A DNA stretch of 64,000 nucleotides, from positions 1,556,705 through 1,620,704 of the forward strand of contig NZ_KI783301.1 in NCBI RefSeq assembly GCF_000510645.1, in the 5' to 3' direction. Made by a program: the position numbers and the translations under genes. Numbering within the stretch: position 1 is the first letter of the stretch; the number at the start of each line of letters is the position of its first letter. Shown in pieces: positions 1-64,000 of the stretch. This DNA comes from Thermicanus aegyptius DSM 12793. GTDB lineage: Bacteria; Bacillota; Bacilli; Thermicanales; Thermicanaceae. The notes below the pieces were generated by a model. It worked only from the letters and a program-made list of their open reading frames with translations. It was not told where the DNA came from and searched no databases.

Positions 1-188
1 TTGCGGTTGTTGGAGACCAAATTTTCACCGATATCTTGGGAGGGAACCGAATGGGGTTTTATACGATCCTGGTCGTTCCCGTGGCACCCACGGACGGTTT
101 CTTTACCCGTCTCAACCGTATGGCTGAAAGAAGGGTCCTCCGGTGGATGAAGGAAAAGGGGTATCTTTCATGGGAGGTGAAAAAATGA
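1..188 (+). CDS. yqeG: YqeG family HAD phosphatase, C-terminal part only
   Basis: The window opens inside a reading frame (codons begin at base 3) that ends at TGA 186-188. The visible 61 residues contain VGDQIFTDILGGNR, the last conserved motif of YqeG-type HAD-IIIA phosphatases (aspartates for Mg2+ binding), followed by a hydrophobic strand and the usual short basic tail. The stop overlaps the yqeH start (ATGA at 185-188). This coupling and the order yqeG-yqeH are the same as in Bacillus subtilis. The N-terminal part with the catalytic DxD motif lies outside the window, so activity cannot be judged. Confidence 0.85.
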   Translation, partial: AVVGDQIFTDILGGNRMGFYTILVVPVAPTDGFFTRLNRMAERRVLRWMKEKGYLSWEVKK

Positions 189-1300
189 ACCCAGGAGAAA
201 AAAGGGTATGCCCGGGGTGTGGAGCCCCCTTACAGAGTGAAGACAAGAATTTGCCGGGATATCTGCCTATCCATGCATGGGAGAAGGAGGAGGCCGTCTG
301 CCTCCGTTGCTTCCGTATTAAGCACTATAATGAAGCGGTCCAGGTAGACTTACGGGAGGAGGATTTTCTCCAGGTTCTCCATTCCATCGGCTCTACGGAG
401 GCGCTGGTGGTCCATCTCGTGGATCTTATCGATGTAAACGGCACCTTACTCTCCGGCCTTCATCGCTTTATCGGACAAAACCCATTTCTTCTTGTGGGCA
501 ACAAACTGGATCTTCTTCCCCAGCGGGTTAATCTCGACCGCATCCGTCGATGGCTTCTCATGATGGCCATGGAATGGGGATTAAAGCCTGTGGATGTGAT
601 GCTTATTAGTGCTCTGAAGGGAAGTTATCTTCAGGAATTGCTCGAAAAATTGGAGGCATACCGAAAAGGTAAAAATGTCTATTTCATCGGTGCGACGAAC
701 GTTGGTAAGTCTACCTTCATGAATCGGTTGTTGAAGGAGTATGGAGAAAAAGGAACGATCGAAATTACCACATCCCGTTTTCCCGGCACGACATTAGACC
801 TCATCGAGATTCCGGTAGATGAGCATTCTTCGTTTTATGATACTCCCGGGGTGATGACTCCCCATCAGATCATTCGCTACCTTTCACCTGAGGACTTAAA
901 AAAAGTGATTCCACAAAAGAGAATCAATCCGAAGGTTTATCAATTGGAACCGGAGCAGACCCTCTTTTTGGGCGGTATGGCCCGAATCGATTTCATTTCC
1001 GGCACCCCTCAATCCTTCATCGTCTACATCTCCAATGAGATCCCTGTCCATCGGACGAAGCGATCTCATGCAGGGGAGCTTCAGGAAAAACATCGAGGCG
1101 AACTCCTCTCCCCTCCCGGCAAAGAGAACCTTGATCGCTTGCCTCCGTGGGTAAAGCACTCATTTAACCTAAAGGAAGGGGAGAAACAGGATATCGCCAT
1201 CTCCGGATTAGGCTGGGTTTCTTTTTCGGGAAAGAAGGGTAGGGTAGACGTATTTGCGCCGAAAGGGGTTTCAGTCCAGATCCGCAAAGGAATGATTTGA
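185..1300 (+). CDS. yqeH: Ribosome biogenesis GTPase YqeH
   Basis: Circularly permuted GTPase needed for 30S subunit assembly in Bacillus. An N-terminal zinc finger is visible as CPGCG and CLRCF, about 35 residues apart. It is followed by the permuted G motifs in the order G4 (NKLD), G5 (SALKG), G1/P-loop (GATNVGKST) and G3 (DTPG), then the C-terminal domain. I chose ATG 185 because it overlaps the yqeG stop and has GGGAGGTG just upstream, giving 371 residues, the normal family size. An upstream in-frame ATG at 143 lies inside yqeG and has no ribosome binding site. The last 30 bases overlap the 3' end of the convergent radical-SAM gene. Confidence 0.95.
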   Translation: MNPGEKRVCPGCGAPLQSEDKNLPGYLPIHAWEKEEAVCLRCFRIKHYNEAVQVDLREEDFLQVLHSIGSTEALVVHLVDLIDVNGTLLSGLHRFIGQNPFLLVGNKLDLLPQRVNLDRIRRWLLMMAMEWGLKPVDVMLISALKGSYLQELLEKLEAYRKGKNVYFIGATNVGKSTFMNRLLKEYGEKGTIEITTSRFPGTTLDLIEIPVDEHSSFYDTPGVMTPHQIIRYLSPEDLKKVIPQKRINPKVYQLEPEQTLFLGGMARIDFISGTPQSFIVYISNEIPVHRTKRSHAGELQEKHRGELLSPPGKENLDRLPPWVKHSFNLKEGEKQDIAISGLGWVSFSGKKGRVDVFAPKGVSVQIRKGMI

Positions 1301-2398
1301 GGGATGATGGGAAGGGACCTCACTGTCCAGAAGATCATCAAACCACGTGGCCCCTTTGGGACAATTCAGGATCATGAACTTGCCGTAGTTGCCGGTTTTC
1401 GATTGATGGTATTTCAAGTAAGCTTTTCCTCCCTCGATGGCCAGGATCTCTATTTTTCCCGTTGCGTGGCTCATCACCAGGCGCACTCTTTTGCCTAAAC
1501 CGGAGGTTTTGGCCTTCGCCTTTTCAACCAACCGGTATACCCGTTCCAGGGGGAGAACGAAACTGGCGTTTCCGGCAACAGGCCGATTGATGAAGAAATA
1601 GTAAGGGGTTACGCCTGCCGCAGAAAGCTTATTTAAAAGTTCTGCGAGGAGATCTTCGTGGTCATTGATCCCTCTTAAAATGGGGTTTTGGTTCACGACG
1701 ACGGCACCTGCCTCTTGCAGCGCCTGAAACGCTTTGATCGCCTCATCGGTGATTTCCCTGGGATGTGTCATATGAGCCATGATGTAGATTCTCTTCCGGG
1801 GGAGTGAGTATTGGCGTATCAGATCAAGCAGTTCTTGGTCCTCGAAAATGCGATAGGGATTAAAAGCGGGGAGTTTGGTGCCGATGCGGATGATCTTTAC
1901 ATGGGGAATTTCTCGCAATTTCTGAATAATAGACCGGAGTTTTCGGGTGGATAGCATGAGAGGATCCCCACCGGTCAAGAGAACGTTGCTTATCTCCGGA
2001 TGTTGACGGATGTACGCCAAACCGGGTTCAACGTCGCTCATCGCCTCTTTTACGTCGCTTCGGAAGAGGCGCTTGCGAAAGCAATAGCGGCAATAGGCAC
2101 CGCATACCTCGGAGACGATGAGGAGGGCCGTGGTCCGATATTTATGCTGGCAGCCGGGCACCACGTAATTGCTTTTTTCGTCGGAGGCGTCCCAACGGCC
2201 ATATTCCAGCAATTCGTCGGCGGAGGGGATGACCAATTTCCGCAGGGGGTCATGGGGATCTTCCCAATGGATGAGGCTTAGATAATACTCATTGACACGA
2301 AATACAAACTTTTCCGTAATGGGGCGTAGCTCTTCTTTCTCGCGGTCGTGGATCTGCGGAATCTGGTTAAGATCCGTCAGATACCGCGGCTTAGGCAT
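1271..2398 (-). CDS. KamA/EpmB-family radical SAM aminomutase-like protein
   Basis: A 375-residue radical SAM protein of the lysine 2,3-aminomutase family. CGAYCRYCFRKR (about residue 99) is the CxxxCxxC motif that binds the 4Fe-4S cluster and S-adenosylmethionine. LLTGGDPL is the family's SAM-binding stretch, and NQNPILRGIND and PYYFFINRPVAG resemble PLP and substrate regions of KamA. It is shorter than classical KamA (over 400 residues) and nearer to EpmB and short KamA-like proteins, so the substrate is not certain (lysine, glutamate or a protein lysine). ATG 2398 has AGGAGGG six bases upstream. It is an insertion in the yqeH-aroE order of B. subtilis, transcribed against both neighbours and overlapping the end of yqeH. 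Confidence 0.85.
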   Translation of the reverse strand: MPKPRYLTDLNQIPQIHDREKEELRPITEKFVFRVNEYYLSLIHWEDPHDPLRKLVIPSADELLEYGRWDASDEKSNYVVPGCQHKYRTTALLIVSEVCGAYCRYCFRKRLFRSDVKEAMSDVEPGLAYIRQHPEISNVLLTGGDPLMLSTRKLRSIIQKLREIPHVKIIRIGTKLPAFNPYRIFEDQELLDLIRQYSLPRKRIYIMAHMTHPREITDEAIKAFQALQEAGAVVVNQNPILRGINDHEDLLAELLNKLSAAGVTPYYFFINRPVAGNASFVLPLERVYRLVEKAKAKTSGLGKRVRLVMSHATGKIEILAIEGGKAYLKYHQSKTGNYGKFMILNCPKGATWFDDLLDSEVPSHHPSNHSFADLD

Positions 2399-2553
2399 GG
2401 CAATCCCTCCTATTCTATTAAAAAAGTTGAATGAGGTAATGAAATATAAATCTATCTATTTTGAATTATAATTTGAGAGAAATCGAATGTCAAATTTCAG
2501 ATTGTAAATAATTCATGGTTCTAAAATTTAAGTAGATTAAAGGAGATGATCAA
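2399..2553. other. Divergent AT-rich intergenic region (radical SAM / aroE)
   Basis: 155 bases between two divergent genes must hold both promoters. The stretch around 2440-2475 is strongly AT-rich and has TATAAT-like hexamers, but I could not pick a -35/-10 pair with confidence on either strand. The aroE ribosome binding site AAAGGAG lies at about 2539-2545. Confidence 0.4.
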
Positions 2554-3417
2554 ATGGCTCTCCCTCTCTTCGTCGATAGCAAGACGTCTCTCTACGGGCT
2601 TTTCGGAAATCCGGTTGCCCATTCCCTCTCTCCGGTGATGCAACAAGCCGCCTTTATGGAGAGGGGATTCAACGCGGTATATTTGGCTTTTGCTATTCAA
2701 AAGGAGAAGTTGAAAGAGGCGGTGGAGGCGATTCGGGCCTTGTCCATCCAAGGAGTAAATGTGACGATTCCCTATAAGGTGGAGGTGATTCCCTTCTTAG
2801 ACGAGGTGGAGGAAGAAGCTTCCATTATCGGAGCGGTGAATACGATTAAGAATGAAGGGGGGAGATTGAGGGGATACAACACGGATGGGAAAGGATTTAT
2901 CCGTTCTCTGGAGGAAGAGTTTCATCCGGATTGGTCTTCGATGAATGGAACGATTTTGGGCGCTGGAGGAGCGGTTCGGAGCGTCGCCGTTGCCTTAGCT
3001 CGTAAAGGGGTAAAGAGGATTACGATCGTTAACAGAAACCGAGAGAAGGCAGAGGAGCTGGCCCGCCTTATTTCGGCGTGGACCTCTGTTCAGGTGGAAG
3101 GCTGGGAGAGGCTCTCTTCCACACTTAAAGGCTCTAACCTTCTTATCAACGGCACCCCCATCGGCATGCACCCTCATGTTGAGGAGACACCGGTCGCACA
3201 AGAGGCCCTTCATCAGGATTTAATCGTAAGCGAATTGGTTTATACTCCCCTTTACACCCGGCTGCTAAGGGAAGCGAAAGAGAAGGGGGCGAAGATTCAT
3301 CCCGGTTTGATGATGTTTGTTTACCAAGGAGCCATTGCCTTTGAGATCTGGACCGGTAAAACCGCTCCTGTAAATCTGATGGAGCAGGTGGTCCGAGAAA
3401 GGCTCTCGGCATTATAA
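2554..3417 (+). CDS. aroE: Shikimate dehydrogenase (NADP+)
   Basis: Reduces 3-dehydroshikimate to shikimate with NADPH in the chorismate pathway. The substrate-binding region shows GNPVAHSLSPVMQQAAF near residue 17 and the catalytic lysine in NVTIPYK. The nucleotide-binding glycine-rich loop is ILGAGGAVRSV (about residue 133), followed by the NRNREKA motif typical of NADP selectivity. NGTPIGM and the C-terminal QGAIAFEIWTG also fit. The length of 287 residues is normal. ATG 2554 follows AAAGGAG. In B. subtilis this gene sits between yqeH and yqeI; here one gene is inserted on each side. Confidence 0.96.
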   Translation: MALPLFVDSKTSLYGLFGNPVAHSLSPVMQQAAFMERGFNAVYLAFAIQKEKLKEAVEAIRALSIQGVNVTIPYKVEVIPFLDEVEEEASIIGAVNTIKNEGGRLRGYNTDGKGFIRSLEEEFHPDWSSMNGTILGAGGAVRSVAVALARKGVKRITIVNRNREKAEELARLISAWTSVQVEGWERLSSTLKGSNLLINGTPIGMHPHVEETPVAQEALHQDLIVSELVYTPLYTRLLREAKEKGAKIHPGLMMFVYQGAIAFEIWTGKTAPVNLMEQVVRERLSAL

Positions 3418-3531
3418 TCACACCTCCCTTGCCCGAACAGATTTTTGCGAATCAAAAAAGAATGAGATCCCATCAACTGGATAAGTTAAATGAGGAGAAA
3501 AGATCACAAACATGACCTATGGAGCGAGAAG

Positions 3532-5001
3532 ATGGAGAAAAAAGTGATTTTGCTGCTCATTGACTCCTTGATGTGGGAGACTGTAGAGAAGGGCATTTCG
3601 GATGGAAGTACGCCGGCTATAAAATTCTTAGTTGAACGAGGAAGGGTATGGAAGGATACCGTCACTGTTTTCCCGACCATGACCGCTTCGGTAGATAGCT
3701 CCTTGCTTACCGGTGTTTATCCGGATCGGCATAAGGTGCCTGGGCTCATCTGGTATGATCCGATCACCAAGGGAATGGTCAACTATGTAAACGGTTGGAA
3801 GAGTGTTTTGAAAATCGGTGTCGTCAAGACGGCCCATTCACTACTCCACGACTTGAACGAAAAGCACTTAAGTAGGGAGGTTTCCACCTTATTTGAAGAA
3901 TTGTCCCGAAGAGACATTTCCTCCGCGGCGATCAATGCCGTGGTGCATCGGGGGCCGGTCGAACACCGGTTGAGGGTGCCCTTTCTCCTTCGTCTGATTA
4001 CCGGAACTACTTTGGAGAAGCCTATTTTTGGTCCGGAATGGATCACCTTGGGAGCCCTCCTCCCGACTGAGGTAAATCGAAAGGTCTCCTGGTGGGTGAG
4101 GGGACCCTTCAAGCGTTATGGAATCAATGATGCCTATGCGGTAGAGGCGCTTCTCCATCATCTCTCCCTGCCGTCACCTCCCCGCTTTTTTTTCGTCTAT
4201 CTTTCCGATCATGACCACCAGGTACATAAATCAACCCCTATACATGCGCTGCCGTCCCTCAGAAAAGTGGATGAGAAGATAACGAGGATTCTTGATTTCT
4301 TCCCGAGTTGGGAGGAGGCAATTCGGCAGGCGGTCTTTCTCGTCGTGGGGGATCATGGACAAACTCCGATTGGGCGGGAGAAGAGGCATCACATCGATCT
4401 GGATCGTCTTCTCTCTTCCTTTTCCACACTTCCTTTAGGAAAAAGAGTAAAAAATGAAGAATTGGTGTATGCGAACAATGAGCGGATGGTTTTCCTTTAT
4501 CCTTTAAAAGAGGGGATCTTGGAACGGCTGATATCCCATTTGGGAAGGGAGGAAAAGATTGATCTGATTGCTTGGAAGGAGAAGGGGGGCGTCGCGTTAA
4601 GGCAGAGAGGAGGAGGAGAACGTATTCGATTTTGGCCGGAGGGGGCATGGAAAGATCCTTATGGGAGGGAATGGGGGATCGACGGGGAGATGCCGAAGGA
4701 AGTGGCTCTGGTAAAGGGGGAGCATATTCTTTTCGATGAGTATCCGGACCTTTTTTCCCGCTTATATGGGGCCCTCTATTGCCAGGAGATACCCATGGTG
4801 GTGGTGACCGCCGCCCCAGGATACGAGTTTAAAAGCCGTTTTTATCCCAGCCACCTTGGAGGGTCAAGCCATGGTTCCCTTCATCGCTTTGATTCTTATG
4901 TTCCCCTCATCATTACGGGAGCGGATCTACCTTATCCCACCCCTCCACGGCTTATCGATGTAAAGGAATATATTCTGCGCCTTCTTTCTCCTTCTTCTTA
5001 G
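3532..5001 (+). CDS. Alkaline phosphatase superfamily protein (type I phosphodiesterase/nucleotide pyrophosphatase-like)
   Basis: A 489-residue metal-dependent hydrolase of the alkaline phosphatase superfamily. It opens with VILLLIDSLMWE (metal-binding Asp) and continues with FPTMTASVDSSLLTG, where a Thr is the expected nucleophile. YLSDHDHQVH, VVGDHGQTPIG and the late SHLGGSSHGS supply further metal ligands. No signal peptide is visible, so it is probably cytoplasmic. The substrate is unknown; related proteins cleave phosphodiesters or pyrophosphates. I prefer ATG 3532 because the conserved N-terminal strand starts there; an in-frame ATG at 3490 adds 14 residues and also lacks a good ribosome binding site. 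The gene is an insertion between aroE and yhbY. Confidence 0.75.
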   Translation: MEKKVILLLIDSLMWETVEKGISDGSTPAIKFLVERGRVWKDTVTVFPTMTASVDSSLLTGVYPDRHKVPGLIWYDPITKGMVNYVNGWKSVLKIGVVKTAHSLLHDLNEKHLSREVSTLFEELSRRDISSAAINAVVHRGPVEHRLRVPFLLRLITGTTLEKPIFGPEWITLGALLPTEVNRKVSWWVRGPFKRYGINDAYAVEALLHHLSLPSPPRFFFVYLSDHDHQVHKSTPIHALPSLRKVDEKITRILDFFPSWEEAIRQAVFLVVGDHGQTPIGREKRHHIDLDRLLSSFSTLPLGKRVKNEELVYANNERMVFLYPLKEGILERLISHLGREEKIDLIAWKEKGGVALRQRGGGERIRFWPEGAWKDPYGREWGIDGEMPKEVALVKGEHILFDEYPDLFSRLYGALYCQEIPMVVVTAAPGYEFKSRFYPSHLGGSSHGSLHRFDSYVPLIITGADLPYPTPPRLIDVKEYILRLLSPSS

Positions 5002-5004
5002 GTG

Positions 5005-5013
5005 TGGTATAGT
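5005..5013 (+). promoter_or_regulatory. Extended -10 promoter for yhbY-nadD-yqeK-rsfS
   Basis: TGGTATAGT matches the extended -10 form TGnTATAAT with one mismatch and lies about 36 bases before the yhbY start. No clear -35 box precedes it, as usual for extended -10 promoters. It would drive the tightly packed yhbY-nadD-yqeK-rsfS operon separately from the upstream phosphodiesterase gene. Confidence 0.55.
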
Positions 5014-5048
5014 AAGGGAAACAAAGGGATTAGAAAGGATGACCTCCC

Positions 5049-5342
5049 ATTCTTACAGGTAAGCAAAAGAGTTATCTCCGCTCCCTCGCCCATCCCATAG
5101 ATCCGATTTTCCAAGTAGGGAAAGGCGGGGTTAACGAAAATCTCTTAATGCAGCTCCGCGATGCCCTTGAGGCGAGGGAATTGATTAAGGTGTCTCTTCT
5201 GAATAATTTTTCCGGGAAGAAAGAGGAAGCGGCGGAGCAATTAGTAAAGGGGACGGGGGCGGAATTGGTGCAATTGATCGGACGGACCGTGGTCCTCTAT
5301 AAAGAGTCGAGGGAGAAAAGGCGCATTGAACTCCCAGATTAA
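5049..5342 (+). CDS. yhbY: YhbY/YqeI family RNA-binding protein (CRM domain), apparent ATT start
   Basis: A 97-residue single CRM-domain RNA-binding protein associated with ribosome assembly. Conserved elements are LTGKQ at the N-terminus, IFQVGKGGVN (the GxxG-type RNA-binding loop region), ALEARELIKVS and VLYKESRE. The frame is blocked by TGA at 5040-5042, and the only plausible initiator before LTGKQ is ATT at 5049. It sits exactly where homologues have Met, nine bases after AGGA. The first in-frame ATG (5148) would delete a third of the domain. Either this is a rare AUU start or a one-base frameshift separates it from ATG 5039. The end overlaps nadD by 17 bases. Confidence 0.85.
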   Translation: MLTGKQKSYLRSLAHPIDPIFQVGKGGVNENLLMQLRDALEARELIKVSLLNNFSGKKEEAAEQLVKGTGAELVQLIGRTVVLYKESREKRRIELPD

Positions 5343-5976
5343 CAGATTGCGCGTTGGCGTATTGGGAGGCACCTTTGATCCCCTTCATATCGGCCACTTG
5401 ATCGCAGCGGAGCGGGTTTTTGACGAACTGAAGTTGGATGAAATTTGGTTCCTGCCGAGCCATATCCCTCCCCATAAGTTAGATCATCCTCCTACACCGG
5501 CAGCGCACAGGGTGGAGATGGTTCGCCGAGCGATCGCTCCTTATCCGGAATTTCATCTTTGTTTGGTGGAGTTGGAACGGGAGGGCCCTTCGTATACGGT
5601 CGATACGATGGAACAGTTGCGGAAGGAGTATCCAAGTTATCGCTTTTATTTTATCATGGGAGCCGATATGGTGGACTACCTCCCCCATTGGCATAGGTAT
5701 GAGGATTTATTGGCGAAGGTGCCGATCGTTGCCTTAAAACGACCGGGGTTTACCCTTCCGAAGCATGTTACATGGGCCGATCAAATAACGTTTGTTCCCA
5801 TGCCTCAGCTCGATCTTTCATCCTCCGAGATTCGCCGGATGCGCCGGGAGGGGAAATCGATTCGGTTTCTCGTTCCTGATGTTGTGGAACATTATATAGA
5901 GGAGAAGGGTTTATATGTGGAGCAAAGAGGAGTTACTCCAGAAGACGAAAGAGCAGGTAAAGGAGAAACGGTTTAA
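5326..5976 (+). CDS. nadD: Nicotinate-nucleotide adenylyltransferase
   Basis: Joins nicotinate mononucleotide and ATP to form deamido-NAD in NAD biosynthesis. The nucleotidyltransferase signature GGTFDPLHIGH lies at about residue 14, and the second signature SSSEIRR, near residue 165, matches the family's ISSTxIR. The 216 residues include an unconserved hydrophilic tail of about 20 after EHYIEEKGLY, which reads through the start of yqeK. The TTG start at 5326 overlaps yhbY; a second TTG at 5344 is possible and would lose six residues. Overlaps on both sides indicate translational coupling. Confidence 0.95.
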   Translation: MNSQINRLRVGVLGGTFDPLHIGHLIAAERVFDELKLDEIWFLPSHIPPHKLDHPPTPAAHRVEMVRRAIAPYPEFHLCLVELEREGPSYTVDTMEQLRKEYPSYRFYFIMGADMVDYLPHWHRYEDLLAKVPIVALKRPGFTLPKHVTWADQITFVPMPQLDLSSSEIRRMRREGKSIRFLVPDVVEHYIEEKGLYVEQRGVTPEDERAGKGETV

Positions 5977-6487
5977 TCATATCCTCGGGGTGGTGAAGAC
6001 GGCGGCGGATCTCGCCGAGAGGTTTGGAGCAGATCCGGAGAAGGCGGAAATAGCCGCTATTTTGCATGATTATTGTAAGGAGTGGCCGGTAGAGCGGCTA
6101 AGAAATCTCTTGATAAAGCATGAAGATCTTTTGTGGCTTCGGTTTTCTCCGGTTCTATGGCATGCTCCCGCCGCCGCCTATGTGGCCCGGGAGGAGTTTC
6201 AGATCGGGGATCAGGAGATCTTTGATGCCATTTATTATCATACGACGGGCAGGGCAGGCATGAGTCTTCTGGACGAGGTGATTTGGCTGGCCGATTATGT
6301 TGAACCCGGCCGCGATTTTGAGGGAGTAGAGGAGGCTAGACGCTTGACGGTGAAAAGCTTGGCGGAGGGAATGCGCTTTGGTTTGAAACACTCCATCGCT
6401 TATCTCTTGAAGAAGGAGGAGGCCATCTATCCCCTCACCTTTGAGGCCTATAACCATTACATGTTATACAGAAAGGATATGTCATGA
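5915..6487 (+). CDS. yqeK: YqeK, HD-domain diadenosine tetraphosphatase
   Basis: An HD-superfamily protein; YqeK members hydrolyse Ap4A symmetrically to two ADP. Metal-binding motifs visible are RFNHILGV (His), ILHDYCKEWP (HD pair), WHAPAAAYVA (His), IYYHTTGRAGMS (His) and IWLADYVEPGR (Asp). The length of 190 residues matches the family. The start is ATG 5915 inside the end of nadD (62-base overlap), preceded by GGAGAAGG. It lies in the conserved nadD-yqeK-rsfS order. Confidence 0.93.
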   Translation: MWSKEELLQKTKEQVKEKRFNHILGVVKTAADLAERFGADPEKAEIAAILHDYCKEWPVERLRNLLIKHEDLLWLRFSPVLWHAPAAAYVAREEFQIGDQEIFDAIYYHTTGRAGMSLLDEVIWLADYVEPGRDFEGVEEARRLTVKSLAEGMRFGLKHSIAYLLKKEEAIYPLTFEAYNHYMLYRKDMS

Positions 6488-6500
6488 AGGAGGAGAAGGC

Positions 6501-6860
6501 GTGAAGATTGAGGAAATCGCACAGCTCGCCGCCCAGACGGCTATGGAAAAGAAGGGACAGAATACGATCATTTTAAAATTAGAGGGCTTATCGATCATTG
6601 CCGATTATTTCGTTATCACCCACGGGAACAATGAACCTCAGGTGGAGGCGATTGCCACGGCGATCCGGGAGAAGATGGAGGAAAAAGGGATTCACATCCG
6701 GGGGATCGAAGGACTAAGCGAAAAAAGATGGGTTCTCCTCGACTTGGGTGATGTGGTGGTTCATATCTTCCATCGGGATGAGCGGGAATTTTATCATCTG
6801 GAAAGAATTTGGGCGGATGCCCCGGAGATTCCTGTCGAAAAGGAGGCGAAAATGTATTGA
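6501..6860 (+). CDS. rsfS: Ribosomal silencing factor RsfS
   Basis: Binds uL14 on the 50S subunit and blocks subunit joining when nutrients are short. The 119 residues show the family core NTIILKLEGLSIIADYFVI, EGLSEKRWVLLDLGDVVVHIF and EREFYHLERIW. I chose GTG 6501: GGAGGAG stands just upstream and the product then starts with KIEEIAQLAAQ, like homologues; an in-frame ATG at 6441 lies inside yqeK. The end overlaps the -35 box of the leuS T-box promoter. yqeM, which follows in B. subtilis, is absent. Confidence 0.94.
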   Translation: MKIEEIAQLAAQTAMEKKGQNTIILKLEGLSIIADYFVITHGNNEPQVEAIATAIREKMEEKGIHIRGIEGLSEKRWVLLDLGDVVVHIFHRDEREFYHLERIWADAPEIPVEKEAKMY

Positions 6861-6886
6861 CATTTTCTCTCTCTTATGCATATAAT
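6857..6886 (+). promoter_or_regulatory. Sigma-A promoter of the leuS T-box leader
   Basis: TTGACA (6857-6862) and TATAAT (6881-6886) are both perfect consensus, with an 18-base spacer. Transcription would start at about 6893, at the beginning of the T-box leader. The -35 box overlaps the rsfS stop codon region. Confidence 0.85.
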
Positions 6887-6892
6887 ATATTC

Positions 6893-7200
6893 ACTTTATG
6901 AAAATTTTCGTAAGCGAAGAAGAGGAGTAGTAGTCTTCCGGCGTCCAAAGAGAGTTGACGGGGGTGCGAGTCAACAGGCGCAAGAAGGTGAACTCGCCTC
7001 GGAGCTCATGGGGATGAATTTTTTAGTTCCCATCGTCATTCCTCGTTACGGAACTCAAGTGACCGACGGCAAGTCTTCTCAGGCGGTGATGTGAGGGTTC
7101 ACACGGAGCACACCGCGAAGGCGAAAGGTCGGTAAGAAGGGTGGTACCACGGGTTCAACCTCTCGTCCCTTGCATAGAGCTTGGGGCGGGAGGTTTTTAT
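6893..7200 (+). ncRNA. T-box leader (leucine specific) with transcription terminator
   Basis: A tRNA-sensing riboswitch upstream of leuS. The T-box sequence AAGAAGGGTGGTACCACGGG lies at 7134-7153. The Stem I region (about 6900-7010) holds an AGTA motif, and GAACTC places a CTC leucine codon at 6993-6995 as the probable specifier. After the T-box a terminator forms from 7159 to 7192, with CCTCTCGTCCC pairing to GGGGCGGGAGG, followed by TTTTT. Uncharged tRNA-Leu would pair with the specifier and T-box, favour the antiterminator and switch leuS on. The cognate tRNA-Leu(GAG) gene is in this window at 30191-30276. Confidence 0.92.
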
Positions 7201-7224
7201 ATTCTCTTAGGTGGAGGGAAAGAA

Positions 7225-9645
7225 ATGTCGTTCCAACACAGGGAAATCGAAAAAAAATGGCAAAGATATTGGGAAGAGAAGAAGGTGTTTAAGACCCGGG
7301 AAGAGGACCGGACGAAACCGAAATTTTATGTTCTGGATATGTTTCCTTATCCTTCCGGGGCAGGCCTTCATGTGGGACATCCTGAAGGGTATACGGCGAC
7401 CGATATCATCGCCCGGATGAAGAGGATGCAGGGGTATAACGTCCTTCATCCCATGGGTTGGGATGCTTTTGGATTACCGGCCGAGCAGTATGCTTTGGAT
7501 ACCGGGAATAACCCGAGGGACTTTACTGAAAAAAATATCCGTCATTTTCGGGAGCAGATTAAGTCTTTAGGATTTTCATATGATTGGGACAGGGAGATTA
7601 ATACGACGGATCCCAATTATTATAAATGGACCCAGTGGATCTTTTTAAAGCTTTACGAGAAAGGTTTAGCTTACATCGATGAGGTTCCGGTTTGGTGGTG
7701 TCCGGCCCTTGGAACCGTGCTTGCCAATGAAGAGGTGATCGACGGGCGGAGTGAACGGGGGAATCATCCAGTGGAGCGCCGTCCCATGAAACAATGGATG
7801 CTTCGGATCACCGCCTACGCCGATCGCCTTCTGGAGGATCTGGAGGAACTGGATTGGCCGGAGCACATTAAGGAGATGCAGCGTAATTGGATCGGACGTT
7901 CCGAGGGAGCTGAAATTCACTTTGCTTTGGAAGATATTGAAGAGGAGGTGATCGTCTTCTCCACCCGGCCCGATACCCTCTTTGGCGCCACCTATCTTGT
8001 TTTGGCGCCGGAACATCCGCTGGTGGAGAAGATTACCAGGCCTGAACAGCATGAGGAAGTAGAACGGTATCTCGAAGAGGTGAAGAAAAAGTCGGATCTG
8101 GAACGGACCGATCTGGCCAAAGAGAAAACAGGGGTGTTCACGGGAGCCTATGCCCTCCATCCTGTTACAGGGGAGAAGGTTCCCATCTGGATTGCCGACT
8201 ATGTCCTTTATCATTACGGGACCGGAGCGATCATGGCGGTTCCTGGACATGATGAACGGGATTATGAGTTTGCGGTGAAGTTCAATCTTCCCATTGTGGA
8301 AGTGGTGAAGGGGGGCGATCTCACCAAGGAGGCGTATACAGGAGACGGTGAACATGTAAACTCCGATTTTCTAAACGGATTGAAGAATAAGGAGGCCATT
8401 CGGAAGATGACCGATTGGCTTGCGGAACATGGGAAAGGGAGGAAGAAAGTAACCTATCGCTTGCGGGATTGGCTTTTTAGCCGACAGCGATATTGGGGTG
8501 AGCCGATTCCCATCGTTCACATGGAAGATGGTTCCTTAAAACCGGTTCCCTATGAGGAGCTTCCCCTTACCCTTCCGGAAACGGATCAGATTCGCCCTTC
8601 CGGAACCGGAGAGTCTCCCCTTGCCAATATCAAAGAATGGGTAGAGGTCGTGGATGAAAAGACGGGATTGAAAGGAAGGCGAGAAACGAATACGATGCCC
8701 CAATGGGCGGGAAGTTCCTGGTATTTCCTCCGCTTTATCGACCCCCATAACCAGGAAGCGCCGGCCGATCCGGAAAAACTGAAGTATTGGCTGCCTGTCG
8801 ATCTCTATATTGGCGGAGCTGAGCATGCCGTCCTCCATCTCCTCTATGCCCGCTTCTGGCATAAGGTCCTCTATGATTTAGGCATTGTGCCTACCAAGGA
8901 GCCTTTCCAAAAACTCTTTAATCAAGGGATGATCCTAGGGGAGAATAATGAAAAGATGAGCAAGTCTCGGGGAAATGTAGTAAACCCCGATGAAATTGTC
9001 CATTCCCATGGAGCGGATACCCTGCGCCTTTATGAGATGTTTATGGGTCCCCTCGATGCCTCTAAAGCTTGGTCGACCACAGGATTGGATGGGGCACGCC
9101 GTTTCCTGGAACGGATATGGCGCCTTTATATAACGGAGGAAGGAAAGCTTAATCCTGCCATTCGGGAGGGAATTACCGAATCCCCTCTGGATAAGGTATA
9201 TCATCAGACGGTAAAAAAGGTGACGGAGGATTATGAGGGGCTCCGCTTTAACACCGGAATTTCACAGCTGATGATCTTCATCAATGAAGCGTATAAACAA
9301 GATGTTTTGCCTAAAAATTATATGGAGGGATTTGTGAAACTCCTCTCTCCCATCGCTCCCCATCTGGGGGAGGAATTGTGGGAACGCTTAGGCCATACGG
9401 AATCGATCGCGTATGAAAGCTGGCCGACCTATGATCCTGACAAACTTGAGGAAGCGATGATTGAAGTGGTCGTTCAATTGAACGGGAAAGTAAGAACAAA
9501 GCTCCTCATGCCGAAAGAGGTAACGGAGAAGGAAATGGAGGAGAGGGCTTTAGGAAGCGAGGAGGTTCAAAAACATTTGGTGGGAAAACAGGTGAGGAAG
9601 GTTATTACCGTGCCTGGGAAATTGGTGAACATCGTGGTATCGTAG
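7225..9645 (+). CDS. leuS: Leucyl-tRNA synthetase
   Basis: Class Ia aminoacyl-tRNA synthetase charging leucine. The HIGH-type motif is [15 protein letters not shown] near residue 45, and the KMSKS motif is in [16 protein letters not shown] near residue 575. The editing (CP1) domain, with [12 protein letters not shown] and the [15 protein letters not shown] motif, lies between them. The length of 806 residues is normal. ATG 7225 follows GGTGGAGGG and is the first start after the T-box terminator; the in-frame upstream ATG falls within the leader. Expression is controlled by the T-box. Confidence 0.98.
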
Positions 9646-9666
9646 TTCGGGAAAAAGGTGAGGTGA

Positions 9667-10380
9667 ATGGTTTTTCTCCCTTTTCCCCCTTTGCGAGAAG
9701 CCGTTTTCTTGGAGCGGCCCAACCGCTTTTTACTCCGTTGTCGTTTTGTCGATGAGGAGAAGGAGGTAGTAAAGGTTCATCTCCCCGATCCGGGGCGGTT
9801 AAAGGAGATTTTCCTGCCGGGGCGCAGGATTTGGATCGCCGTCGCGGATGGAGTGAATCGCAAGACCCGTTTTCGCGCGGTCTTAAGCGAAAGACCTGAC
9901 GGAAAAGGTTTTCTTTCCCTCGATTCCACCCTTCCCAATCAATTGGTGGAGGCCGCTTTAAAAGAGAAGGAGTTGGAGGAGTGGGAGGGTTTTACGTTGG
10001 TGAAGCGGGAGGCAAGGGCAGGCGACTCCCGCTTCGATTTTCTCCTTCATAATCGAGAAGGGGTGCCTCTCTTTTTGGAGATAAAAAGTGTGACGCTGGT
10101 CCGTGGCGGAATTGGATTCTTCCCCGATGCGGTAACCGCCAGGGGGGCAAAGCATGTGACGGAATTGGCCCAACTTGCCGGAAAGGGGGATCAGGCTGCC
10201 CTCCTTTTTCTTGCCCAAAGGGAGGATGTGGTAGAGATAAGGCCTGAGGAGGAGATCGATCCCCGCTTTGCAGAGAGCCTCCGTCAGGCGAAGGAAGCCG
10301 GAGTGGGGATTTATGGGAGAAAGTGCAAGGTGTCTTTAGAAGGAGTAGAGTTGGGCGATCCGATTCCGGTCTATTTATAA
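9667..10380 (+). CDS. sfsA: SfsA family DNA/RNA nuclease
   Basis: A 237-residue SfsA protein, named as a sugar fermentation stimulation protein in E. coli. It has an N-terminal OB-like nucleic-acid-binding part (NRFLLRCRF, VHLPDPGRLKEI) and a PD-(D/E)xK nuclease-like core (DSRFDFLL, FLEIKSVTL, FPDAVTARGAKHVTEL). Whether it acts mainly as a nuclease or a regulator is unsettled. It starts 21 bases after leuS with an AAGGTGAGGTG ribosome binding site, so it is probably co-transcribed with leuS. Confidence 0.93.
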   Translation: MVFLPFPPLREAVFLERPNRFLLRCRFVDEEKEVVKVHLPDPGRLKEIFLPGRRIWIAVADGVNRKTRFRAVLSERPDGKGFLSLDSTLPNQLVEAALKEKELEEWEGFTLVKREARAGDSRFDFLLHNREGVPLFLEIKSVTLVRGGIGFFPDAVTARGAKHVTELAQLAGKGDQAALLFLAQREDVVEIRPEEEIDPRFAESLRQAKEAGVGIYGRKCKVSLEGVELGDPIPVYL

Positions 10381-10423
10381 GAAAGCTTTTGAGGATGGAA
10401 TGATTGGGCGACCAGGTTTTGCG

Positions 10424-10452
10424 TTTACTTTACCCTCGCCGTTCGCTATACT
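10424..10452 (+). promoter_or_regulatory. Promoter of the class I fumarase gene
   Basis: TTTACT (10424-10429) and TATACT (10447-10452) are separated by 17 bases. The expected start is near 10459, leaving a leader of about 55 bases. That leader holds a small perfect hairpin (CTTGGC-TT-GCCAAG, 10472-10485) just before the AAAGGGG ribosome binding site, which may affect message stability or translation. Confidence 0.65.
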
Positions 10453-10512
10453 TGTCTTATAGAAGGGACCTCTTGGCTTGCCAAGGGGATCTTATTTAAA
10501 GGGGATGTGGGG

Positions 10513-12042
10513 ATGGAACATTTTACAGAAAGCATGTATCAGCTTATCGTAGAAACCTCGACCAACCTTCCCCCTGATGTGCGGAAGGCGATTGAGGGAG
10601 CCCGGCGGAAGGAAAGTGAAGGGACGAGGGCATCTTTGGCGTTGTCGACGATTGCCAAGAATATTGAAATGGCGTCGGAGACCAGGCTTCCCATCTGTCA
10701 GGATACCGGGATGCTCACCTTTAAAATTAAGACGCCCGTGGGCGTAAACCAGATTGCCATGAAGAAGGCGATTCTTGATGCGGTCGTCCGGGCGACGGAG
10801 GAAGGGAAACTTAGGCCCAATTCTGTCGATTCCATCACAGGGAAGAACAGCGGGAATAATCTGGGTCCAGGGACGCCTGTCATGAAGTTTGAACAATGGG
10901 AAGAGGAGTATATTGATGTTCGCCTCATCTTGAAAGGAGGCGGATGCGAGAATAAGAATATCCAATACAGCCTCCCTACGGAAATCGAAGGACTGGGGCG
11001 GGCAGGAAGGGACTTGGACGGAATTCGCAAGTGCATTCTCCATGCCGTATACCAAGCCCAGGGGCAAGGGTGCAGTACAGGGTTTATCGGAGTGGGGATA
11101 GGCGGAGACCGGACGACCGGCTATGAATTGGCGAAGGATCAGCTATTCAGGGATCTTACAGATACCAATCCGGACCCCACCTTGGCAAAGCTGGAAGAAT
11201 ATATTATGGATGCAGGTAACCGTTTAAATATCGGAACGATGGGCTTTGGGGGAGATGTAACCCTCCTGGGATGCAAAATCGGTGCGTATAATCGCCTCCC
11301 CGCCAGTTTTTATGTTTCGGTCGCCTATAACTGTTGGGCTTACCGCAGGCAAGGGGTGAAGATTAACCCGGCGACCGGAGAGATTATGGACTGGATCTAT
11401 AAAGGAGAAGGGGAAGCCCAGACGGAGCGGATGAAAACGGATGAAATCCCCCTGACCGGAAAAGAGATCGTTCTTGAAGCCCCCATCTCCGAAGAACAGA
11501 TCCGTTCCTTAAAGGTGGGAGACGTGGTAATCATCAACGGAGATATGTTTACCGGAAGGGATGCCCTCCATAAATACCTGATGGATCATGATGCTCCGGT
11601 GGATCTCTCGGGAGGCGTCCTTTACCATTGTGGACCTGTCATGCTGAAGGACCAAGAGGGAAAATGGAGTGTAAAGGCTGCGGGACCTACCACCAGCATT
11701 CGTGAAGAGCCGTATCAAGCGGAGATCATCAAGAAGTTCGGGATACGGGTCATCATCGGAAAAGGAGGCATGGGAGAAAAGACCTTAAAAGGACTCGAAG
11801 AGCACGGAGCCGTCTACCTTAATGCCATCGGTGGAGCCGCCCAATATTATGCGCAAACGGTAAAAGAGGTGAAGGATGTTTATTTTCTCAAAGAGTTCGG
11901 CGTTCCTGAGGCGATGTGGCATTTGGTGGTGAAGGGCTTTGCGGCCATTGTAACCATGGACAGCCATGGGAACAGTCTTCATCAAGATGTAGAAGCAGAT
12001 TCTTTTGCCCGCTTGCAGAAGATGAAGGATCCGGTCTTTTAG
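10513..12042 (+). CDS. Class I (iron-sulfur) fumarate hydratase, single-chain
   Basis: Interconverts fumarate and malate with a 4Fe-4S cluster. The N-terminal alpha domain shows PICQDTGMLTF, GGGCENKN and a late cysteine in VTLLGCKIGA as probable cluster ligands. The beta domain from about residue 330 shows GDVVIINGDMFTGRDALH and the GPTTSIRE and IIGKGGMGEKT segments. Alpha and beta parts are fused in one 509-residue chain, whereas many anaerobes have two subunits and B. subtilis has only the unrelated class II enzyme. ATG 10513 is eight bases after AAAGGGG; GTG 10507 is an alternative. Cluster-dependent, oxygen-sensitive fumarase fits an organism that can live without oxygen. Confidence 0.93.
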   Translation: MEHFTESMYQLIVETSTNLPPDVRKAIEGARRKESEGTRASLALSTIAKNIEMASETRLPICQDTGMLTFKIKTPVGVNQIAMKKAILDAVVRATEEGKLRPNSVDSITGKNSGNNLGPGTPVMKFEQWEEEYIDVRLILKGGGCENKNIQYSLPTEIEGLGRAGRDLDGIRKCILHAVYQAQGQGCSTGFIGVGIGGDRTTGYELAKDQLFRDLTDTNPDPTLAKLEEYIMDAGNRLNIGTMGFGGDVTLLGCKIGAYNRLPASFYVSVAYNCWAYRRQGVKINPATGEIMDWIYKGEGEAQTERMKTDEIPLTGKEIVLEAPISEEQIRSLKVGDVVIINGDMFTGRDALHKYLMDHDAPVDLSGGVLYHCGPVMLKDQEGKWSVKAAGPTTSIREEPYQAEIIKKFGIRVIIGKGGMGEKTLKGLEEHGAVYLNAIGGAAQYYAQTVKEVKDVYFLKEFGVPEAMWHLVVKGFAAIVTMDSHGNSLHQDVEADSFARLQKMKDPVF

Positions 12043-12083
12043 CGGGAATAAGGATGAGCGGTTTGTTTGTATAAGGCAATTAA

Positions 12084-12113
12084 AGGAGGGGAGGGATCCC
12101 CTCCTCCTTTTTA
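12084..12113 (+). terminator. Rho-independent terminator of the fumarase gene
   Basis: A GC-rich palindrome with arms GGAGGGGAGGG and CCCTCCTCC meets at a GATC centre and ends in TTTTTAT, about 42 bases after the fumarase stop. Confidence 0.85.
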
Positions 12114-12207
12114 TACAATATGCAATGAATTTCGACCTTCATGGCGACCATGTTCCCCGGACGGATCTTTGTGGAAGGGGGTGAGATTCGTCGTGGATGA
12201 TAGAGGC

Positions 12208-12393
12208 TTATTGTTGCCATTTGCTTTGCGCTTCACGCACTAACCGTTTCGTCATCTCACCACCCACACTGCCGTTTCCCCGGGCCGTCGTATTCCCGGA
12301 TAATTCAACGCCCAGTTCGGCGGCGATTTCTATTTTCATCTGTTGGACCGCCTCTTCCGCACCAGGGACGATCAGCCGATTTCTTGCAGGCAA
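12208..12393 (-). CDS. Alpha/beta-type small acid-soluble spore protein
   Basis: A 61-residue SASP that coats and protects DNA in the spore and is degraded by Gpr during germination. It shows the two signature blocks: [13 protein letters not shown], which contains the Gpr cleavage region (family EIAxE or EFGVxL), and [12 protein letters not shown]. The ribosome binding site on the minus strand is AAGGAGGAAG. Expression would be in the forespore under sigma G; I could not identify a convincing sigma G promoter by eye. It is transcribed divergently from the helicase gene. Confidence 0.95.
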
Positions 12394-12556
12394 TTTTTCT
12401 TCCTCCTTTTCTTTTTTTGAAAGAGCTCTTTCCCATTTTTAGTTTGTGGGGATGAAGAGAAGCTATACCCGAAAAATATAGGGAGGGTGGATACGGCATC
12501 ATGGCAATCATTATGGTACAATAGGCTCAAGAGTGAAGGAATGGAAAGAGGATACG

Positions 12557-14653
12557 ATGGAAGGTCCCATGGAAGTTAAGGAGAAACAGTCAAATTTGCC
12601 AATGGAAGACCTCCTGCGAAGGCTGGAGGACATCTTCGCTTCACACGGGATTTTAAGCGAAGTTTTTCCAGATTATCGGCCGAGAGCAGAACAGATGGAG
12701 TTGTCGAAAGAGATTCTTCTTTCGTTATTTGAAGAGGAACATTTATTTGCTGAAGCAGGAACAGGAACGGGAAAATCTTTTGCCTATCTCATGGCCGCCG
12801 CCCTTTATGCCTTGGAAACCGGAAAAGTGGTGCTTATTTCCACGAATACTCTTCCCCTGCAGAATCAATTGATGGAGAAAGATTTGCCGGTGGTTGAAGA
12901 AGTGATGAGACGCTGTGGATATGGAGAATTTCGGTATGAGCTGGCAAAAGGGCGGGGAAATTATATTTGCCGACGCCGCCTTGAACTTCTGATTGCAACG
13001 GTACTGAGTGAAGCAAACCATCCTTGGAGAGAAACGGTAAAGGAGATTTCCCTGTATATTGAAGAAGCGAAAAGGGGAGTAAGAGAGGAATTTCCTTTTT
13101 ATATTCCCTGGGAGATCTGGAACGAGATCGGCGGGGATTATGAAGATTGTTTTCATCAATATTCCCCTTTTTATGAGAAATGTTTTATTCAAAATGCCAG
13201 AAAGAGCTGGAGTAAAGCCAATCTATTGGTAGCCAATCATGCCCTCGTCTTTGCCGATCTAAGCATGAAGGGAGGGGGGGAGGGAGGTGTGCTGCCCAGA
13301 TACGACTGCGTCATTTTCGATGAGGGGCATCGGGTAGAGGAGAGCTTTTCCCGCTTTTTTGAGCGATCGGTTTCTCTCCCTCAATTGGATCACTTGATGG
13401 GCATCATCCGCCAGCGGAGGCAAGGATGGATGAGGAATGTCTTTGATGCGGAGGTGATTCAGGAAATTGGTGAGCTCTTTCAACCTCTCCGGGAGCGCTT
13501 GGAAGAAGGATTCACCCAATTGGCGGAATATCTGGCTGACAGGCAGAGGAGCGAGGGCCTTTCCCCGCTTACACCTGTCATGGAGATGATCGAATCTCCC
13601 TTACCCGTCAGGGTAGACGTAGAAAAGCCCATCGAACGGATCATCGATTATCTAAAGGGCATTGAAGCGGAACGGTGCGGTGAGGAGGTGGAGAAAAGGG
13701 GGATCGCTCTCTTGATGGGGCGGATCCAAGAGATCGGAGAAAATTTTCGTTTTATTACTCAAGGCAAAGGAGGAGACGGATGGGCCCATTGGTTGGAGAA
13801 AAATCCCCCTTCCCAGGCAGGACTTCTTGATCCCCAGGCAGAATGGATTCGTGCCATCGCTCAGCCCATCGACGCAAAACAGGTGATGCAGGAGTTTTAT
13901 GAAAAGGTTCCTGTTACTTTTATTAGCGCCACGATGGCAACCGGGGGAGATTTTGAGTACATGGCGAAACGTCTGGGAATTCCTTCTTATCGCCGTTTTA
14001 TTGCCGGTTCTCCCTTTGATTACCGGAAGAATGCGCTGCTGGTCATCAGTGAATTGGCCCCTGATCCTCGTAGGGAGGAGGAATATATCTCCTTTTTGGT
14101 TCAAGGGATTTTGCGGATCCTGCAAATGACCCGGGGGAGAACCCTGGTCCTTTTTACCAGCTTTTCGTTGCTTGAGAAGACTGGGAATGCGTTACTCCCT
14201 TATACCCATGAGTTGGGGATCCAACTTCTTCTCCATTTACCCGGGGAAGACCGTAGTCGGTTGATTGAGGAATTTCGCGCCAATCCCCAGAGCGTCCTAT
14301 TTGGTTGTGACAGCTTTTGGGAAGGAATTGACCTGCCTGGAGATGAACTTCGCTGTGTGGTGATTACAAAACTTCCTTTTGCGAATCCCCAAGAACCTCT
14401 GGCCAAGGCGAAGATGCGCCTCATCGAAAAAGAGGGAGGAGATGGTTTTCGCGACTGGATGCTTCCATCCGCCATCTTAAAAATGAAACAGGGGGTGGGG
14501 CGGTTGATCCGTACCACAGAGGATCGGGGGGCGATCGTCATCATGGATAGCAGGATCTTAACCAAACAGTACGGCCGCCGCTTTCTCATGAATCTTCCTC
14601 CTGCCAGACGGGGAAAGTTAAAGGAAATCACACACTATGTATCGGACGTCTGA
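12557..14653 (+). CDS. DinG/XPD-like superfamily 2 DNA helicase
   Basis: A 698-residue ATP-dependent helicase of the DinG/YpvA type. It shows Walker A AEAGTGTGKSFAYL, motif II FDEGHRVEE, motif III-like TFISATMATGG, and the C-terminal DSFWEGIDLPGD and QGVGRLIRTTEDRG motifs. The Fe-S domain region (YICRRR, then DCFHQYSPFYEKCF) retains three cysteines; where relatives usually have a CP pair this protein has SP, so the cluster may be altered. ATG 12557 follows AAAGAGGATACG. An extended -10 box, TGGTACAAT, lies at about 12514-12522. Confidence 0.87.
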   Translation: MEGPMEVKEKQSNLPMEDLLRRLEDIFASHGILSEVFPDYRPRAEQMELSKEILLSLFEEEHLFAEAGTGTGKSFAYLMAAALYALETGKVVLISTNTLPLQNQLMEKDLPVVEEVMRRCGYGEFRYELAKGRGNYICRRRLELLIATVLSEANHPWRETVKEISLYIEEAKRGVREEFPFYIPWEIWNEIGGDYEDCFHQYSPFYEKCFIQNARKSWSKANLLVANHALVFADLSMKGGGEGGVLPRYDCVIFDEGHRVEESFSRFFERSVSLPQLDHLMGIIRQRRQGWMRNVFDAEVIQEIGELFQPLRERLEEGFTQLAEYLADRQRSEGLSPLTPVMEMIESPLPVRVDVEKPIERIIDYLKGIEAERCGEEVEKRGIALLMGRIQEIGENFRFITQGKGGDGWAHWLEKNPPSQAGLLDPQAEWIRAIAQPIDAKQVMQEFYEKVPVTFISATMATGGDFEYMAKRLGIPSYRRFIAGSPFDYRKNALLVISELAPDPRREEEYISFLVQGILRILQMTRGRTLVLFTSFSLLEKTGNALLPYTHELGIQLLLHLPGEDRSRLIEEFRANPQSVLFGCDSFWEGIDLPGDELRCVVITKLPFANPQEPLAKAKMRLIEKEGGDGFRDWMLPSAILKMKQGVGRLIRTTEDRGAIVIMDSRILTKQYGRRFLMNLPPARRGKLKEITHYVSDV

Positions 14654-14662
14654 CACTATTTC

Positions 14663-14690
14663 TTGTTTATTTTCCGGTTCGCGCTATAAT
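14663..14690 (+). promoter_or_regulatory. Promoter of the diguanylate cyclase gene
   Basis: TTGTTT (14663-14668) and a perfect TATAAT (14685-14690), 16 bases apart, lie about 54 bases before the chosen start and just after the helicase stop. Confidence 0.6.
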
Positions 14691-14743
14691 AGGGCATAAG
14701 AACTAGTAAATAAGAGTTGCACTCCGGAGAGGGAGGAATGGGC

Positions 14744-15973
14744 GTGGGGATGGAAAACATAGAGAGCAAAACCCTGTACTTACTGGAGAGATACCGTTCT
14801 CTCGTAAAGAGTATTTATGCTTTAAAAGGGATAGAGGGAGATTATGATGAAATCGTGAAGCACTTGATCGATACTTCCTCCTATCCTGAAGCGGAACGGG
14901 AAGCCCATTTCTCCCTTTTAGGGGATCTGGCCGCACTAAATGAAAGATTCCGAAGGTATCATTGGCTTTCTGAAAATTATCGAATATTATTGGAAATGAC
15001 CAATACGTTCATGCATACGTTTGACCGGGAGGTCATCTATGAGAAAGCCTTCCAGTTGGTTTCGCAGGTAATGGTTACCGACGGCTTTTTTATTGCCCTT
15101 TATCAGGAGGAGAAAAAGGAGTTTTATATCCCTTTTTTTATGGATACAGGGAAACGATATGACCCCATCACCATCAAGTATGGTCAAGGATTTATCAGCC
15201 AAGTGGTAAAAAATAGGAAGATACTCCACCTGTCCACCTCTCAGGAGGCAGAGGCATTTGAACATGTCCGCTGGGGAAATACGGAACAGGATACAAATAC
15301 CGCCCTTTTTATCCCGCTAACGCTGGGGGAACATGTTAAAGGGGTGATCTCCGCCCAAAGCTATAAAGAATATGCTTATAGCCAGGAAGATGTGGAGCTC
15401 CTCCAAACCATCGGAGGACTGGTGATCCACGCCATTGAATCGGTTGAACTTTACGAGAAAATAGCGAAGCTCTCCTATCATGATGATCTGACGGGGCTTA
15501 AAAACCGCCGGGCGTTTCAGAAGGATTTGGAAAAGGCCTTTCAGGAGTGGAGTGGGGGGCAAGAGATTATCCTGATCATGATGGATTCGGATCACTTGAA
15601 AGAGTTAAACGACCGTTTTGGGCATGATGTGGGAGATATGCTGATCCAGAGGATCGGAGAGGTGTTGAAAAAAATAGAAGGAAGGGAGATTTCATGTTAT
15701 CGTTATGCGGGAGATGAATTTATGGTACTCCTGAAGACGGAAGTTCCCCGAGATCTCCGGCAAATCGCTGGGGAGGTTTTGGAGGAATTAATCAAAGAGC
15801 CCCTTACGGTGAATGGGGTTCCGGTTTATTTTACGATGAGTGTTGGGGTTGCATCCTTTCCGAAGCATGCTTCTTCCCGCGAGGAATTGCTAAAAAAAGT
15901 GGATCAAGCGTTATATTTTTCTAAAAATCATGGGAAGAATCGGATCACCGTATACGGTCAGAAAGATGAATGA
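14744..15973 (+). CDS. GAF-domain diguanylate cyclase (GGDEF)
   Basis: Makes cyclic di-GMP from two GTP. A helical N-terminal segment (about 75 residues) leads into a GAF domain (about 85-230; DGFFIALYQ, KYGQGFISQVV, TALFIPLTLGEHVKGVISAQS). The C-terminal GGDEF domain (about 245-405) has SYHDDLTGLKNRRAF, DSDHLKELNDRFGHDVGD and the active-site loop YAGDEF. The first Gly of the GGDEF signature is Ala, a variant found in active cyclases. No RxxD inhibitory site precedes the loop. There is no membrane segment, so it is a soluble sensor whose GAF ligand is unknown. GTG 14744 is seven bases after GGAGG; ATG 14738 and ATG 14750 are alternatives. Confidence 0.92.
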   Translation: MGMENIESKTLYLLERYRSLVKSIYALKGIEGDYDEIVKHLIDTSSYPEAEREAHFSLLGDLAALNERFRRYHWLSENYRILLEMTNTFMHTFDREVIYEKAFQLVSQVMVTDGFFIALYQEEKKEFYIPFFMDTGKRYDPITIKYGQGFISQVVKNRKILHLSTSQEAEAFEHVRWGNTEQDTNTALFIPLTLGEHVKGVISAQSYKEYAYSQEDVELLQTIGGLVIHAIESVELYEKIAKLSYHDDLTGLKNRRAFQKDLEKAFQEWSGGQEIILIMMDSDHLKELNDRFGHDVGDMLIQRIGEVLKKIEGREISCYRYAGDEFMVLLKTEVPRDLRQIAGEVLEELIKEPLTVNGVPVYFTMSVGVASFPKHASSREELLKKVDQALYFSKNHGKNRITVYGQKDE

Positions 15974-15985
15974 AGGAGCATAAGA

Positions 15986-16019
15986 GAAGAAGAAGGGGTA
16001 GGAGCTCCCCTTCTTCTTC
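15986..16019. terminator. Bidirectional terminator between the GGDEF and SDR genes
   Basis: A perfect 13-base inverted repeat, GAAGAAGAAGGGG (15986-15998) and CCCCTTCTTCTTC (16007-16019), with an eight-base loop, lies between two convergent genes and is followed by a T-rich stretch. Confidence 0.8.
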
Positions 16020-16027
16020 CATTTATT

Positions 16028-16819
16028 TTAAAATAGAGTTCCCGTTTTGCCCCCGTCGATGACGAAGGTTTGACCGGTCATGTAGGTATTGGCAAAGGAA
16101 AGGGCAAAAACCGCCACTTTTGCCAATTCTTCCGGTTCCCCATATCTTCCTACCGGGATGCTCCGGATGAATCTGCGTTCCACTTCTTGGGGAGAGATTC
16201 CCTCGTCACCGGCAATTTTTTGATCAAGGTATGCCACCCTCTCCGTGTGGAATCTACCGGGGGCAAAGCAATTGATCAGGATGTTATCCTTAGCCACTTC
16301 GTTTGCCAGCGTCCTGGCTAAACCGGTAATGCCTGCCCGGATCGAGTTGGAGAGGAGAAGCCCTTCTATCGGTTCTTTTACCGATGTGGAGGTGATGATC
16401 CCCACTCGCCCTCCTCCCCTTTCTCTCATCACGGGAAGAAGACCTCGGATCAGGCGGACCGTACCCATGAAGTTGGTCTCAAAGGCGCGGTAAAAATCTT
16501 CGTCCGTTAAGGATTCAAACTTCCCCACGGGAGGTCCACCGGCGTTGGCCAACAGGAGATCCACTCCTCCAAAGTGTTCCAAAGTAACATGCAGGGCTTT
16601 CTCTATCTCTTCTTTATGAGATAGATCGGCGGGCACGGTGAAGATTTCTCCCTTTCCTTCCGACTGGAGGGACGCTTTGGCTTTGTCGAGATTTGCTTTC
16701 GACCGGCTGAGGAGAGCGATTGAAGCCCCTTCTTTATATAATTCTCTGGCAATGGCAAAACCGAGCCCCTGACTCGCCCCGGAAACGAGGGCAACCTTCC
16801 CGGATAATTTGAGATCCAT
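16028..16819 (-). CDS. Short-chain dehydrogenase/reductase family protein
   Basis: A 263-residue NAD(P)-dependent oxidoreductase. It has the Rossmann motif VSGASQGLGFAIA at about residue 11, the NAG motif in LLANAGGPP and, in place of the classical YxxxK, a Ser-containing SNSIRAGITGLARTLA segment. The canonical catalytic Tyr-Lys appears replaced (SxxxR), which recalls the 3-oxoacyl-ACP-reductase-like subgroup often annotated in Bacillus. The C-terminus ends with YMTGQTFVIDGGKTG. ATG 16819 was chosen for the AAAGGAGG upstream on the minus strand. The substrate is unknown. Confidence 0.85.
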   Translation of the reverse strand: MDLKLSGKVALVSGASQGLGFAIARELYKEGASIALLSRSKANLDKAKASLQSEGKGEIFTVPADLSHKEEIEKALHVTLEHFGGVDLLLANAGGPPVGKFESLTDEDFYRAFETNFMGTVRLIRGLLPVMRERGGGRVGIITSTSVKEPIEGLLLSNSIRAGITGLARTLANEVAKDNILINCFAPGRFHTERVAYLDQKIAGDEGISPQEVERRFIRSIPVGRYGEPEELAKVAVFALSFANTYMTGQTFVIDGGKTGTLF

Positions 16820-16907
16820 GTTAGGTTCCTCCTTTACGCTTTTTTTGAAATGGAGCAAATTCGAACGAACGAGCTTGGAAAGGAGTCTGTACCCTTGTCC
16901 AAATCTT

Positions 16908-16916
16908 TGGTATAAT
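16908..16916 (+). promoter_or_regulatory. Extended -10 promoter for the 52-residue gene
   Basis: A perfect extended -10 element, TGGTATAAT, lies 62 bases before the small gene. There is no good -35 hexamer. Confidence 0.55.
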
Positions 16917-16977
16917 CTTCATGATAATGGAGAACTTATCCTTTGACAAGGCATAAATCACTTGGAGGAGGATAAGC

Positions 16978-17136
16978 ATGAATACAAAAAGGCGTGAAAG
17001 TGAGAGGATTGTTCCGGTGAGCGGCTTAACGGAGCAAGAGGAAAAAAGGTTTGAAAAGGAGAATCCTCCCTTAGGGAGTAGTGTGGACGCGAAAAGAGAA
17101 GGGAAAGTTACCGGGGAGAATCGTCCGGCGGAGTAA
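16978..17136 (+). CDS. Small hydrophilic protein, function unknown
   Basis: A 52-residue, highly charged reading frame beginning MNTKRRESERIV and ending ENRPAE. I do not recognise the family. It has a strong GGAGGAGG ribosome binding site six bases before ATG 16978 and its own extended -10 promoter, so it is very likely expressed. Low complexity, no cysteine and no hydrophobic segment suggest an intrinsically disordered protein, perhaps spore-related, but that is only a guess. Its last 29 bases overlap the end of convergent comER. Confidence 0.65.
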   Translation: MNTKRRESERIVPVSGLTEQEEKRFEKENPPLGSSVDAKREGKVTGENRPAE

Positions 17137-17962
17137 GCGGGGTGGGAAGCCAGGTTTTGCTTTCTTCCCGATCCTGTCTAAATTTCGCATGGGTGGTAAG
17201 AAATAGGTCCCGAAAGACCCCTCTTGTCTCTTTTTCTAGAACGTAAAGCCCCGCTCCGGTTACGCCTCCCGGGACGCATACTCGTGCTTGCAGGGTGGGA
17301 AGAGTAAAAATCCCCTTGGAGAGGAGGGCGCTCAGACCTATTATCATTTCGCTGGCTAGACGAGCGGCTAATTCTTCATCGATGCCTGTTTCCCGGACGG
17401 CATTTTGGATGAAGTCTTGCAGCAAGAAGCTGAAGAATGCGGGCCCGCAGCTGGTAATATCGGAGGCTGCGCGGACATTTTTCTCTTCAATGAGGATTGG
17501 GGTTCCAATATGGGAGAAAAAGGAGAACCAGTTTTTCTTTTCTTCCTTTTGGATGCGTGATCCGAACATGACCAATAACGCTCCCGTCAAAGCCGCATTG
17601 GTAATGCTTGGAATCATTTTGATCACTTTTGCCCGCGGGAGAACGTTCTCTAATTCTTCAATGAGGATGGTGCTGGTAATGGAGATGACGATGTGATCCG
17701 GGCGAAGGATCGGTGCGATGGTCTCTAACACCCCTTTATAATCTTGCGGGCGGACGCAGATAAAGAGGAGATCGCCTTCTTCGGCTAGGGAAGAGAGTTT
17801 ATCGGATACCTTTATTCCGGGGTAGCGCTCCGCCAATTTTTCCGCTTTTGAAGGAGTACGATTGTATAGAAGGAGATTCTCAGGTTTAATCCCTTTCGAT
17901 TGGATGAAAGCTTCCACCAAGATGCTTCCCATGCTCCCTGTTCCAATAAAACCGACGTTCAC
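17108..17962 (-). CDS. comER: ComER, pyrroline-5-carboxylate reductase-like protein
   Basis: A ProC-like NADP-dependent oxidoreductase homologue of 284 residues. It has the Rossmann start NVGFIGTGSMGSIL, the NRTPSKA loop, CVRPQDY, MIPSITNAA and SCGPAFFSFLLQ, all typical of the family. It is placed divergently from comEA, exactly as comER is in B. subtilis, which decides ComER over true proline-synthesis ProC. ComER has been linked to sporulation and biofilm control in Bacillus; its enzymatic substrate is uncertain. Confidence 0.88.
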   Translation of the reverse strand: MNVGFIGTGSMGSILVEAFIQSKGIKPENLLLYNRTPSKAEKLAERYPGIKVSDKLSSLAEEGDLLFICVRPQDYKGVLETIAPILRPDHIVISITSTILIEELENVLPRAKVIKMIPSITNAALTGALLVMFGSRIQKEEKKNWFSFFSHIGTPILIEEKNVRAASDITSCGPAFFSFLLQDFIQNAVRETGIDEELAARLASEMIIGLSALLSKGIFTLPTLQARVCVPGGVTGAGLYVLEKETRGVFRDLFLTTHAKFRQDREESKTWLPTPLTPPDDSPR

Positions 17963-18054
17963 GAGAATCCCCCCATGATTCCTTCTGTATTAAAAATCAT
18001 ATGTGTAACGCTTCATTTTTATGAATATTCCTTTCGTTTGTTGGAGGGAAACGA

Positions 18055-18723
18055 ATGGAACGGTTGATCCGGTTTGTAACTGAGCGGCGAAAACTTTTCA
18101 TCGTCATCGTACTTGCGGCCGTGGGCTTTATTTATTTTCTGATCGCCAAATCAAAGGACGAGGAGAAACTTCTCCTTCCTCCCTATGACCAGGAGAGTGG
18201 GGGGACCGTGACGGAGACCGGTACGGAAAATCTAGATCTCCCTAAGGAAAAAGGCGGAGAGGGACTTCCTGCTGTTCAATGGATTGAAGTAGATGTGAAA
18301 GGAGCGGTGAGAAATCCGGGAGTGTATAAAATCGAGGAGAATGCTCGGGTCCATGATCTCCTGGAGAAGGCAGGGGGGACGGTGGAAGAGGCGGATCTTT
18401 CTCAGGTCAATTTGGCCGCTTTTTTAAAAGACGGACAAGTGGTATATATCCCTCGGATAGGGGAACAAGGTGTTGGATGGAATCCCCCAACGGCCTCAAT
18501 TTCGTCTAAGGGAGGAGATGCCGGAGAAACTCTGATCGATCTTAATTCCGCTACGCTGGAAGAGCTGGATCAGCTCCCAGGCATTGGCCCCGCGAAGGCG
18601 GAGTCGATCCTTCGCTATCGAGAGGAACACGGGCCGTTTAAGGATGTGAATGAGCTAACCAACGTTTCCGGAATCGGTGAGAAGACACTGGAGAAACTTC
18701 TTCCCTATATCACTGTCCGGTAG
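18055..18723 (+). CDS. comEA: ComEA, DNA receptor of the competence machinery
   Basis: Membrane-anchored DNA-binding protein that receives transforming DNA at the cell surface. The 222 residues comprise one N-terminal membrane segment (about 13-31), a flexible linker, an SLBB domain (about 78-140; VDVKGAVRNPGVYKI, GQVVYIPR) and a C-terminal helix-hairpin-helix pair (LDQLPGIGPAKAESILRYR, VSGIGEKTLEKLLPYI) that binds double-stranded DNA. It starts at ATG 18055 and heads the comE operon. Confidence 0.96.
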   Translation: MERLIRFVTERRKLFIVIVLAAVGFIYFLIAKSKDEEKLLLPPYDQESGGTVTETGTENLDLPKEKGGEGLPAVQWIEVDVKGAVRNPGVYKIEENARVHDLLEKAGGTVEEADLSQVNLAAFLKDGQVVYIPRIGEQGVGWNPPTASISSKGGDAGETLIDLNSATLEELDQLPGIGPAKAESILRYREEHGPFKDVNELTNVSGIGEKTLEKLLPYITVR

Positions 18724-18761
18724 GAAACGAATCGCATACATTTGGACGGGAGGGAATGGAA

Positions 18762-19178
18762 ATGAGTATAAGTGATGCCGAGATTAAAGAAATTCTTCAG
18801 GAGACCCGGCGAATTGCTATCGTGGGTCTCTCCAACAAACCGGATCGGGACAGCTACAAGGTGGCAAAGTACCTACAAGAAGCAGGTTTTACGATCATTC
18901 CGATTAACCCTGTCGTCGATGAGGTGTTAGGGGTAAAAGCGGTTCCCTCTTTGCTTCAACTGACGGAACCGGTGGATTTAATCGATGTATTCCGCCGCAG
19001 CGAGGAGACGGTTCCGATTGCAGAACAGTCGGTTAAGACCGGGGCGAAGGTTTTATGGCTTCAGCTTGGAATTAAGAATGAGGAGGCGGAAAGGATTGCA
19101 CGTGAAGCAGGGATGAAGGTGGTGATGGATCGGTGTATCAAGATTGAACATGCTCGTCTGCTTGGAAAGAAAGGGTAA
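18762..19178 (+). CDS. CoA-binding domain protein (YccU/YneT type)
   Basis: A small Rossmann-fold protein of 138 residues. It shows RRIAIVGLSNKPDRDSYKVA (nucleotide-binding loop) and IDVFRRSEE, and ends with VVMDRCIKIEH, which is characteristic of the YccU/YneT CoA-binding family. The physiological role is not established. It lies 39 bases after comEA within the comE operon, where B. subtilis has no such gene. ATG 18762 is seven bases after GGGAGGG; ATG 18756 is a near alternative. Confidence 0.85.
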   Translation: MSISDAEIKEILQETRRIAIVGLSNKPDRDSYKVAKYLQEAGFTIIPINPVVDEVLGVKAVPSLLQLTEPVDLIDVFRRSEETVPIAEQSVKTGAKVLWLQLGIKNEEAERIAREAGMKVVMDRCIKIEHARLLGKKG

Positions 19179-19266
19179 GATACGTGCTTGCCTTTGCTAG
19201 ATGGGCGGAGAAGAGATTTTTTCTAGGGGATCACCATAAAGATGAGAAAGCAAGGGGGAGAGGGTT

Positions 19267-19779
19267 GTGGAGAGAATCTCCTGGCATGAATATTTTATGG
19301 CCCAGGCAAAATTGATATCCCTAAGGGCTACTTGTACCCGACTCATGGTGGGAGCCGTAATCACGAGGGATCGGAGGGTGATTGCGGGGGGATATAATGG
19401 CAGCATTGCCGGGGATGAGCATTGTATTGATGTGGGGTGTAAGGTGGTGGATGGTCACTGTATTCGGACCATCCATGCGGAACAAAATGCTTTGATGCAA
19501 TGTGCCAAGTTTGGCGTACCCACGGATGGGGCGGAGGTGTATGTGACCCATTTTCCTTGCCTTCATTGTACGAAATTGATGATCCAAGCAGGGATTAGGC
19601 ATATTTATTATGAGACGCCCTACCATATCGACCCGTATGCCCAAGAATTGCTGGAAAAGGCGGGAGTGGAGACGACCCGGATCCGCGTAGATCTGGAAAA
19701 ATATATCTCCGCTCTTCCGAAAGAAATATCCCTCATTCCCGAAAAAAGGGATAACGGGAACTTTACTCGGGGCGTTTGA
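19267..19779 (+). CDS. comEB: ComEB, dCMP deaminase family protein
   Basis: A zinc-dependent deaminase converting dCMP to dUMP, carried in the comE operon though not needed for DNA uptake in B. subtilis. The 170 residues show the zinc and catalytic motif TIHAEQNAL and the second zinc motif FPCLHCTKLM. CTRLMVGAVI and GYNGSIAGDEHC are also typical. GTG 19267 is seven bases after GGGGGAG. Confidence 0.94.
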   Translation: MERISWHEYFMAQAKLISLRATCTRLMVGAVITRDRRVIAGGYNGSIAGDEHCIDVGCKVVDGHCIRTIHAEQNALMQCAKFGVPTDGAEVYVTHFPCLHCTKLMIQAGIRHIYYETPYHIDPYAQELLEKAGVETTRIRVDLEKYISALPKEISLIPEKRDNGNFTRGV

Positions 19780-19927
19780 GATGGGGTTTCTTACTCCGCT
19801 TATGTTCCGGAATGGATACGGAAACGATAAAGAGGGTTCGGGAGGGGAGGCTCTTTCCGCATGGATGCATGAAAAATGAAGAGGAATTTTAACGGCGCAC
19901 GTCGAAAAGAGAAGAGGATTTTCGGAG

Positions 19928-22372
19928 GTGGTTCCTCTGTCTCTCTTTTTTTATGCGGCTGGATGGGGATTCGGTCTCTATCTCTATTTCTTGCAGGGTG
20001 AGGAGAAACTTTTTCTCTTCCTTCTGCTTCCTCTTCTTCTTCTTTTCTTTTTCCAAGGGGGAGGAAGATTGCAGCATCTCCTCATGCCGGCTCTCTTTAT
20101 GCTTTTAGGCCTTGGTTATGGGTATTGGGACGGGAGCAAGGAGACTTCGCGGCTATCTCAAATTTTTGAATCGTTGGGAGAGGCACCGTCTAACATGGAG
20201 GTGACGGGAGTGATCGATTCTACCCCCGTCGTCGATGGAGACGCCTTCCGCTTTATCCTCAATGTCGAAGCGATTCATCTGGAAGGAAGGGAAATTCCTC
20301 TTCACGAGAAAATTTGGACTTCTTATCGACTGCAATCCCCGGGTGAGAAAGAGGAGGCCCTCTCTTTTGCGAGGGGAGATCGTGTTCAAACCCGCCTCAC
20401 CTTCTCTCTTCCGGAGAAGCCCCGAAATCCCGGCGCCTTTCATTTTCCTCAATATTTGTATTCCCTCCACATCACATGGACCGGGAAAGGGGAGGATCTA
20501 TCCCGGACGTCCCGATTGGAACGGGGTTCTTTCGTAGGTTGGAGGGGGATGGAAGAACTGAAAAAGGGGTTAGGGGGGCGGTTGGAATCCCTCTTTTCGC
20601 CAGAGGTAGCAGGGGTGATGAGGGGGATGCTTCTCGGGGATGTGGGGGAAATCCCGGAAGATTTAACCGAAACTTACCGGAAGATAGGGATCATTCATGT
20701 TTTGGCGATTTCCGGTTTTCATGTTACGGTAGTCATTGGAGGGCTACTCCTCCTGCTTCATTTTCTCGGACTGACGAGGGAGCGCTCCTATGAACTCCTC
20801 CTCCTCTTCCTGCCTTTTTATGCGCTTCTCACGGGAGCCTCTCCTCCCGTGCTCCGTGCTGTGACCATGGGATTTCTGTATCTGTTGGCCAAAAGGTTTC
20901 ATCAATCTTATTCTGCTATCAAAGCGATTTCCCTTTCTTTCATCGGGATGACCTTCCTGGATCCGAGGCAGGTTCTAGGTTTGGGATTTCAACTTTCTTT
21001 TTTCGTCACTTTTTTTCTTCTCCTCTTTACCCGTCCATTGTCTGACCGGATCCGCCGTTTGATTCCTAGAATTCCCGAATGGCTTTCGATATCTACGGCG
21101 GTTCTTATTCTCGCACAGGCCATCTCTTTTCCCCTGTTATTAAAAGCCACCCATCAATGGAGTTTTCTCGTCTTACCTGCGAACCTCCTTCTCGTCCCCA
21201 TTTTTGCCTTTCTGATCCCGTGGGGTTACCTTTCCCTCCTTTTCTCCCTTCTTTCCCCGGAGGCGGGTAAACTCCTTTCTCTTCCTTTAGAGGGGGTTAT
21301 GAGAATCATCCATGATGGGATCTCAGGATTTGGGAATCTTCCCTCCTTCTTCTTTTCCATACCCGATCCTCCCACGTGGGGGTGGATCCTTTATCTTTTT
21401 TTTCTCCTTTTCTTCTTTTCCTTTCTTATGAAGGAAGAGCAACGGGAGGGGACCGCTTCCCTTTTCGTTTATCGGGATCTCCTCCTTTCTTTTCTATTCC
21501 TTTTTCTCTTCTTCTTTCTTCCCTCTTTTCTTTCTCTTTTTCATCAGGAGGTAAGGATCACCTTTTTCGATGTCGGCCAAGGGGATGCCATACTGATTCA
21601 GGCACCAAATGGAGGGAATCTCCTCATCGATGGAGGAGGAGTGAGCTTCCAGCCGGAGGAGGAATGGAGGCGAAGGAAGCATCCCTTTGAAGTAGGGGCA
21701 GATCTTCTCGTTCCTGCCCTAAGGGCGATGGGGGTGAATCGCCTCGACTGGGTGGTGGCAACCCACGGGGATGCAGATCATATCGGTGGTTTGAAAGAGG
21801 TGATTTCGTCCATCCCTGTAAAACATCTGTTGGGTAACGGTCTTTCCCCGACAACGGAGTTGGAGAGGGATTTATGGCGTGAAGGGGAGGTTCGTTCCAT
21901 TCCGGCTTTTCGGGCGATTCCCGGAGAGTTTCTCCATTGGGGCAAGCAGGTTACCCTATCGATTCATGGTCCCGCTTCTTCCGGCTCAGAGAATAAGGCA
22001 GGGGAGAATAATGCTTCGGTTCTCTTATTCCTACAAGCCTATGGGAGAAAGATCCTATTTACAGGGGACTTGGAGGCGGAAGGAGAGAAGGAATGGGTCG
22101 ATCGCGTCGGCCCCCTTGATCTTGATCTCCTTAAAGTGGGACATCACGGCAGCAAAAGCTCTACTTCTGAGGAATTTCTTGATGCAACCCGTCCGGAAGC
22201 GGCAATCATTTCGGTAGGGAAAATGAACCGTTATGGACATCCCTCACCGGAGGTGCTAAAGAGGTTGGAGGAGAGGGGGATCAAGATCTTGAGGACGGAC
22301 CAGCTTGGGGCCATTCAGGTGAGAATCTCTCCAGATGGCGCGGTCCGCCTCACTTCCTACCCTTGGAAGTAA
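19928..22372 (+). CDS. comEC: ComEC, DNA uptake channel with metallo-hydrolase domain
   Basis: Membrane channel that takes up single-stranded DNA during transformation. The 814 residues have hydrophobic N-terminal segments, a soluble OB-like region, and the competence membrane domain with VLAISGFHVTVVIGG near residue 260 and further helices to about residue 535. The C-terminal metallo-beta-lactamase domain has FFDVGQGDAILI, ATHGDADHIGG, FTGDLEAEGE and LKVGHHGSKSSTS, the metal-binding set of active ComEC nucleases. The start is uncertain: GTG 19928 abuts its GGAGG, and a CTG at 19937 would be better spaced. Confidence 0.95.
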   Translation: MVPLSLFFYAAGWGFGLYLYFLQGEEKLFLFLLLPLLLLFFFQGGGRLQHLLMPALFMLLGLGYGYWDGSKETSRLSQIFESLGEAPSNMEVTGVIDSTPVVDGDAFRFILNVEAIHLEGREIPLHEKIWTSYRLQSPGEKEEALSFARGDRVQTRLTFSLPEKPRNPGAFHFPQYLYSLHITWTGKGEDLSRTSRLERGSFVGWRGMEELKKGLGGRLESLFSPEVAGVMRGMLLGDVGEIPEDLTETYRKIGIIHVLAISGFHVTVVIGGLLLLLHFLGLTRERSYELLLLFLPFYALLTGASPPVLRAVTMGFLYLLAKRFHQSYSAIKAISLSFIGMTFLDPRQVLGLGFQLSFFVTFFLLLFTRPLSDRIRRLIPRIPEWLSISTAVLILAQAISFPLLLKATHQWSFLVLPANLLLVPIFAFLIPWGYLSLLFSLLSPEAGKLLSLPLEGVMRIIHDGISGFGNLPSFFFSIPDPPTWGWILYLFFLLFFFSFLMKEEQREGTASLFVYRDLLLSFLFLFLFFFLPSFLSLFHQEVRITFFDVGQGDAILIQAPNGGNLLIDGGGVSFQPEEEWRRRKHPFEVGADLLVPALRAMGVNRLDWVVATHGDADHIGGLKEVISSIPVKHLLGNGLSPTTELERDLWREGEVRSIPAFRAIPGEFLHWGKQVTLSIHGPASSGSENKAGENNASVLLFLQAYGRKILFTGDLEAEGEKEWVDRVGPLDLDLLKVGHHGSKSSTSEEFLDATRPEAAIISVGKMNRYGHPSPEVLKRLEERGIKILRTDQLGAIQVRISPDGAVRLTSYPWK

Positions 22373-22504
22373 ACGATCCGCAAATCCCTCATCCTCCTTC
22401 AATGACTATGAGAAGGTTTGAAGGTGTATGGGGTTTAAAACGGAATCGATTTGCGTTAGAGTAGATAAAGAAGGGATTGTTGTGAGAGAGGGAGGAAAAA
22501 CGAG

Positions 22505-23725
22505 ATGGATCGATCTCCATTAAAACAAAACAAGAGCAGTGAAGCGGTGATCGCCGTAACGGAAAAATATGGGGCTCATAATTATCATCCTCTCCCCATC
22601 GTAATTCATAAAGCGGAAGGGGTCTGGGTGGAGGACTTGGAAGGAAACCGCTATATGGATATGTTAAGCGCCTATTCCGCCTTAAATCAAGGGCATCGCC
22701 ACCCAAAGATCATCCAAGCTTTGAAGGATCAGGCAGATCGAGTCACCCTTACCTCCCGGGCGTTCCATAATGATCGTTTGGGGGAATTTTATGAAAAACT
22801 GGTTGCTTATACCGGCAAAGAGATGATTCTACCGATGAACACGGGGGCCGAAGCGGTTGAGACCGCCATCAAGGTGGCGAGGAGGTACGGGTATGAGAAA
22901 AAGGGAATTCCGGATCAGAAGGCGGAGATTATCGTCTGTGAGGGAAATTTCCACGGGAGAACCACCACGATTACCTCCTTTTCTTCGGAGGAGGAATATA
23001 AGAGAGGCTTTGGCCCCTTTACCCCTGGTTTTGTGATCATTCCCTATGGAGACATCGAGGCTTTAAGGAAAGCGATTACCCCGAATACGGCTGCCTTTCT
23101 GGTTGAGCCAATTCAAGGAGAGGCAGGAATTATCATCCCGCCTGAGGGATATCTCCGGGAAGCTGCTCAAATCTGCAGGGATAACGGCGTATTATTCCTT
23201 GCCGATGAGATCCAGACCGGTTTTGGGAGGACGGGAACCCGATTTGCTTGTGATGCGGAAGGAGTAATTCCCGACATCTATATCATGGGGAAGGCATTAG
23301 GAGGAGGAGTGATACCCGTTTCCGCCATTGCTGCTGATCGAGAGATTCTAGGAGTTCTTACTCCCGGTTCCCACGGGTCAACCTTTGGAGGCAATCCCTT
23401 GGCAGCAGCTGTGGCCATCGCGGCCCTGGAGGTAATCGAGGAAGAGAAATTGGTAGAGCGCTCGAAGGAAATGGGAGAATATCTCCTTCGTAAGCTCCAG
23501 GAACTAACCCCCCATCCTAAAATTAAGGAAATTAGAGGCAGAGGGCTCTTTATCGGTATTGAGTTATTTGAGGAGGCGCGCCCTTATGCAGAGAGACTTA
23601 AAGAAGAGGGTCTTCTCTTAAAAGAGACACATCACCGCATTCTGCGGCTTGCTCCGCCCCTAGTGATTCTGAAGGAAGAGCTGGATTGGGCGATTGAAAA
23701 GATAAGAAAAGTATTTCTTCCATAA
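22505..23725 (+). CDS. rocD: Ornithine aminotransferase
   Basis: A PLP enzyme moving the delta-amino group of ornithine to 2-oxoglutarate, giving glutamate semialdehyde for arginine breakdown or proline synthesis. The 406 residues show [39 protein letters not shown] and IMGKALGGG, whose lysine should carry [16 protein letters not shown] is the conserved Thr region. Length and the N-terminal segment match RocD rather than acetylornithine aminotransferase. The gene is isolated, with GGGAGG before ATG 22505 and a terminator downstream. Confidence 0.93.
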
Positions 23726-23760
23726 GAGTATCTCACCCATTTCTTTCTCCTCAATTGAGA

Positions 23761-23798
23761 AAACCCCGCCCGTCACTCCGGCGTTGGGTTTTTTTTTA
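23761..23798 (+). terminator. Terminator of rocD
   Basis: AACCCCGCC and GGCGTTGGGTT form an interrupted stem around a short loop and are followed directly by nine T residues, 36 bases after the rocD stop. Confidence 0.8.
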
Positions 23799-23879
23799 CC
23801 CATCCATAGAGGAATTCAAATAACCTAGAATAGACACCATCCCCGGAAGGAGATAGAATAAAGGGAAGGATCCAGGGAA

Positions 23880-23906
23880 TGCAACCTTTTGAGAGGATAG
23901 AGCGTC
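23880..23906 (+). promoter_or_regulatory. ECF-type autoregulatory promoter of the sigma factor gene
   Basis: TGCAAC (23880-23885), followed by CTTTT, then CGTC (23903-23906) after a 17-base spacer, closely resembles ECF promoters of the SigW/SigX/SigM group (TGAAAC...CGTC). It directly precedes an ECF sigma gene, so positive autoregulation is likely. Transcription would begin near 23912. Confidence 0.7.
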
Positions 23907-23937
23907 AGAAGAAATGAGAGTAGAGGGGGAAACGGGA

Positions 23938-24486
23938 GTGTTTGATCTTGAATTGATCCGGTCTGCCCAAGCGGGGGATCGTGATGCGATGATCCGTCTC
24001 TTACGGGAGATAGAGACCCCTTTATACAGGACCGCCTATTACTTGATAAACCATGAACAAGATGCGTTAGATGTGACGCAGGAAGCCCTTATCCGGATTT
24101 ATACCAATATTTCCAGTTATCGCGAGCAAGCCCAATTTCTTACGTGGGCTCAGCGAATCGTAACCAACCTTTGCATTGACCGATTTCGGAAACAGAGGGA
24201 ATCTGTTCATATTGATGATATGGAACGAGTTCTCCCCTCCCCCGGGAGTGTGGAAGAAGAAGTGATGAAGAAGAATACGGCCAAGGATATTGAAGAAGCC
24301 ATTTCCCAATTGCCGCAAAACTTTCGTACCGTGGTGGTGTTGCGGTATATCCAGGATTTTAGTTACGGGGAAATTGCTGAGATTTTAAACTTACCCCTCA
24401 ATACGGTGAAATCCCATCTCTTCAGGGCTCGAAAATTGCTTCAAAACTTACTTCGTGATTATGAGAAGGGAGGTGTGCGGGGATGA
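23938..24486 (+). CDS. ECF-family RNA polymerase sigma factor (SigW-like)
   Basis: Alternative sigma factor of about 182 residues. Region 2 spans roughly 8-80 (LYRTAYYLINHEQDALDVTQEALI, FLTWAQRIVTNLCIDRFRKQR) and region 4 roughly 115-175 (LPQNFRTVVVLRYIQDFSYGEIAEIL, NTVKSHLFRARKLL). GTG 23938 is eight bases after AGGGGG. ATG 23914 would add eight residues but would lie two or three bases from the expected transcription start with no ribosome binding site. The stop overlaps the anti-sigma start by four bases, the usual sigma/anti-sigma arrangement. Targets are probably envelope-stress genes. Confidence 0.92.
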   Translation: MFDLELIRSAQAGDRDAMIRLLREIETPLYRTAYYLINHEQDALDVTQEALIRIYTNISSYREQAQFLTWAQRIVTNLCIDRFRKQRESVHIDDMERVLPSPGSVEEEVMKKNTAKDIEEAISQLPQNFRTVVVLRYIQDFSYGEIAEILNLPLNTVKSHLFRARKLLQNLLRDYEKGGVRG

Positions 24487-25559
24487 ATTGTGAAGAGGTG
24501 AGAGAGTTGGTGCAACGGGACCTCGATGGGGATCTGAGTGAAATGGATCAAGAGAATTTGAAAAAGCATCTTTTGATCTGTGAAGAATGCCGCGTTTTTC
24601 ATGAGAAAATGCTGGAGATTCACTCAGGTCTCGTCTCCTTGCCGAAAGTAAATCCTCCTTACAGCTTGGTGGAAAGGATTCTTCCCCGATTGGAGGAATT
24701 TGACAGAGAAGAAGAGGCAAAGAAGAGTAAAAGAAAATCTCTATTTAATCGTCCTTATATCCGTTATTTGTCGGTGGCAGCCGTATTTGCCCTCATTACA
24801 ATTTCCTTTATCCAATGGATGTATGGTTGGAAATCGGATGAAAAGACCGATATGGGAAGGGAGGTTCAAAGCGTCACCACTTCTTCTAAAGATCATCAAA
24901 CAACTCCGTCCCAAAGCTTTGCCTTGCAAGATGAAACCGCCACAGAAAGCGAGAAGAAGGGAGAGCAAAATCTCGGAAAGAGTCAGGATGCCTCACCACC
25001 CCCCCAGGAAAAGAAGCCGGATGAGCCAAAGAGTCATTTTGTTCCGATGGGAGAATCGGAGAACCATCAATCCGTCAAAACGCCCTCCACTTCTCCTCAA
25101 AAATCACCGGTTGATCCTCAGGATCCTCCAACGGCGTCGAATGCGCCTTCTGCCAAAGGGAGTGAAGAACCGAAACGTATGACGGAGGAACCATCTGTCA
25201 ACGAGAATTCGGGTAAAGGGGAGGGGATGGCGATCTCTCCTCCTCCGGAGCAAGTTGCGCCGTTGGACCCCGTTATGGGCATTACAGCCACACCGATGGG
25301 CGATGTGAATCCGGAAGTTATCCCTTCACCCGATAAGAGCAGGAAAGCGCTTATTACCCCCACCCGGATTGAGTTTCAGAATGAAAAGGGGGAAACCATT
25401 TACACCGTGACGGCCAATCCAGGGGAAACCTTTAAGAATCTCACCTGGATCGACGAAAATACGGTCCACTACGAGGTTTTAAAAAAAGAAGATGGGAGCA
25501 TCATGCATTTGGAATTGGATTTGGAAAAGGAACAAACGGTTCAAGCGGAAAAGCCGTAA
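24483..25559 (+). CDS. Membrane-bound anti-sigma factor with zinc finger
   Basis: Partner and inhibitor of the upstream ECF sigma factor. The N-terminus carries the HxxxCxxC zinc-binding anti-sigma motif (KKHLLICEECRVF, residues about 28-40). One membrane segment at about 93-110 separates it from a large outer part. Residues about 120-270 are a low-complexity Pro/Ser/Lys/Glu-rich linker, and the last 70 or so form a folded domain (IEFQNEKGETIYTVT, LTWIDENTVHYEVLK). At 358 residues it is longer than B. subtilis RsiW because of the linker. Release probably needs stepwise proteolysis. Confidence 0.88.
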   Translation: MNCEEVRELVQRDLDGDLSEMDQENLKKHLLICEECRVFHEKMLEIHSGLVSLPKVNPPYSLVERILPRLEEFDREEEAKKSKRKSLFNRPYIRYLSVAAVFALITISFIQWMYGWKSDEKTDMGREVQSVTTSSKDHQTTPSQSFALQDETATESEKKGEQNLGKSQDASPPPQEKKPDEPKSHFVPMGESENHQSVKTPSTSPQKSPVDPQDPPTASNAPSAKGSEEPKRMTEEPSVNENSGKGEGMAISPPPEQVAPLDPVMGITATPMGDVNPEVIPSPDKSRKALITPTRIEFQNEKGETIYTVTANPGETFKNLTWIDENTVHYEVLKKEDGSIMHLELDLEKEQTVQAEKP

Positions 25560-25670
25560 ATTTCCTTCGCAAAAGTTTAAAGCCCGGAGTGGGAAAAATC
25601 TCTTCTCCGGGCGTTCACATCGATGCGGATGAATGAAACCCATGAAAGAAAAAGATGCGCTTTTTCGTCG

Positions 25671-25679
25671 TGGTATAAT
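25671..25679 (+). promoter_or_regulatory. Extended -10 promoter of holA
   Basis: TGGTATAAT is a perfect extended -10 element 34 bases before the chosen holA start. It rules out upstream in-frame ATGs at 25633 and 25642 as starts for this transcript. Confidence 0.6.
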
Positions 25680-25713
25680 AGGGGAAAAAGATCATGAAGG
25701 GGAAAAATGGAAT

Positions 25714-26751
25714 ATGGAACAATGGATCGAGGAAGTGCGAAGAAAGGAATATTCCCCTGTCTATCTCCTTTACGGGGAAGAGGAGTATCAGATCGAGGTT
25801 CTTTTGAAGGAATTGATCCATCTTATGGTGGATCCTGTCTGGCGGGAAATGGATTTTCTTTCCTTTGATATGACCAAGACGCCGATTCAAACGGCGATTG
25901 GGGAAGCGGAGACCTTTCCTTTTGGTTCAGAGCGGAAAATCGTTCTCCTTAAAAATGCGTATTTCCTTACCGGAAGCACGTTTCGCACAGGCGTTGAACA
26001 TGATCTCGATACCCTGAAGGATTATTTGGAAAATCCTTCGACCTTCACCTCTCTTATCCTTGTGGCCCCCTATGCCAAATTGGATGAACGGAAAAAAGTT
26101 GTAAAAGAACTGCTGAAAAAAAGCAAAATATACCACGCAAAGCCTTTTACAGAAGAAGAAAGGGAAAAATGGCTTCGTAAGCAGATCAAGGAACGGAAAA
26201 TCTTGATGGGTGAGGAGGAGCTGGAGGTTCTCTCTTATCTCCTTCCTAAGAGTCTCCCTCTCGCGAACCAAGAACTGGAGAAGATTTCTCTCTACAGTAT
26301 CGGGCGAAAAGAGCCGATAACAAGGGAGGAGTTGGAAGCCCTTATCACCCACACGGTAGAAGGAGATGTCTTTTCCTTAATCGATAAGGCTCTCCATCAA
26401 GATCTGGAAGGGGCGTTTTTCTTATATCGGGAATTGATGAAGAGAAATGAAGAACCGATTAAAGTATTACATCTTTTCGGCAGACAGATTCGTCTCTTGA
26501 TTCAGGTGAAGACCTTGACGAAAGATGGACTCTCTCAGAAGGAAATCGCTTCCCGACTGCGAATTCATCCCTATCCGGTTAAACTCGCTTTAAATGTAGG
26601 GAGAGATTTTCCCCTTGAAAACTTGTTCGATATGTTCCATATGATCGCGGATTACGACCGGATGATGAAAGAAGGAAAAATGGAGAAAAGGTTGGCACTG
26701 GAAATCGTGATTCTGAAGCTTCAAGCGATACGAAAAAAAACGACCGCATGA
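25714..26751 (+). CDS. holA: DNA polymerase III subunit delta
   Basis: Clamp-loader subunit that opens the sliding clamp. The 345-residue product begins with PVYLLYGEEEYQIE (the degenerate nucleotide-binding loop region of delta), followed by KIVLLKNAYF, the AAA+-like middle region and the C-terminal collar domain (VLHLFGRQIRLLIQ, DRMMKEG). ATG 25714 agrees with the promoter position and the homologue length (about 347 in B. subtilis, YqeN). The order holA-rpsT (convergent)-gpr is conserved. Confidence 0.93.
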   Translation: MEQWIEEVRRKEYSPVYLLYGEEEYQIEVLLKELIHLMVDPVWREMDFLSFDMTKTPIQTAIGEAETFPFGSERKIVLLKNAYFLTGSTFRTGVEHDLDTLKDYLENPSTFTSLILVAPYAKLDERKKVVKELLKKSKIYHAKPFTEEEREKWLRKQIKERKILMGEEELEVLSYLLPKSLPLANQELEKISLYSIGRKEPITREELEALITHTVEGDVFSLIDKALHQDLEGAFFLYRELMKRNEEPIKVLHLFGRQIRLLIQVKTLTKDGLSQKEIASRLRIHPYPVKLALNVGRDFPLENLFDMFHMIADYDRMMKEGKMEKRLALEIVILKLQAIRKKTTA

Positions 26752-26767
26752 CACGGGTCGTTTTTTT
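26733..26767. terminator. Bidirectional terminator holA/rpsT
   Basis: AAAAAAACGACC and GGTCGTTTTTTT flank a short loop, giving a stem with A/T runs on both sides that can serve both convergent genes. It overlaps the holA stop codon. Confidence 0.88.
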
Positions 26768-26771
26768 GGTT

Positions 26772-27038
26772 CTAAGCGAGGAGTTTATTCACTTTACTCA
26801 TGAGACGGGATTTCTTCCGCGCTGCTTTATTTTTATGGATAACCCCTTTTGAAGCCGCTTTATCCAATTTCTTTGTGGCGATTTGGAGGTATGTTTTTAC
26901 ATTCTCCTTGTCCTGTTGAGCTACCGCATGCTCCACTTTCTTAATGGCTATTTTCAGGTCCGTTTTAACGGCGATATTACGAAGACGGCGAATTTCGCTC
27001 GTTTTCACACGTTTAATGGCGGATTTAATGTTCGGCAT
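26772..27038 (-). CDS. rpsT: 30S ribosomal protein bS20
   Basis: An 88-residue, lysine- and arginine-rich helical protein of the 30S subunit. The N-terminus [15 protein letters not shown] and the motif [17 protein letters not shown] are diagnostic. ATG 27038 on the minus strand follows AAAGGAGGTG; a longer in-frame reading frame upstream has no comparable signal. Confidence 0.97.
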
Positions 27039-27169
27039 GGTTTCACCTCCTTTACATGTACAGAAACGTACATACAACAATGGACATTTTATCATGCTTT
27101 CTTTCCCTTTGCAAGAATAGAAACGGGGGGAATTAGGCATGGTAAGGGTAAGGAGGGATGAGAACTTGG

Positions 27170-28291
27170 ATGAGAAAGGGAACCCTTGATTTAAGCCGTT
27201 ATTCCGTTCGAACGGATCTGGCCATTGAAGCGCACCAAATGGCTCAAGAGAGGATGGGGAGATCAGAGATTCCTGGCGTGAAACTGGAGACGGAAGATGA
27301 AGAGGAGATGCGAATTACCCGGGTTCATGTCCTGAACGAAGAGGGAGCAAAAGCGATCGGCAAGATTCCCGGCCGTTATGTTACGATGGAAATTCCCAGT
27401 CTCCGCAAGCAGGACTCAGAATTAAATCATCGGGTAATCAATGCGTTGAGCAAAGTATTGGTTCGTTTTATGCAAGATATCGGGATACCGGAGGAAGCTT
27501 CCTGTCTCATCGTCGGCTTGGGAAACTGGAACGTTACCCCCGATTCCTTAGGACCAACCGTGGTGGAAAATGTTCTCGTTACCCGGCATCTGTTCGAGCT
27601 GATGCCTGATCAAGTGGAGAAGGGATATCGGAAGGTATCTGCCCTTTCCCCTGGTGTACTGGGAACCACAGGGATTGAGACCGGTGATGTGGTCCTTTCT
27701 ATTGTAAAAGAGATTAAACCCGATTTTGTCGTTGCGGTCGATGCCCTGGCTTCCCGCAATCTGGCCAGGGTGAATACGACGATTCAGATCGCGGACACCG
27801 GCATTCATCCCGGTTCGGGAATTGGGAATAAACGCAAAGCCATCAGTCAGGAGACGTTAGGCATCCCTGCCTTGGCGATCGGCGTTCCCACCGTTGTAGA
27901 CGCTGTTTCGGTGGCCAGCGATACCATCGATTACTTGTTGAAGCATTTAGGGAGACAATTAAAAGAGAGCCGTACCCCTCCCTCTGCCCGGTCTCGCCTA
28001 TTGGTTGATCGATATACCCCTCTCTATGAAAAACCTCCATCGTTCAGTGAGGAGGATCTCCCTAATATGGAGGAGAGGGTAACGCTCATGGGCATGGTTG
28101 GAGAGCTGAATGAGGAGGAGAAACGCTCCCTCATTCGGGAAGTGCTTCAACCCATGGGTTATAATCTAATCGTCACTCCGAAAGAGGTGGATGCATTTAT
28201 TGAGGAGATCGGAAATATCTTGGCCAACGGATTAAACAGGGCTTTGCATAAGGCGGTCAATGCGAAGAATGTAACCTCCTACACCCATTAA
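27170..28291 (+). CDS. gpr: GPR germination endopeptidase
   Basis: An aspartic-type protease that degrades SASPs when spores germinate. The product (373 residues) begins with a short propeptide ending in [15 protein letters not shown], which matches the known processing site region. [44 protein letters not shown] and [10 protein letters not shown]-like segments are the family core. ATG 27170 gives the N-terminus of homologues (MKKSELDV-like); ATG 27158 is an alternative. It is followed by spoIIP, as in other Bacillales. Confidence 0.95.
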
Positions 28292-28373
28292 TTTTTTCGG
28301 CGAAGGGGGTTGTTCTAATCTCTCCGGCTCTATCATACGATTTACTAGAGTTAAAGAGTCAGGAGAGATCCGG

Positions 28374-29507
28374 ATGAAAAAAGAAATAAGGCCGAAATCC
28401 TTCTTAAAATTGATGATCTTTACGACGGCGGTAGTTGTTGGCGCAGGGTTTCTCGCGATGTATCGGGATGAGATTCCATATCTGAAAAATATGCATGGGC
28501 CCGAGTTGGAGGTAAGTCTTTTCCAAGCGATCTTAGGGGTGGAAATTCCCGGGGGATTAGGGGAGGAAAAGCAGAAGGCAGATCGGGCAACACGAATCTC
28601 TTGGCTTTTAGGGATCAATCCAAAAGATCCATTAACCCTTCTGGCATCAGAGATTCCCGGACTTCAAGGATATCGGGGAGTCTTTTTTGATGGGGGAGAG
28701 GATTTAAATTATAGTGATTTGCCCATGGAATCACATCCCACGCCGGAGATGTGGGCAAAAGCGGAAAGTGACGCGATCCTACCCGACGAAGCGCCAAAAA
28801 CGGTGGTTATCACTTCAAAAAACCAAAGCGCACCGACGGTATACATTTATCATACCCATAATAGGGAGTCCTGGATTTCGGAAGTGAAAGGAGCAAAAAC
28901 GGATAGTGAAGCCATGTCATCCTCGCGAAATATTACTTTAGTCGGTGAGACATTTGCCGAAGCCTTAAAGCAGGTAGGGATTTCCGCCATTCATGACCAA
29001 ACGGATATCTATGCTCTCTTAAAAAAAGAAGGGAAGCCATATAGCCTCTCGTATGCCCGATCGATGGAGATTGTGGAAACGGCGAAAAGAGAGCATCAAA
29101 CATTAAATTACTTTTTTGATTTTCATAGGGATGCGATCGGTAGGGAAAAGACGACAGCCAAAATAAACGGAGTTGATTACGCGAAGATCATGTTTGTGGT
29201 GGGGAAAGGAAATAAGAACTGGAAAGAGAATCTTAAGTTCGCCGAATCCTTACAGAAAAAGCTGGAAGAACAATATCCGGCAATTACCCGACCCATCGTT
29301 GGATACGAAAAAAGCACGGGGCATAATGGAGAGTATAATCAATCGATCTCCTCCCATGCCATCACCGTGGAAATCGGAGGGATCGGGAATAACGTGGAAG
29401 AATCAAAACGTTCTGCTGTCGCCCTGGCTCATGTTTTTGCAGAGCTTTATTATGAAGATGCGGTTCCGGTTGTAGAACCTATCGTGGAGGGGAAGAAAAA
29501 TGGGTAA
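28374..29507 (+). CDS. spoIIP: Stage II sporulation protein P (peptidoglycan amidase/endopeptidase)
   Basis: Forms the engulfment complex with SpoIID and SpoIIM and cleaves septal peptidoglycan during sporulation. The 377 residues have one N-terminal membrane segment (about 14-32) and an outer catalytic domain with YIYHTHNRESW, FDFHRDAIGREKT and a late VEIGGIGNN, the probable zinc-ligand regions. It lies between gpr and yqxA as in B. subtilis, with expression expected in the mother cell under sigma E. Confidence 0.95.
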   Translation: MKKEIRPKSFLKLMIFTTAVVVGAGFLAMYRDEIPYLKNMHGPELEVSLFQAILGVEIPGGLGEEKQKADRATRISWLLGINPKDPLTLLASEIPGLQGYRGVFFDGGEDLNYSDLPMESHPTPEMWAKAESDAILPDEAPKTVVITSKNQSAPTVYIYHTHNRESWISEVKGAKTDSEAMSSSRNITLVGETFAEALKQVGISAIHDQTDIYALLKKEGKPYSLSYARSMEIVETAKREHQTLNYFFDFHRDAIGREKTTAKINGVDYAKIMFVVGKGNKNWKENLKFAESLQKKLEEQYPAITRPIVGYEKSTGHNGEYNQSISSHAITVEIGGIGNNVEESKRSAVALAHVFAELYYEDAVPVVEPIVEGKKNG

Positions 29508-29964
29508 GGGAGTATCCGGATTTCTTCTTCTCCTTTTTCTCTTTGTCACAGGGATCCTCATCGGTATGCAAATGGATCGAGAAAAGAAAGGAATTCCCAC
29601 ACCATCCGATACGGAGTTTGGTGTTAACCCGCTGGAAACCTATATCGTACGGATAGAGAACGGGAAGCCGGTCTATGCGCCGATCCACCCTTTTTCGCAA
29701 GGAAACCAAGGAGAAGCGGACTCCGGGAGTTTATCCAATCCCCAGGAAACCCATGTCCCCAACGCATCAACCGATATGAAAGAAAGTGATCATCGGATGG
29801 AAGTGGGGGAATCGGGAACAAATGAAGGCGATCGGAAGGAAACGGCTCCTGTGATGGCCCAGGAGGGAGATTGGGATCGCCTTGGACGAAATTTGGGAAA
29901 TCAACTCTCTTCCTTTACACAGAAAGCCCTGGAGAGAGTAGTCGGTTTTTTTGTGAAAAAATAA
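29500..29964 (+). CDS. yqxA: YqxA-like membrane protein (DUF3679 type)
   Basis: A 154-residue protein with one N-terminal membrane segment (about 6-24), followed by a hydrophilic, Ser/Asn/Glu-rich outer region and a conserved-looking C-terminal helix (LGRNLGNQLSSFTQKALERV). It overlaps spoIIP by eight bases, with GGAGGGGAAG as ribosome binding site. Position and the N-terminal GILIGMQMDRE with C-terminal TQKALE resemble B. subtilis YqxA, though this one is longer in the middle. The assignment rests mainly on synteny; function is unknown. Confidence 0.65.
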   Translation: MGKGVSGFLLLLFLFVTGILIGMQMDREKKGIPTPSDTEFGVNPLETYIVRIENGKPVYAPIHPFSQGNQGEADSGSLSNPQETHVPNASTDMKESDHRMEVGESGTNEGDRKETAPVMAQEGDWDRLGRNLGNQLSSFTQKALERVVGFFVKK

Positions 29965-30063
29965 TTTGGGAATGGAAGAATTTGTGCTTGCATTTCTCGC
30001 TGAAATGTTGTAAATTCTTATTTGTCGCCGCTCGTCGCAAGCGGAGTAAAAAAGAAATCTGTT

Positions 30064-30140
30064 CGGGACGTAGCGCAGCTCGGTAGCGCGCACCCTTGGG
30101 GTGGGTGAGGTCGCGGGTTCAAATCCCGCCGTTCCGACCA
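30064..30140 (+). tRNA. tRNA-Pro (anticodon GGG)
   Basis: A 77-base cloverleaf. Acceptor arms CGGGACG and CGTTCCG pair with one G-U, the anticodon stem CACCC/GGGTG encloses TTGGGGT (anticodon GGG), and the T arm has GTTCAAAT. CCA is encoded. Confidence 0.95.
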
Positions 30141-30190
30141 TCCTTTCTCTCTTGACTTAACGGATTTTAGAGATTAAAATGGTAAAGCCT

Positions 30191-30276
30191 GCGGTCGTGG
30201 TGGAATTGGCAGACACGCTACTTTGAGGGGGTAGTGCCGCTAAGGCGTGCGAGTTCGAGTCTCGCCGACCGCACCA
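30191..30276 (+). tRNA. tRNA-Leu (anticodon GAG)
   Basis: An 86-base class II tRNA with a variable arm. Acceptor arms GCGGTCG and CGACCGC pair, the anticodon stem CTACT/GGTAG encloses TTGAGGG (anticodon GAG), and CCA is encoded. It reads CUC, the same codon found as probable specifier in the leuS T-box of this window. Confidence 0.95.
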
Positions 30277-30285
30277 TCATCGCCT

Positions 30286-30362
<77 letters not shown>

Positions 30363-30530
30363 TACGTAAGCTTCAAAGGCCCTGAAGAACAAGGCTTTTT
30401 ATATTTGGTGAGCCGGTATCGGTCCGTTTGCCGGAAACAAAGGTCGATCGAATGAGAGGTTCGAAAGAAGGAGGGCAAACACCCGACCCGAGTAGCGGTA
30501 AAGGAAAGGGAGGAAGGAATCACGTGAGAA

Positions 30531-30558
30531 GGCTCCCCAAGCCTCTCTTTGGGAAGCT
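30531..30558. terminator. Hairpin after the PIN gene, possible terminator
   Basis: GGCTCCCCAAG and TTTGGGAAGCT form a nine-pair stem with a short loop between the tRNA cluster and the 3' end of the PIN gene. There is no clear T run on either strand, so a terminator role is uncertain. The rest of 30363-30570 shows no gene I can support. Confidence 0.35.
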
Positions 30559-30570
30559 CTCTTTGATTGT

Positions 30571-31128
30571 TTATTTGGGTAGATTTTCTTTAAAACGTCG
30601 GAAGGCTTCTGAGAAATCGTACGAAGGCAAGTTTCTTTTTTTTAATTTCATTTGGTTCCAAATCTGATTTCCTTCAGTTTCCGTAATCATTCCTTTTGTT
30701 ACAGCCGAGCATAACACATCATCCGTTGAGATTAAGCCGAGTGAATATGTATTACAGTAGTTAAGAACATCTTTTAAATTATTACTTGCCACTGTTCCCT
30801 CAACCATTCTTGCCCTCGACATGACAGCTGCTTCCCCTTTGCCTATTCCACCACTTAGAAGTTTTAAATATTCTTTACCTTCGGGTGTACCAGGGTAGAT
30901 TTGGAAAACCGTGATGTTTTTCTTTTTAATTTCTTCTTCCAACAAAACCGAAACATGGCTATAATATGTAAAGCGTTTAAGAAAAGCTATTTCGTCAACA
31001 ACTACGTCAGGGACATAAATTTGCCCTTTATAAATTTCATACAGAATATCAAGTCTATTAATCCAAAGAAACGAGCTTATGAAATCGGTGTCACAAAGAT
31101 AAGGGGGGATTTGAGGAAGTTGCCTCAT
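30571..31128 (-). CDS. PIN-domain protein of an XRE-ImmA-PIN cassette
   Basis: A 185-residue protein with a PIN-like nuclease fold. An early Asp pair in LCDTDFISSF, VVVDEIAFL (Asp/Glu), GIGKGEAAVMSRAR (Glu) and LISTDDVL (Asp) occur in the order expected for the acidic metal-binding centre. If active it would be a metal-dependent RNase, perhaps a toxin or effector. Its ATG overlaps the stop of the ImmA-like gene by four bases, so it is translated with it. It is AT-rich compared with the flanking core genes. Confidence 0.7.
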   Translation of the reverse strand: MRQLPQIPPYLCDTDFISSFLWINRLDILYEIYKGQIYVPDVVVDEIAFLKRFTYYSHVSVLLEEEIKKKNITVFQIYPGTPEGKEYLKLLSGGIGKGEAAVMSRARMVEGTVASNNLKDVLNYCNTYSLGLISTDDVLCSAVTKGMITETEGNQIWNQMKLKKRNLPSYDFSEAFRRFKENLPK

Positions 31129-31886
31129 ATCAAATCCCCCTCTTCATGTTCATTTTCACTATATAATATATCGATCAGACCGGCTTCAAGCAGTAATTCC
31201 TCATATTTGCCCGATGATATTAGTCCTTTATCGAAGGCGATTTTTGCTTTTTCTGCATATTTAGATATAACGGCATAATCATTTGACTCTTGATATAGAG
31301 AAACATTATAACCAAGGGACCTAGCGTTTTTGATAACATTAGGTTTAAATACAGCTGCCTTTTCACTACTTAAACCCATTTGTTGTAATCTGACCAGCAT
31401 GGCTGTATGACTAATACCAAAGATCTGTTCAAGGTCGATTACATCTTTCAATGTAATGGTGGAATCATCTAATCTTTGTATACCTCGACGGTATAGATGA
31501 AAGTTAATTGCCTCATCAGGAGCGAGAAGATAAGATGCAAATAAATCAGCCTTGAATTCATTTGGTTCCCTAACGTCAAATCGACCTACAAAACAAACTC
31601 TACCTGATATATCAACATCGAATTTGATATGATAATACTCATGTGCGGCAGTAAAATTTTGATGCCCGATGCTGCGTTTTGTGTTAATAAATACCAATTC
31701 GGAGTGGCCGCGTTTCAGGAAAAATCCTGAAATATGACTGTCGATCGGTTCTTTTATGACATTTATATCTGCTTCTTTGAGCAGTTTAAAAACCTCAATA
31801 GGACTATAGGGGCTTATCCCATATTCTATTCTTGTTTCCAGTGCTTTTTTTTTACATATTTCGGCCCATTCATTCCATTTACTCAT
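31125..31886 (-). CDS. ImmA/IrrE family metallo-endopeptidase
   Basis: A 253-residue zinc protease family protein. FTAAHEYYHIKFD carries the HExxH active site (HEYYH), and an acidic residue in FKADLFASYLLAP is the likely third ligand. ImmA-type proteases cleave a partner XRE repressor to switch on mobile-element or stress genes, and here an XRE regulator is encoded directly upstream with a four-base overlap. The C-terminal 100 residues are helical and may sense the signal. The substrate is presumably the neighbouring XRE protein (inference). Confidence 0.88.
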   Translation of the reverse strand: MSKWNEWAEICKKKALETRIEYGISPYSPIEVFKLLKEADINVIKEPIDSHISGFFLKRGHSELVFINTKRSIGHQNFTAAHEYYHIKFDVDISGRVCFVGRFDVREPNEFKADLFASYLLAPDEAINFHLYRRGIQRLDDSTITLKDVIDLEQIFGISHTAMLVRLQQMGLSSEKAAVFKPNVIKNARSLGYNVSLYQESNDYAVISKYAEKAKIAFDKGLISSGKYEELLLEAGLIDILYSENEHEEGDLI

Positions 31887-32242
31887 CTTTTTGTTTCACC
31901 TTCCAGAAGCTCATCCAACCATTTCAAGTTGAATAAAAAACGTTGACAACGAGCCAACAGATCCAGATCTTTTTCAGATAAGCCTGTTGCGCGAAAAGCC
32001 ATGGCAACTGAATCGTGTTCTTCCGCCGTTTCCGATGCCGATAAAAAATACTCAGACGGATATCCGTAAAGATCAGCTAACTTAGATAATGAGAGAAGGT
32101 CAATTTCCCGTGATCCGGTTTCGAAATAGGAGATTTGTTCACGTGCAACACCTAAATATTTTCCCACTTGTAATTGCGTTAAACCATTTTCTTCCCGTGC
32201 CTTCTTTAATTTTCGTCCAATCTCCCTAAAAAGGTTTTCCAT
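31883..32242 (-). CDS. XRE-family transcriptional regulator
   Basis: A 119-residue DNA-binding protein with an N-terminal Cro/C1-type helix-turn-helix (residues about 8-62; GLTQLQVGKYLGVAREQISYFETGSR) and a helical C-terminal tail. It is the first gene of the minus-strand cassette and overlaps the ImmA-like protease gene by four bases. A perfect dyad operator lies 50-70 bases upstream in its promoter region, suggesting autorepression relieved by proteolysis. ATG 32242 follows AAAAGGAGCG. Confidence 0.9.
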   Translation of the reverse strand: MENLFREIGRKLKKAREENGLTQLQVGKYLGVAREQISYFETGSREIDLLSLSKLADLYGYPSEYFLSASETAEEHDSVAMAFRATGLSEKDLDLLARCQRFLFNLKWLDELLEGETKR

Positions 32243-32292
32243 ATTTTCGCTCCTTTTTTAGACGACTGTTTATTCTCATCCTATCCATTTCA

Positions 32293-32312
32293 TTGTAACA
32301 TATTCGTTACAA
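32293..32312. promoter_or_regulatory. Dyad operator upstream of the XRE-ImmA-PIN cassette
   Basis: TTGTAAC-ATATTC-GTTACAA is a perfect seven-base inverted repeat with a six-base spacer. On the minus strand it overlaps a TACAAT -10-like hexamer, so a protein bound here would block the cassette promoter. Confidence 0.7.
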
Positions 32313-32444
32313 AAAAAGAAGATACTTATTTTGAAAATAGGTTGGCACGGAGGTAACGGCCGATTTTATATGACCAAAACGAAAAGGCCATTCCTATGGA
32401 AAACAAGGCGTTTTTATTTTTTTGAAAAAAGTCAATGGAAAGGC

Positions 32445-32473
32445 TTGCAATGTGTAAAGAGCTCTGCTATACT
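32445..32473 (+). promoter_or_regulatory. Promoter of the yhf-like operon
   Basis: TTGCAA (32445-32450) and TATACT (32468-32473) are 17 bases apart, giving a transcription start near 32480, inside the palindromic operator. This is the only good sigma-A promoter I see before the operon. Confidence 0.75.
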
Positions 32474-32479
32474 ACAAAG

Positions 32480-32493
32480 TACAGGATCCTGTA
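32480..32493. promoter_or_regulatory. Palindromic operator, probable YhfZ site
   Basis: TACAGGATCCTGTA is a perfect 14-base palindrome just after the -10 box and 16 bases before the yhfZ start. A site here would block initiation, and its size fits a dimeric GntR-like regulator such as YhfZ, encoded immediately downstream. Confidence 0.6.
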
Positions 32494-32508
32494 TATTGGA
32501 GAGTGCAT

Positions 32509-33432
32509 ATGCAAAACGAAACTTTATTTTCACGTAATGGATTAGCAGTCAGGAACATAGCCCGTGAGCTTCTTGCGTGTGAAATCGGTTCGAGGATTCC
32601 TAGGGTTCAAGACTTCGCGGCCAAGTATGGAGTTGGGAGAGGAACCGTACAGTCCGCAATCCAACTTCTCACTGATTCCCGGGCAGTGGAACTTGATTCT
32701 CGAGGTCATCTGGGTACGTTCCTCCTGACAGCCGATTTTGCGAAATTGTGGGAATTCGCCGGCCGTTCCAATTTGATGGGGGCCATGCCTTTGCCGTATT
32801 CTCGACGAAACGAGGGATTGGCCACCGGGCTCTATGCGGTGTTCGAACAACAAAAAATCCCTTTTCACATGTCCTATATGCGTGGGGGTGCCAACCGTGT
32901 TAAGGCGTTAACCGAGGGCCGTTACGACTTTGTTGTTTTGTCCATGCGGGCTTCTCATCTGGCTGTCGAGGAGAATCATGTGGCAGTTTTACACGGCTTT
33001 GGTGCGCGTACTTACGTTGGTGCACACGGATTGCTTGTGCGCGATCCGAATATTCGCTCCGTAAAACCGGGGATGCGCTTCGGTATAGACTCGTCTTCGC
33101 TCGATCAATACACGTTAACCATGGAACTGTGCAAAGATATTGATGTTGAGTTTATTGAACTCCCTTACATGCAGATATTGGAACAGTTGTCCCAAGGAAA
33201 TATCGATGCGGCAGTTTGGAACATCGATGAGTTGGAAGAACGATTTGGGCAGCATGGACCGATTCACATCATCCCATTGGAGTTCAACGAGGACGACGCG
33301 ACGGAAGCCGCTTTGGTCGTTCGCCAAGAGGATCTAAAGATTTTCCAGAACCTTCTCAAGAAGGTCAATATGGAACAGGTGGTCGCAATTCAAAGGGATA
33401 TTCTCAATGGCGTACGGGTTCCCCGCTATTGA
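32509..33432 (+). CDS. yhfZ: YhfZ family GntR-like regulator with periplasmic-binding-like sensor domain
   Basis: A 307-residue regulator. Residues about 1-75 form a winged helix-turn-helix of GntR type (IGSRIPRVQDFAAKYGVGRGTVQSAIQLL). The rest (about 90-300) resembles a type 2 solute-binding fold (GGANRVKALTEGRYDFVVLS, MRFGIDSSSLDQYT, LSQGNIDAAVWNIDELEE), which would bind the inducer. E. coli YhfZ has the same architecture. ATG 32509 follows GGAGAG; GTG 32503 is in frame. It heads the operon next to a palindrome and is probably its autoregulator. Confidence 0.85.
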   Translation: MQNETLFSRNGLAVRNIARELLACEIGSRIPRVQDFAAKYGVGRGTVQSAIQLLTDSRAVELDSRGHLGTFLLTADFAKLWEFAGRSNLMGAMPLPYSRRNEGLATGLYAVFEQQKIPFHMSYMRGGANRVKALTEGRYDFVVLSMRASHLAVEENHVAVLHGFGARTYVGAHGLLVRDPNIRSVKPGMRFGIDSSSLDQYTLTMELCKDIDVEFIELPYMQILEQLSQGNIDAAVWNIDELEERFGQHGPIHIIPLEFNEDDATEAALVVRQEDLKIFQNLLKKVNMEQVVAIQRDILNGVRVPRY

Positions 33433-33451
33433 GACGACAGGGGGTGGTATC

Positions 33452-33805
33452 ATGAACGAGGCTTTGAATGAACGACTTGAGATTTTAGAAACCTCCCATC
33501 AGATTACTCCTCCTATTCGGGAACACGTTAAGCGATTTGTGGAGTGGTTTGAAAATACCTACCAGATTCCTCTCGGTGAAGAAAATGCAGGAGCGTTTGT
33601 TACACACTTTGCCGTCGCGTGCGCCAGACTGCAACGTGGGGAACCGGTAACGGAGATCCCTGAGAGTATTGCGGAAATCGTTTCCCGGCATCCGGAAGTA
33701 TACCAACAGGCACTCGGAATGTTTGAAGGGATTGCGGACAACGCCACTGAGGCAGAAATAGGCTTTCTCACCATGTACCTATGCCTGTTATTAGGAAAGG
33801 AGTAA
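33452..33805 (+). CDS. yhfY: YhfY-like single PRD-domain protein
   Basis: A 117-residue protein consisting of one PTS regulation domain (PRD). His52 in FVTHFAVACARL matches the first phospho-acceptor His of PRDs. The second conserved His is replaced by Tyr (EIGFLTMYLCLLL), so only one site could be phosphorylated. PRDs are modified by HPr-P or EIIB-P, and an HPr paralogue is encoded in the same operon. It has no DNA-binding domain and may act by protein contact, perhaps with YhfZ. ATG 33452 follows GGGGGTGG. Confidence 0.75.
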   Translation: MNEALNERLEILETSHQITPPIREHVKRFVEWFENTYQIPLGEENAGAFVTHFAVACARLQRGEPVTEIPESIAEIVSRHPEVYQQALGMFEGIADNATEAEIGFLTMYLCLLLGKE

Positions 33806-33811
33806 TAAGCG

Positions 33812-34186
33812 ATGACGATTCGGATTATGATTGGCGGTCTCAAGAAAGAGGTGATGGAACGGGCCGTTCGTCAGGCTGGCGGCAACAAGGTAGAGGTAAC
33901 GGTGACTTCTGATTTCGAAGCTGCAAAAAAAATTAAAGCAGGACAAGCGGATTACTATTTTGGAGCTTGCAACAGCGGAGGGGGTGCTGCCTTATCCGTT
34001 CCGATCGGAATACTGGGCTATGGGAATTGTGCAACGGTAGCCAAAGCAGGGGGACGTCCGAAAGCGGAAGAAATCGAAAAGCTCGTTCACGAGAACAAGA
34101 TCGCGTTTGGCATGGCTGTGGAAGCGATTGAAGAAGCTGTACCCATTTTGGTAAGGTGCTTGTTAAAAAAACATGGTTTAGAATAG
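33812..34186 (+). CDS. yhfU: YhfU-like protein (DUF2620)
   Basis: A small 124-residue cytoplasmic protein beginning with a beta-alpha unit (TIRIMIGGLKKEVMERAV). It continues with EVTVTSDFEAAKKIKAGQADYYF in two parts, a cysteine-glycine motif GACNSGGGAALS, and GILGYGNCATVAKAGG. The family is DUF2620, represented by YhfU in E. coli; function is unknown. Its size, Rossmann-like start and constant place next to the membrane protein YhfT suggest it serves the transporter. AAAGGAG precedes ATG 33812. Confidence 0.8.
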   Translation: MTIRIMIGGLKKEVMERAVRQAGGNKVEVTVTSDFEAAKKIKAGQADYYFGACNSGGGAALSVPIGILGYGNCATVAKAGGRPKAEEIEKLVHENKIAFGMAVEAIEEAVPILVRCLLKKHGLE

Positions 34187-34198
34187 GGGGGATGTGGT

Positions 34199-35554
34199 AT
34201 GGTGTTGAAACTTATTATCGTAGGCGTCCTTTGTGCCTTGACATCATTGGCGTCACACACAGGGCGAGCCGTGTTCCACGATGGGGTTCGACCGATTATG
34301 CCGGAGTATGTTGAAGGGAGAATGAGACGTGGAGAGATGGCATCCATCGCCTTTGGTTTGAGCGCCGGATTCGTATTTTCGGTTGGATTCGCATTTACCC
34401 TTGCATCGAAACTTTTAAATCCGTGGTTGCTCTTTTTGCCGACAGATATCCTTGGCGTTCTTGCTCCGAACAAGTGGATTGCTATCCTTTTCGGGGGAGC
34501 ATGGGGGATCGCTGTAACCGTTGCGTTTGATGCACTCAACGTCTTTTTCGGTCTGTTGCCCATCAATTTCTTAAACGCTTTGGGTGCACTCTCTTCTCCC
34601 GTCGTTGCGGGTTTTGCATTGTTCCCTGTTCTAGCGGTTTTCTACCAGTTTGGCAAAGTGAAAGGTATTATTACACTTGTTCTTGAATTAATCTTCCGTC
34701 AATTGGCCGCCACCAAAATTCTCACCGTGGGTGGGACGGCGATTTATCCGGAAGCGTTGGAAATGTTCGTCGGTGTAATCCTCCTTGTTGGGTTTGCGAT
34801 TGCCAAGGATGTGAAGGAAAATAAGACGAGAGAAAAAAGCGAAGGTTCCGGCGAAAGCATATTTGCAGTTCGTACTAAGCGCATTATGTCGTCCATTCCT
34901 TTGTTGGCGGTAATTGGTGGTTTGGTGGCTTTGATTAGCAACATGCAATATTTTGCGGGCTCCGAAGTTGACTTCCAAGCTCTTCACACTGCCTACCAAT
35001 CGACCGCATACCAGTCGGGAGACATGAGTCAAATTGGAACGATTGCGTTTGCCGACATGATTCGGGGCCTGGCCTTTATCCCCCTGATTGTGACAACGGC
35101 GTTGGCTTCGGGGGTTTACGGGGTAGTCGGGCTAACCTTCGTCTATCCCATCGGATATTATGTTGCCCCTGTTTTGTTCGGAAACGGTGTGGCAGGTCAC
35201 ATCGCCGCGTTCGTTCTTGGAGCCGTCTGGATAAGCCTCGAGATGTTGGCCCTTCGGGCTATTGGGAAAGGACTTGAGAACTTTCCGTCATTGCGTGAAG
35301 CATCGGACAGTATCCGCAATGCGATGAACAACGTGTTGGAGATCGCTTTGCTCATCGGTTCGGCATTAGCCGCCCTGGGAATGACCCACTCACCTCAAGA
35401 TCCGCAAAACTTCTTTGCTTTCGCAGTATTCGGAGCGTTGTATTTGATTAACGAGGCCCTTGGCCGCCCCGTCATTCGGTTGGCCGCCGCCCCTCTCGCA
35501 GCCATTATAACCGGTGTTGTCGTCAACATTTTCTATGTCTTGAACTTATTGTGA
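34199..35554 (+). CDS. yhfT: YhfT-like polytopic membrane transporter
   Basis: A 451-residue integral membrane protein with roughly ten to twelve hydrophobic segments spread over the chain, e.g. about 3-18, 48-68, 90-112, 130-150, 180-200, 240-256, 290-325, 340-360, 385-400 and 410-450. The loop LINFLNALGALSSPVVAGF-like region (about 120-140) and repeated glycine-rich helices resemble EIIC-like or secondary carriers. It is the family of E. coli YhfT, a putative transporter of unknown substrate. It lies 12 bases after yhfU and is probably the uptake protein of this operon. Confidence 0.8.
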   Translation: MVLKLIIVGVLCALTSLASHTGRAVFHDGVRPIMPEYVEGRMRRGEMASIAFGLSAGFVFSVGFAFTLASKLLNPWLLFLPTDILGVLAPNKWIAILFGGAWGIAVTVAFDALNVFFGLLPINFLNALGALSSPVVAGFALFPVLAVFYQFGKVKGIITLVLELIFRQLAATKILTVGGTAIYPEALEMFVGVILLVGFAIAKDVKENKTREKSEGSGESIFAVRTKRIMSSIPLLAVIGGLVALISNMQYFAGSEVDFQALHTAYQSTAYQSGDMSQIGTIAFADMIRGLAFIPLIVTTALASGVYGVVGLTFVYPIGYYVAPVLFGNGVAGHIAAFVLGAVWISLEMLALRAIGKGLENFPSLREASDSIRNAMNNVLEIALLIGSALAALGMTHSPQDPQNFFAFAVFGALYLINEALGRPVIRLAAAPLAAIITGVVVNIFYVLNLL

Positions 35555-35584
35555 CCTGACTTCCACTGCAAAAAAAACGGAACA

Positions 35585-35621
35585 CCCATGGTAGGATGGG
35601 CCTTGCCCATCCTACATGGGT
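35585..35621 (+). promoter_or_regulatory. Long intercistronic hairpin between yhfT and php
   Basis: GTAGGATGGGC (35591-35601) pairs perfectly with GCCCATCCTAC (35605-35615) around a three-base loop. The stem extends through CCCAT/ATGGG past one bulged G, giving about 17 pairs. No run of T follows (TTGTTTAATG), so it is more likely an RNA stabiliser, processing site or weak attenuator than a full terminator. It lies 21-67 bases upstream of the php start. Confidence 0.7.
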
Positions 35622-35641
35622 TGTTTAATGGGGTGAATCGT

Positions 35642-36556
35642 ATGGGATTGATCAGAACCGTACTCGGCGATGTGAAACCGGAATCCTTGCAAGCAACCAT
35701 GATCCACGAACACATCGCATTTGATTTGTCTCACGTTCGCAATGAATCGGATTCAATTCTTGGAGATACTCCGGAATTGGCGAACGAGCTTCTTCTTACG
35801 AAGGATTATGGGTGCAACGCGTTCGTGGAAGTAACGAACCGTGGGATGGGGCGGGACGTTCAGGCGTTGGCTGAATTGGCAAAGAGACTTGATATTTACA
35901 TCATATGTGCAACCGGTTTTTATAAGGAAAATGTTTATCCCGTCGAGGCGTTTGAAAAGTCCAGAGAAGAGCTGGCGGAACTGTTCGTATCCGAGATTAC
36001 CGCCGGAATTGACGGAACTCACATCAAGGCAGGGATCATCGCCGAGATTGGGAGCAGTTATCAGGAACTGACGAAAACGGAAGAGAAGGTGTTTCGAGCT
36101 GCTTGTGATGCCCATAAAAAAACAGGCGCACCGCTCAGCACACACTGTGAATTAGGCACGATGGGAATCGCGCAACTGCGGATATTCGAGTCTGAAGAAG
36201 TTGATTTTCGCCATATCTCGTTTGGTCATCAGGATCTCAACCGAAATATCGATGAACAAGTAACGTTGTTAAAAAGTGGAGCTTTTATCCAATTCGACAC
36301 CGTCGGCAAGAACAAGTATCGTCCTCACGACGAGCGTGTATCGAACTTGTTGGCCTTACTTGATAAAGGCTTTGAGGATCAACTGATGTTATCTGTCGAT
36401 CTTACGAGGAAATCCTATTTTCGCCAGAATAACGGTCCAGGTTATGTATATCTGTTTGATACGTTTCTACCGGATTTGCGGAACGCAGGTGTGCCGGATA
36501 GGGTCATCGAGAAAATGCTTATTGAAAATCCACGTCGTTTCCTGACGTTCGCCTAA
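35642..36556 (+). CDS. php: Phosphotriesterase homology protein (Php), amidohydrolase superfamily
   Basis: A 304-residue binuclear metal hydrolase. Metal ligands are visible in MIHEHIAFD (HxH), IIAEIGSS (Glu in place of the carboxylated Lys of true phosphotriesterases, as in E. coli PHP), STHCELG (His), ISFGHQDLN (His) and LSVDLTRK (Asp). Relatives hydrolyse lactones or phosphotriesters; the substrate of PHP is not known. It belongs to the same set of eight genes as in the E. coli yhf operon. ATG 35642 follows GGGGTG; an in-frame ATG at 35588 lies in the hairpin. Confidence 0.85.
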   Translation: MGLIRTVLGDVKPESLQATMIHEHIAFDLSHVRNESDSILGDTPELANELLLTKDYGCNAFVEVTNRGMGRDVQALAELAKRLDIYIICATGFYKENVYPVEAFEKSREELAELFVSEITAGIDGTHIKAGIIAEIGSSYQELTKTEEKVFRAACDAHKKTGAPLSTHCELGTMGIAQLRIFESEEVDFRHISFGHQDLNRNIDEQVTLLKSGAFIQFDTVGKNKYRPHDERVSNLLALLDKGFEDQLMLSVDLTRKSYFRQNNGPGYVYLFDTFLPDLRNAGVPDRVIEKMLIENPRRFLTFA

Positions 36557-36566
36557 GGTGATCAGA

Positions 36567-37664
36567 ATGAAGTTCTACCCATTGGAACCCATTTCTCTGG
36601 ACGATGCAAAGGAAGTGCAGTTTCGGTTTGTCCGGGCAATTGCCGATGTTTTTTCCGGTTCGGAATTTTTTCAGATGGGGGATGTGGGAGTCCCCCCGTC
36701 CGGAGCCCCTCTTAGGACACGGAAGGTAGAGAGGGTCTTAGCCAAGTTCTTTGGTGTTGAAGATTGTGCGTTGGTTCGCGGAGCCGGGACGGGGGCGATT
36801 CGATTGTCCCTGGCGGCGTATCTCGAAGCTGGTGAGACGGTGATTATCCACGATGCGCCTGTCTATCCTACCACTAAAGAGACATTTCGAATGTTGGGTC
36901 TAAAGACCTATATCGTCGATTTCCACGATGAAAAAGCCCTCTCGGATGCCGTACACCACGGCAAGCTGCTTTATATTCAGCACACGCGCCAAAAACCGGA
37001 TGATCACTACGACTTAGGGAGAGTCATCGCTATCGCCAAACGCGTTCGTCCGGAGCTTCCGATCGTGGTGGATGAAAACTATGCCGTCTTTAAGACAAGA
37101 CATATCGGAGTGCAAGTGGGCGCGGATGTGTCTACCTTCTCCGCCTTCAAACTGCTGGGACCCGAAGGGATTGGCGTCGTTTTGGGAAGCAAGGACTGCA
37201 TTGAGCGGATCCATGAGAGGAACTATTCCGGTGGAGGACAGGTTCAAGGCCCTGAGGCGATGGAAGTGTTGCGGGCATTCACCATCGCACCGGTCCTGAT
37301 TGCTGTCCAATCGGAACAGGTATCCCTCCTCGCAGACCTGTTAAATGCCGGATCTGTTCCGGGGATCCGCGAGGCTTACATTGCCAATGCCCAGTCCAGG
37401 ACCGTCATCGCTCGCCTCGATGAACCTATTGCTCCCCAGGTGATTGCAGCCTGTGAAGCATTTGGCGCAGCACCCTATCCTGTTGGGGCGGAGTCAAAAT
37501 ATGAGGTTCTTCCCATGATCTATCGCGCTTCCGGAACGGTTTTAGAAAGTGAGCCGGCATTGAAACCCTATTTGTTACGGATTAATCCGATGAGAGCCGG
37601 TGCCCGGCTCGTTGTGGACATCCTAAATAAGGCGTTGGCGAAGGTACGATCCGATCATGACTAA
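36567..37664 (+). CDS. yhfS: YhfS-like PLP-dependent aminotransferase/lyase family protein
   Basis: A 365-residue fold-type I PLP enzyme. It shows DCALVRGAGTGAIRLSLAA near residue 74, IVVDENYAVF (the Asp that contacts the PLP nitrogen) and FSAFKLLGPEGIG with the probable PLP lysine. GGGQVQGPEAMEVLRAF follows. It is related to YhfS of E. coli and to cystathionine-lyase-like and threonine-aldolase-like enzymes; whether it transaminates or eliminates is open. ATG 36567 follows AAGGTGAT; GTG 36558 is in frame. It overlaps the next gene by eight bases. Confidence 0.82.
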   Translation: MKFYPLEPISLDDAKEVQFRFVRAIADVFSGSEFFQMGDVGVPPSGAPLRTRKVERVLAKFFGVEDCALVRGAGTGAIRLSLAAYLEAGETVIIHDAPVYPTTKETFRMLGLKTYIVDFHDEKALSDAVHHGKLLYIQHTRQKPDDHYDLGRVIAIAKRVRPELPIVVDENYAVFKTRHIGVQVGADVSTFSAFKLLGPEGIGVVLGSKDCIERIHERNYSGGGQVQGPEAMEVLRAFTIAPVLIAVQSEQVSLLADLLNAGSVPGIREAYIANAQSRTVIARLDEPIAPQVIAACEAFGAAPYPVGAESKYEVLPMIYRASGTVLESEPALKPYLLRINPMRAGARLVVDILNKALAKVRSDHD

Positions 37665-38700
37665 GATGGAATGGATGGAACGGTTCGCCTACGCCTACGC
37701 TAACGCCTATCGGTACACCGATTCTATCGTCTGGGTTAACCCGACAGCTCCCACGAGCGCTAGGAAAAAACTGGAGCAGCATATGGAGCTTATTTTATTC
37801 GGTGTGAAGGATACCGATCAAATACCGATGAATGCAGTCCGGCAGCTCATCGAGGCACCCGACTTCGTATGGATGACCGTGGACCGAATGGCTCCGTATG
37901 GGAGGGCAATGGATCCGGGATTGACGAATCCGTTGACCGGCCGCCTCATGACCGGTTCCTCAAGCGGTAGCGCCCTCAATATTTTACGTGGAATTCATGA
38001 TCTCGCCATCGTTACGGACGGAGGCGGATCAATCTTAGGCCCGGCGCTTGCCACTCAGTTATATGGGATCAACGCCAAGGGAATGGGGTTAACCGGGCTG
38101 CACCCGTCTCGTTCCACCGACGGATTTTCCCTGGAAGTGGGGATTGGAGTTATCAGTCACTCATTCGCCTTTGCGAAGAGTGGTATCGAAACGCTGTTGT
38201 GTCGAACCCTGGACGATCATGTAGAAGGACTGTATATTGCACTGGACCGTGCGGCGCCGGATAATGTAGAGGACCTATTGCGTCAGTACGGATGTACGAT
38301 TCGCCGATTTGATAAAGGGGATTCGTATGAGAGAACTCGTGGGCTTTCTCTGATGAATGAACTTTTCAATGAAAACCAAGTGATTATCAGCATGGAAGGC
38401 CCCGTAGATGTAAAAGAGTATGCAGACTCTTTGGTCATGGACGGACGTCCGGACGGGCTGGGTGGAAAGTTTCTTCTGCGCAGCGCGAACCTGGCAAATA
38501 CGACGTCCGTGGCCGTCCCGGGGAATAAGGCCGCATCGGGATTTATCGTCATTGCGCCAAGTGGCGTAGAATCGGGTAATCATGCGATCGCAGTGGCCGG
38601 CCTGCTGGCGAAACACTATCCACGATCCGCGCTATTTGAGGATTACTTCCTTCGACGCATGCGTTACGGGCAGACTGGTTTTTTTCATGAAGGGATGTGA
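37657..38700 (+). CDS. Compact amidase-signature family protein
   Basis: A 347-residue protein with the amidase-signature catalytic set: Lys51 in FGVKDTD, cis-Ser Ser101 in TGSSSGSAL and nucleophile Ser125 in TDGGGSILGPA. The 24-residue spacing between the two serines equals that of GatA and FAAH. The chain is about 100 residues shorter than usual, including the region between Lys and the first Ser (50 instead of about 75). It should hydrolyse an amide. I know of no counterpart in the E. coli yhf operon. It overlaps yhfS by eight bases. Confidence 0.75.
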   Translation: MTKMEWMERFAYAYANAYRYTDSIVWVNPTAPTSARKKLEQHMELILFGVKDTDQIPMNAVRQLIEAPDFVWMTVDRMAPYGRAMDPGLTNPLTGRLMTGSSSGSALNILRGIHDLAIVTDGGGSILGPALATQLYGINAKGMGLTGLHPSRSTDGFSLEVGIGVISHSFAFAKSGIETLLCRTLDDHVEGLYIALDRAAPDNVEDLLRQYGCTIRRFDKGDSYERTRGLSLMNELFNENQVIISMEGPVDVKEYADSLVMDGRPDGLGGKFLLRSANLANTTSVAVPGNKAASGFIVIAPSGVESGNHAIAVAGLLAKHYPRSALFEDYFLRRMRYGQTGFFHEGM

Positions 38701-38704
38701 CATC

Positions 38705-39856
38705 ATGTTTCTCGCTCAATTGCTCACTAGAAATGAAACGTTTATCGATCGTGCGCTTCAACTCTACAAGTCCGGATTCATCCCCCCCAATTCCTATGTT
38801 TTAGATGTGGACCAAATCCAACGGAACACCGAGTCCATCGTACAAACCGCAAAAAAAGAGAGAATTAATCTTTACTTCATGACCAAGCAATTCGGTCGGA
38901 ATCCGGTTGTTTATCAATCCATCGTGTCGGCAGGTATAAAAAAGGCCGTTGCGGTTGATCCGGTGGAAGCCCTAACCTTGGCGCAAAATGGGGTGGAATT
39001 GGGACATGTGGGGCATCTTGTGCAAATCCCCCGATATTACATGGAGCCAATTCTCCGGTGGCGTCCGGAAGTGGTCACAGTTTTTAGTATCGATGCGGCG
39101 AGGGAGGTCTCCCGGGTGGCTTCCGACCTTGGCTACGAGCAGGATCTTCTGTTGCGTGTCGTACGGCCGGATGACTATTTGTACGACGCACAAGAAGGGG
39201 GGATACCGCTTAACGATTTGGAGGAAGTGGTTCAGACCATATCGGCACTTCCCAATGTGCGTGTGGTGGGAGTCACCTCTTTTCCGTGCGTCATTGTGCA
39301 GGATGGTGTCCCCACGTTCACCAACAACCTTAAAACACTTCAGTTGGCTAAAGAGCGACTTCAGGAATTGGGGGTTGAATTGAAGCAGGTGAACGCACCA
39401 AGCGTCACTTGTGTGGCAACCCTTCCCATGTTGCGAGCCGCGGGCGTCACTCATGGGGAACCGGGGCATGCTTTGACGGGGTCCACCCCTTTGCATGCGT
39501 TACCCGGGCAGGTGGAAGTGCCGTCCTACCTCTACATTACCGAAGTCTCCCACTACTTCAACGGTTATAGTTATGTTTATGGAGGCGGGTATTATGCCCG
39601 TGGACATATTCAACATGCGCTTGTGGGAGGTTCCTTGACAACGGCGGAACATGTTGAGGTAGCTCCTCTCCATGCGGAAAGCATCGACTACTACTTGAAA
39701 ATTGCCGGTAAATTTCCAGCAGGAACACCCGTGATCCTCGCTTTTCGAACGCAGATGTTCGTAACCCGAGCTAACGTGGTTCCTGTAACGGGAGTTCATG
39801 AGGGGCGACTTAAGGTTGCCGGAATTTATAATGTTGAAGGGAAGCGAATCGGATGA
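38705..39856 (+). CDS. yhfX: YhfX-like alanine-racemase-fold PLP protein
   Basis: A 383-residue fold-type III PLP enzyme related to alanine and amino-acid racemases. SYVLDVDQIQRNTESIV and LYFMTKQFGRNP (probable PLP lysine) lie near residues 22-62. VAVDPVEALTLAQNG and HVGHLVQIP follow, with GVTHGEPGHALTGSTPLHA and a C-terminal beta domain (GGGYYARGHIQHALVGG) later. It corresponds to E. coli YhfX; the substrate is unknown. ATG 38705 starts five bases after the amidase stop, and the stop overlaps yhfW by four bases. Confidence 0.85.
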   Translation: MFLAQLLTRNETFIDRALQLYKSGFIPPNSYVLDVDQIQRNTESIVQTAKKERINLYFMTKQFGRNPVVYQSIVSAGIKKAVAVDPVEALTLAQNGVELGHVGHLVQIPRYYMEPILRWRPEVVTVFSIDAAREVSRVASDLGYEQDLLLRVVRPDDYLYDAQEGGIPLNDLEEVVQTISALPNVRVVGVTSFPCVIVQDGVPTFTNNLKTLQLAKERLQELGVELKQVNAPSVTCVATLPMLRAAGVTHGEPGHALTGSTPLHALPGQVEVPSYLYITEVSHYFNGYSYVYGGGYYARGHIQHALVGGSLTTAEHVEVAPLHAESIDYYLKIAGKFPAGTPVILAFRTQMFVTRANVVPVTGVHEGRLKVAGIYNVEGKRIG

Positions 39857-41043
39857 AACGAGCAGTCCTGTGTGTTCTTGATGGATTCGGTGCGGGGGCG
39901 ATGGAAGATGTTTCCGCTGTCCGTCCGCAAGATAGAAATGCGAATACGATGCGGCATGTCATTGAACAAACAAGTGTAAAGATACCCTTCCTTAGTCGGT
40001 TAGGGCTCCCCCATATCCTTAACGATCCTTCGTTATTAGCGCTTACTCCCCCTCTGGCGAGTTATGGCAAATGCAATCTATATCATTACGGGGCGGACAG
40101 TTATACCGGTCATAACGAAATCATGGGAGCAAAACCGATTATGCCAAAAACACAGTTTATCCGTGAATTGGCGCCGCTGATTGAAAAACGGCTGGTGGAA
40201 AGAGGGTTCAAAGTAGAATATCCGGTTGCAGGTACCGGCATTCTGCTCGTCGACAACGAGGTTGTCATCGCCGACAATATGGAAAATGACCCGGGGCAGA
40301 TCATCAACATTACAGGAGCATTGGATACGACCCCGTTTGAAAAGATCTTTGAGATTGGGAAAATTGTACGGACCATCGCCGAAACCAGCCGCGTCATTCC
40401 TTTGGGAGGGACCGGCATTACCGTAAGTGATATTCTCTTGAACATTGTGATAAAACCGGAGCGGACCGGTGTGGATATGGGACGTCTAAATATATACAAC
40501 GAGAACTATCAAGTTCGGCATCTAGGTTTTGGAATTGATCCCGACAAACAAATACATTCCATCCTCATGAAGCAAGGATTGGAAGTATATCTGTATGGGA
40601 AGATGGCGGATGTGATCACGGGAGAGGTGATGGAACGAAATCCCATGGTCAACAGCCAGGGCGTGATGGACCTAATCTGTAATCGATTGGAGAATATGAA
40701 GAGCGGATTTATCTCCGCTACCATTCAGGAAACGGATTTAGCCGGTCATGAGCAGAACCCGGAAAAGTTCGCGGCGGTCTTGGAAATTGCGGACGCAGGT
40801 TTACGCCGTATTTACGATATGCTTCATCCCGGAGAGCTCCTGATCGTAACCGCCGATCATGGCAATGACCCGACCATAGGCACAAGCCAGCATACCCGGG
40901 AAACAACCCCGCTTCTCGTCTGTGTAAAGGGATCTCCGGCGCGGGAACTGGGGCTACGCACCACACTCGCCGATGTTGCGGCCACAATAGCGGATTACTT
41001 TGGGGTGAGCGCACCGGAATTTGGGACTTCCGTGTTGTCGTAA
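39853..41043 (+). CDS. yhfW: YhfW-like phosphopentomutase-family metalloenzyme
   Basis: A 396-residue alkaline-phosphatase-superfamily protein of the phosphopentomutase type. Metal and catalytic motifs are AVLCVLDGFGAGAME (Asp), GADSYTGHNEIMG (Thr nucleophile), ETDLAGHEQNP, VTADHGNDP and SQHTRETTPLL. The full set suggests an active phosphomutase or phosphatase. E. coli YhfW is of the same family with unknown substrate; a sugar or amino-sugar phosphate is plausible given the NagB-like and HAD genes downstream. Confidence 0.85.
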   Translation: MKRAVLCVLDGFGAGAMEDVSAVRPQDRNANTMRHVIEQTSVKIPFLSRLGLPHILNDPSLLALTPPLASYGKCNLYHYGADSYTGHNEIMGAKPIMPKTQFIRELAPLIEKRLVERGFKVEYPVAGTGILLVDNEVVIADNMENDPGQIINITGALDTTPFEKIFEIGKIVRTIAETSRVIPLGGTGITVSDILLNIVIKPERTGVDMGRLNIYNENYQVRHLGFGIDPDKQIHSILMKQGLEVYLYGKMADVITGEVMERNPMVNSQGVMDLICNRLENMKSGFISATIQETDLAGHEQNPEKFAAVLEIADAGLRRIYDMLHPGELLIVTADHGNDPTIGTSQHTRETTPLLVCVKGSPARELGLRTTLADVAATIADYFGVSAPEFGTSVLS

Positions 41044-41080
41044 TCCCTTTTAAATGCTTCGTAAGGATAGGTGACGAATT

Positions 41081-41338
41081 ATGTACGAAAAAAAAGCAAT
41101 TGTTAACTTAAACCAAGGGCTGCACGCACGCCCTGCCACTGAGTTTATCCAAAAGGTACGTCAATTTGGAAGCAAAGTATTTGTGATCAAAGAAGGAAAA
41201 GCTGTGGATGCCGGAAGCATTCTAGGGTTGATGTCGATGGCTGTCGTTAAGGGAACCGAAGTTACCATTCGGGCCGAAGGGGCGGACGAAGTGGAAGCGG
41301 TAGAGACTCTTTGTAAATTTCTTACGCAGACGGAGTGA
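41081..41338 (+). CDS. HPr-like phosphocarrier protein
   Basis: An 85-residue HPr paralogue. His15 in GLHARPATEF is the EI phosphorylation site and Ser46 in AGSILGLMSMAV is the HPr-kinase site, so both regulatory residues are kept (unlike Crh, which lacks His15). No EI or EII gene is adjacent, so it is not a normal ptsH locus. Likely roles are phosphorylation of the PRD protein YhfY or carbon-catabolite signalling through CcpA. AAGGATAGGTG precedes ATG 41081. Confidence 0.9.
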   Translation: MYEKKAIVNLNQGLHARPATEFIQKVRQFGSKVFVIKEGKAVDAGSILGLMSMAVVKGTEVTIRAEGADEVEAVETLCKFLTQTE

Positions 41339-41414
41339 GATAAGTTATCACAAAATTCTTCAATGACAACGTGAAACCATTCTTGGGTCAATGGAAGAGA
41401 GGAGGGATGGCAAA

Positions 41415-42164
41415 GTGAAGATTCGAATCTTCAACAGCCCCCATGACGCGGGCATCTATGTTGCTGCATTAGCGGAACAGATCATTGAAAGTCGAAGGAA
41501 ACCTGTTTTGGGACTTGCCACTGGGTCTACGCCGATTCCTTTTTACGAGGCATTGGTTCATCTGCATCAGTGTGGTCTCGACTTATCACGGGTAACGACC
41601 ATCAACTTGGATGAGTATATCGGATTAGATTCTTCCCATCCTCAAAGTTATTCGTGGTTTATGTGGAAACATCTCTTTTCCCATGTAAACATACCAAAAG
41701 AGAATATATATCTGCCAAACGGGGTAGCAACCGATTTGGAAGCGGAATGCCGCAGATACGACGAAATCATCCATTCTCATCCGATTCACCTTCAGATCCT
41801 TGGGATTGGCGTTAATGGGCACATTGGTTTCAATGAACCGGATGACACCTTACTTTCCGGAACGCACATTGTTGAATTGCGCCCGGAGACCGTAATGAGC
41901 AACGCGAGATTTTTCAACGACATTGGAGAGGTGCCAAAGCGTGCGATTACTATGGGGGTTCAGGCCATATTACAAGCCGATAAAATCGTGTTGATGGCAT
42001 TTGGGCGCGAGAAAGCGAAGATCATCGCTAAATCCGTCTACGGTGAGGTTCGTACGGACGTTCCTGCGAGCATCCTCAACTTGCACAAAGACGTGACCGT
42101 GGTACTTGATCGCGACAGTGCCGGTGAGTTGTTGGACGAAAGCGGCCGGTTGCGGACGAAATAA
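41415..42164 (+). CDS. Glucosamine-6-phosphate deaminase-like isomerase
   Basis: A 249-residue NagB-family sugar-phosphate isomerase/deaminase. LGLATGSTPIPFYEAL (phosphate loop), TTINLDEYIGL (catalytic Asp), GIGVNGHIGFNEP (His relay) and KRAITMGVQAIL are all intact, so it probably converts glucosamine-6-phosphate, or a close amino-sugar phosphate, to the ketose phosphate and ammonia. GTG 41415 was chosen for the product start MKIRIFNSP and the GGAGGG upstream. It gives a direct hint that the operon handles an amino sugar. Confidence 0.87.
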   Translation: MKIRIFNSPHDAGIYVAALAEQIIESRRKPVLGLATGSTPIPFYEALVHLHQCGLDLSRVTTINLDEYIGLDSSHPQSYSWFMWKHLFSHVNIPKENIYLPNGVATDLEAECRRYDEIIHSHPIHLQILGIGVNGHIGFNEPDDTLLSGTHIVELRPETVMSNARFFNDIGEVPKRAITMGVQAILQADKIVLMAFGREKAKIIAKSVYGEVRTDVPASILNLHKDVTVVLDRDSAGELLDESGRLRTK

Positions 42165-42224
42165 CCGAAATGGCCCGAAGTTGGGTGTAAAAAGCCCAAT
42201 TAGAAAGAAAAAAGGGGAAATGCC

Positions 42225-43034
42225 ATGATTCGTATGTTCTTTTTTGATATCGACGGAACTCTCATCGTTCCAAAAAAAGGTGAGGTTTCGGAACGCGTTC
42301 GCCGTGCCATCTTCATGCTCCATGAACGAGGCATTGTTCCCATCCTAGTATCCGGCAGGCCCCTCTTCTCCATGATTCCGCTCGCCGAATCTCTTTCCAT
42401 CAGGGGGTGTATCGCTTATAACGGAGGACTGGTTGTTGTCGATGGAGAGGTGGTGTATGACAACCCCATAGACGAAAGCAGGGTAGAACAGCTGGTTTCC
42501 TTTGCAAATTCTAATATGCATCCACTCATATTTCCTGGAATGGACGGTTATTACGCAACGACGCTGGATCATCCGAAGGTACGGGAAATTTTTCAATATA
42601 CTACCACACTCAACCATTCCTATTGGAAACATTATACTCCCAAACTAAACCCATCGTATTGGAAAACCCATCCTATCTATCAAATGGAACTGATCGCGCC
42701 GATGGAAGAACTAACCCTATACCAGGAACGTTTTGGACAAGAATTTCAGTTTTATCCATGGCATGTAGCCTCGTCCGCGGCGAACATAAATCCTCTCGCC
42801 AACTCCAAAGCGATTGGAATGCACCATGTGTTAAAACGGTTTTCACTAGATGAATCCGTTGCGGCCGCCATCGGCGACGGACCGAATGATATCGAGATGA
42901 TCCGCTCCGCACATCTCGGCATCGCCATGGGAAATGCTTGTAAAGAGCTTAAGTCTGCGGCGGATCTCGTTGCAGAAGATGTTACTGCGGACGGGGCCGC
43001 CAAGGCGATTGAAATGTTGTTGGAGAGCGGGTAA
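42225..43034 (+). CDS. Cof-type HAD-IIB phosphatase
   Basis: A 269-residue HAD hydrolase. Motif I is FFDIDGTLI (nucleophile and acid/base Asp), motif II is ILVSGRPL, and motifs III/IV lie in AAIGDGPNDIEMIRSA and GIAMGNACKELK. The C2-type cap (about residues 80-190) holds a short internal duplication, LNHSYWKHYTPK / LNPSYWKTHPIY at about 126-149. Cof-type enzymes dephosphorylate sugar phosphates and related compounds. It follows the NagB-like gene with its own AAAGGGG ribosome binding site. Confidence 0.88.
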   Translation: MIRMFFFDIDGTLIVPKKGEVSERVRRAIFMLHERGIVPILVSGRPLFSMIPLAESLSIRGCIAYNGGLVVVDGEVVYDNPIDESRVEQLVSFANSNMHPLIFPGMDGYYATTLDHPKVREIFQYTTTLNHSYWKHYTPKLNPSYWKTHPIYQMELIAPMEELTLYQERFGQEFQFYPWHVASSAANINPLANSKAIGMHHVLKRFSLDESVAAAIGDGPNDIEMIRSAHLGIAMGNACKELKSAADLVAEDVTADGAAKAIEMLLESG

Positions 43035-43089
43035 GGGAATGCTAGCGGTTTCGATAGAAGAGAACGTCTGAAAGAAAGGAGAGTTGAAG

Positions 43090-44316
43090 ATGAAAATGAG
43101 GATCAAAATACCAATTCGGGTGAAACTGGTCGGTTTTATTTTATTCGTCGCCTTTTTATTCGGCATTACAAACGGTATTTCATCCTATTCCATAGGAGCC
43201 TTTATTGTAACGATTTTGATCGGTCTCGTCATTTCCCGGAAGATCACAAAACCGATTGCGTCTATGACGAAATTTGCGGAACAAATTGCAACAGGGAATT
43301 TAACTGCGGAGGAGATCAGAGTAAAAAACCGCGATGAAATTGGAGATCTTGCGAATTCGTTCAATAAGATGACCACAAACTTTCGCAGTCTAATCCATCA
43401 GATCAAAACCAGTGCGGAACAGATCGCCGCGTCATCAGAGGAATTGACAGCCAGCGCCGAACAAACCAGCAAAGCGACCGAACAAATTGTTTCGACCATG
43501 CAAGAAGTGGCGATGGGTTCCGAGAATCAAGTCCGCAGTGTAAGTGACGGCATAAGTGCGATTTATGAAGTCTCCACCACCGTGCAACAAATTGCTGACA
43601 ATGCAGAAAGTGTCTCTGCTGCTGCGATTCAAGCTTCGGAAACAGCATCCGCAGGAAATCTTGCCATTCGGACGACGATCAAGCAGATGAATTCCATTAG
43701 TACTACGGTGAATGAGCTGGCCGAGGCGGTGAAAAGATTGGGTAAAAGTTCCCAAGAAATCGAACAGATTGTAGATGTGATTGCAAGTATTGCCGCACAG
43801 ACCAATCTATTGGCTTTAAACGCTACGATCGAGGCCGCCAGAGCCGGGGAGCACGGACGTGGATTTTCTGTAGTCGCTGAGGAAGTTCGCAAATTGGCCG
43901 AGCAATCGGCTCGATCAGCACAAAAAATTGCAGAACTGATTAACTCGATCCAATATGAAACGAATCATGTGGTTCAATCGATGGAGACCACGACAAAAGA
44001 GGTGTCTGATGGGATTAAAGTTGTCAACAAAGTAGGTGAATCGTTTGAAGAAATTCAGCGCTCGGTAAATAACGTAGTGGCGCAGGCGCAAGATGTATCA
44101 GCCGCCACAAAGCAAATTTCTACGGGAACAGATCGAGTAGTCCATTCGATTAACCAAATTGCCAGCGTGGCAGGGGCAACCGCATCCGGAACCCAAAACG
44201 TAGCGGCGGGCACCGAAGAACAGTTGGCATCGATGGAGGAAATCTCATCGTCTGCCGCTTTCCTCTCAAAAATGGCGGAGGAATTTCTGGCGCTTGTGGG
44301 CAAATTTAAGGTGTGA
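43090..44316 (+). CDS. Methyl-accepting chemotaxis protein with almost no extracellular domain
   Basis: A 408-residue chemoreceptor. Two membrane segments at about 13-30 and 34-49 are joined by only a few residues (NGISSYS), so the usual outer ligand domain is missing. A HAMP domain (RKITKPI to about residue 105) and the signalling domain follow, with [21 protein letters not shown] at its tip. There is no C-terminal pentapeptide for CheR. It may sense the membrane state, an internal signal, or a transporter such as YhfT. ATG 43090 follows AAGGAGAG. It is the last gene of the accessory operon. Confidence 0.88.
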
Positions 44317-44328
44317 TCTCCCCGCCCT

Positions 44329-44655
44329 TCATGAAAGATATTCTTCATCTCCCTCTTCTTTTCTTTTGTCGATCACCCACTCATGGAGCAGGAACTCGAT
44401 AAGACCAAGGAGGGTTATTCCCCATAATCCTTTAACTAAAGATTCCCTCCCCAATCGGCGGAGGAGATAGTACATAAGAGGAAGTCCAATGGATAGACTC
44501 CTTTTTGCTCCCATCTTAGACAACCAAATGGGATCTGCCACAGATCCTATAAGGGCCAGAAGAACTCCTGCACCTAACCATCTTTTGATCCCTCCTCCGC
44601 GCAGAAGAAGGGGGAAAAATAAAAATTTCATGAGGCTATTGGAGATGAAGATCAC
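44329..44655 (-). CDS. Small membrane protein, function unknown
   Basis: A 108-residue protein with about three hydrophobic segments (near 7-18, 24-42 and 78-96) and a charged C-terminus. I do not recognise the family. GTG 44655 on the minus strand is well placed after AAAGGAGGG, which supports a real gene, and it ends 12 bases from the convergent chemoreceptor gene. It may mark the right edge of the accessory region. Confidence 0.6.
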   Translation of the reverse strand: MIFISNSLMKFLFFPLLLRGGGIKRWLGAGVLLALIGSVADPIWLSKMGAKRSLSIGLPLMYYLLRRLGRESLVKGLWGITLLGLIEFLLHEWVIDKRKEEGDEEYLS

Positions 44656-44853
44656 ACCTTTCCCTCCTTTGGTTCTAACGATTGTTGAGGTTTTAAGGCG
44701 ATTCGTATCATCCTTTTTCTTTTAAAAGGGATCGGGGTATGTCTCGTCCGATTCTTGGACCGTTATTTTCATTTTTGAGCGGTGCATCGAATCGGGAATC
44801 TTTCCTTTACAGGTTAGTATTCGAAAAAAAAAAGGAAAAAATAAAAATTACCG
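44656..44853. other. Intergenic region between membrane protein and metXY promoter
   Basis: About 200 bases with A-rich runs (44825-44848). It must hold the promoter of the minus-strand membrane protein. I see no gene, repeat or RNA structure that I can support. Confidence 0.4.
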
Positions 44854-44882
44854 TTGACAAATGAATCCAGGTCGACTATGCT
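44854..44882 (+). promoter_or_regulatory. Promoter of the metXY S-box leader
   Basis: TTGACA (44854-44859) and TATGCT (44877-44882) with a 17-base spacer lie 52 bases before the SAM riboswitch. Confidence 0.8.
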
Positions 44883-44934
44883 ATATAGCAAATAGGATTT
44901 CACAATGAACTCACAATTGAAAAGAAATGAGATT

Positions 44935-45057
44935 CTCTTATCCAGAGAGGCTGAGGGACTGGCCCAATGACGCCCGGCAACCGGTTTTAAGCGGAAAGGC
45001 TTAAAAACGCGGTGCCAATTCCTGCAGAGCTTTAAAAGCTCTGAGAGATAAGATGAG
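44935..45057 (+). ncRNA. SAM-I (S-box) riboswitch
   Basis: Binds S-adenosylmethionine and turns off the methionine genes downstream. The P1 arms CTCTTATC and GATAAGATGAG, the conserved AGAGAGGCTGAGGGA-CTGGCCC block, ATGACGCCCGGCAACC and the GGTGCCAATTCC segment are all present in order. Confidence 0.96.
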
Positions 45058-45071
45058 TGTGATGGTGTGAC

Positions 45072-45104
45072 AAAATCCCTCTTCTTATCGAAGAGGGATT
45101 TTTA
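45072..45104 (+). terminator. Riboswitch-controlled terminator before metX
   Basis: AAAATCCCTCTTC and GAAGAGGGATTTTT form a ten-pair stem with a TTTTT tail directly after the S-box aptamer. With SAM bound it should form and stop transcription. Confidence 0.9.
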
Positions 45105-45152
45105 ATTGGGGAAATGAAGTGCGAAGAGAAAAAGGAGAAGGAGGGGATCAGG

Positions 45153-46253
45153 TTGACAAAAGCTGGGACAGCTATTCAACCCCATACAGGGGTACTCCCC
45201 ATTGGGGACTTACTACTGGAATCCGGCAAGGTATTGCCGAATGTTAAGATTGCTTATGAACGTGTGGGTCCGGAAAGTGCACCTACCATCCTGGTCTGCC
45301 ATGCCCTAACGGGAAATCAATACACCGTAGGGAGTGAATCTGCCCCTGGATGGTGGAGGGAATTGGTAGGCCCCGAACGTTTTATTGATACAAACCGTTT
45401 TCAAGTCATTACCACCAATGTGATCGGGGGTTGTAACGGTTCGACGGGCCCGCTAAGCCCCGATCCCAATACGGGAGAAGCCTATCGATCCAATTTCCCT
45501 TTTATTACAGTACGGGATATGGTCCATGCCCAACACCGCTTTCTTCAAAAAATCGGGATTTCCCATCTAAAGGCGGTTATAGGGGGATCGTTAGGCGGAA
45601 TGCAGGTGCTTGAATGGGGTCTCCTTTATCCCGATTTTATGGATCTCATCATCCCGATCGCCGTTACACCTTTCCTCTCCGACTATGCTATCTCCTTTAA
45701 TGCCATAGGTCGATTGGCCATTCTTAATGATCCCGCCTGGAAAGAGGGGATGTATGATCCTGAGGAACAACCTATCATGGGACTTTCCATCGCCAGAATC
45801 GCCGGGCTTCTCACCTATCGAACACCGAAACTCTTTAATCATCGTTTCTCCAGGGAGATGAAAGGGGGATGGGGGAGCGACCACAGGGAGATCGCATTTC
45901 AGGTTGAATCCTACTTAACCTATCAAGGGGAGAAACTTTCTAGGCGCTTTGATGCCAACTCATATCTCTATCTTTTAAAAGCGATGGATTATCACGATAT
46001 CGGACGGGGAAGGGGAGGGGTGGAAAAAGCGGTTGAAGGATATCGCAGCCAAGTGGTTGCCCTGGCCTTTCAAGGAGATCTCCTTTACCCCCCCGATGAA
46101 ATTTTCCGTTTCGTAGGACTTCTCAGAGAAAAAGGAGTCCGAGCAGATTATCATGAAGTAACCACTCATTTTGGTCATGACGGATTTTTAACAGAGTTTG
46201 ACCGCTGGGGAGGTTTCATCACCGACGCTCTGAAATCTTCTTCCCTATCTTAA
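45153..46253 (+). CDS. metX: Homoserine O-acetyltransferase
   Basis: Activates homoserine with acetyl-CoA for methionine synthesis. This alpha/beta hydrolase has CHALTGNQ, the nucleophile elbow GGSLGGMQVLEW, GGCNGSTGP and a C-terminal catalytic His in THFGHDGFLTE. The length is about 366 residues. TTG 45153 is six bases after GGAGGGG and gives the family N-terminus; ATG 45114 is in frame but its only GGGG is too close. It is under the SAM-I riboswitch and followed by metY, giving the direct sulfhydrylation route. Acetyl versus succinyl specificity cannot be read with certainty. Confidence 0.92.
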   Translation: MTKAGTAIQPHTGVLPIGDLLLESGKVLPNVKIAYERVGPESAPTILVCHALTGNQYTVGSESAPGWWRELVGPERFIDTNRFQVITTNVIGGCNGSTGPLSPDPNTGEAYRSNFPFITVRDMVHAQHRFLQKIGISHLKAVIGGSLGGMQVLEWGLLYPDFMDLIIPIAVTPFLSDYAISFNAIGRLAILNDPAWKEGMYDPEEQPIMGLSIARIAGLLTYRTPKLFNHRFSREMKGGWGSDHREIAFQVESYLTYQGEKLSRRFDANSYLYLLKAMDYHDIGRGRGGVEKAVEGYRSQVVALAFQGDLLYPPDEIFRFVGLLREKGVRADYHEVTTHFGHDGFLTEFDRWGGFITDALKSSSLS

Positions 46254-46297
46254 GAAAGGGGAAGTGAGATAGATACTTAAAACAAGGAGGAATAGGA

Positions 46298-47578
46298 ATG
46301 GGAGAGTACCGCTTTGAAACTGTAGCCATCCATGGAGGAGTACAACCGGATCCGGTAACGGGAGCGAGGGCATTTCCCCTCTATCTGTCTACCGCTTATC
46401 AATTTGAGAATACGGAGCATGCGGCCAATCTCTTTGCATTAAAGGAGACGGGGTATATCTATACACGGATCCATAATCCCACGGTGACCGCCTTTGAAGA
46501 AAGGATTACAAAGTTGGAAGGGGGCGTAGGGGCTCTTGCCTTAGCCAGCGGCGCTGCCGCGATCACCCTGACCATCCTCAACTTGGCAAAAGCTGGAGAT
46601 GAGATCCTCTCCTCTGTAAAATTGTATGGAGGAACATATAATCTTTTTTCCACCACCCTTCCGAAATATGGAATTCGTACTCGTTTCGTAGATCCGAACG
46701 ATCCTCAAAATTTTAGAGAGGCGATTACACCCAATACAAAAGCGATTTATGCAGAGGTGATCGGGAATCCCAGCCTGGATGTGCTCGATATTGAAGAAGT
46801 GGCGAAAATCGCCCATGAAGCAGGCATTCCTCTCATCGTGGACAACACCTTTGGAACTCCTTATCTGGTAAGGCCCTTAGAACATGGGGCAGATATCGTG
46901 GTTCATTCGGCGACCAAGTGGATCAGCGGCAATGGAACCACACTCGGGGGAGTAATTATAGACGGAGGACGTTTTGATTGGAATTCTCCCAAGTTCCCCG
47001 AATTTACCACTCCCGATCCAAGTTATCATAACATCGTATACTCTGAAGCCTTTCAAAATGCTGCTTTTATCGTCAAGGCGAGAGTTCAATTGCTTAGGGA
47101 TTTAGGTCCTTCCATCAGCCCATTTAATGCCTTTCAACTTGCCCTAGGATTAGAAACCTTAGCCGTCAGGATGAAAGAACATATTAAAAATACCAGGGAT
47201 GTCGTCGCATACTTAAAAAGACATCCTCAGGTAAGTTGGGTCAATTACCCTGAACTTCCCGAACATCCTTCCCATCACCTGGCGGCGAAATACCTCCCCC
47301 GAGGTGCAGGCGCGGTGATCACATTTGGGATTAAGGGGGGGAGGGAAGCGGGGGCGAAAGTGATCAACTCCGTAAAACTCTGGTCCCATTTGGCAAACGT
47401 AGGAGATGCGAAGAGCTTGATTATTCATCCGGCCAGCACGACCCATCAGCAATTAAGCCCGGAAGAGATCGCCCAAACGGGAATCACAGAGGATCTGATT
47501 CGCTTATCCGTAGGCATTGAGAACGTAGAAGATCTCATCGAAGATCTCGATCAGGCCATTTCGGCAGCGACCCGTTAA
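46298..47578 (+). CDS. metY: O-acetylhomoserine sulfhydrylase (aminocarboxypropyltransferase)
   Basis: A Cys/Met-metabolism PLP enzyme that makes homocysteine from O-acetylhomoserine and sulfide. The 426 residues show [36 protein letters not shown] (PLP lysine), [14 protein letters not shown] and [14 protein letters not shown]. The length and the GNGT insertion after the PLP lysine fit the sulfhydrylase rather than cystathionine enzymes. AAGGAGG precedes ATG 46298. It is 44 bases after metX in one S-box-controlled unit, ended by the terminator downstream. Confidence 0.94.
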
Positions 47579-47611
47579 AAAGTGTTGAATCGTGCCAATA
47601 GAGTCTTGGGT

Positions 47612-47652
47612 AAGAGACTATGCAGCCACATGGTCTCTTTTTTTTTTTTTTC
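47612..47652 (+). terminator. Terminator of metXY
   Basis: AAGAGAC-ATG and CAT-GGTCTCTT pair around a short loop and are followed by 13 or more T residues. Confidence 0.92.
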
Positions 47653-47802
47653 AAAGAGAAAGCGGTCGGATTCATTTTCATCATGATATCTCTAACCTAA
47701 CAATAAATGATAGAAAATAAAACATTACATGATATAAATAATCACAAAAAAGGGACGTAAAGACGGCATATTTGATTAATGTGTAAATTAAAATGACATC
47801 TG

Positions 47803-47817
47803 ATAAACCGCTTTCAA
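47803..47817 (-). promoter_or_regulatory. Candidate CcpA site (cre) 1 upstream of the ilv-leu operon
   Basis: Read on the minus strand, TTGAAAGCGGTTTAT matches the cre consensus WTGNAANCGNWNNCW except for one base near the end. It lies about 150 bases before the predicted transcription start. Confidence 0.5.
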
Positions 47818-47865
47818 AAACTTTACAAAGTTGTCACAATTATTTAGACCCCAAATCCCATGCGG

Positions 47866-47880
47866 CAGTAAGCGTTTACA
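47866..47880 (+). promoter_or_regulatory. Candidate CcpA site (cre) 2 upstream of the ilv-leu operon
   Basis: CAGTAAGCGTTTACA contains the perfect dyad GTAAGCGTTTAC, the core of strong cre sites. It lies about 83-97 bases before the predicted start, much like the activating cre of the B. subtilis ilv-leu operon. Confidence 0.6.
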
Positions 47881-47927
47881 AGTTTTCAACATGATTTCAA
47901 ATTATAAAAAAAATTATTGAAAGCATG

Positions 47928-47956
47928 TTGCTTTCTTTTAATTTGCGTATTAGAAT
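47928..47956 (+). promoter_or_regulatory. Promoter of the ilv-leu operon
   Basis: TTGCTT (47928-47933) and TAGAAT (47951-47956) with a 17-base spacer place the transcription start near 47963, just before the ykkC-type aptamer. The region between metY's terminator and this promoter (47653-47927) is AT-rich and holds the two cre-like sites but no gene. Confidence 0.75.
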
Positions 47957-47984
47957 ATTCGAAAAAAGAAAGGGAAAGACAGGA

Positions 47985-48090
47985 GGGTATCTAGGGTTCC
48001 GCCGTAAAAGGGACTGGACCGAGCGATATCAACAGGGGCAACCCTGTACACCGTGAGGAGAAAAACCTCTGCGGAAGGTTCTGGCTTTAT
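47985..48090 (+). ncRNA. ykkC-family riboswitch, probably the ppGpp-binding subtype 2a
   Basis: The leader shows the ykkC signature in order: TCTAGGGTTCCGC, GGGACTGGACCGAGCG, a variable hairpin (ACAGGGGCAACCCTGT), ACACCGTGAGGAG and a GAGG...CCTC pairing. Among ykkC subtypes, the ppGpp-sensing one is known to precede branched-chain amino acid genes, while guanidine-I and PRPP types precede other genes. Since ilvE-ilvD-ilvB-ilvN-ilvC-leuABCD follows, ppGpp is the most likely ligand, and high ppGpp would switch the operon on. Subtype-specific nucleotides were not verified by alignment. Confidence 0.85.
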
Positions 48091-48114
48091 GGAAGATCAA
48101 CCTTCTCAGAGGTT
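48064..48114 (+). terminator. Expression-platform terminator of the ilv-leu riboswitch
   Basis: AACCTCTG (48064-48071) with GAAGGTT pairs to AACCTTC and CAGAGGTT (48107-48114), followed by a pyrimidine-rich TCCCTTTATCCTTTTCTT. Its 5' arm shares CCTC with the aptamer's GAGG/CCTC stem, so the two structures exclude each other and ligand binding should prevent termination. Confidence 0.75.
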
Positions 48115-48164
48115 TCCCTTTATCCTTTTCTTAAAAAACGTCAATGAAAGAAGGGCAGGGTAAG

Positions 48165-49064
48165 ATGAGTTTACTAATCTACCTAAACGGGGAATATGTC
48201 CCAAAAGAAGAAGCGAAGATTTCTGTTTATGACCATGGTTTTCTTTATGGAGATGGAGTCTTCGAAGGGATTCGAGCTTATTCGGGAAATGTTTTCCGCC
48301 TGAAAGAGCATGTGGATCGGCTTTACGATTCCGCAAAATCAATTCTCCTTACCATTCCCCATACCCGGGAAGAAATGGAAGAGATTATTGTAGAGACGCT
48401 CCGGAAAAACGAGCTTGATTCGGCTTATATCCGGGTCATTGTATCAAGGGGAGTTGGGGATCTTGGTTTAGACCCAAATAAGTGCGAAAAAGCACAAGTG
48501 ATCGTTATTGCGGAAGAATTGGCTTTATTTCCTAAAGAGTTATATGAAAAAGGTTTGGAAGTGGTCTCCGTCTCTGTGCGCAGGAATCGCCCCGATGTTT
48601 TAAGTCCTAATGTGAAATCCTTAAACTACTTAAATAATATTCTGGCAAAGATTTCTGCCCATCAGGCGGGAGTTTCCGAAGCTCTTTTGCTCAATACGGA
48701 GGGGTATGTCGCAGAAGGGACAGGAGAGAATGTTTTCTTGGTAAAGGATGGAGTCATCCTTACCCCCCCTGTTTATTTAGGAGCTTTAAAGGGGATTACC
48801 AGGGGAGCCATTATCGATATTGCTAAAAAATTGGGATATGAGCTTAAGGAACAGCCTTTTACTCTTCATGATGTCTACGCGGCTGATGAGATTTTCTTAA
48901 CCGGTACTGCTGCTGAAGTGGTTCCCATCGTCAAGGTGGATGGACGGCCGATTGCCGATGGAAAACCAGGTGTGGTGACAAAGCATCTATTGGAAGGATT
49001 TAGGCAGCTCGTAACTACGGATGGGAGAAAGATTTACCCTGAGCGGGTCTCTCAAGCCGGTTAA
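48165..49064 (+). CDS. ilvE: Branched-chain amino acid aminotransferase
   Basis: A class IV PLP aminotransferase making leucine, isoleucine and valine from their oxo acids. The 299 residues show [19 protein letters not shown], the PLP lysine in [29 protein letters not shown] and [14 protein letters not shown] 48165 gives the usual N-terminus; ATG 48144 is in frame but lacks a ribosome binding site. It is the first gene of the operon behind the ykkC leader. Confidence 0.94.
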
Positions 49065-49182
49065 TCGGGAAGCCAACCGAATCCCATTCAACTGCATGGA
49101 TTCTTTTCAACGATTTATTTTAACGATTTAAAGCCGTAAATTAAGATGTCTCTGATTCAGCATGAGAAGATGGAGGGATAAA

Positions 49183-50856
49183 ATGCGAAGCGACATGATT
49201 AAAAAAGGGGTAGACCGAGCTCCTCATCGCAGTTTACTCTACGCCACCGGCTTGGTAAAACCGAAAGATTTGGCGAAACCCTTCATCGGAATTGCCAATT
49301 CTTATATTGATATTATCCCCGGTCATGTCCATCTAAAAGAGTTTGCGGAGGTGGTAAAAGAAGAGATCCGAAAGGCAGGAGGAATCCCCTTTGAGTTTAA
49401 TACCATCGGCGTAGATGATGGAATTGCCATGGGGCATATCGGCATGAGGTATTCTTTACCCAGCCGGGAATTAATCGCCGATTCCTGTGAGACGGTGATC
49501 AATGCCCATTGGTTTGATGGAGTCTTTTTCATTCCCAATTGCGATAAGATTACCCCGGGAATGTTGATGGCTGCCGTTCGAACCAATGTCCCATCCGTTT
49601 TTGTGACGGGGGGACCCATGGAAGCGGGAAAATCGAAAAAAGGGGAAAACCTCTCCTTGGTTGATGTCTTTGAAGGGGTGGGAGGATATCTTTCCGGCAA
49701 AATTGGGGAGGAAGAGCTCCTCGAATTGGAACGGAATGCATGTCCCAGTTGCGGATCCTGTTCCGGGATGTTTACAGCGAACTCGATGAACACGTTGCTT
49801 GAGGTTTTGGGAATGGCCCCTTCAGGAAACGGAACAATCGTCGCCACTTCGAAGGAGCGGCATCGTCTGATTCAGGAGGCGGTAAGCTCGCTGATGAGTC
49901 TGATCGAAAAGGATATCCGCCCCAGGGATATCATTACCGAAGAAGCGATCGATGATGCCTTTGCCCTGGATATGGCCATGGGAGGTTCAACCAATACGGT
50001 TCTTCATACGTTGGCGGTCGCCCATGAGGCAGGAATTGAATATAACCTGGAACGGATTAACCAAATTGCAGATCGGGTGCCCTATCTATGTAAAGTAAGC
50101 CCAGCCTCGAGATATTCCATGGATGATGTGCATGCGGCGGGTGGGATTAAAGCCATTCTCCGCGAATTAATGAACGTAGAGGGAGCATTGCATCCGGATC
50201 GGATCACCATCTCAGGAAAAAGCTTGAGAGAGGTGATTTCGGATGGGCAGATCAAGAACGAAGAGGTGATCCGTCCTGTAGAAAACCCCTACAGTAAAAA
50301 AGGTGGCCTTTCGATCCTATATGGAAACATTGCTCCGGCAGGCGCCGTGATAAAAGTCGGAGCGGTAGACCCCTCCATCACCTTCTTCGAAGGGGAGGCG
50401 ATCATCTTCAATTCTCAGGAGGAGGCGATCGCCGGGATTAATAATGGGTTGGTTCGGGAAGGTCATGTGGTGGTGATTCGATATGAGGGACCAAAGGGTG
50501 GGCCTGGAATGCCTGAAATGTTAGCCCCTACTTCTGCGATTGTGGGAAGAGGGTTAGGGACGAAAGTAGCCCTCATCACCGATGGCCGTTTCTCTGGGGC
50601 TACAAGGGGAATTGCTGTCGGGCATATCTCTCCGGAAGCCCAGGAGGGGGGACCTATCGCACTTATACAGCAGAATGATCTCATTCAAATTGATCTTACA
50701 AATCGAAGGATCAACCTCATGATTTCAGATGAAGAATTGGAAGAAAGAAGAAGAAATTGGATTCCTCCGGAGCCTAAAGTGAAACAGGGGTATTTAGCTC
50801 GCTACGCAAGATTGGTTACCTCTGCAAATACAGGAGGCGTTCTCAAAGTGGATTAA
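49183..50856 (+). CDS. ilvD: Dihydroxy-acid dehydratase
   Basis: An Fe-S dehydratase making 2-oxo acids in valine, isoleucine and leucine synthesis. The 557 residues show [12 protein letters not shown] (first cluster Cys), [17 protein letters not shown] (second Cys region), [10 protein letters not shown], the [20 protein letters not shown] region and [23 protein letters not shown] 49183 follows GGAGG; ATG 49162 adds seven residues and has no signal. Confidence 0.97.
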
Positions 50857-50901
50857 GTCTCGTCGGTAGAACCCGATTTTGGAAGAAGGAGGGGGATTTT
50901 C

Positions 50902-52626
50902 ATGACAGGTCAGTACACCGTTAAGGAGATAGAGACAAGCGAGACGCCGTCTCCCAAATCAGGTGCGGAAATCCTAGTATCGGCATTGAAAAGGGAGAAC
51001 GTGGAAGTGATCTTTGGATATCCGGGAGGTGCTGTCCTTTACCTTTATGATGCCTTGTATGAATGCGGAATTCCCCACGTTTTGACCCGGCATGAACAAG
51101 GGGCAATCCACGCGGCGGAAGGGTATGCTAGGGTTTCCGGGAAACCTGGCGTTGTGATTGCGACATCCGGGCCAGGGGCTACCAATTTAATTACGGGATT
51201 AACGGATGCCATGATTGATTCGTTACCCCTCGTCGTGATTACCGGCCAGGTTGGGACTTCGGTCATGGGAACAGATGCTTTTCAGGAAGCTCCCATCTTT
51301 AGCATGACGATGCCGATTACGAAATATAACTACCAGGTCAGATCGGTTGAAGAACTACCACGTATCCTAAAAGAGGCGTTCCATATCGCCAGCACGGGCA
51401 GGCCAGGTCCGGTTCTCATTGATTTGCCGAAGGATATTACTTCGAAAGCAAGTATCGTTGATGAAGAGGTAGAGATTTCTCTGCCGGGGTATAATCCCAC
51501 CTACTCCCCGAATATGATGCAGATTCATAAGATCGTGCAGGCGCTAAAGATGGCGAAGAAGCCCGTTATTTTGGCGGGAGCCGGAGTTCTTCACGCCCGT
51601 GCCAGCCACCTATTGCGGCAGTTCGCGGAACGGATTGGCGTTCCGGTTGTTCATACTCTCCTTGGGCTGGGAGGAATGCCGGCGGATCATCCCCTCTTTC
51701 TCGGGATGGGAGGAATGCATGGGACCTATGCGGCCAACAGGGCTCTTTATGAATGCGATCTATTGATAAATATTGGAGCTCGCTTCGATGATCGTTTAAC
51801 GGGAAATCCGGATCATTTTGCTCGCAACGCAAAAGTGATTCATATCGACATTGATCCGGCTGAGATCGGGAAGATCATTCCTACAGAGATTCCTGTTGTG
51901 GGAGATGCCGGGGAGACACTTCGCATTTTACTCGAAGAAGAATTGGAAAAGTGCGATGCTGAAGAGTGGATTCGGAGCTTACATTCCTTAAAGAAAGAGT
52001 ATCCTCTCTGGTACAAAAAGGATGAGGGGACTTTAAAGCCGCAACGCCTCATCGAAATGATCCATGAAATCACCAAGGGTGAAGCCATTATCACCACCGA
52101 CGTGGGGCAGCATCAGATGTGGGCAGCCCAGTATTATCCTTTTCAAACCCCTAACCGCTGGGTTACTTCCGGAGGGCTCGGTACGATGGGTTTCGGTTTC
52201 CCCGCAAGTATAGGGGCTCAGATCGGAAAACCCGGAGAATTGGTGATTGCGATTGTAGGGGATGGGGGCTTCCAAATGACGCTCCAAGAGTTGGCGGTGG
52301 TGAAAGAGTATCATCTGCCGATTAAAATCGTGATCGTGAACAACTTTGCGCTGGGTATGGTTCGTCAATGGCAGGAGCTTTTCTACAATGAAAGGTACTC
52401 TGAATCCCTGATTCCGACCCAACCTGATTTTGTGAAGTTGGCCGAATCTTACGGGATAAAGGGAATTTTGGTACAAACGGAGGAGGAGGCTTACGAAGCT
52501 TTTTCCAACAACTTCTTCCATAATGAGCCTGTGCTTATCGATTGTAGGGTGGCTCCTTTTGAAAATGTATATCCAATGATTCCTCCAGGAAAGGGAATTC
52601 ACCAGATGGAGGGGGTGAAGCCATGA
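50902..52626 (+). CDS. ilvB: Acetolactate synthase, large (catalytic) subunit
   Basis: A thiamine-diphosphate enzyme condensing pyruvate with pyruvate or 2-oxobutyrate. The 574 residues contain [34 protein letters not shown] (catalytic Glu), [14 protein letters not shown] and a ThDP motif beginning GDGGFQM and ending NNFALGM. The [13 protein letters not shown] segment is typical of anabolic, feedback-regulated AHAS rather than catabolic AlsS. The stop overlaps ilvN by four bases. Confidence 0.96.
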
Positions 52627-53111
52627 AACAAATCCTGGCGATCCTGGTAAATGACCACGCCGGTGTTCTAAATCGGGTGACGGGCTTGTTCCTTCGCCGG
52701 GGATATAATATCGACTCGATCACCGTGGGCCGGAGTGAGAGAAAAGGGCTCTCCCGCATGACGATCGTTCTCGATGTGGAAAATCCCATGCGAGCGGAAC
52801 AGGTGGTAAAGCAGCTCCATAAGCAGATTGATATTCTGAAAGTGATCGACCTAACCGGCCGGGCAGCCGTGGAAAGAGAGTTGGCGATGATTCGGGTCTC
52901 CAGTTCCCTCCAGAATCGAGGGGAGCTTTATAACATCATTCAGCCCTTCCGGGCGACCGTGATTGATGTAGGGCGTGAGAGCATTACCATTGAGGCGACA
53001 GGAAGTTCCGACAAGATAGAAGCCTTAATCGAACTTCTAAGGCCCTACGGGATCAAGGAATTGGCCCGTACGGGTATCACCGCCTTCACCCGGGAGATGG
53101 AACCGGTGTAA
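52623..53111 (+). CDS. ilvN: Acetolactate synthase, small (regulatory) subunit
   Basis: A 162-residue regulatory subunit (called ilvH in some species). It has an N-terminal ACT domain ([32 protein letters not shown]) that binds valine, and a C-terminal activation domain ([32 protein letters not shown]). It overlaps ilvB by four bases. Confidence 0.96.
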
Positions 53112-54428
<1,317 letters not shown>

Positions 54429-54437
54429 GTGGAGAAG

Positions 54438-55997
54438 ATGCGGAGGGTAGAGATTTTTGATACGACCTTAAGAGATGGAGAGCAATCGGCCGGAGTAAAT
54501 CTTCATCTCCATGAGAAATTGGAGATTGCCTATGCGCTGGAACAATACGGGGTAGATATCATGGAGGCAGGTTTTCCGGCCTCTTCCCCCGCAGAGTTTC
54601 AGGCTGTGAAACGAATTGCGAAAGAGATTCGAAATGTAAGTGTGGCAGGATTGGCCCGATCCGTAGAGAAGGATATCGATCAGGCATGGGAAGCCTTAAA
54701 AGAGGCGAGCAACCCCCGTATTCATATTTTTATCGCCACCTCTCCCATCCATATGGAGTATAAATTACGCATGAAACCGGAAGAGGTGGTGGAAAACGCC
54801 GTTCGAAGCGTCCGGTATGCCAGCCGCTTTTTCTCCAATATCGAATGGTCTGCGGAAGATGCGACACGTAGCGAGTGGGACTTTCTCGCCAAAATCATTA
54901 CCCAGGTGATTGATGCGGGGGCGACCGTGATAAATATCCCGGATACGGTGGGATATACCCAGCCTCAGGAGTATGTGGGACTGATCCAGTATCTGAAGGA
55001 GCATGTGCCCAATCTTTATCGGGTAAAGCTTTCTGCCCACTGCCATGATGACCTGGGATTGGCGGTAGCCAATACGCTAGCTGCCATTCAGAGCGGGGTA
55101 GACCAAATTGAAGGAACCATAAACGGAATCGGCGAACGGGCAGGAAATGCTTCCCTAGAGGAGATCGGCGTGGCCTTAAAGGTTCGCCAAGATCATTATC
55201 AGGTAGAAACAGGACTTCGGATTGACCAGACGATTCGCATCAGCAAACTGGTGAGCAAATTAACCGGGATGCCTGTTCCGCCCAACAAGGCGGTGGTTGG
55301 GGCCAATGCTTTCGCCCATGAATCGGGAATTCATCAGGATGGGGTCTTAAAAAATACCTTAACGTATGAAATTATCTCACCGGAGATGGTGGGTCTCTCA
55401 AGCAATAAGCTGGTATTAGGGAAACATTCCGGCAGCCACGCGTTTCGGGAGAAATTGACGGAACTTGGTCTTAAGCTCAAGGAAGAGGATATTCTACGTC
55501 TATTCTCCGCCTTCAAAGAATTAACAGGAAAGAAAAAAGAGATTACCGATGATGATATCCTTGCTCTGGTGGTTGAAAATGCCAACCCAGGACAGAAATA
55601 TGAATTCAATTTCCTTCAGGTCTCTTATGGCTCCAACATGATTCCTACAACCACCATAGGCATGACGACCCCTTTGGGTGAGTTCAAGCAGGAGTCCGCA
55701 ACGGGGAAAGGAAGTGTGGAGTCGATCTTTAATGCCATCGCAAAGTTGGTTGATGAGAAGATTGAACTCCTCGATTATCGCATTCAGTCAACCACCGGGG
55801 GAGAAGACTCTTTGGCTGAGGTATATGTAAAGGCGAAGATCGGTTCCATGACCACGAGTGGTCGGGGGGTAGATAACGATGTCCTTTATGCCTCTGCGAA
55901 GGCCTTTGCCGATGCAGTGAACAGGGCTTATATGAAGAGAAAGATCGACGAAGAGAATTCCGAAACAGTACAGGATAAGGGGGTTATTGCCCATTGA
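54438..55997 (+). CDS. leuA: 2-isopropylmalate synthase
   Basis: First enzyme of leucine synthesis, joining acetyl-CoA and 2-oxoisovalerate. The 519 residues show [16 protein letters not shown] (metal Asp and catalytic Arg), [19 protein letters not shown] (metal His pair), [18 protein letters not shown] and a C-terminal leucine-feedback domain from about residue 385. ATG 54438 follows AGGTGGAG; GTG 54429 directly after the ilvC stop is the alternative. Confidence 0.96.
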
Positions 55998-57091
55998 AGA
56001 AGATCGCCCTCCTTCCCGGAGACGGGATCGGTCCAGAGATAACCAAAGAAGCGGTACTTCTTATGGAAGAAGTCGGAGCAGTCATCGGAGAAACCTTTCA
56101 ATTTCAGGAAGGGGCGATAGGAGGGGGAGCTGTTGATCGGTACAGCACCCCATTGCCTGAAGAAACCATTCGGTTGTGCCAACATAGTGATGCCATCCTC
56201 ATGGGAGCGGTGGGAGGTCCCAAATGGGATCGCCTACCGGGCCACTTACGACCGGAAACAGGTCTTTTGGGAATCAGAAAGGTATTAAATGTATTTGCGA
56301 ATCTTCGCCCCGTTCATCTATTTCCCTCCCTTTCCTCTTCTTCCCCGTTAAAGGAAGAACGAGTAAAAGGACTTGATCTCATGATTGTACGAGAGTTAAC
56401 AGGTGGGATCTATTTCGGCCAGCCCAAGGAGCGCAGAACGGTAGAGGGGAAAGAAGTGGCGGTAGATACCCTAACGTATACGGAAGATGAGATCGAAAGA
56501 ATTCTCCACGTTGCTTTTAAATTGGCGCGAAAGAGAAAAAAAGAGGTTCTCTCCGTCGATAAGGCTAATGTTTTGGAAAGCAGTCGCTTGTGGCGGGAGA
56601 AAGCGGAACAGGTGGCACTAGCGTATCCCGACGTTACGCTTACGCATATGCTGGTCGATTCAGCCGCCATGCAATTGGTTTTGAAGCCGAACACCTTTGA
56701 TGTGATCGTGACCGAGAATATGTTTGGCGATATCTTAAGCGATTTAGGCGGAGCCTTAGCCGGTTCCCTCGGGATGCTTCCGTCAGCCAGTTTGAGTGAA
56801 AATGGCCCCAGCCTCTATGAACCGGTTCATGGTTCTGCTCCGGATATAGCGGGGAAGGGAATCGCAAATCCCGTAGCCATGTTTTTAACCGTAAGCATGA
56901 TGATGGAGCTTTCCTTTGGATTCACAGAGGTGTCCCGCTGGATTAACCAGGCGGTGGAAGAAGCGCTTGATGAGGGATATCGGACGAAGGATCTCACAGT
57001 CGGAGATGAGAAGTGGGTAGGAACTGAAGAGATGGGTCGTGTGATCCGGGAAAAATTCCGAACGCTGGCGAAAGGAGAACGAAATGGATGA
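55994..57091 (+). CDS. leuB: 3-isopropylmalate dehydrogenase
   Basis: An NAD-dependent oxidative decarboxylase of leucine synthesis. The 365 residues show [59 protein letters not shown] and [19 protein letters not shown]. The start is TTG 55994, overlapping the leuA stop by four bases, and the end overlaps leuC by four. Translation is therefore coupled through leuA-leuB-leuC. Confidence 0.96.
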
Positions 57092-58527
57092 CATCAAAAA
57101 CCATGTTTGAAAAGATATGGGAAAATCACGAAGTGGCAAGAGCAGAGGGAGGTGGAGTTCTTCTCTATATTGATCTTCATCTCATTCATGAGGTCACCTC
57201 TCCTCAAGCCTTTGAAGGCTTGCGAATGGCCGGACGTAAGGTGAGAAGACCGGATCTCACCGTTGCAACCATAGATCACAATGTTCCCACGGTTGATCCC
57301 TTTGATCTTAGGGATCCAATCGCGAAGAAACAGATCGAAACCCTTCAAAAAAATTGTAAAGAGTTTGGGATTCCTTTATACGACCTGGAAAATATGGAGC
57401 GGGGAATTGTCCATATCATCGGTCCGGAATTAGGCTTAACCCAGCCGGGGAAAACCATCGTTTGCGGTGACAGTCATACCTCGACCCATGGCGCATTTGG
57501 AGCTTTGGCCTTCGGCATCGGAACAAGCGAGGTGGAGCATGTCCTTGCTACCCAAACCCTCTGGCAAAATAAACCAAAGTCGATGAAGGTAGAGATCACA
57601 GGGACCAGAAAACCCGGCATTACGGCGAAAGATGTCATCCTCGCCCTCATCGCCCGCTTTGGTGTCGATTTCGGCAGAGGATATGTTTTGGAATATACCG
57701 GAGAAGTAATCCGCAACATGAGCATGGAAGAAAGAATGACGATCTGCAACATGTCCATCGAGGCCGGGGCCAGGGCCGGCATGGTCGCTCCGGATGAGGT
57801 GACGTATGCCTACTTAAAGGGGCGTCCCTTCGCTCCCAAGGGTGAAGAATGGGAACGTGCAGTCGCCTACTGGAGGAGTTTAACGACCGATGCAGGCGCC
57901 TCCTATGACCAGGAGATCTCCTTTGATATTTCGGATTTAGAACCGCAGGTCACTTGGGGGACCAATCCGGGCCAAGGGATATCGATCCGTGAAACCATCC
58001 CGGATCCGGCGTTTATCGAAAATGAAGAGGAAAAACAGACGGTCATCCAATCCCTCGAGTACATGGGACTTAGACCGGGCATGAAAATGACCGATGTGGA
58101 AGTGGATTACGTATTTATCGGTTCTTGTACCAATGGGCGTCTTGAAGATTTACGGGCTGCTGCCCAAGTGGTAAAAGGAAAGAAAGTCTCTCCCAAGGTG
58201 ACCGCTATCGTGGTTCCAGGTTCTAAAGCGGTAAAAAAAGCGGCAGAAGAGGAAGGTTTAGACAAGATCTTCATCGAAGCCGGGTTTGAATGGCGTGAAC
58301 CGGGTTGCAGTATGTGCTTGGCAATGAATCCCGATGTGGTCCCTCCGGGAAAGAGATGTGCTTCCACTTCAAATCGAAACTTTGTAGGAAGGCAAGGAAG
58401 AGATTCTAGAACTCATTTGGTAAGTCCCCCCATGGCTGCGGCGGCTGCCGTGAAAGGGAAATTTATCGCCGTTGAGGATTTGGAAAAGGAATGGAGGGAG
58501 AAAGGTGAAGCCCTTTACCGTGCATGA
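57088..58527 (+). CDS. leuC: 3-isopropylmalate dehydratase, large subunit
   Basis: An aconitase-family 4Fe-4S enzyme. The 479 residues show [38 protein letters not shown] and the cluster cysteines in FIGSCTNGR and [23 protein letters not shown] lies near the end. It needs LeuD for activity. ATG 57088 overlaps the end of leuB, and the 3' end overlaps leuD by 23 bases. Confidence 0.97.
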
Positions 58528-59116
58528 AGGACTCGTAGCCCCTTTGGACCGTTCTAACGTAGATACGGATCAGATTATCCCGAAGCAGTTTCTAAAGAGA
58601 ATTGAACGTTCCGGTTATGGACAATTTCTTTTTTACGATTGGCGCTTTAAGGAGAATGGAGAGGAGAATCCTGATTTCGTCCTGAATCAGCCGGACTTTC
58701 GTAATGCGACCATCCTTTTATCCAGACAAAATTTTGGAAGTGGTTCTTCGAGGGAACACGCTCCTTGGGCCTTGGCTGATTACGGGTTCCGGGTGATCAT
58801 CGCCTCCTCTTTCGCAGATATTTTTTATAACAATTGTTTTAAAAATGGGATTCTTCCCGTCCAATTAACTGAGAAAGAAATTGATTGGCTCTTTCAAAGG
58901 GCAGAGAAGGGAGGGCTTATCTTGAAGGTAGATTTGGAGAAGCAAGTTGTCCTCGCAGAGGAAGGGGTTCAGTTTTCCTTTACCGTGAACCCGGTTCACA
59001 AAGAGAGGATGTTAAAAGGATTAGATGAGATTGGGATAACTGAGTCTTACGAAGAGCAAATCGCCTCCTATGAAACCTCACGCCTTATGGTCTTTCATTA
59101 TATGAACCGTGATTAA
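58505..59116 (+). CDS. leuD: 3-isopropylmalate dehydratase, small subunit
   Basis: Swivel subunit that completes the isopropylmalate isomerase with LeuC. The 203 residues show [21 protein letters not shown] and [21 protein letters not shown] (substrate loop). GTG 58505 follows GGAGGGAGAAAG inside the end of leuC and gives the family N-terminus. It is the last gene of the operon. Confidence 0.96.
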
Positions 59117-59285
59117 TCATCCTGTAAAAGCATATCAAAGCGATCCATACGATAAGAGTGAAGAATGGAGCGGCCATTTCGATCTATCACTGCTGTTAAT
59201 TTTGCATCTATTATCACTTGCTTCCATCTTGTCAGGTGAGAGGATAAAAAAATGACAATTATGTATAAAAAATGACTCACATTCA

Positions 59286-59317
59286 AAGCCAATCCTGAAA
59301 TGGGATTGGCTTTTTTC
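59286..59317 (+). terminator. Terminator of the ilv-leu operon
   Basis: AAGCCAATCC and GGGATTGGCTT pair around TGAAAT and are followed by six T residues, about 170 bases after leuD. The rest of 59117-59460 shows no gene I can support. It should also hold the promoter of the oxidoreductase operon, which I could not fix. Confidence 0.9.
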
Positions 59318-59460
59318 CTTGTTTCCAAAGAAACATATGCCCGGTAGATATGAAAGGAATGTTCTAAGAGATGCTTATAGCGCAATCAAAAGGTTTTATT
59401 ACCTGGACGTTTTCTGAGAAAGTTAGAATGAAAGTAGAACGTAGCAAAGGAGGAAGAGCT

Positions 59461-61635
59461 ATGATCCCGAACCGGATATCACGCAGGACCTTCTTAAAAG
59501 CTTCTGCGGCTACCGCTGCCCTTTTATCCCTTGGGACTTTTGAATTGGAAACTTGGCAGCGCTTAAATGCAGAACGCGAAGGGGAAGTAAAGGTAACACC
59601 GACCCTGTGTAACGCCTGTTCCAGCAAGTGCGGAATTAAGGTGTACACAAAAAACGGGAGGCTTTGGAAAGTAGAAGGCCATCCCGATCATCCCTACAGC
59701 AAAGGGAAGATATGTGCCAGAGGCCATGGTCTAGGAACGTTGGCCTATTCTCCGGACCGAATTAAAGAGCCTTTAAAGAAAAATGGAGAGGGGAAATTTG
59801 AGCCGATCTCTTGGGAACAGGCTTATCAGGAGATTGGGCAGAAACTGAAAGAGATTGTGGCAAAGGATGGTCCGGAGAAGGTGGTTTATGTAGAGGACCC
59901 AAGGCCCACCGGAAAGTTCTACGGTCCGAGATTTTTAGCTGCGATCGGATCCCCCAATTATTTTAACCATTTGACGGTTTGCTCCAATGCGAGAGATACC
60001 GGGTTTCTACACACCATTGGTGCGGTTCCCGGTTCCGACATCGCCAATAGTAAATATATCCTGTTCATCGGGAGGAGCTATGGTGACGGCGTTCGTCCCG
60101 CATCCGTTCAAGCCTTGGTCCAAGCGAAAGAAAATGGCGCTCATGTGGTCATTGTAGACCCGCGGTTAAACAATACGGCACCATTGGCTGACGAATGGCT
60201 CTCCATACGCCCTGGAACCGATTTGGCCCTGGTCCTTGCCCTTTCCAACGTACTGATTGATGAAGGGTTATATGACAAAGAGTTTATTGCCAGATATGCG
60301 GTGGGATTTGAAGACTTTGCGAACAAGGTATCTTCTTACACTCCTGTATGGGCGGAAAAAATCACCGGCATTCCAAAAGAGACCATCACGCGAATCGCCA
60401 GGGAGATGGGAAAGTCGAAACCAAAGGCGGTGATTGAACAATCATGGCGGGGGGGATTTGGTTGCACCTATGCAAACAGTGTCGACACCGGAAGGGCGGT
60501 CGCTCTCTTTAATGCTTTGCTGGGGAATTTTCAACAGCCCGGCGGTTATATTTTTGGGAAACCGCCTCAGCTAGGGAAGCTGGATCCTACGCGTCATCCG
60601 GAACCTGGAAAGAGTTCTCTTCCCCGTATCGACCAGGAATTTTCGCTGGTAGATCCCCATAACGGAGTAGCCAGCATTCTTCCTAAGAAAATTGAGGAGG
60701 GGAAAGTGAAAGCGGCCTTCATCTGCCAAACCAATCCGGTTCGAGGCTATACCAACCCAAAAGTTATGGCGGATAGTTTAGAGAAATTGGAACTCATGGT
60801 AGTTATTGATGTGCTGATGTCTGAAACCGCCCTTGTTGCCGATTATGTTCTACCGGAGCCAAGCTATTTGGAACGGGATGATGTGATCGAAGGAATTTCA
60901 GGGGGGAAACCCGCTATTGCCCTGCGCCAGAAGGTAATAGAAAAGGTTTATCCCCATACCGTCCCTGCAGATCAGATCTTTACCGAGATTGCTAAAGCGG
61001 CAGGAATCGGAGAATATTTTAATTTTACTTTAGAGGAGTTAAATAGAGCACTCCTAGCCCCACTCTCGATCTCCTTGGAAGAACTTCGGGAAAAAGGGAC
61101 GATCGTTCTGAATGACCCGGTGAAGATGGGGGAGGTTCCGAAATTAAAAACTCCTTCGGGAAAAATCGAATTTTATAATGAAAGCTTTAAGAAAGCAGGC
61201 TTCTCTCCCGTAGTAGAATGGAAGGAACCGTTGGTGAAACCTGAACAAGATTCCTTCCGCCTGATCACCGGAAAACAAAGTTTCCACACCCATGCTTATA
61301 CGGTAAATCTCCCTTATCTCCTGCAGATCACCAAAGATTACGAATCAGAGCGACTCTGGATGAACCGGAAACGGGCCGAGGAGATGGGATTGAAGGATGG
61401 AGATTTAGTGGAAGTCTCCTCATCGGAGGCGACGAGTAAAATCCGCATTAAGGTGACCGACCGCATTCATCCGGAAGCTCTCTTTATCCCCTCTCCCTAT
61501 GGAAATTACTCCCCCTACCTCACACTCGCCAAAGGGGTTGGATTTAGTTACATGGATCATGTACCCTATCGCATCGATCCAATGGGGGGGACCTCCATGA
61601 TACATGAAGTGATCGTTAAGATCAGAAAGGTGTGA
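59461..61635 (+). CDS. Tat-exported molybdopterin oxidoreductase, catalytic subunit (PsrA/PhsA-like)
   Basis: A 724-residue Mo-bisMGD enzyme of the DMSO reductase family. A twin-arginine signal (SRRTFLKASAAT, Arg8-Arg9) directs export. The N-terminal 4Fe-4S cluster is bound by Cys50, Cys53, Cys57 and Cys85. Cys174 in LTVCSNARDTG is the likely molybdenum ligand, as in polysulfide/thiosulfate and some arsenate reductases. The C-terminal MGD-binding domain has TGKQSFHTHAYT and FIPSPYGNY. With the two genes downstream it forms an ABC-type respiratory complex. The substrate is uncertain: polysulfide, thiosulfate, tetrathionate or arsenic compounds. ATG 59461 follows AAAGGAGG. Confidence 0.9.
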   Translation: MIPNRISRRTFLKASAATAALLSLGTFELETWQRLNAEREGEVKVTPTLCNACSSKCGIKVYTKNGRLWKVEGHPDHPYSKGKICARGHGLGTLAYSPDRIKEPLKKNGEGKFEPISWEQAYQEIGQKLKEIVAKDGPEKVVYVEDPRPTGKFYGPRFLAAIGSPNYFNHLTVCSNARDTGFLHTIGAVPGSDIANSKYILFIGRSYGDGVRPASVQALVQAKENGAHVVIVDPRLNNTAPLADEWLSIRPGTDLALVLALSNVLIDEGLYDKEFIARYAVGFEDFANKVSSYTPVWAEKITGIPKETITRIAREMGKSKPKAVIEQSWRGGFGCTYANSVDTGRAVALFNALLGNFQQPGGYIFGKPPQLGKLDPTRHPEPGKSSLPRIDQEFSLVDPHNGVASILPKKIEEGKVKAAFICQTNPVRGYTNPKVMADSLEKLELMVVIDVLMSETALVADYVLPEPSYLERDDVIEGISGGKPAIALRQKVIEKVYPHTVPADQIFTEIAKAAGIGEYFNFTLEELNRALLAPLSISLEELREKGTIVLNDPVKMGEVPKLKTPSGKIEFYNESFKKAGFSPVVEWKEPLVKPEQDSFRLITGKQSFHTHAYTVNLPYLLQITKDYESERLWMNRKRAEEMGLKDGDLVEVSSSEATSKIRIKVTDRIHPEALFIPSPYGNYSPYLTLAKGVGFSYMDHVPYRIDPMGGTSMIHEVIVKIRKV

Positions 61636-61640
61636 AGCAA

Positions 61641-62180
61641 ATGGCACGTTATGGGATGCTGATCGATACCACCAAATGTATCGAATGTTTCTCTTGCCGA
61701 GTTGCTTGTCAGATGCAAAACGGATTGCCTCCGGAAGAATCGTTTATTAAGTTTTACGGACAGGAGGAGGGGACCTATCCCCATGTTTCTTATTATACGG
61801 TACCTGTTCAATGCCAGCATTGTGAAAATCCCCCTTGTGTAGCCAATTGTCCGACCGGCGCCAGCTATCAAACGGAGGAGGGGGTTGTCCTCGTCAATGA
61901 AGAAAAATGCATAAGCTGCAAGTATTGTATGGTTTCCTGCCCCTATCAGGCCAGGGTCGTCAGCGAAAAAACAGGCGTTGTAGAAAAATGCCGTTTCTGC
62001 ATCGAAGAAGTAAGGCAGGGGAAAGAACCGATTTGCGTCACAACCTGTGTGGGGAATGCCAGAATCTTTGGAGATCTGGATGATCCAAACAGTGAGATCG
62101 TAAGGGCGATTGCCAAGAAGAAGGCGAAGCCTTTGCGCCCTGATCTAGGGACGAAACCGAAAATTTTTTATGTGAGGTGA
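61641..62180 (+). CDS. Four-cluster ferredoxin subunit (PsrB/DmsB-like)
   Basis: A 179-residue electron-transfer subunit with four sets of cysteines for four 4Fe-4S clusters: CIECFSCRVAC; CQHCENPPCVANC; CISCKYCMVSC; and CRFC with ICVTTC. It carries electrons between the membrane anchor and the molybdoenzyme. It has no signal peptide and is probably exported with the Tat partner. ATG 61641 is eight bases after AAGGTG; GTG 61632 overlaps the upstream gene and is in frame. Confidence 0.93.
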   Translation: MARYGMLIDTTKCIECFSCRVACQMQNGLPPEESFIKFYGQEEGTYPHVSYYTVPVQCQHCENPPCVANCPTGASYQTEEGVVLVNEEKCISCKYCMVSCPYQARVVSEKTGVVEKCRFCIEEVRQGKEPICVTTCVGNARIFGDLDDPNSEIVRAIAKKKAKPLRPDLGTKPKIFYVR

Positions 62181-62185
62181 TGGGA

Positions 62186-63091
62186 ATGGTTTGGGGTTCA
62201 ATCATTGCATGGTATCTTTTCTTGGCAGGGGTAAGCGCCGGAGCTTACTGCACTGCGGTTTGGGTCGGTTGGAAATTCCCCCAAGCGGTTACGATACAGC
62301 GGACAGGTTATTATCTGGCTCCTCCTTTATTGGCCGCCGGGCTCCTTCTTTTAGTCATAGATGCGGAGGCGGGGCTCTTTCACCCTTGGCGCTTTCTCTA
62401 TCTCTTTACAAATGTTCCAGGTTCCATGATGACGGATGGCACCTATATCATTTCAATCTTTATGCTCATTACTCTCTATCAAGCATATCTTACTTTTCAA
62501 GGTAAAAAAGCTCCAGGATGGATGACAGGTGTGGGCCTTCTGTTCGCCTTCGGGACTGCGGCCTATACCGGTCTTCTCCTCGGTGTGGTAAAAGCAGTCC
62601 CCTTGTGGAACACATCCATCTTGCCCGTTCTTTTTACCGTCTCCGCTCTATCCACCGGGATCGCCATGACGGTACTCCTTGCTACCTTGACGGACCAGAA
62701 TGCCTGTAGCCAATTAATAAGCTTAAAAAAAATTCACTTTGGGCTTATGATCTTAGAAGGACTGCTTATCTTTATCATGGTTTACATCACCTCTTCGGCG
62801 AATGAAACTGCCTTTCAATCCGTCATGTCCCTTCTGACCGGGGAATGGAGTTTATGGTTTTGGATTGGTCTCATCGTTGTGGGCCTTCTTATTCCCCTGT
62901 TGTTGGAGGGATTGGAACTCTTTCATTCCCGCTCCTTGCAAGTCACACCTGCCGGTGTGGAAGCGACGGCAAGCGGTACGGGGAGCAGCCCTTTTGCGTT
63001 AACCATCGCGACCGAGGGATTCGTCCTGATCGGCGGTTATCTACTTCGTTTCCTCTTGTTGGCGGCCGGCACCTTTGTTACGCTCTTCTAG
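62186..63091 (+). CDS. NrfD/PsrC-type membrane anchor subunit
   Basis: A 301-residue polytopic membrane protein with about eight hydrophobic helices. It opens with IIAWYLFLAGVSAGAY, the diagnostic NrfD/PsrC N-terminus, and holds DAEAGLFHPWRFLYLF (quinone-site region). It should oxidise menaquinol and pass electrons to the ferredoxin subunit. ATG 62186 follows GAGGTG; GTG 62177 and ATG 62180 are near alternatives overlapping the previous stop. Confidence 0.9.
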   Translation: MVWGSIIAWYLFLAGVSAGAYCTAVWVGWKFPQAVTIQRTGYYLAPPLLAAGLLLLVIDAEAGLFHPWRFLYLFTNVPGSMMTDGTYIISIFMLITLYQAYLTFQGKKAPGWMTGVGLLFAFGTAAYTGLLLGVVKAVPLWNTSILPVLFTVSALSTGIAMTVLLATLTDQNACSQLISLKKIHFGLMILEGLLIFIMVYITSSANETAFQSVMSLLTGEWSLWFWIGLIVVGLLIPLLLEGLELFHSRSLQVTPAGVEATASGTGSSPFALTIATEGFVLIGGYLLRFLLLAAGTFVTLF

Positions 63092-63180
63092 GTAAGATTT
63101 AGAGAAAAGTATGGGTGTGAAAGGAGAAAACGGACATAAATAGAGCCCAAGCCAAAAAATTTGTAAGGGGAGGGAGGAAG

Positions 63181-64000
63181 ATGGGGATCTTAGATCTCCT
63201 GGAGAGTGAAAAAGTACATCTTACGGAAGAAGCATGCCTTAATTATTTAAACCGCATGGAGGTATGCCACATCTGCATCTCCTCTTGCCCTAAAGAGGCC
63301 CTCTCTCTCACCCATTCTGCCAAAAATCCCATTTCTTATCATTCTTTTTCCTGCAACGAGTGTGGGGCCTGTGTTGGAACATGTCCCACACTCGCCTTTG
63401 ATTTTCCTCACAAACCCTATCTTTCTATTCTGGAGCAAATAAAGAAACATCCGGACCGCTCCATCACATGCGAACAAGACATAACACATCCAAACGGAAT
63501 TAAAGTCCCATGTTATCTCTACCTTGATCTCACACTCTTGGGAAGCTTTGCGGAGAGGAAAGAGAGAATTACCTTTTCCCTTTATCCCTGTTTAAGTTGT
63601 AATAAGGGAGAGAAAGAGCAGATAAGGCATCATTTTGAAAAACTTCAAGGAGAATTGGATCGTTTATGCTGTAAAACACGCATTTTCCTTACCGATAAAG
63701 CCCTTCCGAAGGAGAAAGAGAAACCAGTGGAAGGAATAAGTCGGAGAGAGCTGCTTAAGATGCTCTCCCCTTCCAATCTGCGGGAACAATGGAATGAGCG
63801 ATGGAAAGGGGGGAAGAAGAAGGAGGATCTGCTTCCTCTGAGGGAAAGGATGATCTTAAAAAGGAAAAGAGTTTTAACCTTAATAAGTTCGATGAGAAGG
63901 GAAGATCGCCCGAATGCTCCGTCTGATCTGCATGAGGAAGATTTGATTCAAGAGAGAGGAATCTCTGTTAAATCCCAAAGAAAGCAAAATGGCCATAAAA
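63181..64000 (+). CDS. 4Fe-4S binding protein, incomplete at the window end
   Basis: An open frame of 273 codons without stop runs off the window. ATG 63181 follows GGGGAGGGAGGAAG. CHICISSCPKEAL (CxxCxxxCP) and CNECGACVGTCPTLAF (CxxCxxCxxxCP) near residues 29-68 form a ferredoxin-like two-cluster module. Further cysteines follow in PCLSCNKG and LCCKTR, about 70-90 residues later. The remainder is basic and hydrophilic. I do not recognise the family. It lies 89 bases after the NrfD-like gene and is probably in the same operon, as an electron carrier or maturation factor of the molybdoenzyme. Confidence 0.8.
   Translation, partial: MGILDLLESEKVHLTEEACLNYLNRMEVCHICISSCPKEALSLTHSAKNPISYHSFSCNECGACVGTCPTLAFDFPHKPYLSILEQIKKHPDRSITCEQDITHPNGIKVPCYLYLDLTLLGSFAERKERITFSLYPCLSCNKGEKEQIRHHFEKLQGELDRLCCKTRIFLTDKALPKEKEKPVEGISRRELLKMLSPSNLREQWNERWKGGKKKEDLLPLRERMILKRKRVLTLISSMRREDRPNAPSDLHEEDLIQERGISVKSQRKQNGHK

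Follow-up and report, generated by a model that had tools for sequence, protein, structure and literature searches.

The Escherichia coli yhf operon (yhfZ-yhfY-yhfX-yhfW-php-yhfU-yhfT-yhfS) comprises eight conserved genes, and structures have been solved for several of the encoded proteins (PHP, YhfS, and YhfX). Searches of the literature, with subscription papers mostly outside their coverage, returned no functional study of the yhf genes. One of these genes, yhfZ, turned up without a mechanism in a screen for resistance to the N-104 peptide (PMC12147183). Firmicutes and Fusobacteria yhf operons are accompanied by extra genes, which restrict the range of plausible functions. Here, we analyze an expanded set of this kind in a 64,000-nucleotide stretch of DNA from the spore-forming bacterium Thermicanus aegyptius DSM 12793 (the window).

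All eight E. coli families are shared with the window, at 29-47% identity. However, gene order differs, and the E. coli unit lacks amiX, HPr, nagB, and HAD genes. The yhf operons of Alicyclobacillus (A. shizuokensis, A. macrosporangiidus, and A. fastidiosus) share the order Z-Y-U-T-php-S-amiX-X-W with the window, at 55-90% identity, together with its operator and spacer hairpin. In A. shizuokensis and A. macrosporangiidus, HPr lies 3' of yhfW, as in the window; these two operons add Enzyme I (EI), and that of A. macrosporangiidus also adds a DUF7916 gene. In A. fastidiosus, the HAD gene is divergent. None of the Alicyclobacillus yhf operons carries a chemoreceptor gene.

The ORF listing of the window places 13 ORFs on the plus strand at 32503-44316. 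As originally predicted, tightly spaced homologs of all eight yhf genes are joined by amidase-like, HPr, NagB, Cof-HAD, and chemoreceptor genes across 32445-44316, and family searches back every gene assignment. Specifically, the YhfZ, YhfT, DUF2620, YhfS, YhfX, and YhfW families co-occur here, each above its cut-off or with E < 1e-40. The features are as follows.

32445-32473, plus strand: sigma-70-type promoter TTGCAA-17-TATACT with extended -10 TG, just 5' of the operator (consensus scan)
32478-32498, no strand assigned: putative YhfZ operator AGTACAGGATCCTGTATATTG, core palindrome TACAGGATCCTGTA at 32480-32493 (leave-one-out motif score 21.3)
32509-33432, plus strand: yhfZ, regulator with GntR-like HTH and YhfZ_C (NF041241, 355 bits, cut-off 260; PF14503; PF14502)
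33452-33805, plus strand: yhfY, free-standing PRD domain, invariant His52 (PF00874, 38.7 bits, cut-off 23; alignment)
33812-34186, plus strand: yhfU (DUF2620), predicted RpiB/LacAB-like fold, invariant Cys53 (PF10941, 145 bits; alignment, model, fold search, profile alignment)
34199-35554, plus strand: yhfT, polytopic membrane protein, presumed transporter (PF10797, 453 bits)
35585-35620, plus strand: conserved hairpin in the yhfT-php spacer, core GTAGGATGGGC-CTT-GCCCATCCTAC (z -3.6, covariation)
35642-36556, plus strand: php, phosphotriesterase-like metal hydrolase (PF02126, 276 bits; 1bf6/4lef, E 8e-72)
36567-37664, plus strand: yhfS, fold-type-I PLP enzyme (PF22475; 4j8l, E 8e-98)
37657-38700, plus strand: amiX, compact amidase-signature-like protein, triad K51-S101-S125 (partial Amidase match; alignment)
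38705-39856, plus strand: yhfX, alanine-racemase-like fold-type-III PLP enzyme (PF21279, PF01168; 4kbx, E 1.5e-98)
39853-41043, plus strand: yhfW, phosphopentomutase-like phosphomutase (NF009049, 473 bits, cut-off 254; alignment to 3m8w)
41081-41338, plus strand: HPr, His15 and Ser46 (PF00381, 96 bits; alignment)
41391-42164, plus strand: nagB, glucosamine-6-phosphate deaminase (TIGR00502, 272.6 bits, cut-off 236.9; motifs; tree)
42225-43034, plus strand: Cof-type HAD-IIB phosphatase (TIGR00099 Cof, 152 bits, cut-off 137; PF08282)
43090-44316, plus strand: chemoreceptor-like protein with membrane segment, HAMP, and MCP signal domain (domain search)

Start codons have alternatives in three genes: GTG 32503 for yhfZ (ATG 32509 above), GTG 41415 for nagB, and TTG 43084 for the chemoreceptor-like gene.

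Genes yhfS and amiX overlap by 8 bp and yhfX and yhfW by 4 bp, and 4 bp separate amiX from yhfX. No clear terminator was found in the short spacers 3' of yhfW. The next downstream gene is headed by its own SAM riboswitch (44935-45054), and thus the yhf unit stops upstream of that gene. Transcription as a single unit is putative, and a strong conserved hairpin between yhfT and php interrupts the cluster. The predicted hairpin occurs at a single locus in the genome, is kept in all six loci of its clade, and has three covarying pairs.

A conserved putative YhfZ operator, with motif AATACAATATACTGTATATTG, covers the operon start. The site spans the expected +1, 5' of the yhfZ start, and is the best-scoring one of the window. 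In a scan of the 3.66 Mb genome, it is the sole good match, and no further good site indicative of other YhfZ targets was found. The runner-up, at genomic position 1439446, has two mismatches and lies beside a LacI-type regulator. Nearly all Firmicutes yhf loci carry the putative operator at the equivalent position, and the single locus without yhfZ (L036) likewise lacks the site. YhfZ may bind the operator. A universal operator was rejected, as the E. coli, Vibrio, and Cetobacterium loci have no site. In relatives, the operator also lies 5' of amiX (L037, L056, L057, and L058) and 5' of divergent HAD genes (L044, L046, L047, L048, and L051), an arrangement that ties amiX and HAD to one regulon.

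Php has E. coli PHP as its closest solved structures, and the HEH, Glu, two His, and Asp ligand motifs are all present by inspection; against the PRK09875 equivalog it scores 287 bits, with a cut-off of 486. YhfS has the SAFK lysine. YhfW keeps the catalytic Thr (SYTGH) and the metal motifs DHGNDP and HTRE, and it scores as a member of the PRK12383/YhfW family, its 144 bits against the DeoB equivalog TIGR01696 lying below the cut-off of 341.

The amidase identification fared less evenly. The Pfam Amidase match is weaker than the original prediction implied, a single stretch of 44 residues at 26.2 bits against a cut-off of 27. Nonetheless, the Lys - cis-Ser - Ser triad is complete and invariant in 13 of 13 relatives, and the orthologue in L052 scores 43.0. 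We therefore call the protein amidase-like. AmiX shares the triad and the 24-residue Ser-Ser spacing with the amidase signature family (GatA, malonamidase, and FAAH). In that family, about 75 residues separate Lys from Ser; AmiX, with 347 residues, has a Lys-to-Ser distance of 50, and the core motif alone matches. A scan of 84,980 species found amiX at 10 loci, all inside yhf operons, and amiX is also present in the Cetobacterium yhf operon.

The expectation that the amidase, HPr, NagB, and HAD genes recur with yhf genes was borne out. Among 22 yhfT-positive loci from an even draw of the class (21 fetched plus the window), nagB lies within three genes of yhf in 5, HAD in 6, HPr in 5, and amiX in 5 plus one remnant. 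NagB, HAD, and HPr also rank top in an unbiased clustering of flanking genes. Three loci from outside the class (L052-L054) likewise have nagB 3' of yhfW; the class to which L053 belongs was surveyed as well, and yhfT turned up in L053 alone. By our estimate (one gene in about 3,500, six flanking genes per locus), chance would supply about 0.06 nagB neighbors over 33 loci. The NagB tree forces at least three changes of yhf label. Thus, NagB was recruited repeatedly and independently, and a single origin of the yhf-linked NagB is ruled out. In the window, this gene encodes the second NagB of the genome, with the active-site motifs ATGSTP, NLDEY, and NGHIGFNEP. Because the HPr, EI, and HAD of its clade share ancestry with those of the Alicyclobacillus operons, the window does not count as a separate case. 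In most yhf operons (17 of the 22 sampled, and that of E. coli), nagB, HPr, and amiX are missing. These genes therefore cannot be obligatory members, and housekeeping copies would need to take their place.

A link to the PTS proved stronger than had been claimed. HPr, which keeps the phospho-acceptor His15, recurs 3' of yhfW in four other loci, and the yhf operons of two Alicyclobacillus genomes also carry EI, with a second EI encoded elsewhere in both. The two yhf-linked EI proteins are only 42% identical and were therefore recruited separately. EI occurs in 22 of 22 yhfT genomes versus 349 of 399 overall, a difference too weak to argue that yhfT depends on EI, and we dropped that argument. 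YhfY belongs to the PRD family, with LicT its best match (E 3e-13). Its His52, invariant in 19 of 19 sequences, aligns with the LicT PRD phospho-histidines and is a predicted phospho-acceptor, to which HPr may transfer phosphate.

YhfU is predicted to be a fold relative of the RpiB/LacAB isomerases, and only that. The model is confident (pLDDT 95.6), and the best 23 structures in the fold search are all RpiB/LacAB (Z 13.7-9.3), the next scoring Z 7.6; no Pfam match to LacAB_rpiB (PF02502) was found. Cys53, invariant in 23 of 23 sequences, aligns with the catalytic Cys of the RpiB/LacAB CGTGIG motif after the third strand. However, YhfU is shorter and, in alignments, has neither the Asp-His nor the ring-opening His of RpiB, and so it may not isomerize. 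Gene yhfT is directly 3' of yhfU in every locus examined. For YhfT, with a poor model (pLDDT 72), the search gave no significant fold match, and no transporter fold was assigned. New in this analysis are the putative YhfZ operator, the YhfU fold prediction, the candidate PRD phospho-histidine of YhfY, and the covarying yhfT-php hairpin. The conserved putative operator and the DUF2620 fold offer concrete handles on yhf function.

Our preferred interpretation, to which we give an even chance, is a YhfZ-repressed, expanded yhf catabolic operon that imports an amino-sugar conjugate, ends through NagB at fructose-6-phosphate, and has HPr phosphorylate YhfY. We infer the chemical steps, their order, and the substrate class as follows. 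YhfZ on the palindrome over the transcription start would act as a repressor, released once an intermediate accumulates. YhfT would be the importer, working together with YhfU and YhfY as one unit, and the substrate would most likely be an amino sugar conjugated to an amino- or acyl-type group. HPr, charged by housekeeping EI here and by operon-encoded EI in two relatives, would phosphorylate the YhfY PRD histidine, coupling the pathway to the PTS. AmiX would cleave an amide or ester bond, and a second cleavage, by Php, would target an ester, lactone, or phosphoester. The PLP enzymes YhfS and YhfX would process the amino-acid part; YhfW would shift a phosphate, and YhfU, the RpiB/LacAB relative, would act on the sugar phosphate. 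Finally, NagB would release ammonia to yield fructose-6-phosphate, and Cof-HAD would remove phosphorylated side products.

The original prediction of an amino-sugar or amide-linked pathway with taxis holds in part. The pathway probably hydrolyzes an amide and probably degrades an amino-sugar compound, and phosphate transfer by HPr may belong to it. An amino-sugar-phosphate end product is plausible because NagB, HAD, HPr, and amiX recur and, in relatives, the operator precedes amiX and HAD; the pathway probably finishes either there or at fructose-6-phosphate. The taxis component found no support. The chemoreceptor has no recognizable ligand domain in a domain search, and none lies beside yhf in any other surveyed locus. 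We rejected it as a pathway member given this lack of recurrence: it adjoins the operon but probably lies outside the pathway.

Other arrangements of these components can be envisioned. One possibility, which we consider less likely, is that HPr and YhfY form a regulatory switch only: YhfY would sense PTS state and modulate YhfZ or YhfT, and the pathway would not be PTS-driven. Consistent with this notion, YhfY consists of a PRD module with no part that binds DNA or RNA, known PRD domains are regulatory, yhfY is immediately 3' of yhfZ in most loci, and HPr retains Ser46, the HPr kinase site. Such a switch leaves the double recruitment of EI into the operon unexplained, and in L057 yhfY sits with the transporter genes rather than with the regulator. 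That split operon, in which amiX-Y-U-T form an operator-led unit of their own without yhfZ, instead suits a PTS-like permease with YhfY (His52) as EIIA, YhfU (Cys53) as EIIB, and YhfT as EIIC, the sugar being phosphorylated via EI and HPr. The trio has the appropriate makeup, two small proteins (one helical with a His, the other alpha/beta with a Cys) plus a membrane protein of about 430 residues, with catalytic-type residues invariant, and HPr and EI joined the operon more than once. We nevertheless consider this permease unlikely. YhfU, suspected of being an EIIB from its invariant Cys, is far closer to RpiB/LacAB than to EIIB (Z 13.7 vs 7.2 and 6.9), its Cys comes after a different strand, YhfT showed no resemblance to EIIC in its poor model, and E. 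coli yhfY does not adjoin yhfUT. A bit less likely again is that the three constitute an undescribed PTS permease class, with a PRD as EIIA and an RpiB-fold Cys protein as EIIB, feeding the amino-sugar pathway. If the permease reading were true, the orphan E. coli operon would gain a function and a non-canonical Enzyme II would be added.

With regard to substrate, a cell-wall-derived, muropeptide-like compound (amino sugar plus D-amino acid) is doubtful. Here, a secreted serine hydrolase would free the compound, AmiX would open the amide, YhfX would handle the D-amino acid, and NagB the sugar. The NagB link and the alanine-racemase-like YhfX fit, and a secreted beta-lactamase-fold PBP4B/YfeW-type gene lies 13 bp 3' of yhfW in L030 and divergently, with the operator region in common, in L037. 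Yet that gene is present in only 2 of 33 loci, its NCBIfam score of 322 is below the cut-off of 385, and MurQ, NagZ, and NagA are absent from yhf operons. Lastly, we judge it very improbable that HPr, nagB, HAD, and MCP are chance neighbors of a yhf core that works alone. The 37-60 bp spacers 3' of yhfW, the lower GC3 of HPr and MCP, and an MCP that never recurs point that way; against it, nagB, HAD, and HPr have come to lie with yhf repeatedly and independently, and in relatives HAD shares the operator. Recurrence refutes chance for nagB and HAD; the chemoreceptor may be a chance neighbor.

A PTS-linked amino-sugar locus elsewhere in the genome (nagB, EIIA, Cof-HAD, and DUF7916) likewise brings together NagB, Cof-HAD, and PTS proteins. 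Unlike the yhf cluster, that locus has a recognizable EIIA and no yhf genes.

The operon lies in a 3.66-Mb, single-contig genome from a predicted spore former, as judged by its germination protease. The features of the locus are:

30571-32242, minus strand: genes for an XRE regulator and an ImmA/IrrE-type peptidase, and a 185-aa open reading frame
32445-44316, plus strand: promoter, palindromic operator, and thirteen genes in succession
32478-32498: putative operator, before yhfZ
35585-35620: hairpin between yhfT and php
37657-38700, plus strand: amiX, our name for the amidase-like gene

From 5' to 3', the genes are yhfZ, yhfY, yhfU, yhfT, php, yhfS, amiX, yhfX, yhfW, HPr, nagB, a Cof-type HAD gene, and a chemoreceptor gene. 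Open reading frame and family searches confirmed the gene list and coordinates of the original prediction. Minus-strand regulator and peptidase genes flank the operon upstream, and the SAM riboswitch downstream opens the next, unrelated unit. The operon is a variant of the known but uncharacterized yhf operon rather than a new category of system, and it offers a testable regulon and a phosphotransfer link.

The added genes recur beside yhf. Specifically, among 399 genomes drawn evenly from the class, yhfT exceeded the cut-off in 23, one match being only a 43-codon stretch. We examined 22 neighborhoods, namely 21 yhfT loci plus the window. Counting genes no more than three positions from the yhf core, HAD occurs at six loci, nagB and HPr at five each, and amiX intact at five and as a remnant at one more. 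The chemoreceptor occurs at 1/22, the window itself. Of the five added genes, four (amidase-like, HPr, NagB, and HAD) carry the original proposal of a single pathway through its own refutation test; among these loci, the chemoreceptor is particular to the window. When flanking genes were clustered all-against-all, blind to the hypothesis, PRD/YhfY ranked first, followed by nagB (7), HAD (5), MFS transporters (4), which are a generic family, and HPr (4); Enzyme I (EI) appeared in two. The amiX scan described below added loci in Candidatus Fermentithermobacillus and two Eubacteriales with nagB immediately 3' of yhfW; chosen for amiX, they are uninformative on its frequency. The NagB tree cannot be explained with fewer than three changes of yhf label, and repeated independent recruitment is stronger functional evidence than one inherited cluster. 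The yhf operon with its extras is real and coherent, not a chance cluster.

Over a 44-residue match, window AmiX reaches 26.2 bits, just short of the Pfam cut-off of 27; an orthologue exceeds the cut-off at 43 bits, and the best structure matches of the family profile are amidase-signature enzymes (GatA, malonamidase). The triad Lys51-Ser101-Ser125, its serines spaced 24 residues apart, is unchanged in 13/13 relatives, one of them from Fusobacteriota. When 84,980 species genomes were scanned, ten amiX loci turned up, every one within a yhf operon. AmiX is predicted to be a compact, yhf-associated enzyme resembling the amidase-signature family. The gene has decayed at two loci from other genomes: L058, where only a fragment persists, and L044, by internal deletion. 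At L044:6600-7000, both ends of amiX are retained around the missing middle, and the rest of the operon is intact. At another locus, L057:4467-13102, the operon is split into two operator-led halves, yhfZ-php-S-W-X and amiX-Y-U-T.

Operon HPr possesses both His15 and Ser46. YhfY consists of a single, free-standing PRD domain, and its sole invariant histidine, His52 (19/19), aligns with the PRD histidines of LicT. The operon therefore holds both a predicted phospho-donor and a predicted phospho-acceptor. Two other HPr-like paralogues in the genome (G000:3084947, L059, and 2333015, L062) are Crh-like and lack the phospho-acceptor histidine. In the A. shizuokensis and A. macrosporangiidus operons, an EI gene follows HPr, and each genome carries a second EI elsewhere. 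The two yhf-linked EIs were recruited separately, for they share 42% identity with each other, whereas the non-yhf EI of one species is 62% identical to the yhf-linked EI of the other.

The YhfU (DUF2620) model (pLDDT 95.6) retrieved RpiB/LacAB folds in all top 23 rows (Z 13.7-9.3), followed by a drop to 7.6. Invariant Cys53 aligns with the RpiB catalytic cysteine (hhalign, single comparison, E 5e-4). YhfU lacks, however, the Asp-His and ring-opening His of RpiB, so its reaction may differ. YhfT lies directly 3' of YhfU in every locus examined; its model was too poor for fold assignment.

In almost all Firmicutes loci, a near-palindrome, consensus AATACAATATACTGTATATTG, lies upstream of yhfZ, between the -10 box and start codon. 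Against a leave-one-out matrix, the window site scored 21.3, the top score in the window and the only good match in the T. aegyptius genome. Because shuffling the window ten times gave a score of 20.9 once, the score alone is no proof, yet the position repeats in other genomes. The motif precedes amiX in L037, L056, L057, and L058, and in L044, L046, L047, L048, and L051 it precedes a divergent HAD gene or sits in the gap separating that gene from yhfZ. Many loci carry a second copy between yhfZ and yhfY. The motif was not found at L036, which has no yhfZ, or in the E. coli, Vibrio, and Cetobacterium yhf loci checked. From this distribution, we infer that YhfZ binds the putative operator.

The yhfT-php hairpin has an invariant core (AGGATGG/CCATCCT). 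The clade formed by the window and Alicyclobacillus carries it at 6/6 loci, and three of its pairs have changed on both sides. It occurs at a single locus in the T. aegyptius genome, and a search of Rfam found no family. Judged from these six sequences, the hairpin may balance expression of the transporter half against that of the enzyme half, or it may be bound by a protein.

Our preferred reading is that YhfZ would repress an operon for uptake and breakdown of an amino-sugar conjugate. YhfT would import it with YhfU and YhfY, HPr and YhfY coupling the pathway to the PTS. AmiX and Php would open bonds, YhfS and YhfX would act on the amino-acid part, YhfW and YhfU would handle the sugar phosphate, NagB would yield fructose-6-phosphate and ammonia, and HAD would clear side products. 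Housekeeping NagB or HPr would substitute in genomes whose operons lack them. The YhfW and NagB steps are chemically credible because YhfW has kept the threonine and metal motifs of phosphomutases and the active-site motifs of NagB are intact; the others are deduced from family membership. As a minor lead, a secreted PBP4B/YfeW-like serine hydrolase beside yhf at two loci, 13 bp 3' of yhfW (L030:16960-18552) and divergent from amiX across the operator (L037:4917-6200), hints at a cell-wall-derived substrate.

Identity to A. shizuokensis is 90% for window YhfU and 87% for window YhfT, versus 48% for EI, the sole housekeeping protein compared, and within the same order all five genomes sampled lack yhfT. 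This thin evidence suggests horizontal transfer of the operon.

Elsewhere in the genome, near G000:3277458 (L065), another nagB accompanies DUF7916, EIIA, and Cof-HAD genes, and DUF7916 also lies between yhfW and HPr in the L045 yhf operon. This co-occurrence suggests that DUF7916 belongs to amino-sugar PTS metabolism. Finally, the 185-aa open reading frame upstream of the operon, without a match in a Pfam search, may encode a PIN-type protein; together with the XRE and ImmA/IrrE genes, beside a tRNA Pro-Leu-Val cluster, it looks like a small accessory module.

Follow-up and report, generated by a model that had tools for sequence, protein, structure and literature searches.

A compact amidase-signature subfamily dedicated to yhf operons in several bacterial phyla

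What does the uncharacterised yhf gene set break down? Searches of the open literature gave us incidental mentions only, and no description of what the yhf operon or the gene studied here does. That gene, termed AMI, lies within a yhf operon of Thermicanus aegyptius DSM 12793, in a stretch of 64,000 nucleotides (the window, whose numbering is used throughout), and it offers a handle on the question. A preliminary description made from the sequence alone had proposed a shortened amidase-signature (AS) enzyme acting on the operon's substrate. We consider whether AMI is a genuine AS protein, how closely it is tied to yhf, and which substrate its surroundings point to. The operon and adjoining genes are listed in Table 1; on the minus strand at 30571-32242 there are three adjoining ORFs, read by eye as an XRE regulator, an ImmA/IrrE-type metallopeptidase and a protein of PIN type.

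Table 1. Features of the yhf operon in the window, its same-strand neighbours and the codons of the predicted catalytic residues of AMI.
Feature	Position	Strand	Evidence or remark
yhfZ, GntR-type regulator with YhfZ_C domain	32503..33432	+	NF041241, E 2.4e-106
PRD-domain protein (yhfY equivalent)	33446..33805	+	PF00874; invariant His in 100/100
yhfU, DUF2620, RpiB-like fold, invariant Cys53	33812..34186	+	domain match and predicted fold
yhfT, membrane protein, presumed transporter	34199..35554	+	PF10797, E 1.8e-135
php/yhfV-like phosphotriesterase-family hydrolase	35588..36556	+	PF02126
yhfS, PLP fold-type-I enzyme	36558..37664	+	PF22475, PF01053
AMI, short AS-fold amidase, 347 aa	37657..38700	+	ATG start
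Lys51 codon (catalytic Lys by homology)	37807..37809	+	K in 78/78 relatives
Ser101 codon (cis-Ser by homology)	37957..37959	+	S in 78/78 relatives
Ser125 codon (nucleophile by homology)	38029..38031	+	S in 78/78 relatives
yhfX, PLP alanine-racemase-like enzyme	38705..39856	+	PF21279, PF01168
yhfW, phosphopentomutase-like	39853..41043	+	NF009049, E 9.8e-142
HPr-family phosphocarrier, same-strand run with operon	41081..41338	+	
nagB, glucosamine-6-phosphate deaminase, same-strand run	41391..42164	+	
Cof-type HAD phosphatase, same-strand run	42225..43034	+	

Predicted catalytic residues and fold of AMI

The preliminary description had read a 347-residue ORF carrying Lys51, Ser101 and Ser125 and overlapping yhfS, and this can be read off directly at 37657-38700: yhfS ends at 37664, which gives an overlap of 8 bases, and yhfX most likely starts right behind the AMI stop, as judged by eye. 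The homologous residues in GatA of the same genome are Lys78, Ser153 and Ser177. The gap between the two serines is 24 residues in both proteins, whereas the Lys-Ser distance is 50 in AMI and 75 in GatA, just as had been claimed. The Ser-Ser gap of FAAH is also 24 residues.

We aligned the window protein with 77 of the 79 located relatives, the truncated L134 and L138 (L numbers denote loci) being left out. Lys51, Ser101 and Ser125 are invariant in all 78 sequences at a mean column identity of 28%, and the triad pattern is therefore far beyond chance. The full set of invariant positions comprises G49, K51, D76, G82, P92, M98, G100, S101, D121, G122, G123, G124, S125, P129, A130, G164, R226, E247, D251 and K271, among which, beyond the triad, the charged residues D76, R226, E247, D251 and K271 may take part in binding the substrate. 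A regex count covered the 71 of 79 located sequences that passed the motif filters (the other eight being regex misses or truncated). The Ser-Ser spacing was 24 in every one and the Lys-Ser spacing 49 or 50 in 69; in the two reading 68 the regex had caught an earlier A-I-K-K string. Residue 127, a position usually held by Arg in canonical AS enzymes, is Leu in 76 of the 78 and Ile in two. A canonical AS protein of the same genome (L168) likewise has Leu there, so Leu127 is not a failed defining feature. At L138 (3519-4313 and the preceding ORF) AMI appears as two separate ORF matches and yhfX as several, either broken genes or sequencing errors.

Profile searches found AS membership, and the best match to an unrelated family that would have spoken against it did not turn up. 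The window protein scored 26.2 bits against the Pfam Amidase model PF01425 over residues 95-138, just under the gathering cut-off of 27, and 76 of the 78 aligned proteins matched the model at E<=0.01 (best 4.1e-11). None of 22 named NCBIfam AS equivalogs (GatA, AtzE, allophanate hydrolase and others) was reached at its curated cut-off, the best scores being E 3.5e-06 and 26.0 bits against 481.1 required for GatA. Comparison of the AMI alignment with four canonical AS proteins by hhalign gave a probability of 98.6% (E 6e-16) and placed the AMI Lys, Ser and Ser onto the canonical triad columns. The same alignment has a gap of about 20 residues in AMI soon after the Lys-Asp motif, which mostly explains the short Lys-Ser distance.

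Structure prediction likewise recovered the AS fold. The AlphaFold2 model built on the AMI alignment (pLDDT 93.7, pTM 0.93) has a short loop after Lys51, then a helix (58-66) and a strand (70-76). The best Foldseek match was an amidase (E 3.7e-14), and the 50 matches listed all belong to the AS enzymes, judged by title or family. In VIA-align the model matched GatA 2df4 with Z 29.9 (318 of 347 residues aligned, rmsd 3.8), and peptide amidase, plant FAAH and others tied with GatA within 1 Z. The notion that the resemblance to amidases is fortuitous and AMI belongs to an unrelated family could appeal to the window protein alone, which falls 0.8 bits short of the Pfam gathering score, and to streptavidin, which heads its single-sequence phmmer PDB rows (E ~0.01). 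The streptavidin hit is a Gly/Ser-rich match and was rejected; a chance motif was likewise rejected on the profile and fold results. The fold matches, the PF01425 matches of the relatives and the hhalign result together refute this notion, to which we give practically no credence.

The label 'shortened' holds for the family as a whole: relatives have 327-432 residues (median about 360) against AS profile lengths of 395-615, and the subfamily is also shorter than the solved AS chains, which span 403-1660 residues among the matches listed. The further term 'minimal amidase' is a fair description of the protein, but the short form is not peculiar to this genome and is common to the whole subfamily. 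AMI thus represents a compact AS scaffold, mostly of about 330-380 residues, shorter than the AS chains among the matches listed.

Linkage to yhf genes, spread and loss

When the GTDB species set was scanned with a profile of the AMI alignment, 117 relatives emerged, from which the best-scoring 80 were taken. The expectation that the same short form would stand beside yhf genes in other genomes was borne out at 79 of these 80 loci (the best 80 of 117). All nine families were present at the threshold used in 62 loci; in several of the remaining ones the contig ends within the operon region. A scan of genome contigs with the single AMI sequence gave no matches; the family-level genome sample consisted of the window's own genome alone. 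Carriers of AMI with yhf belong to Bacillota and at least five other phyla and include, by record title, Alicyclobacillus, Neobacillus, Clostridium, Halanaerobium, Brachyspira, Treponema, Olsenella, a Thermotogae bacterium and a Synergistaceae bacterium. One Cetobacterium plasmid bears AMI with yhf genes; the plasmid search matched AMI in Cetobacterium only, and the phage search gave no AMI match.

The place of AMI in the operon varies: some loci have it behind yhfS, others between yhfT and the phosphotriesterase gene, and it may also stand at one or the other end or be divergent. Pairwise AMI distances correlate with those of six yhf proteins (r 0.62-0.73 over 72 loci, against shuffled maxima of 0.07-0.12), for example YhfX (0.73; shuffled maximum 0.08) and YhfT (0.70; 0.12). 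Collectively these data show that AMI is an AS superfamily member dedicated to yhf, a conclusion of which we are all but certain. The sole exception among the 80 fetched loci is L118, where AMI stands without yhf neighbours; its upstream neighbour resembles, by eye, a phosphoglucosamine mutase. L015 holds a divergent AMI relative outside yhf. By eye, the run at L015:1747-9367 contains a DeoR-type regulator, parts of a sugar ABC transporter, a kinase of FGGY type and an ORF resembling ribulose-phosphate epimerase, and the solo AMI relative closes this run, a setting that speaks for a sugar-linked substrate. An extra gene between yhfS and yhfX in L071 (10700-12076) proved to be an IS110-type transposase and was dropped as a clue.

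In a [Clostridium] citroniae record (L153:7633-9936) YhfT and AMI form one ORF of 768 aa, which may be a sequencing error; the spacing script did not locate this AMI, and it is therefore outside the 78-row alignment. If genuine, the fusion suggests that AMI may act as a cytoplasmic enzyme coupled to uptake.

The pathway can evidently run without AMI. Independent sampling through YhfT gave 33 distinct yhf genomes, of which 13 have AMI, one has a remnant and 19 have none (G230, a fragment, and G263, G281 and G535, whose YhfT matches fell below the cut-off, were left out of this count). A class-wide search of 398 genomes gave AMI matches in 8 at E<=1e-5, among them the window's own genome, one short remnant and a single canonical amidase. 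The AMI-less yhf genomes of that sample had no AMI elsewhere in the genome at the same threshold. The remnant at L016:7784-7981 (minus strand) retains 66 N-terminal codons of AMI between yhfS and yhfX, the rest being deleted.

We built a tree from four concatenated yhf proteins, using the 104 loci that have three or all of them and a midpoint root; L016, with its 66-aa remnant, and L153 were both scored as amidase-positive. On this tree AMI requires 8 state changes and is present at the root, whereas shuffling gave 17.7 changes on average and never fewer than 13. AMI is thus likely to be ancestral in yhf operons and to have been lost repeatedly. We say likely and not proven because of the midpoint rooting and of the sampling, which is enriched for AMI carriers since most loci came from the amidase search.

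Neighbouring genes and the predicted yhf substrate

We clustered 572 flanking ORFs without preselected families. The first cluster was NagB (14 loci), followed by a beta-lactamase/PBP4B-type protein (13 loci; its representative scored 324 bits, below the model's cut-off of 385) and a Cof-type phosphatase (10). Among same-strand runs at 110 loci, NagB occurred in 13, HPr in 7 and PBP4B/AmiE-like proteins in 7; runs were defined by gaps of <120 bases. This count took in only loci with three or more yhf genes, and nine had been set aside beforehand, namely L039, duplicates of named records and loci that lack an operon. The background of NagB is about 0.8 per genome (64 matches in 81 genomes), so that 13 NagB among 121 adjoining ORFs compares with a rough expectation of about 0.03 on an assumed 3,500 genes per genome. 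Five loci (L087, L088, L092, L095 and L141) resemble the window in having same-strand HPr, some PtsI and several NagB after yhf. MurP, MupG and MurQ stand beside yhf in four loci, two of them (L106 and L109) close relatives, MupG in a fifth and NamZ in one (L123). NagB also flanks operons that lack AMI (L083, L084) and hence does not require it. The NagB, PBP4B and Mur neighbours point to a recurrent link of yhf to amino-sugar and cell-wall salvage, though most yhf loci have no cell-wall gene alongside.

A further pointer comes from YhfU. Its AlphaFold2 model (pLDDT 96.6) matched ribose-5-phosphate isomerase B in Foldseek (E 3.6e-04) and the RpiB/LacAB isomerase fold in VIA-align (Z 13.8, 111 residues aligned, rmsd 2.6). 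Sequence profiles gave a weak hhalign match to RpiB (probability 11.4%, E 0.0026), in which Cys53, invariant in 104 of 104 sequences, aligned to RpiB Cys64, and the best RpiB-type row of a PDB profile search had E 0.46. The invariant Cys, the invariant His of the PRD-domain protein and the HPr/PtsI neighbours had raised the idea that YhfU is a PTS EIIB; this was weakened by the VIA range, with RpiB-type structures at Z 9-14 and PTS IIB rows at about 7. The predicted RpiB-like fold supports sugar-phosphate chemistry in the yhf pathway.

AS enzymes form an acyl-enzyme on the nucleophilic Ser, with the cis-Ser and Lys as proton relay. AMI is probably an active amidohydrolase and would form the acyl-enzyme on Ser125 with Ser101 and Lys51 as the relay. 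We favour, as reasonably probable, a reading in which AMI is a cytoplasmic Ser125/cis-Ser101/Lys51 amidase that cleaves an amide in the small molecule of the yhf pathway; an amide bond would then be one chemical step of that pathway, as the preliminary description had supposed, and AMI would act inside the cell. In outline, it would open the amide of an imported, small, probably phosphorylated, sugar-linked compound. YhfW (mutase), YhfU (RpiB-like) and NagB could then process the sugar part, and the PLP enzymes YhfX and YhfS would take over the remaining amino-acid or acyl part. That the substrate is a sugar-linked amide we hold only tentatively, at a little under an even chance, and that it comes from the cell wall is doubtful.

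The three other readings that we weighed all accept the AS fold. AMI may be an active AS amidase for an amino-acid-type amide without an amino sugar, the NagB, HPr and Mur adjacency reflecting shared regulation or chance. It would fit that the core set has two PLP enzymes (YhfS, YhfX) and lacks a sugar kinase, that NagB/Mur neighbours are missing from most loci, and that the YhfZ C-terminal half weakly matches an amino-acid-binding protein family (SBP_bac_3, E 0.0097). The isomerase-like fold of YhfU, the phosphopentomutase-like YhfW and the excess of NagB among adjoining ORFs argue against this reading, which we consider unlikely while taking it seriously. That AMI is instead an ammonia-supplying or amidotransferase subunit like GatA, feeding a yhf enzyme and not acting as a free hydrolase, would suit both its best VIA match and its nearly constant company of the same enzymes; yet that match is tied with peptide amidase and plant FAAH, the operon has no GatB/GatC-like partner, and many yhf operons do without AMI, and we judge it improbable. 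A catalytically dead AS-fold protein for binding or sensing would accord with the dispensability of AMI seen in lineage-specific losses, including the L016 remnant; invariance of the triad at such low overall identity makes this very improbable.

Within the favoured reading of AMI as a cytoplasmic amidase, a fuller scenario can be drawn, speculative and on balance improbable as a whole. The yhf genes would form an undescribed salvage route for an amide-bearing sugar-phosphate (an amino sugar of the N-acyl, lactam or peptidyl type, derived from cell-wall turnover), AMI would free the amino sugar so that NagB could work without a NagA step, and YhfU would be an RpiB-type isomerase. In the version kept by E. 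coli, loss of the amidase would have narrowed the range of substrates. With an amidase that is conserved and apparently ancestral, the NagB/Mur neighbours and an RpiB-like YhfU, one can ask in testable form whether yhf handles a substrate that bears an amide and is probably linked to a sugar.

Comparison with known systems

What is new here is a cross-phylum, yhf-specific AS subfamily that is missing from the operon of E. coli and whose neighbourhood points to sugar and cell-wall chemistry. The yhfSTUVWXYZ operon of E. coli K-12 shares all eight other genes with that of the window and differs in having no amidase gene. PBP4B-type genes at yhf loci belong to the beta-lactamase family and not to the AS superfamily, and B. 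subtilis AmiE is presumably of the same kind. PMC5061867 places PBP4B in the murQ cluster of E. coli and AmiE (YbbE), a MurNAc-L-alanine amidase, in that of B. subtilis. The likeness to AMI lies in amide cleavage during muropeptide salvage, with PBP4B-type genes adjoining several yhf operons, whereas muropeptide degradation in B. subtilis is extracellular according to the same source, so that AmiE serves as an analogy only.

Among AS enzymes, GatA resembles AMI in fold, in the Lys/cis-Ser/Ser positions and in the Ser-Ser gap. It differs in length (490 aa against 347), in the Lys-Ser distance given above and in its motif, S-D-T-G-G-S-I-R, where AMI has TDGGGS-V/I-L; its partners GatB and GatC have no counterpart in the yhf operon of the window. 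Malonamidase E2 (1obk, 1o9o and others) is one of the shortest AS enzymes with a solved structure in the matches listed. Its solved chains have 412 aa, compared with 347 in AMI, and 21% identity to AMI; the fold is shared at Z ~26 with 294-295 residues aligned.
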